DNA of 8,124 bases from Treponema sp. (GTDB lineage: Bacteria > Spirochaetota > Spirochaetia > Treponematales > Breznakiellaceae), in the NCBI GenBank assembly GCA_031273185.1, contig JAISSG010000008.1, forward strand, positions 1 through 8,124, written 5' to 3'. The notes under the pieces were generated by a model, which was not told the DNA's origin, ran no database searches, and worked only from the letters and a program-made list of their open reading frames with translations. The position numbers and the translations under genes were made by a program. Below, one piece after another: positions 1 to 8,124 of the stretch (position 1 is the first letter of the stretch; each line of letters opens with the position of its first letter).

Positions 1-63
1 GTCGCCCAACCTGCTTAATTCTTCCAAACGATCATTTTCGTCAAAAAAACCTTTCTGTTTCAT
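1..63 (-). CDS. IS5-type transposase, N-terminal fragment (runs off the left edge)
   Basis: Read on the minus strand from the ATG at 61-63, the frame is open for 21 codons to the window edge and begins MKQKGFFDENDRLEELSRLGD. The pattern of an M-K/Q-Q start, an aromatic-Phe-Asp block, then R-L-x-x-L-S-x-x-G-D is how many IS5-family transposases begin; this is recognition from memory, not a search. The DDE catalytic domain lies outside the window, so the family and intactness cannot be confirmed. No strong ribosome-binding site is visible before the ATG. It is divergent from the FGE-fold lipoprotein gene, and a likely IS end sits between them at about 100-117. Confidence 0.6.
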   Translation of the reverse strand, partial: MKQKGFFDENDRLEELSRLGD

Positions 64-117
64 AGATTACATTTTATCACATTATTTATTTTTTAGCTAG
101 GGTTTTTAGAGGTTCCC
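1..117 (-). mobile_element. End of an IS5-type insertion sequence (partial)
   Basis: The fragment contains the transposase N-terminus (1-63), about 35 bases of very AT-rich DNA, and then a stretch at 100-117 that reads GGGAACCTCTAAAAACCC on the minus strand. A G/C-capped motif like this just upstream of the transposase start is where an IS5-family terminal inverted repeat is expected. The partner repeat and the target duplication are outside the window, so the exact end is an inference. The lipoprotein start codon lies only 28 bases beyond the proposed end, so the element sits in, or forms, that gene's promoter region. Confidence 0.45.
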
Positions 118-133
118 TACTGTAAATATAAAT

Positions 134-138
134 GGGGG
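134..138 (+). promoter_or_regulatory. Ribosome-binding site of the FGE-fold lipoprotein
   Basis: A run of five G sits 7 bases before the ATG at 146. It is a G-rich but imperfect Shine-Dalgarno sequence and supports ATG 146, which is also followed at once by a good signal peptide. No clear -35/-10 pair is seen between the proposed IS end and this site. Confidence 0.5.
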
Positions 139-145
139 TAATTGT

Positions 146-1042
146 ATGAAAACATGGAAACACGGAATTATTGGCATTATAGCCGTTCTTGCCATTATTG
201 CCCTTGCATTTACCGCTTGTCCCAATGATGACAATAACGGCGGTAAAAGAACAACCCCAGCAGTGGAAATGGTACGCATTGAAGGCGGAACTTTCCAAAT
301 GGGCAAAGGCTTGGGAACAGCGAACGCTGGAAACGTACCCCCCGTGCATACCGTAACGCTGGATGGCTTTTACATGGGCAAATACGAAGTAACGCAGGGA
401 CAATATCAGGCCGTAATGGGTGAGGGTGCAATGCCTGAGAATATTGTTGAATTCAATAACGGTACATACGGCAAAGGAAATAATTACCCCATGTACTTTG
501 TAAGCTGGTATAACGCGGTAGAGTTTTGCAACGCATTGAGCGTATTGGAAAGATTGACGCCCTATTATACAATCAATAAGGAACAGTGGGATCCCAATAA
601 CACACAAATTAGTGATGGGCGTAGATGGCTGGTAACGCCGAATGCAACCGCCAACGGCTACCGCCTGCCCACCGAAGCCCAATGGGAATATGCCGCCAAA
701 GGCGGGAACACAGGCGAAACATTTACCTATTCGGGAAGCGATGACCCTGACACAGTGGCATGGTATTTAGGAAATACTTCCCAAGAGGTAGGAACAAAAG
801 CCCCCAACGGCTTAGGTCTGTATGATATGAGCGGAAACGTAAGCGAATGGTGCTGGGACTGGTACGGACCTTATCCAGACTATGAAGAGACTGATCCAAT
901 GGGCGCGTCCGGGGGGGCTAACCGCGTGACACGCGGCGGGGACGGACGCTATCCGCAAGACACCGTTCGTTCCGTGTACCGGAACAGTAGCAACCCGGAC
1001 AACTGGTACTACTACATCGGCTTCCGTCTTGTCCGCCCCTAG
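146..1042 (+). CDS. FGE/SUMF1-fold lipoprotein, probably surface-exposed, with a DGR-like variable C-terminus
   Basis: The 298-residue protein starts with a lipoprotein signal (KHG, a hydrophobic stretch at about 8-24, loose lipobox AFTAC, lipidated Cys25) and an Asn/Asp/Gly-rich linker. An FGE/SUMF1 domain fills residues 42-298: MVRIEGGTFQMG (42-53), YEVTQGQY (80-87), YRLPTEAQWEYA (172-183), GLGLYDMSGNVSEW (222-235) and GFRLVRP (292-298). The paired copper-binding cysteines of true formylglycine-generating enzymes, expected in the C-terminal RGG...GFR segment, are absent, so a sulfatase-activating role is unlikely; a C-type-lectin-like binding scaffold is more plausible. Residues 264-298 have the spacing of DGR variable regions such as Treponema denticola TvpA. 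A seven-G run (911-917) could slip. The SH3-domain lipoprotein gene follows 21 bases later, probably in the same transcript. Fold and lipidation are well supported; function is not known. Confidence 0.88.
   Translation: MKTWKHGIIGIIAVLAIIALAFTACPNDDNNGGKRTTPAVEMVRIEGGTFQMGKGLGTANAGNVPPVHTVTLDGFYMGKYEVTQGQYQAVMGEGAMPENIVEFNNGTYGKGNNYPMYFVSWYNAVEFCNALSVLERLTPYYTINKEQWDPNNTQISDGRRWLVTPNATANGYRLPTEAQWEYAAKGGNTGETFTYSGSDDPDTVAWYLGNTSQEVGTKAPNGLGLYDMSGNVSEWCWDWYGPYPDYEETDPMGASGGANRVTRGGDGRYPQDTVRSVYRNSSNPDNWYYYIGFRLVRP
923..1042 (+). other. Candidate DGR variable region at the 3' end of the FGE-fold lipoprotein gene
   Basis: The last 40 codons are GC-rich compared with the rest of the gene and are dominated by codons ending in C. 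Several clusters (tac tac tac atc; aac agt agc aac; gac; acc) are each one or two adenine-site changes from AAC, as expected after adenine-directed mutagenesis of AAC-rich template codons. They lie between an RGG block and the fixed end GFRLVRP, as in FGE-type DGR targets. No reverse transcriptase, template repeat or avd gene is in the window, so a template would have to be elsewhere. Confidence 0.4.
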
Positions 1043-1063
1043 TTTAACAGGCTCAGGAAAATA

Positions 1064-1477
1064 ATGGGAAAGCCATTTATTGTTTTAGCAATTTTTGCTC
1101 TGACGTTGACATCCTGTAGTAAAAAAGAAGCCGTTTCCGATACTTATGTTCCCTATTTATCGGATATTACCAACGCATTTTATCCAACCCATGTGGTTAT
1201 AGAACGGCGAAACGGGGTATTTCTAATGTCCGTACTTGCGGAGCCTAATAACACATCAAGAATATTATTGCATCTCGATCTTGGAAAAACAGTCCAACTG
1301 TTAGGTTATAAATACGCGGGGAATGATAACACCGATGATACTACATGGTATAATATACGTACCAAAAATGACACTACTGGCTGGAACACCAAAGACTATT
1401 TCCTGGATATTACCGATATCGATCAATCGTCAATCGCAATGAACAAGATTGATTTAAAAAAATTCGATATTGGATAA
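1064..1477 (+). CDS. SH3-domain lipoprotein, N-terminal part of a frameshifted gene
   Basis: This reading frame codes for 137 residues. The signal peptide (MGKPFIVLAIFALTL) ends in the lipobox LTSC with lipidated Cys18, giving an envelope-anchored protein. Residues about 55-113 resemble a bacterial SH3 domain: the VLAEPNNTSRILLHLDLGKTVQLL strand pattern is followed by WYNIR (95-99) and TTGWNTKDYF (104-113), matching the usual WYkVr...GWv...yl ending. Such domains often bind peptidoglycan or peptides, but the ligand here cannot be told. The start ATG 1064 has AGGA at 1055-1058, 5 bases upstream, and lies 21 bases after the FGE-fold gene, so the two are probably co-transcribed. The frame closes at 1475-1477 just after an A7 run (1456-1462); the protein evidently continued in another frame to 1981. 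Confidence 0.75.
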   Translation: MGKPFIVLAIFALTLTSCSKKEAVSDTYVPYLSDITNAFYPTHVVIERRNGVFLMSVLAEPNNTSRILLHLDLGKTVQLLGYKYAGNDNTDDTTWYNIRTKNDTTGWNTKDYFLDITDIDQSSIAMNKIDLKKFDIG

Positions 1478-1981
1478 AAACGGCCAAAATCATTTAATTG
1501 AAGCAGCGGGAGAACACTCTGAATTTAGACTTGAATATGGCATGAATATTGTGGAAATAAATTATTTTCGTAAAGATTATGAATTTGACGGTGATTTTAT
1601 GTATGATTATAAATATTGGCCAAATTTATATTTTCTAATGGATATTTATGCAGAGAAAAAAATAAATAACTTCCCATCAATATTTTTTAATGAAAATAGA
1701 CGAATAAACAATAAAAATGGCATTGCTTTCGTTGATTCGTTCTGTTTTGCGGCTAATGAAGCTGAAGATCAACGATTAATGCGAATGTTGTTTTTTTCTA
1801 CAAATAATTATAATAATATAACGAGCAAAATAAAGAAAAAGGTTCTGTTATTTGGGATTATCATAATAATGCACGAGAAAGATTTGGAACCGATTTGATT
1901 AACAATATGCATAACGCGAAAATAGCGAATGAGTGGTTTGCTGAAACAGAGGATATATTATCAGGCTTATTTATTGAATGA
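1470..1981 (+). pseudogene. C-terminal part of the SH3-domain lipoprotein, displaced by two frameshifts
   Basis: This is not an independent gene: position 1470 is a TTG with no ribosome-binding site, and the text is continuous with the lipoprotein upstream. Dropping one A from the A7 run at 1456-1462 joins ...NKIDLK to NSILDKNGQNHLIEAAGE in frame 3. That frame runs on as a tyrosine- and asparagine-rich sequence to about 1838 and then stops at 1896-1898. Adding one A to the A5 run at 1836-1840 returns to the original frame and yields GSVIWDYHNNARERFGTD and a sensible end, SGLFIE, with stop TGA at 1979-1981. The restored protein would be about 305 residues. I recognise no domain in this part. 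It is markedly AT-rich. It is either a decaying gene, slippage-controlled, or a read error in homopolymers. Confidence 0.65.
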
Positions 1982-1983
1982 AA

Positions 1984-2019
1984 AATTACAAGGGAGAACA
2001 TGCATTCTCCCTTGTAATT
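1984..2019. terminator. Perfect 15-bp hairpin, probable bidirectional terminator
   Basis: The arms at 1984-1998 (AATTACAAGGGAGAA) and 2005-2019 are perfectly complementary around a 6-base loop. The hairpin begins 2 bases after the lipoprotein stop at 1981. On the minus strand it is followed by a T-run (TTTTT including the end of the stem), which is a better intrinsic terminator for transcripts arriving from glgC about 208 bases away. On the plus strand there is no T-run, so plus-strand termination or mRNA 3'-end protection is less certain. Confidence 0.7.
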
Positions 2020-2104
2020 ACAGAGCAAGTTGTTCGTAAAATACCTGAAAACAGATCGGTACATACCTAATATAATCAAAAAAATATTTACGGCTATTTA
2101 AGAG

Positions 2105-2227
2105 ATGCCGAATTTAGGGCCGCATAGCGATCCATCGACCGGGCAGCGTGCGACACCAGACATTTTGCAGGCTGCCACCAGGCTACTCGTTGCTTGCGGA
2201 CTGATCCCCAATCCCCGCGCCCGTTAA
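2105..2227 (+). CDS. Possible small ORF of 40 residues, unrecognised
   Basis: An ATG at 2105 opens 40 codons ending in TAA at 2225-2227, abutting the glgC stop codon tail-to-tail. The translation starts MPNLGPHSDPSTGQRATPD and continues with a short helix-like stretch (ILQAATRLLVACGL). There is a stop just upstream in frame and only a weak AGAG before the ATG. The DNA is GC-rich, unlike the AT-rich stretch before it. I recognise no family. Its 3' end overlaps a short heptamer-like repeat (2201-2216). It may simply be a chance frame in the glgC trailer, which is otherwise featureless. Confidence 0.2.
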   Translation: MPNLGPHSDPSTGQRATPDILQAATRLLVACGLIPNPRAR

Positions 2228-3499
2228 TTACAGCACCGTTCCCGGATACAGAATCGTGTTTTTGGGGATGACGATGACCCCGTCAACGACGTAGTAGGAG
2301 CCGTAGTTGCCGTCGGCGCGGGCTATCTCGTCCACGCCGATTCGGCAGCCTTCGCCGATGCGGACGTTCTTGTCGATGATGGCCCCCTTGATGACAACGC
2401 CGCGCCCGATTCCCGCGTTGGGAATACGCGCTTCGGCGTTTTGCGCCTTTTGGATATCGGTCTCATAAAAGTCCGCCCCCATGCAGACCACTCCGTTGAG
2501 GCTGGAGCCGGTCTCGATAATGGTGCGTATGCCTACCAGCGAATTGGTGATGTTGGCGTTGGTAATGATGCAGCCCTCCGCGGCTATGGACTGGTTCAAG
2601 GTGCTAAAGTTCATCTTGGAGGGGGGAAGGTTCCGCCGGTGGGTGTATATGGGACGGTCCTCGTCATAAAAGTCAAACCTGGGTTTTACCGTGGTCAGTT
2701 CCAGGTTGGTCTCGTAAAAATTCCGTATGGTTCCAATGTCTTCCCAGTAATCGTCAAAGACATAGGCGTTAACCTTGAGTTTGCCGATTGCCATGGGAAT
2801 GATTTCCTTGCCAAAGTCGGACAGATCGTTGGCAAGGCATTCTTCCATCGCTTTGGCGTTGAACACGTAGATGCCCATCGACCCAAGGAAGGAGTCCCCG
2901 CGGATTTTATCGGTGCTCAGTTCTTCAGGCGTCGCAAAGTCTGAAATATCCCTGGTTGGGCCTGGCTTTTCCAGGAATTCGGTTATCCGCTGCTGCTTGT
3001 CAACTTTAAGTATGCCCAGCGCGCTGGCGTCTTCCCTGCTTACCGTTGTGCAGGCAATGGTGATCGCCGCCCCCGAATCGATGTGCTTCTGCAAAAGCTC
3101 TTGCAGGTCCATGCGGTACAGTTGGTCGCCGGAGAGGATCAGATAATACGAGGGATTTTGGGTCCTGAAGTGGGAGAAATTTTTGCGGACCGCGTCGGCT
3201 GTCCCCTCGTACCAGCCGGAGTGCTCAAAGGTCTGCTCCGCGGCAAGAATTTCCACAAAGCCGTTGGTGAAGGCATCGAACAGGTAGGTTTGCCCTATGT
3301 GCAGGTGCAGCGAGGCGGAGTTGAACTGGGTCAGGATGTATATCTGGCGCAAACCGGCGTTGATGCAGTTGGAAATGGGTATATCCACAAGCCGAAACTT
3401 TCCGCCAAAAGGGACGGCAGGCTTCGCCCGTGACTGGGTAAGGGGGAACAAGCGGGTTCCCTTTCCCCCTCCAAGGACAATAGATAAAACTTCGGACAT
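2228..3499 (-). CDS. glgC: Glucose-1-phosphate adenylyltransferase (ADP-glucose pyrophosphorylase)
   Basis: GlgC makes ADP-glucose and pyrophosphate from ATP and glucose-1-phosphate, the committed and usually allosterically controlled step of bacterial glycogen synthesis in the cytoplasm. At 423 residues it is full length (E. coli GlgC has 431). An N-terminal nucleotidyltransferase domain carries LGGGKGTRL (9-17), KPAVPFGGKFRLVDI (26-40), WYEGTADAVRKN (96-107), SGDQLYRMD (123-131; Asp125 is the probable catalytic Asp), EFLEKP (174-179; Lys178 for glucose-1-phosphate) and YWEDIGTI (251-258). A left-handed beta-helix with hexapeptide repeats fills about 300-423. The SGDQLYRMD version is closer to the cyanobacterial and plant type than to E. 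coli. The ATG at 3497-3499 has a strong GGAGGT 5 bases upstream (3505-3510). No other glycogen gene is adjacent; it is divergent from the helicase. Confidence 0.97.
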   Translation of the reverse strand: MSEVLSIVLGGGKGTRLFPLTQSRAKPAVPFGGKFRLVDIPISNCINAGLRQIYILTQFNSASLHLHIGQTYLFDAFTNGFVEILAAEQTFEHSGWYEGTADAVRKNFSHFRTQNPSYYLILSGDQLYRMDLQELLQKHIDSGAAITIACTTVSREDASALGILKVDKQQRITEFLEKPGPTRDISDFATPEELSTDKIRGDSFLGSMGIYVFNAKAMEECLANDLSDFGKEIIPMAIGKLKVNAYVFDDYWEDIGTIRNFYETNLELTTVKPRFDFYDEDRPIYTHRRNLPPSKMNFSTLNQSIAAEGCIITNANITNSLVGIRTIIETGSSLNGVVCMGADFYETDIQKAQNAEARIPNAGIGRGVVIKGAIIDKNVRIGEGCRIGVDEIARADGNYGSYYVVDGVIVIPKNTILYPGTVL

Positions 3500-3562
3500 A
3501 AGGCACCTCCTACCGTAAAAAAACCATGATTTTCACACGAAACTTATCCCCCATCTTTTTAC

Positions 3563-3592
3563 ATTCTACTATATAATTAACAGTTTTGTCGA
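3563..3592 (-). promoter_or_regulatory. Predicted sigma-70-type promoter of glgC
   Basis: Read on the minus strand, TCGACA (3587-3592) and TAGAAT (3563-3568) each match 5 of 6 consensus bases, with an 18-base spacer. Transcription would begin near 3556, leaving a leader of about 55-60 bases before the glgC ATG that contains the ribosome-binding site at 3505-3510. Confidence 0.5.
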
Positions 3593-3649
3593 TAGTTTTC
3601 GTAAAATTTCGTATAATTTCCATGATTATTTCATTTGTAACCGAAGGGC

Positions 3650-3678
3650 GTGCCACAGGTCCCAAAGTGTGCTACAAT
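3650..3678 (+). promoter_or_regulatory. Predicted extended -10 promoter of the helicase gene
   Basis: GTGCCA (3650-3655, 4 of 6) and TACAAT (3673-3678, 5 of 6) are 17 bases apart, and a TGC directly before the -10 gives an extended -10 motif. The expected transcription start, about 7 bases downstream, falls on the A of ATG 3685, suggesting a leaderless mRNA. A second TATAAT lies at 3612-3617 but has no well-spaced -35. Confidence 0.4.
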
Positions 3679-3684
3679 CTGCCC

Positions 3685-6258
3685 ATGAACGCCCGGGAAA
3701 ACCTTGACAGAATCCTCGAAAGCCCTGAATTTGCCCCTAACATTCTGGTGAACCGCCTGCTTCCGGCGATGGAAGGCACTTTTGCCCCCTTTCCGGCAGG
3801 CTTGGACGGCAGGATCGCCGCCGCCCTGCGGCGCAGGGGCATTGACCGGCTGTACACCCCCCCGGCGGAGGTCTGGGAAACGGCGCGGCAGGGCAAAAAC
3901 GTGGTAGTGGTAACGCCCACGGCCTCGGGCAAGACATTGTGCTACAACCTGCCCTGCCTCCAGTCCCTGCTTGCCGACGAAACCGCCCGCTGCCTGTACC
4001 TTTTCCCCACCAAGGCGCTGTCCCAGGACCAGCAGTCCGAACTGAACGAGCTTACCGGCGGCGACGACGGCCTGAACCTGAAAATCGCCACCTACGACGG
4101 CGACACGCCGGAAAGCCTGCGGGTTTCGGCGCGGGATACTAGCAGAATCATCATCACCAACCCCGATATGCTCCACGCGGGGATACTGCCCAACCACCCC
4201 AAGTGGATAAAGTTCTTTTCCCGGCTCAAGTTTGTGGTGATTGACGAGGCGCACGCCTACCGGGGCGTGCTGGGCAGCCATGTCGCCAACATTATCCGTC
4301 GCCTCCGCCGCGTCGCCGCCTTTTACGGCTCGCAGCCCCAGTTTATCCTCTGTTCGGCGACCATCGGCAACCCACGGGAACTTGCCGAGGCTCTGATCGG
4401 GCTGGAGGTCTCGCTGGTGGACAAAAACGGCGCCCCACGCGGCGAAAAGCGCATCATCCTATACAACCCGCCGCTGGTCGATGCCGTGCAGGGCATACGC
4501 CGCTCGGCAATGACCGAAAGCCGCCGCTGGATGATTGCCCTCTTAAAGGCGGGCATCAAAACAATCCTGTTCGCCCATTCCCGCATCAAGACCGAGGTCG
4601 CCGCCTCCTACGTCAACGAGGATTTGGCAAACATTTTCACCGATAATTCCCGCATACGCGTCGAGCCGTACCGTGGCGGCCTGCTCCCCAACGAACGCCG
4701 CGAAATCGAACGGGGTCTGCGGGAGGGGGACATCCAAGGGGTCGTCTCGACCAATGCCCTTGAACTGGGCATCGACATCGGCGGCCTTGACGCATCGGTT
4801 GTGGCGGGCTTTCCCGGCTCGTTCAACAGCTTCTGGCAGCAGGCAGGGCGGGCGGGCAGGCGTGGCGGCACTTCGGTTTCCGTTTTCATCGCCACCGCGT
4901 CCCCCATCGACCAGTTCATCATGAACGACCCCAACTGGTTTTTCCGCAAAAGCGCCGAGGAGGGCCGTGTTGACCCGGACAATCCGTATATTCTCACCGA
5001 CCACGTTAAATGCGCCTGCTTCGAGCTGCCATTTAGTGATGAGGAATTGGGACTGGGGACTAGGGATCAGGGAATAGGGAATGGGGAACAGGGACTAGGG
5101 ACTAGGGAATTGGGACTGGGGACTAGGGAACAGGGACTAGGGAACAGGGATCAGGGATCGGAGGCCGGGGGTCGGCGTTTGGGATTCGATAAGGCTTCCG
5201 AGAACCACCCCAATAGTTCGGACAATAAACCCCAGTCCCCAGTCCCTATTCCCCAGTCCCCTTTTGATGCTAATGCCAAAGATGCGTTGGAGTACCTGGA
5301 GGAGGCGGGCATAGTGCGGCACGCCGGGGGCAAGTGGCATTGGGCGGATCGGTCGTTTCCTGCCGAGGGGATCAGCATACGCAGTGCCACCACGGACAAC
5401 GTGGTGATCATCGACGTTACCGGCGGCAGGAATGCCGTCATCGGCGAGATGGACAGGCCCAGCGCCAAGGAGATGATCTTCAACAACGCCGTGTACATCC
5501 ACCGTGGCAGACAGTACCTCGTCGAAAATCTGGACATCGAAAACCGCAAGTGCTTGGTTCGTGAAGCCGAGGTCAATTACTTCACCGACGGCCTGGTCAA
5601 AGTTGACATAAAGGTTTTAACCGAGGATCAAAGGTTTTTAGTAGGGACTAGGGAAGAATTAGGGACTGGGGATCAGGGACTAGGGACTAGGGAGTCGGAC
5701 AACGAACCCCAGTCCCTAACCCCCAGTCCCCAGTCCCCACTTTTTGAAGTAGTCCTGTCAGACATATTGGTCCGTTCCCAGGTTGCCAAGTTCAAAAAGA
5801 TACGTTTCCATACGCACGAAAACATCGGCTACGGGGACATCGACCTGCCGGAGGAGGAAATGCAGACCCGCTCGGTGGTTCTCCTGTTTGGTTCCGACAG
5901 CGAAGGGGGCAGGGCACTTGCGTCAATGGACGAAGGCAAGATGGGTGCGGCGCTTTCCGGCATGGGGACGCTTATTCGCAACATCGCGCCGATATTCCTG
6001 CTCTGCGACCCCCGTGACCTCGGCATAGCTGAACGGGTGCGAGACCCTCACTTTTACGTTCCGGCTTTGTACGTTTATGACAAATACCCCGGCGGAACGG
6101 GTCTTGCCGAGGGGCTGTCCCGTTGCGTTAACCAACTTTTCGATACGGTTAACGAAGCCCTTGCCTCATGTCCCTGCACATCGGGTTGCCCCTCCTGCGT
6201 GGGGCCTGAGGGAAACAAGGCAGCTACCCGCGAATTTGTCCAGGCGTTGCGCTTCTAA
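3685..6258 (+). CDS. MrfA/YprA-type DEAH helicase with C-terminal zinc-binding (DUF1998) domain, carrying two in-frame repeat insertions
   Basis: Members of this superfamily-2 group (Bacillus subtilis MrfA/YprA) are 3'-5' DNA helicases with a zinc site, and MrfA acts in mitomycin-type DNA damage repair. The 857 residues carry Walker A TPTASGKT (77-84), DEAH (187-190), SAT (224-226), motif V ALELGIDIG, motif VI QQAGRAGRR (385-393), and the C-terminal zinc cluster C829-x-C831-x3-C835-x2-C838. All catalytic motifs look intact. Two low-complexity insertions, residues 455-526 and 653-685, come from heptamer elements; without them the length is about 752, matching MrfA (about 750). ATG 3685 is chosen because the protein-like N-terminus MNARENLDRIL begins there and a promoter ends just before it. 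It has no ribosome-binding site; in-frame ATG 3622 is the alternative. The helicase assignment is firm, the exact repair role inferred. Confidence 0.92.
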   Translation: MNARENLDRILESPEFAPNILVNRLLPAMEGTFAPFPAGLDGRIAAALRRRGIDRLYTPPAEVWETARQGKNVVVVTPTASGKTLCYNLPCLQSLLADETARCLYLFPTKALSQDQQSELNELTGGDDGLNLKIATYDGDTPESLRVSARDTSRIIITNPDMLHAGILPNHPKWIKFFSRLKFVVIDEAHAYRGVLGSHVANIIRRLRRVAAFYGSQPQFILCSATIGNPRELAEALIGLEVSLVDKNGAPRGEKRIILYNPPLVDAVQGIRRSAMTESRRWMIALLKAGIKTILFAHSRIKTEVAASYVNEDLANIFTDNSRIRVEPYRGGLLPNERREIERGLREGDIQGVVSTNALELGIDIGGLDASVVAGFPGSFNSFWQQAGRAGRRGGTSVSVFIATASPIDQFIMNDPNWFFRKSAEEGRVDPDNPYILTDHVKCACFELPFSDEELGLGTRDQGIGNGEQGLGTRELGLGTREQGLGNRDQGSEAGGRRLGFDKASENHPNSSDNKPQSPVPIPQSPFDANAKDALEYLEEAGIVRHAGGKWHWADRSFPAEGISIRSATTDNVVIIDVTGGRNAVIGEMDRPSAKEMIFNNAVYIHRGRQYLVENLDIENRKCLVREAEVNYFTDGLVKVDIKVLTEDQRFLVGTREELGTGDQGLGTRESDNEPQSLTPSPQSPLFEVVLSDILVRSQVAKFKKIRFHTHENIGYGDIDLPEEEMQTRSVVLLFGSDSEGGRALASMDEGKMGAALSGMGTLIRNIAPIFLLCDPRDLGIAERVRDPHFYVPALYVYDKYPGGTGLAEGLSRCVNQLFDTVNEALASCPCTSGCPSCVGPEGNKAATREFVQALRF
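5047..5261 (+). repeat. Palindromic heptamer element 1, inserted in frame in the helicase gene
   Basis: Sixteen consecutive 7-base units of the form YNGGGAN run from 5047 to 5158. A 71-base spacer (5159-5229) follows, then four and a half C-rich units (CCCCAGT CCCCAGT CCCTATT CCCCAGT CCCC, 5230-5261) that are the inverse complement of the left type. For example, 5098-5125 can pair with 5233-5260 at 25 of 28 positions. The insertion codes for a Gly/Gln/Arg-rich stretch with a 7-residue period (LGLGTRDQG...) and then a Pro/Ser/Gln stretch (PQSPVPIPQSP). Confidence 0.9.
5642..5738 (+). repeat. Palindromic heptamer element 2, shorter relative of element 1
   Basis: Seven YNGGGAN units at 5642-5694, interrupted by a 4-base GAAT (5656-5659), are followed by a 12-base spacer (TCGGACAACGAA) and C-rich units at 5707-5738 (CCCCAGT CCCTAAC CCCCAGT CCCCAGT CCCC). 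The spacer shares TCGGACAA and the following AA-CCCCAGTCCC junction with the spacer end of element 1, and the codon phase of the right arm is the same (PQSLTPSPQSP). This indicates common descent rather than independent chance repeats. Confidence 0.88.
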
Positions 6259-6278
6259 AGATAAAGGGGGTTTACAAC

Positions 6279-6374
6279 GTGCCGCCCAAGCCGCCGAATG
6301 GCGCGGTGAAGCGTCTGCGGGGATCCTTTCAACCAAATAGAGATAACGATTTATGTGTTTTACAATACCCCTGA
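6279..6374 (+). CDS. Possible small ORF of 31 residues, unrecognised
   Basis: A GTG at 6279 opens 31 codons, ending in TGA at 6372-6374. It begins MPPKPPNGAVKRLRGSFQPN and is basic. A purine block AAAGGGGG (6263-6270) lies 8 bases upstream, 5 bases after the helicase stop at 6258, so translation after the helicase is conceivable. Its end overlaps the proposed nadE promoter. I recognise no family and the frame could be chance; otherwise 6259-6422 holds only nadE control signals. Confidence 0.2.
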   Translation: MPPKPPNGAVKRLRGSFQPNRDNDLCVLQYP

Positions 6375-6390
6375 AAAATGGTAGTATAAT
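6359..6390 (+). promoter_or_regulatory. Predicted promoter of nadE
   Basis: TTTACA (6359-6364, 5 of 6) is followed by a TAGTATAAT block. The exact TATAAT (6385-6390) leaves a 20-base spacer, while the overlapping TAGTAT (6382-6387) gives 17 bases. Either choice puts the start about 25-30 bases before the ATG at 6423. Confidence 0.45.
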
Positions 6391-6410
6391 TGAGGGCGTG
6401 CACATAGCCG

Positions 6411-6418
6411 AAGGAGGG
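6411..6418 (+). promoter_or_regulatory. Strong ribosome-binding site of nadE
   Basis: AAGGAGGG lies 4 bases before ATG 6423 and fixes that start, which also leaves the usual short N-terminal helix before the SGGKDSS loop. Confidence 0.85.
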
Positions 6419-6422
6419 TTCG

Positions 6423-7163
6423 ATGTTTGCGGCGGAAAAAGTCAGGGATGAAATTGTCCGATGGATACGGGGTTATTTTGGCGATGGCGGCGGGAACCTG
6501 TCCGCAGTTGTCGGCATAAGCGGGGGCAAGGACAGCTCGGTTGTCGCCGCCCTGTGTGCCCAGGCCCTTGGCCCGGAAAGGGTTTACGGGGTGCTTATGC
6601 CCCGGGGCGAGCAGTGGGACCTTCATTTCTCGCAGGACCTGGTCAGGCACCTGGGCATTAGGCACAGCGTTATCAATATCGGCAAGATTATGGATTCGTT
6701 TGGCGAGGCGATGAGCGGCGGCGGGATGCCGCTGAACAGGCAGGCGGCGGTAAACACCCCCGCGCGGGTCCGCATGAGCGTCCTGTACGCGGTGTCGGCC
6801 ATTGTCGGCGGGCGGGTTGCCAACACCTGCAACCTCAGCGAGGACTGGGTTGGCTATGCGACAAAATTCGGGGACGGCGCGGGGGACTTCAGCCCGCTGT
6901 CGCACCTGACGGTGACCGAGGTAAGGGCCGTCGGCAGGGCGCTGGGCCTGCCATCGCATATCGTCGAGAAAGTCCCCGAAGACGGGCTTACCGGCCTGTC
7001 CGACGAGGACAACCTTGGGTTCAGCTACGATGTTTTGGACAGGTATATCAGGGAAGGGATCTGCGAGGACGGGGCGACCAAGGAAAAGATCGACCGGCTG
7101 TACCAGGCCAACCTGCACAAGCTCAGCCTGATGCCCAGTTTTGAATTGGCCCCTAGCCGTTGA
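6423..7163 (+). CDS. nadE: NH3-dependent NAD(+) synthetase
   Basis: NadE adenylates nicotinic acid adenine dinucleotide with ATP and amidates it to NAD+, the last step of NAD synthesis, in the cytoplasm as a dimer. The 246 residues contain only the synthetase domain, with no N-terminal glutaminase, so ammonia is the expected nitrogen donor. Visible motifs are the PP-loop GISGGKDSS (31-39), the N-x-x-A-R-x-R-M-S-x-L-Y block (111-122), TCNLSEDWVGYATKFGDGAGDFSPL (135-159) matching the family NxSEdxxGyxTkyGD signature, and the DGLTGLSDEDNLGFSYDVLD segment (187-206). Length fits the short bacterial form. It has its own promoter and strong ribosome-binding site, so it is probably transcribed separately from the helicase. 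Its 3' end overlaps the hemerythrin gene tail-to-tail by 11 bases, with no terminator between them. Confidence 0.96.
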   Translation: MFAAEKVRDEIVRWIRGYFGDGGGNLSAVVGISGGKDSSVVAALCAQALGPERVYGVLMPRGEQWDLHFSQDLVRHLGIRHSVINIGKIMDSFGEAMSGGGMPLNRQAAVNTPARVRMSVLYAVSAIVGGRVANTCNLSEDWVGYATKFGDGAGDFSPLSHLTVTEVRAVGRALGLPSHIVEKVPEDGLTGLSDEDNLGFSYDVLDRYIREGICEDGATKEKIDRLYQANLHKLSLMPSFELAPSR

Positions 7164-7647
7164 TCTGCCGGTCTGTCAGCAGGCCTTTTTTCTTCTGTTC
7201 CCTGACATAGGCGGCATAAGCCTGGTCATAAATGGCAATGTGGCCGAATATCCAGTCCCTAAGGGTACGGACAAAGTTGTTGGGAACAAATTTCTTGCCT
7301 TCCTTGTGGTCCTTTGCGGCGTTCAGGATATTCATTGTCAGCAGGTCATGCTGCTCTTTATGGCTCTTGCATTCCGGGTATTTTACCCGCTCAAGGAGGG
7401 CCATCTCTGTGGCAAAGTGGAGCCGGACGTACTCCACCATGCGGCTCATGGTGTTCTTGAACACGGTTCCAAGCGCCATGTCACTGGCCGTGCAGGCCTG
7501 GTAAAGTTCGTTGGTTAATCTGACCAGTTCCATGTGCTGGCTGTCGATCATTTCGATGCCGACTGCGTATTTTTCCGACCAGCTTACCAGCGTCAGGGAT
7601 GTTGCCCCGTTGGAAATGCCGTCTATTGTGTCAACTTTCGCACTCAT
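7153..7647 (-). CDS. Bacteriohemerythrin (diiron oxygen-binding protein)
   Basis: This is a single-domain hemerythrin of 164 residues from the ATG at 7645-7647. All seven diiron ligands are present with canonical spacing: His38 (DSQHMEL), His77 and Glu81 (HFATE), His96 and His100 (HKEQH), His136 and Asp141 (HIAIYD). An N-terminal tail of about 20 residues precedes the SWSEKYAVGIEMIDSQH block, and a charged tail (EQKKKGLLTDRQ) ends it. There is no signal peptide, so it is cytoplasmic. Known roles of such proteins are O2 storage, delivery or sensing in microaerophiles and anaerobes; the exact role here is inferred. Upstream there is only a weak AGG as ribosome-binding site; a GTG at 7737 would add 30 residues unlike the family. 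A TATGAT (minus strand, 7666-7671) could be a -10. Confidence 0.93.
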   Translation of the reverse strand: MSAKVDTIDGISNGATSLTLVSWSEKYAVGIEMIDSQHMELVRLTNELYQACTASDMALGTVFKNTMSRMVEYVRLHFATEMALLERVKYPECKSHKEQHDLLTMNILNAAKDHKEGKKFVPNNFVRTLRDWIFGHIAIYDQAYAAYVREQKKKGLLTDRQING

Positions 7648-8071
7648 GGGAAAAATATACCTAAAATCATAAAAAATAAAAAGGGGCACCCACGCACAGC
7701 AAGAACCACATGTTACGCTGATGGATGCAGCGGACACGAGAACAAGCGGACTCAGGCACGTCCAGCAAATGGCCTGGTCTGAAGATTATCTGGAAAACCT
7801 ATTATTCCGTTCGGATTTCGCCTCGGCACCGCAAGCTTCATAGTGCGCTGGCCCTGCCGGGGATGGGGGGTGTGTGCCACGACAAACGCATGAAGCTAAA
7901 ATGGCTCTGTTTTTATAAGAAATTTGTCTTAAAACACTTCACCCGTAAGTGCAAAAATGCGAGGTTTGGTGCTAAATTGCCAAAATCACTCTTCCTCTTG
8001 TGTTTCAGCGTCTTTATGCAAGGTGTTTTTGGGGAAATTTTGACTTTTCAGCTTTTTTCCAAGGAGCTAAA
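7648..8071. other. Gene-poor stretch without a convincing gene
   Basis: The first half (7680-7890) is GC-rich and the second (7900-8060) AT-rich. An open plus-strand frame at 7725-8078 exists, but it lacks a ribosome-binding site, crosses this composition break, and matches no family I know. Its last 60 or so residues, from an ATG at 7890, include a signal-peptide-like stretch (KSLFLLCFSVFMQGVFG), which is too little to call a gene. A small hairpin (7935-7951) and a widely spaced inverted repeat are the only structures seen. Confidence 0.5.
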
Positions 8072-8092
8072 ATGTTAATGCGTTTGTCGTGG
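7877..8092. repeat. Pair of 15-bp inverted repeats 186 bases apart, plus a 10-bp direct repeat
   Basis: CCACGACAAACGCAT at 7877-7891 is the exact inverse complement of 8078-8092. Just inside the left copy and just outside-left of the right copy is a 10-base direct repeat, AGCTAAAATG (7894-7903 and 8065-8074). The interval is AT-rich, with no gene recognised. In either outward direction the repeat begins ATGCGTTTGTCGTGG, which reads MRLSW. Confidence 0.8.
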
Positions 8093-8124
8093 GGCGGGGG
8101 GATTGCGTTCCCGTGTGAAATATC
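8072..8124 (+). CDS. Possible start of a gene running off the right edge
   Basis: AAGGAG at 8061-8066 is a good ribosome-binding site 5 bases before ATG 8072 (a second ATG is at 8078). The frame stays open to the window edge, reading MLMRLSWGGGIAFPCEI. The fragment is too short to recognise, and the ATGCGTTTGTCGTGG part is one arm of the inverted repeat, so the open frame may be repeat sequence rather than a gene. Confidence 0.25.
   Translation, partial: MLMRLSWGGGIAFPCEI

Follow-up and report, generated by a model that had tools for sequence, protein, structure and literature searches.

Two heptamer palindromes in a helicase gene

The window analyzed here (8,124 nt of a Treponema sp. contig, JAISSG010000008.1) contains, on the + strand at 3685..6258, a gene encoding an 857-aa DEAD-box helicase of the MrfA/YprA/Hrq1 type, assigned through Pfam and its match to PDB 6znp (E 1.9e-214). 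The Pfam domains detected are DEAD, Helicase_C, MZB, and a partial WHD_HRQ1, the last matching in only the first 25 of its 70 positions and stopping before the first of two inserts. A separate gene lies at 146-1042; its product has an FGE-sulfatase domain (PF03781) and, by eye, a lipoprotein-like start.

The preliminary description of this DNA placed a palindromic heptamer element at 5047..5261, held open as protein within the helicase gene, and the parts it named are present. Element 1 (5049-5261) begins with a left arm of 16 GGGANNN heptamers at 5049..5160 (+ strand; residues about 457-493), recognizable in the sequence and by Tandem Repeats Finder (TRF), followed by a spacer or core at 5161..5229 (+), delimited from the sequence at about 5159-5229. 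Its right arm, at 5230..5261 (− strand), consists of inverse heptamers of the CCCCAGT type, defined by TRF and arm pairing and read in the helicase frame as PQSPVPIPQSP. TRF assigns period 7 to both arrays and, with a higher score, a higher-order period of 21 nt to 5049-5157. Matches to the three-unit pattern GGGANYNGGGANYNGGGA number 19 across the window; 200 dinucleotide shuffles yielded none. The whole element lies in one open frame, and all five other frames contain stops; a predicted tryptic peptide of the insert is, for example, DQGIGNGEQGLGTR.

The palindromic arrangement holds with a qualification. The two arrays are inverse to one another, the ungapped arm pairs listed at 90% complementarity are at most 31 nt long, and the 215 nt folded as single-stranded DNA reach −38.4 kcal/mol (z −2.73), a value that none of 200 shuffles equaled. 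The element is lopsided, however, with 16 units facing 4-5, and the bulk of the left array is unpaired. Five of the 15 full units of this array fall in the codon phase in which GGGACTA would read TAG, and none of these is GGGACTA, a unit that occupies 5 of the other 10; the frame stayed open in 9.1% of 20,000 random orders of the 15 units. That the unit order has been adapted to coding is a suggestive reading of these counts, not a strong one.

A second element, missed in the preliminary description, lies in frame in the same gene 0.4 kb downstream (5642-5739). Its left arm (5642..5699, +; TRF) comprises 7.9 copies of GGGACTA-type heptamers with period 7. A very short spacer with fuzzy boundaries, drawn from the sequence and TRF at 5700..5706 (+), separates it from a right arm of inverse heptamers (5707..5739, −; TRF and frame reading) that is read as PQSLTPSPQSP.

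Both inserts fall between aligned YprA blocks, in keeping with the loop or linker position proposed earlier. At insert 1, query residue 456 corresponds to 6znp chain residue 454 and query 531 to chain 458; at insert 2, query 649 corresponds to chain 577 and query 692 to chain 589. Among 120 homologues listed, the 118 longer than 700 aa were aligned, and length at both insert sites is highly variable in this set: 18 of the 118 have a long loop 1 (at least 38 residues), 13 a long loop 2, and 8 both. Heptamer elements occupy only some of these long loops, and most of the 118 homologues are without them. By eye, other repeats fill some long loops, including GNGEWGVGS...PTPHSP in P0042, P0078, and P0120 and an SREQ-type repeat in P0083. 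We saw no unrelated genus in which a homologue bears this segment at the corresponding site, and in congeners the sites are often occupied by different segments. An AlphaFold prediction with 24 sequences had a mean pLDDT of 54, and the inserts lay mostly at pLDDT 24-34 without secondary structure; much of the core was low as well, and we therefore did not use the model as proof of surface loops.

Dispersed copies and possible routes of spread

Dispersal was tested in relatives of the window, the best 80 of 187, nearly all of them labeled as Treponema or Spirochaet(ac)e(ae) bins. One of these, Treponema sp. Emb289P3bin37, carries such palindromes at both helicase sites (L001), and its 2.4-Mb metagenome-assembled genome (G001) yielded 174/189 matches to a loose heptamer pattern vs. 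12/8 for the reversed control. A strict pattern was found in 8 of the 39 genomes of this genus and was absent from 31, with counts of 131/134 in G001, 22/9 in G010, 7/6 in G007, and 6/0 in G008, and 1 to 6 matches in all in four more congeners. The reversed control was zero except in G008 (2/5), where the count is not above control. The units thus recur outside the window, in G001 and other relatives, as the preliminary description had anticipated.

We took a census of G001 (114 stretches, 1,861,012 bases), pairing G-rich and C-rich arrays within 200 nt. It returned 51 palindromes running from G array to C array, none in the opposite order, and 23 single arrays. Of the 51, 40 have a left arm and 33 a right arm of 31 nt; the spacer is 55 nt long in 20 copies and 98 nt long in 9. 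Whole copies mostly span 103-166 nt, as dispersed palindromes of about 100-200 bp. The repeat unit is a tandem heptamer of the GGGGA(C/T)T type: the first 1.07 Mb of G001 hold 108 arrays of period 7, 0 to 13 at each of the periods 4-6 and 8-13, and 79 of period 14, a multiple of seven.

The palindromes also share their centers. The twenty 55-nt class A cores have a mean column identity of 82% (10 nt of each arm included), the longer class B cores have stretches in common by eye, and the core of element 1 and that of a G001 copy (L123 10090-10204) both contain, by eye, ACCCCAATAGTTCG. A DNA search of 195 family genomes with the class A core matched G001 alone at E ≤ 1e-5; it recovered just 4 of G001's own copies and is therefore strict. 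By eye, G039 also has a class A-like core (L181). Elsewhere, heptamers stand beside other repeats in two stretches of G003 (L105 and L093), including a CGTCATTGCGAGCGGAGCGAAGCAATCC fold-back, and heptamer arms surround a GGETSPLSS-like repeat at L263 8300-8457 and an AGDTPATPP-like repeat in the valyl-tRNA synthetase (ValS) loop of L186, as if one element lay inside another.

Could the heptamers have grown in place, by slippage in hypervariable loops and with no movement between loci? In favor of this, arrays differ in length by multiples of 7, heptamer arrays turn up in viral contigs, a Nostoc plasmid, and unrelated genomes, and G007 and G008 contain long single arrays without a partner. Slippage does not, however, create an inverse partner at a distance of 55 or 98 nt, with the same polarity in 51 of 51 cases, nor the conserved cores that recur in unrelated genes. 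Because such cores are shared between unrelated places, in-place slippage is disfavored, and we consider it improbable.

Copies that lie close together tend to resemble one another. Mean identity is 0.636 in the 11 G001 pairs less than 2.5 kb apart and 0.536 in the remaining 1264 pairs, a difference reached in 17 of 10,000 permutations. Of the 11, 4 score lower than distant pairs do on average; the most alike are those at the helicase sites (94%), in L117 (93%), and in L118 (84%). Among the eight helicase homologues with both loops long, insert likeness is 92.9 within proteins vs. 37.2 across them (0 of 10,000), a difference carried mainly by P0020 and P0078; a protein's own pair gives the best score in 4 of the 8, the window's protein not being one of them. 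These patterns would be consistent with gene conversion or with copying over short distances.

Searches for a vehicle or a transposition footprint gave negative results. No target-site duplication, a trait of MITEs, was found in the 51 flank pairs of the G001 copies at end offsets of 0-8 and lengths of 3-11 (best excess, 4/51), fuzzy element ends being able to hide a short one. Neither an exact empty site nor a mobilizing gene was found, and the G001 assembly has no match to the reverse transcriptase family PF00078, which 11 of the 39 genomes possess. No G..C pair 260-6000 nt apart, as a larger parent element would present, occurs in 55 loci. Covariation of a core hairpin was no better than in shuffles (184/500 by score, 377/500 by cells paired), and none of the 27 Rfam matches at E ≤ 1 in window 4900-5900 reached its family cut-off. 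There was no phage match for window 5000-5760 and no plasmid match for 5047-5261, and a phage or plasmid vehicle was dropped for lack of a match to the window element. The strict pattern occurs in 17 IMG/VR stretches, with spacers unrelated by eye; of the viral contigs, L323 has several GGGACTR arrays and L319 (4932-5057) a palindromic GGGACTR pair around an unrelated spacer, both apparently intergenic.

Mobilization by a RAYT/Y1 transposase, as for REPINs, is an unlikely alternative. The elements are like REPIN/RAYT systems and MITEs in that they are short inverted repeats, non-autonomous and multicopy; inverted short repeats around a spacer, the missing target duplication, and two Y1_Tnp genes in G001 speak for a REPIN. 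Against it, no GGGA array pair occurs in the 3-kb stretches around either Y1_Tnp gene, such genes are present in 4 of the 8 genomes with the strict pattern vs. 13 of the 31 without it, and none was found in the incomplete assemblies of G007 and G010. The combination of no target duplication, no RAYT association, and no larger parent in the 55 loci is unlike REPIN/RAYT and MITEs. A RAYT-like gene of G001 (L125 945-1424 and around) is flanked by a different repeat (peptide VNHLF...).

Reading frames and host loops

The preliminary description envisaged a coding repeat that spreads into genes in frame, as the Rickettsia elements do, and the G001 copies are indeed dispersed and reside in frame in unrelated genes. 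Counting as coding those whose frame is open for 150 nt on either side, 20 of the 51 qualify, whereas 1958 of 3000 randomly chosen positions do. Open frames thus hold fewer copies than expected at random, and coding residence is therefore tolerated, not preferred. Counted from the innermost GGG, one register is common to 19 of the 20 coding copies, the exception being a disrupted array (L116 15109). Per spanning frame the count is 20 of 21 (p about 1e-8 at one third per frame), a statistic helped by the fact that open frames alone can count. The common register, to which the right arms of both window elements also belong, gives the peptide GTGDWGLGTRD-core-PQSPVPSPQSP.

The G001 open reading frames that bear copies are unrelated to one another and match ValS, an RNB nuclease, HydF, PurL (GATase_5, AIRS_C), TrmD, PGM, a YjeF/Carb_kinase protein, a radical SAM protein with DUF2344, and a methyltransferase; ValS, HydF, and TrmD have a single match each in this genome. 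A copy in PriA (L277 3557-3673) lies directly before the Walker A motif and is identical in P0122. In-frame residence in unrelated genes is thus accompanied by a conserved peptide. Outside coding frames, 11 of 15 class A copies have no open frame, and some frame is open in 6 of 8 class B copies.

Protein searches extended this picture. With the G001 ValS segment as query, 2 of 9 candidates were returned, namely that ValS and PriA; with the window segment, 2 of 3156 were, the window protein and a 1003-aa ValS from a JGI source (P0123). The latter contains three in-frame segments of the GTREQ...PQSPVP type, at residues about 210-235, 490-530, and 849-910, one of them in the same ValS loop as that of G001. 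The common register suggests that the segments are translated in their host proteins. Open frames in single-match housekeeping genes likewise point to host proteins that are probably functional, and residence in such genes to proteins that would tolerate the segment.

It is very unlikely, in our view, that the palindrome is excised from RNA or skipped in translation to leave a protein without the segment. Strong fold-back arms and essential hosts such as ValS, interrupted in three places in one case, would suit removal, but removal makes an open frame unnecessary, and yet one and the same open register is common to 19 of the 20 coding copies. Most class A copies outside frames are closed, and Rfam, the sole source of intron models, gave nothing at cut-off. 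Equally hard to credit is a module that serves its host, a G-rich hairpin or disordered loop kept because it regulates helicase expression or activity: similar heptamers form G-quadruplexes in vitro (PMC4692102) and the window and L001 have both helicase loops filled, but numerous unrelated genes, and intergenic places too, harbor this element, and most homologues are without it (loop 1 is long in 18 of 118 and loop 2 in 13, not all with heptamers).

The loops that hold the element in G001 are empty or differently filled in congeners. ValS was matched in 35 of 39 genomes, and 24 of the 29 loops read from 30 loci are shorter than 25 aa. The ValS loops of G008 and G026 contain other heptamer palindromes, that of G039 a different insert, and that of G010 a short one. 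The palindrome-bearing ValS of G026 has an internal TAA elsewhere in that copy; a second ValS in this genome is empty and was split by the aligner at the insertion site. HydF was matched in 29 of 39 genomes (26 loops read, two from one genome) and TrmD in 32 of 39 (24 loops read from 30 loci). Fold-back, scored in loops of at least 25 aa, exceeded all 60 codon shuffles in 3 of 5 ValS, 3 of 9 HydF, and 7 of 17 TrmD loops. By eye, the palindrome families in these loops differ, comprising GGGACT, GGGAGT, and a CACAGAG-type octamer, and the same loops therefore appear to have been colonized repeatedly. In-frame palindromes of the CACAGAG or CGCAGAG type also occur in other genomes, in the HydF loop of L219 and the TrmD loop of L331. 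Because cores are shared between loci and loops are empty in congeners, we infer from the sequences that the element has spread between loci.

Likeness to known elements and proposed origin

Rickettsia palindromic elements (RPEs) are about 150 bp long and form ten families, with 44 copies in R. conorii and nearly half in genomic ORFs (PMC10969869), and similar in-frame inserts (WPEs) have been described in Wolbachia addA, addB, and priA (PMC4224334). The Treponema element resembles both in being a 100-200 bp palindrome present in many copies, in frame in unrelated genes and with a conserved peptide (PMC10969869, PMC4224334), and it shares priA with WPEs as a host gene (PMC4224334). Coding palindromes of nematomorph mitochondria, perfect repeats that encode conserved residues (PMC6649704), and the enterobacterial RU elements, small mobile sequences of 103-168 bp read as protein (PMC2759123), are further cases of inverted repeats or small mobile sequences translated within genes. 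The Treponema element differs from RPEs and WPEs in belonging to another phylum and in having arms made of heptamer arrays. Six insert peptides had no NCBIfam or Pfam match at E ≤ 1; NCBIfam includes RPE models. The likeness to RPEs and WPEs is one of anatomy and behavior.

Cyanobacterial heptamer repeats are named STRRs, and the Calothrix unit is CCCCAGT. The proposed cyanobacterial likeness is borne out by a Treponema unit that equals the Nostoc heptamer GGGGA(C/T)T (PMC4692102). In the accessible text of that source, Nostoc has few inverted pairs, inverted pairs of the Xanthomonas heptamer GGGAATC are frequent (70 and 75 cases), both heptamers lie mostly outside genes, heptamers of related type fold as G-quadruplexes in vitro, and neither a conserved core nor a shared reading register, as in the Treponema element, is reported (PMC4692102). 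By analogy, the Treponema arms may be capable of forming G-quadruplexes. Over 32 nt, a right arm from G001 matches Nostoc plasmid NZ_CP091914.1 (L355 1501-1532) exactly; the plasmid stretch is part of an in-frame C-rich array inside an annotated NB-ARC gene, an array that reads as SQSPVPSPQSLVPSPQSP and has no inverse partner nearby in the stretch examined. The arms are thus a cross-phylum G-rich heptamer, as in Nostoc and Xanthomonas.

We consider it likely that elements 1 and 2 are each a copy of one protein-coding palindromic element, non-autonomous and dispersed, that belongs to termite-gut treponemes and is RPE/WPE-like in anatomy and behavior and new in sequence and host. This element consists of a GGGACTR-type left arm, a core (in G001, from 55 to about 98 nt), and an inverse-heptamer right arm, and would spread by copying, partly over short distances. 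Copies in genes would survive only in open frames and in tolerant loops of the host protein, and the translated segment, Gly/Arg/Asp-rich and then Pro/Gln/Ser-rich, would probably be a disordered loop. The arms may later lengthen by slippage; in the window, the steps would be of three heptamers (21 nt, seven codons), with the frame kept and TAG avoided.

A broader possibility, which we offer tentatively and do not favor at present, is a general process in termite-gut treponemes rather than the burst of one element. Several unrelated short-unit palindrome families (GGGACT and GGGAGT heptamers, the CACAGAG-type octamer), together with the AGDTPATPP repeat, would recurrently enter the same housekeeping-enzyme loops in frame. 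They would copy preferentially nearby, through host replication or recombination at fold-back or G-quadruplex DNA and without a transposase, and would thereby supply proteins with new loops time and again.

Most known cases of protein-coding palindromes come from two genera of obligate intracellular bacteria, Rickettsia and Wolbachia; one report adds an archaeon, Methanocaldococcus jannaschii (PMC2996958). In the open-access literature searched we found no report of them in spirochetes. Their occurrence in gut spirochetes and in essential enzymes, with three in one ValS, suggests that the phenomenon is broader. The finding brings together two puzzling phenomena, the coding palindromes and the G-rich heptamers shared across phyla, and the lineage-specific copies, empty congener loops, and likeness of neighboring copies offer handles on how the element spreads and how proteins gain segments.
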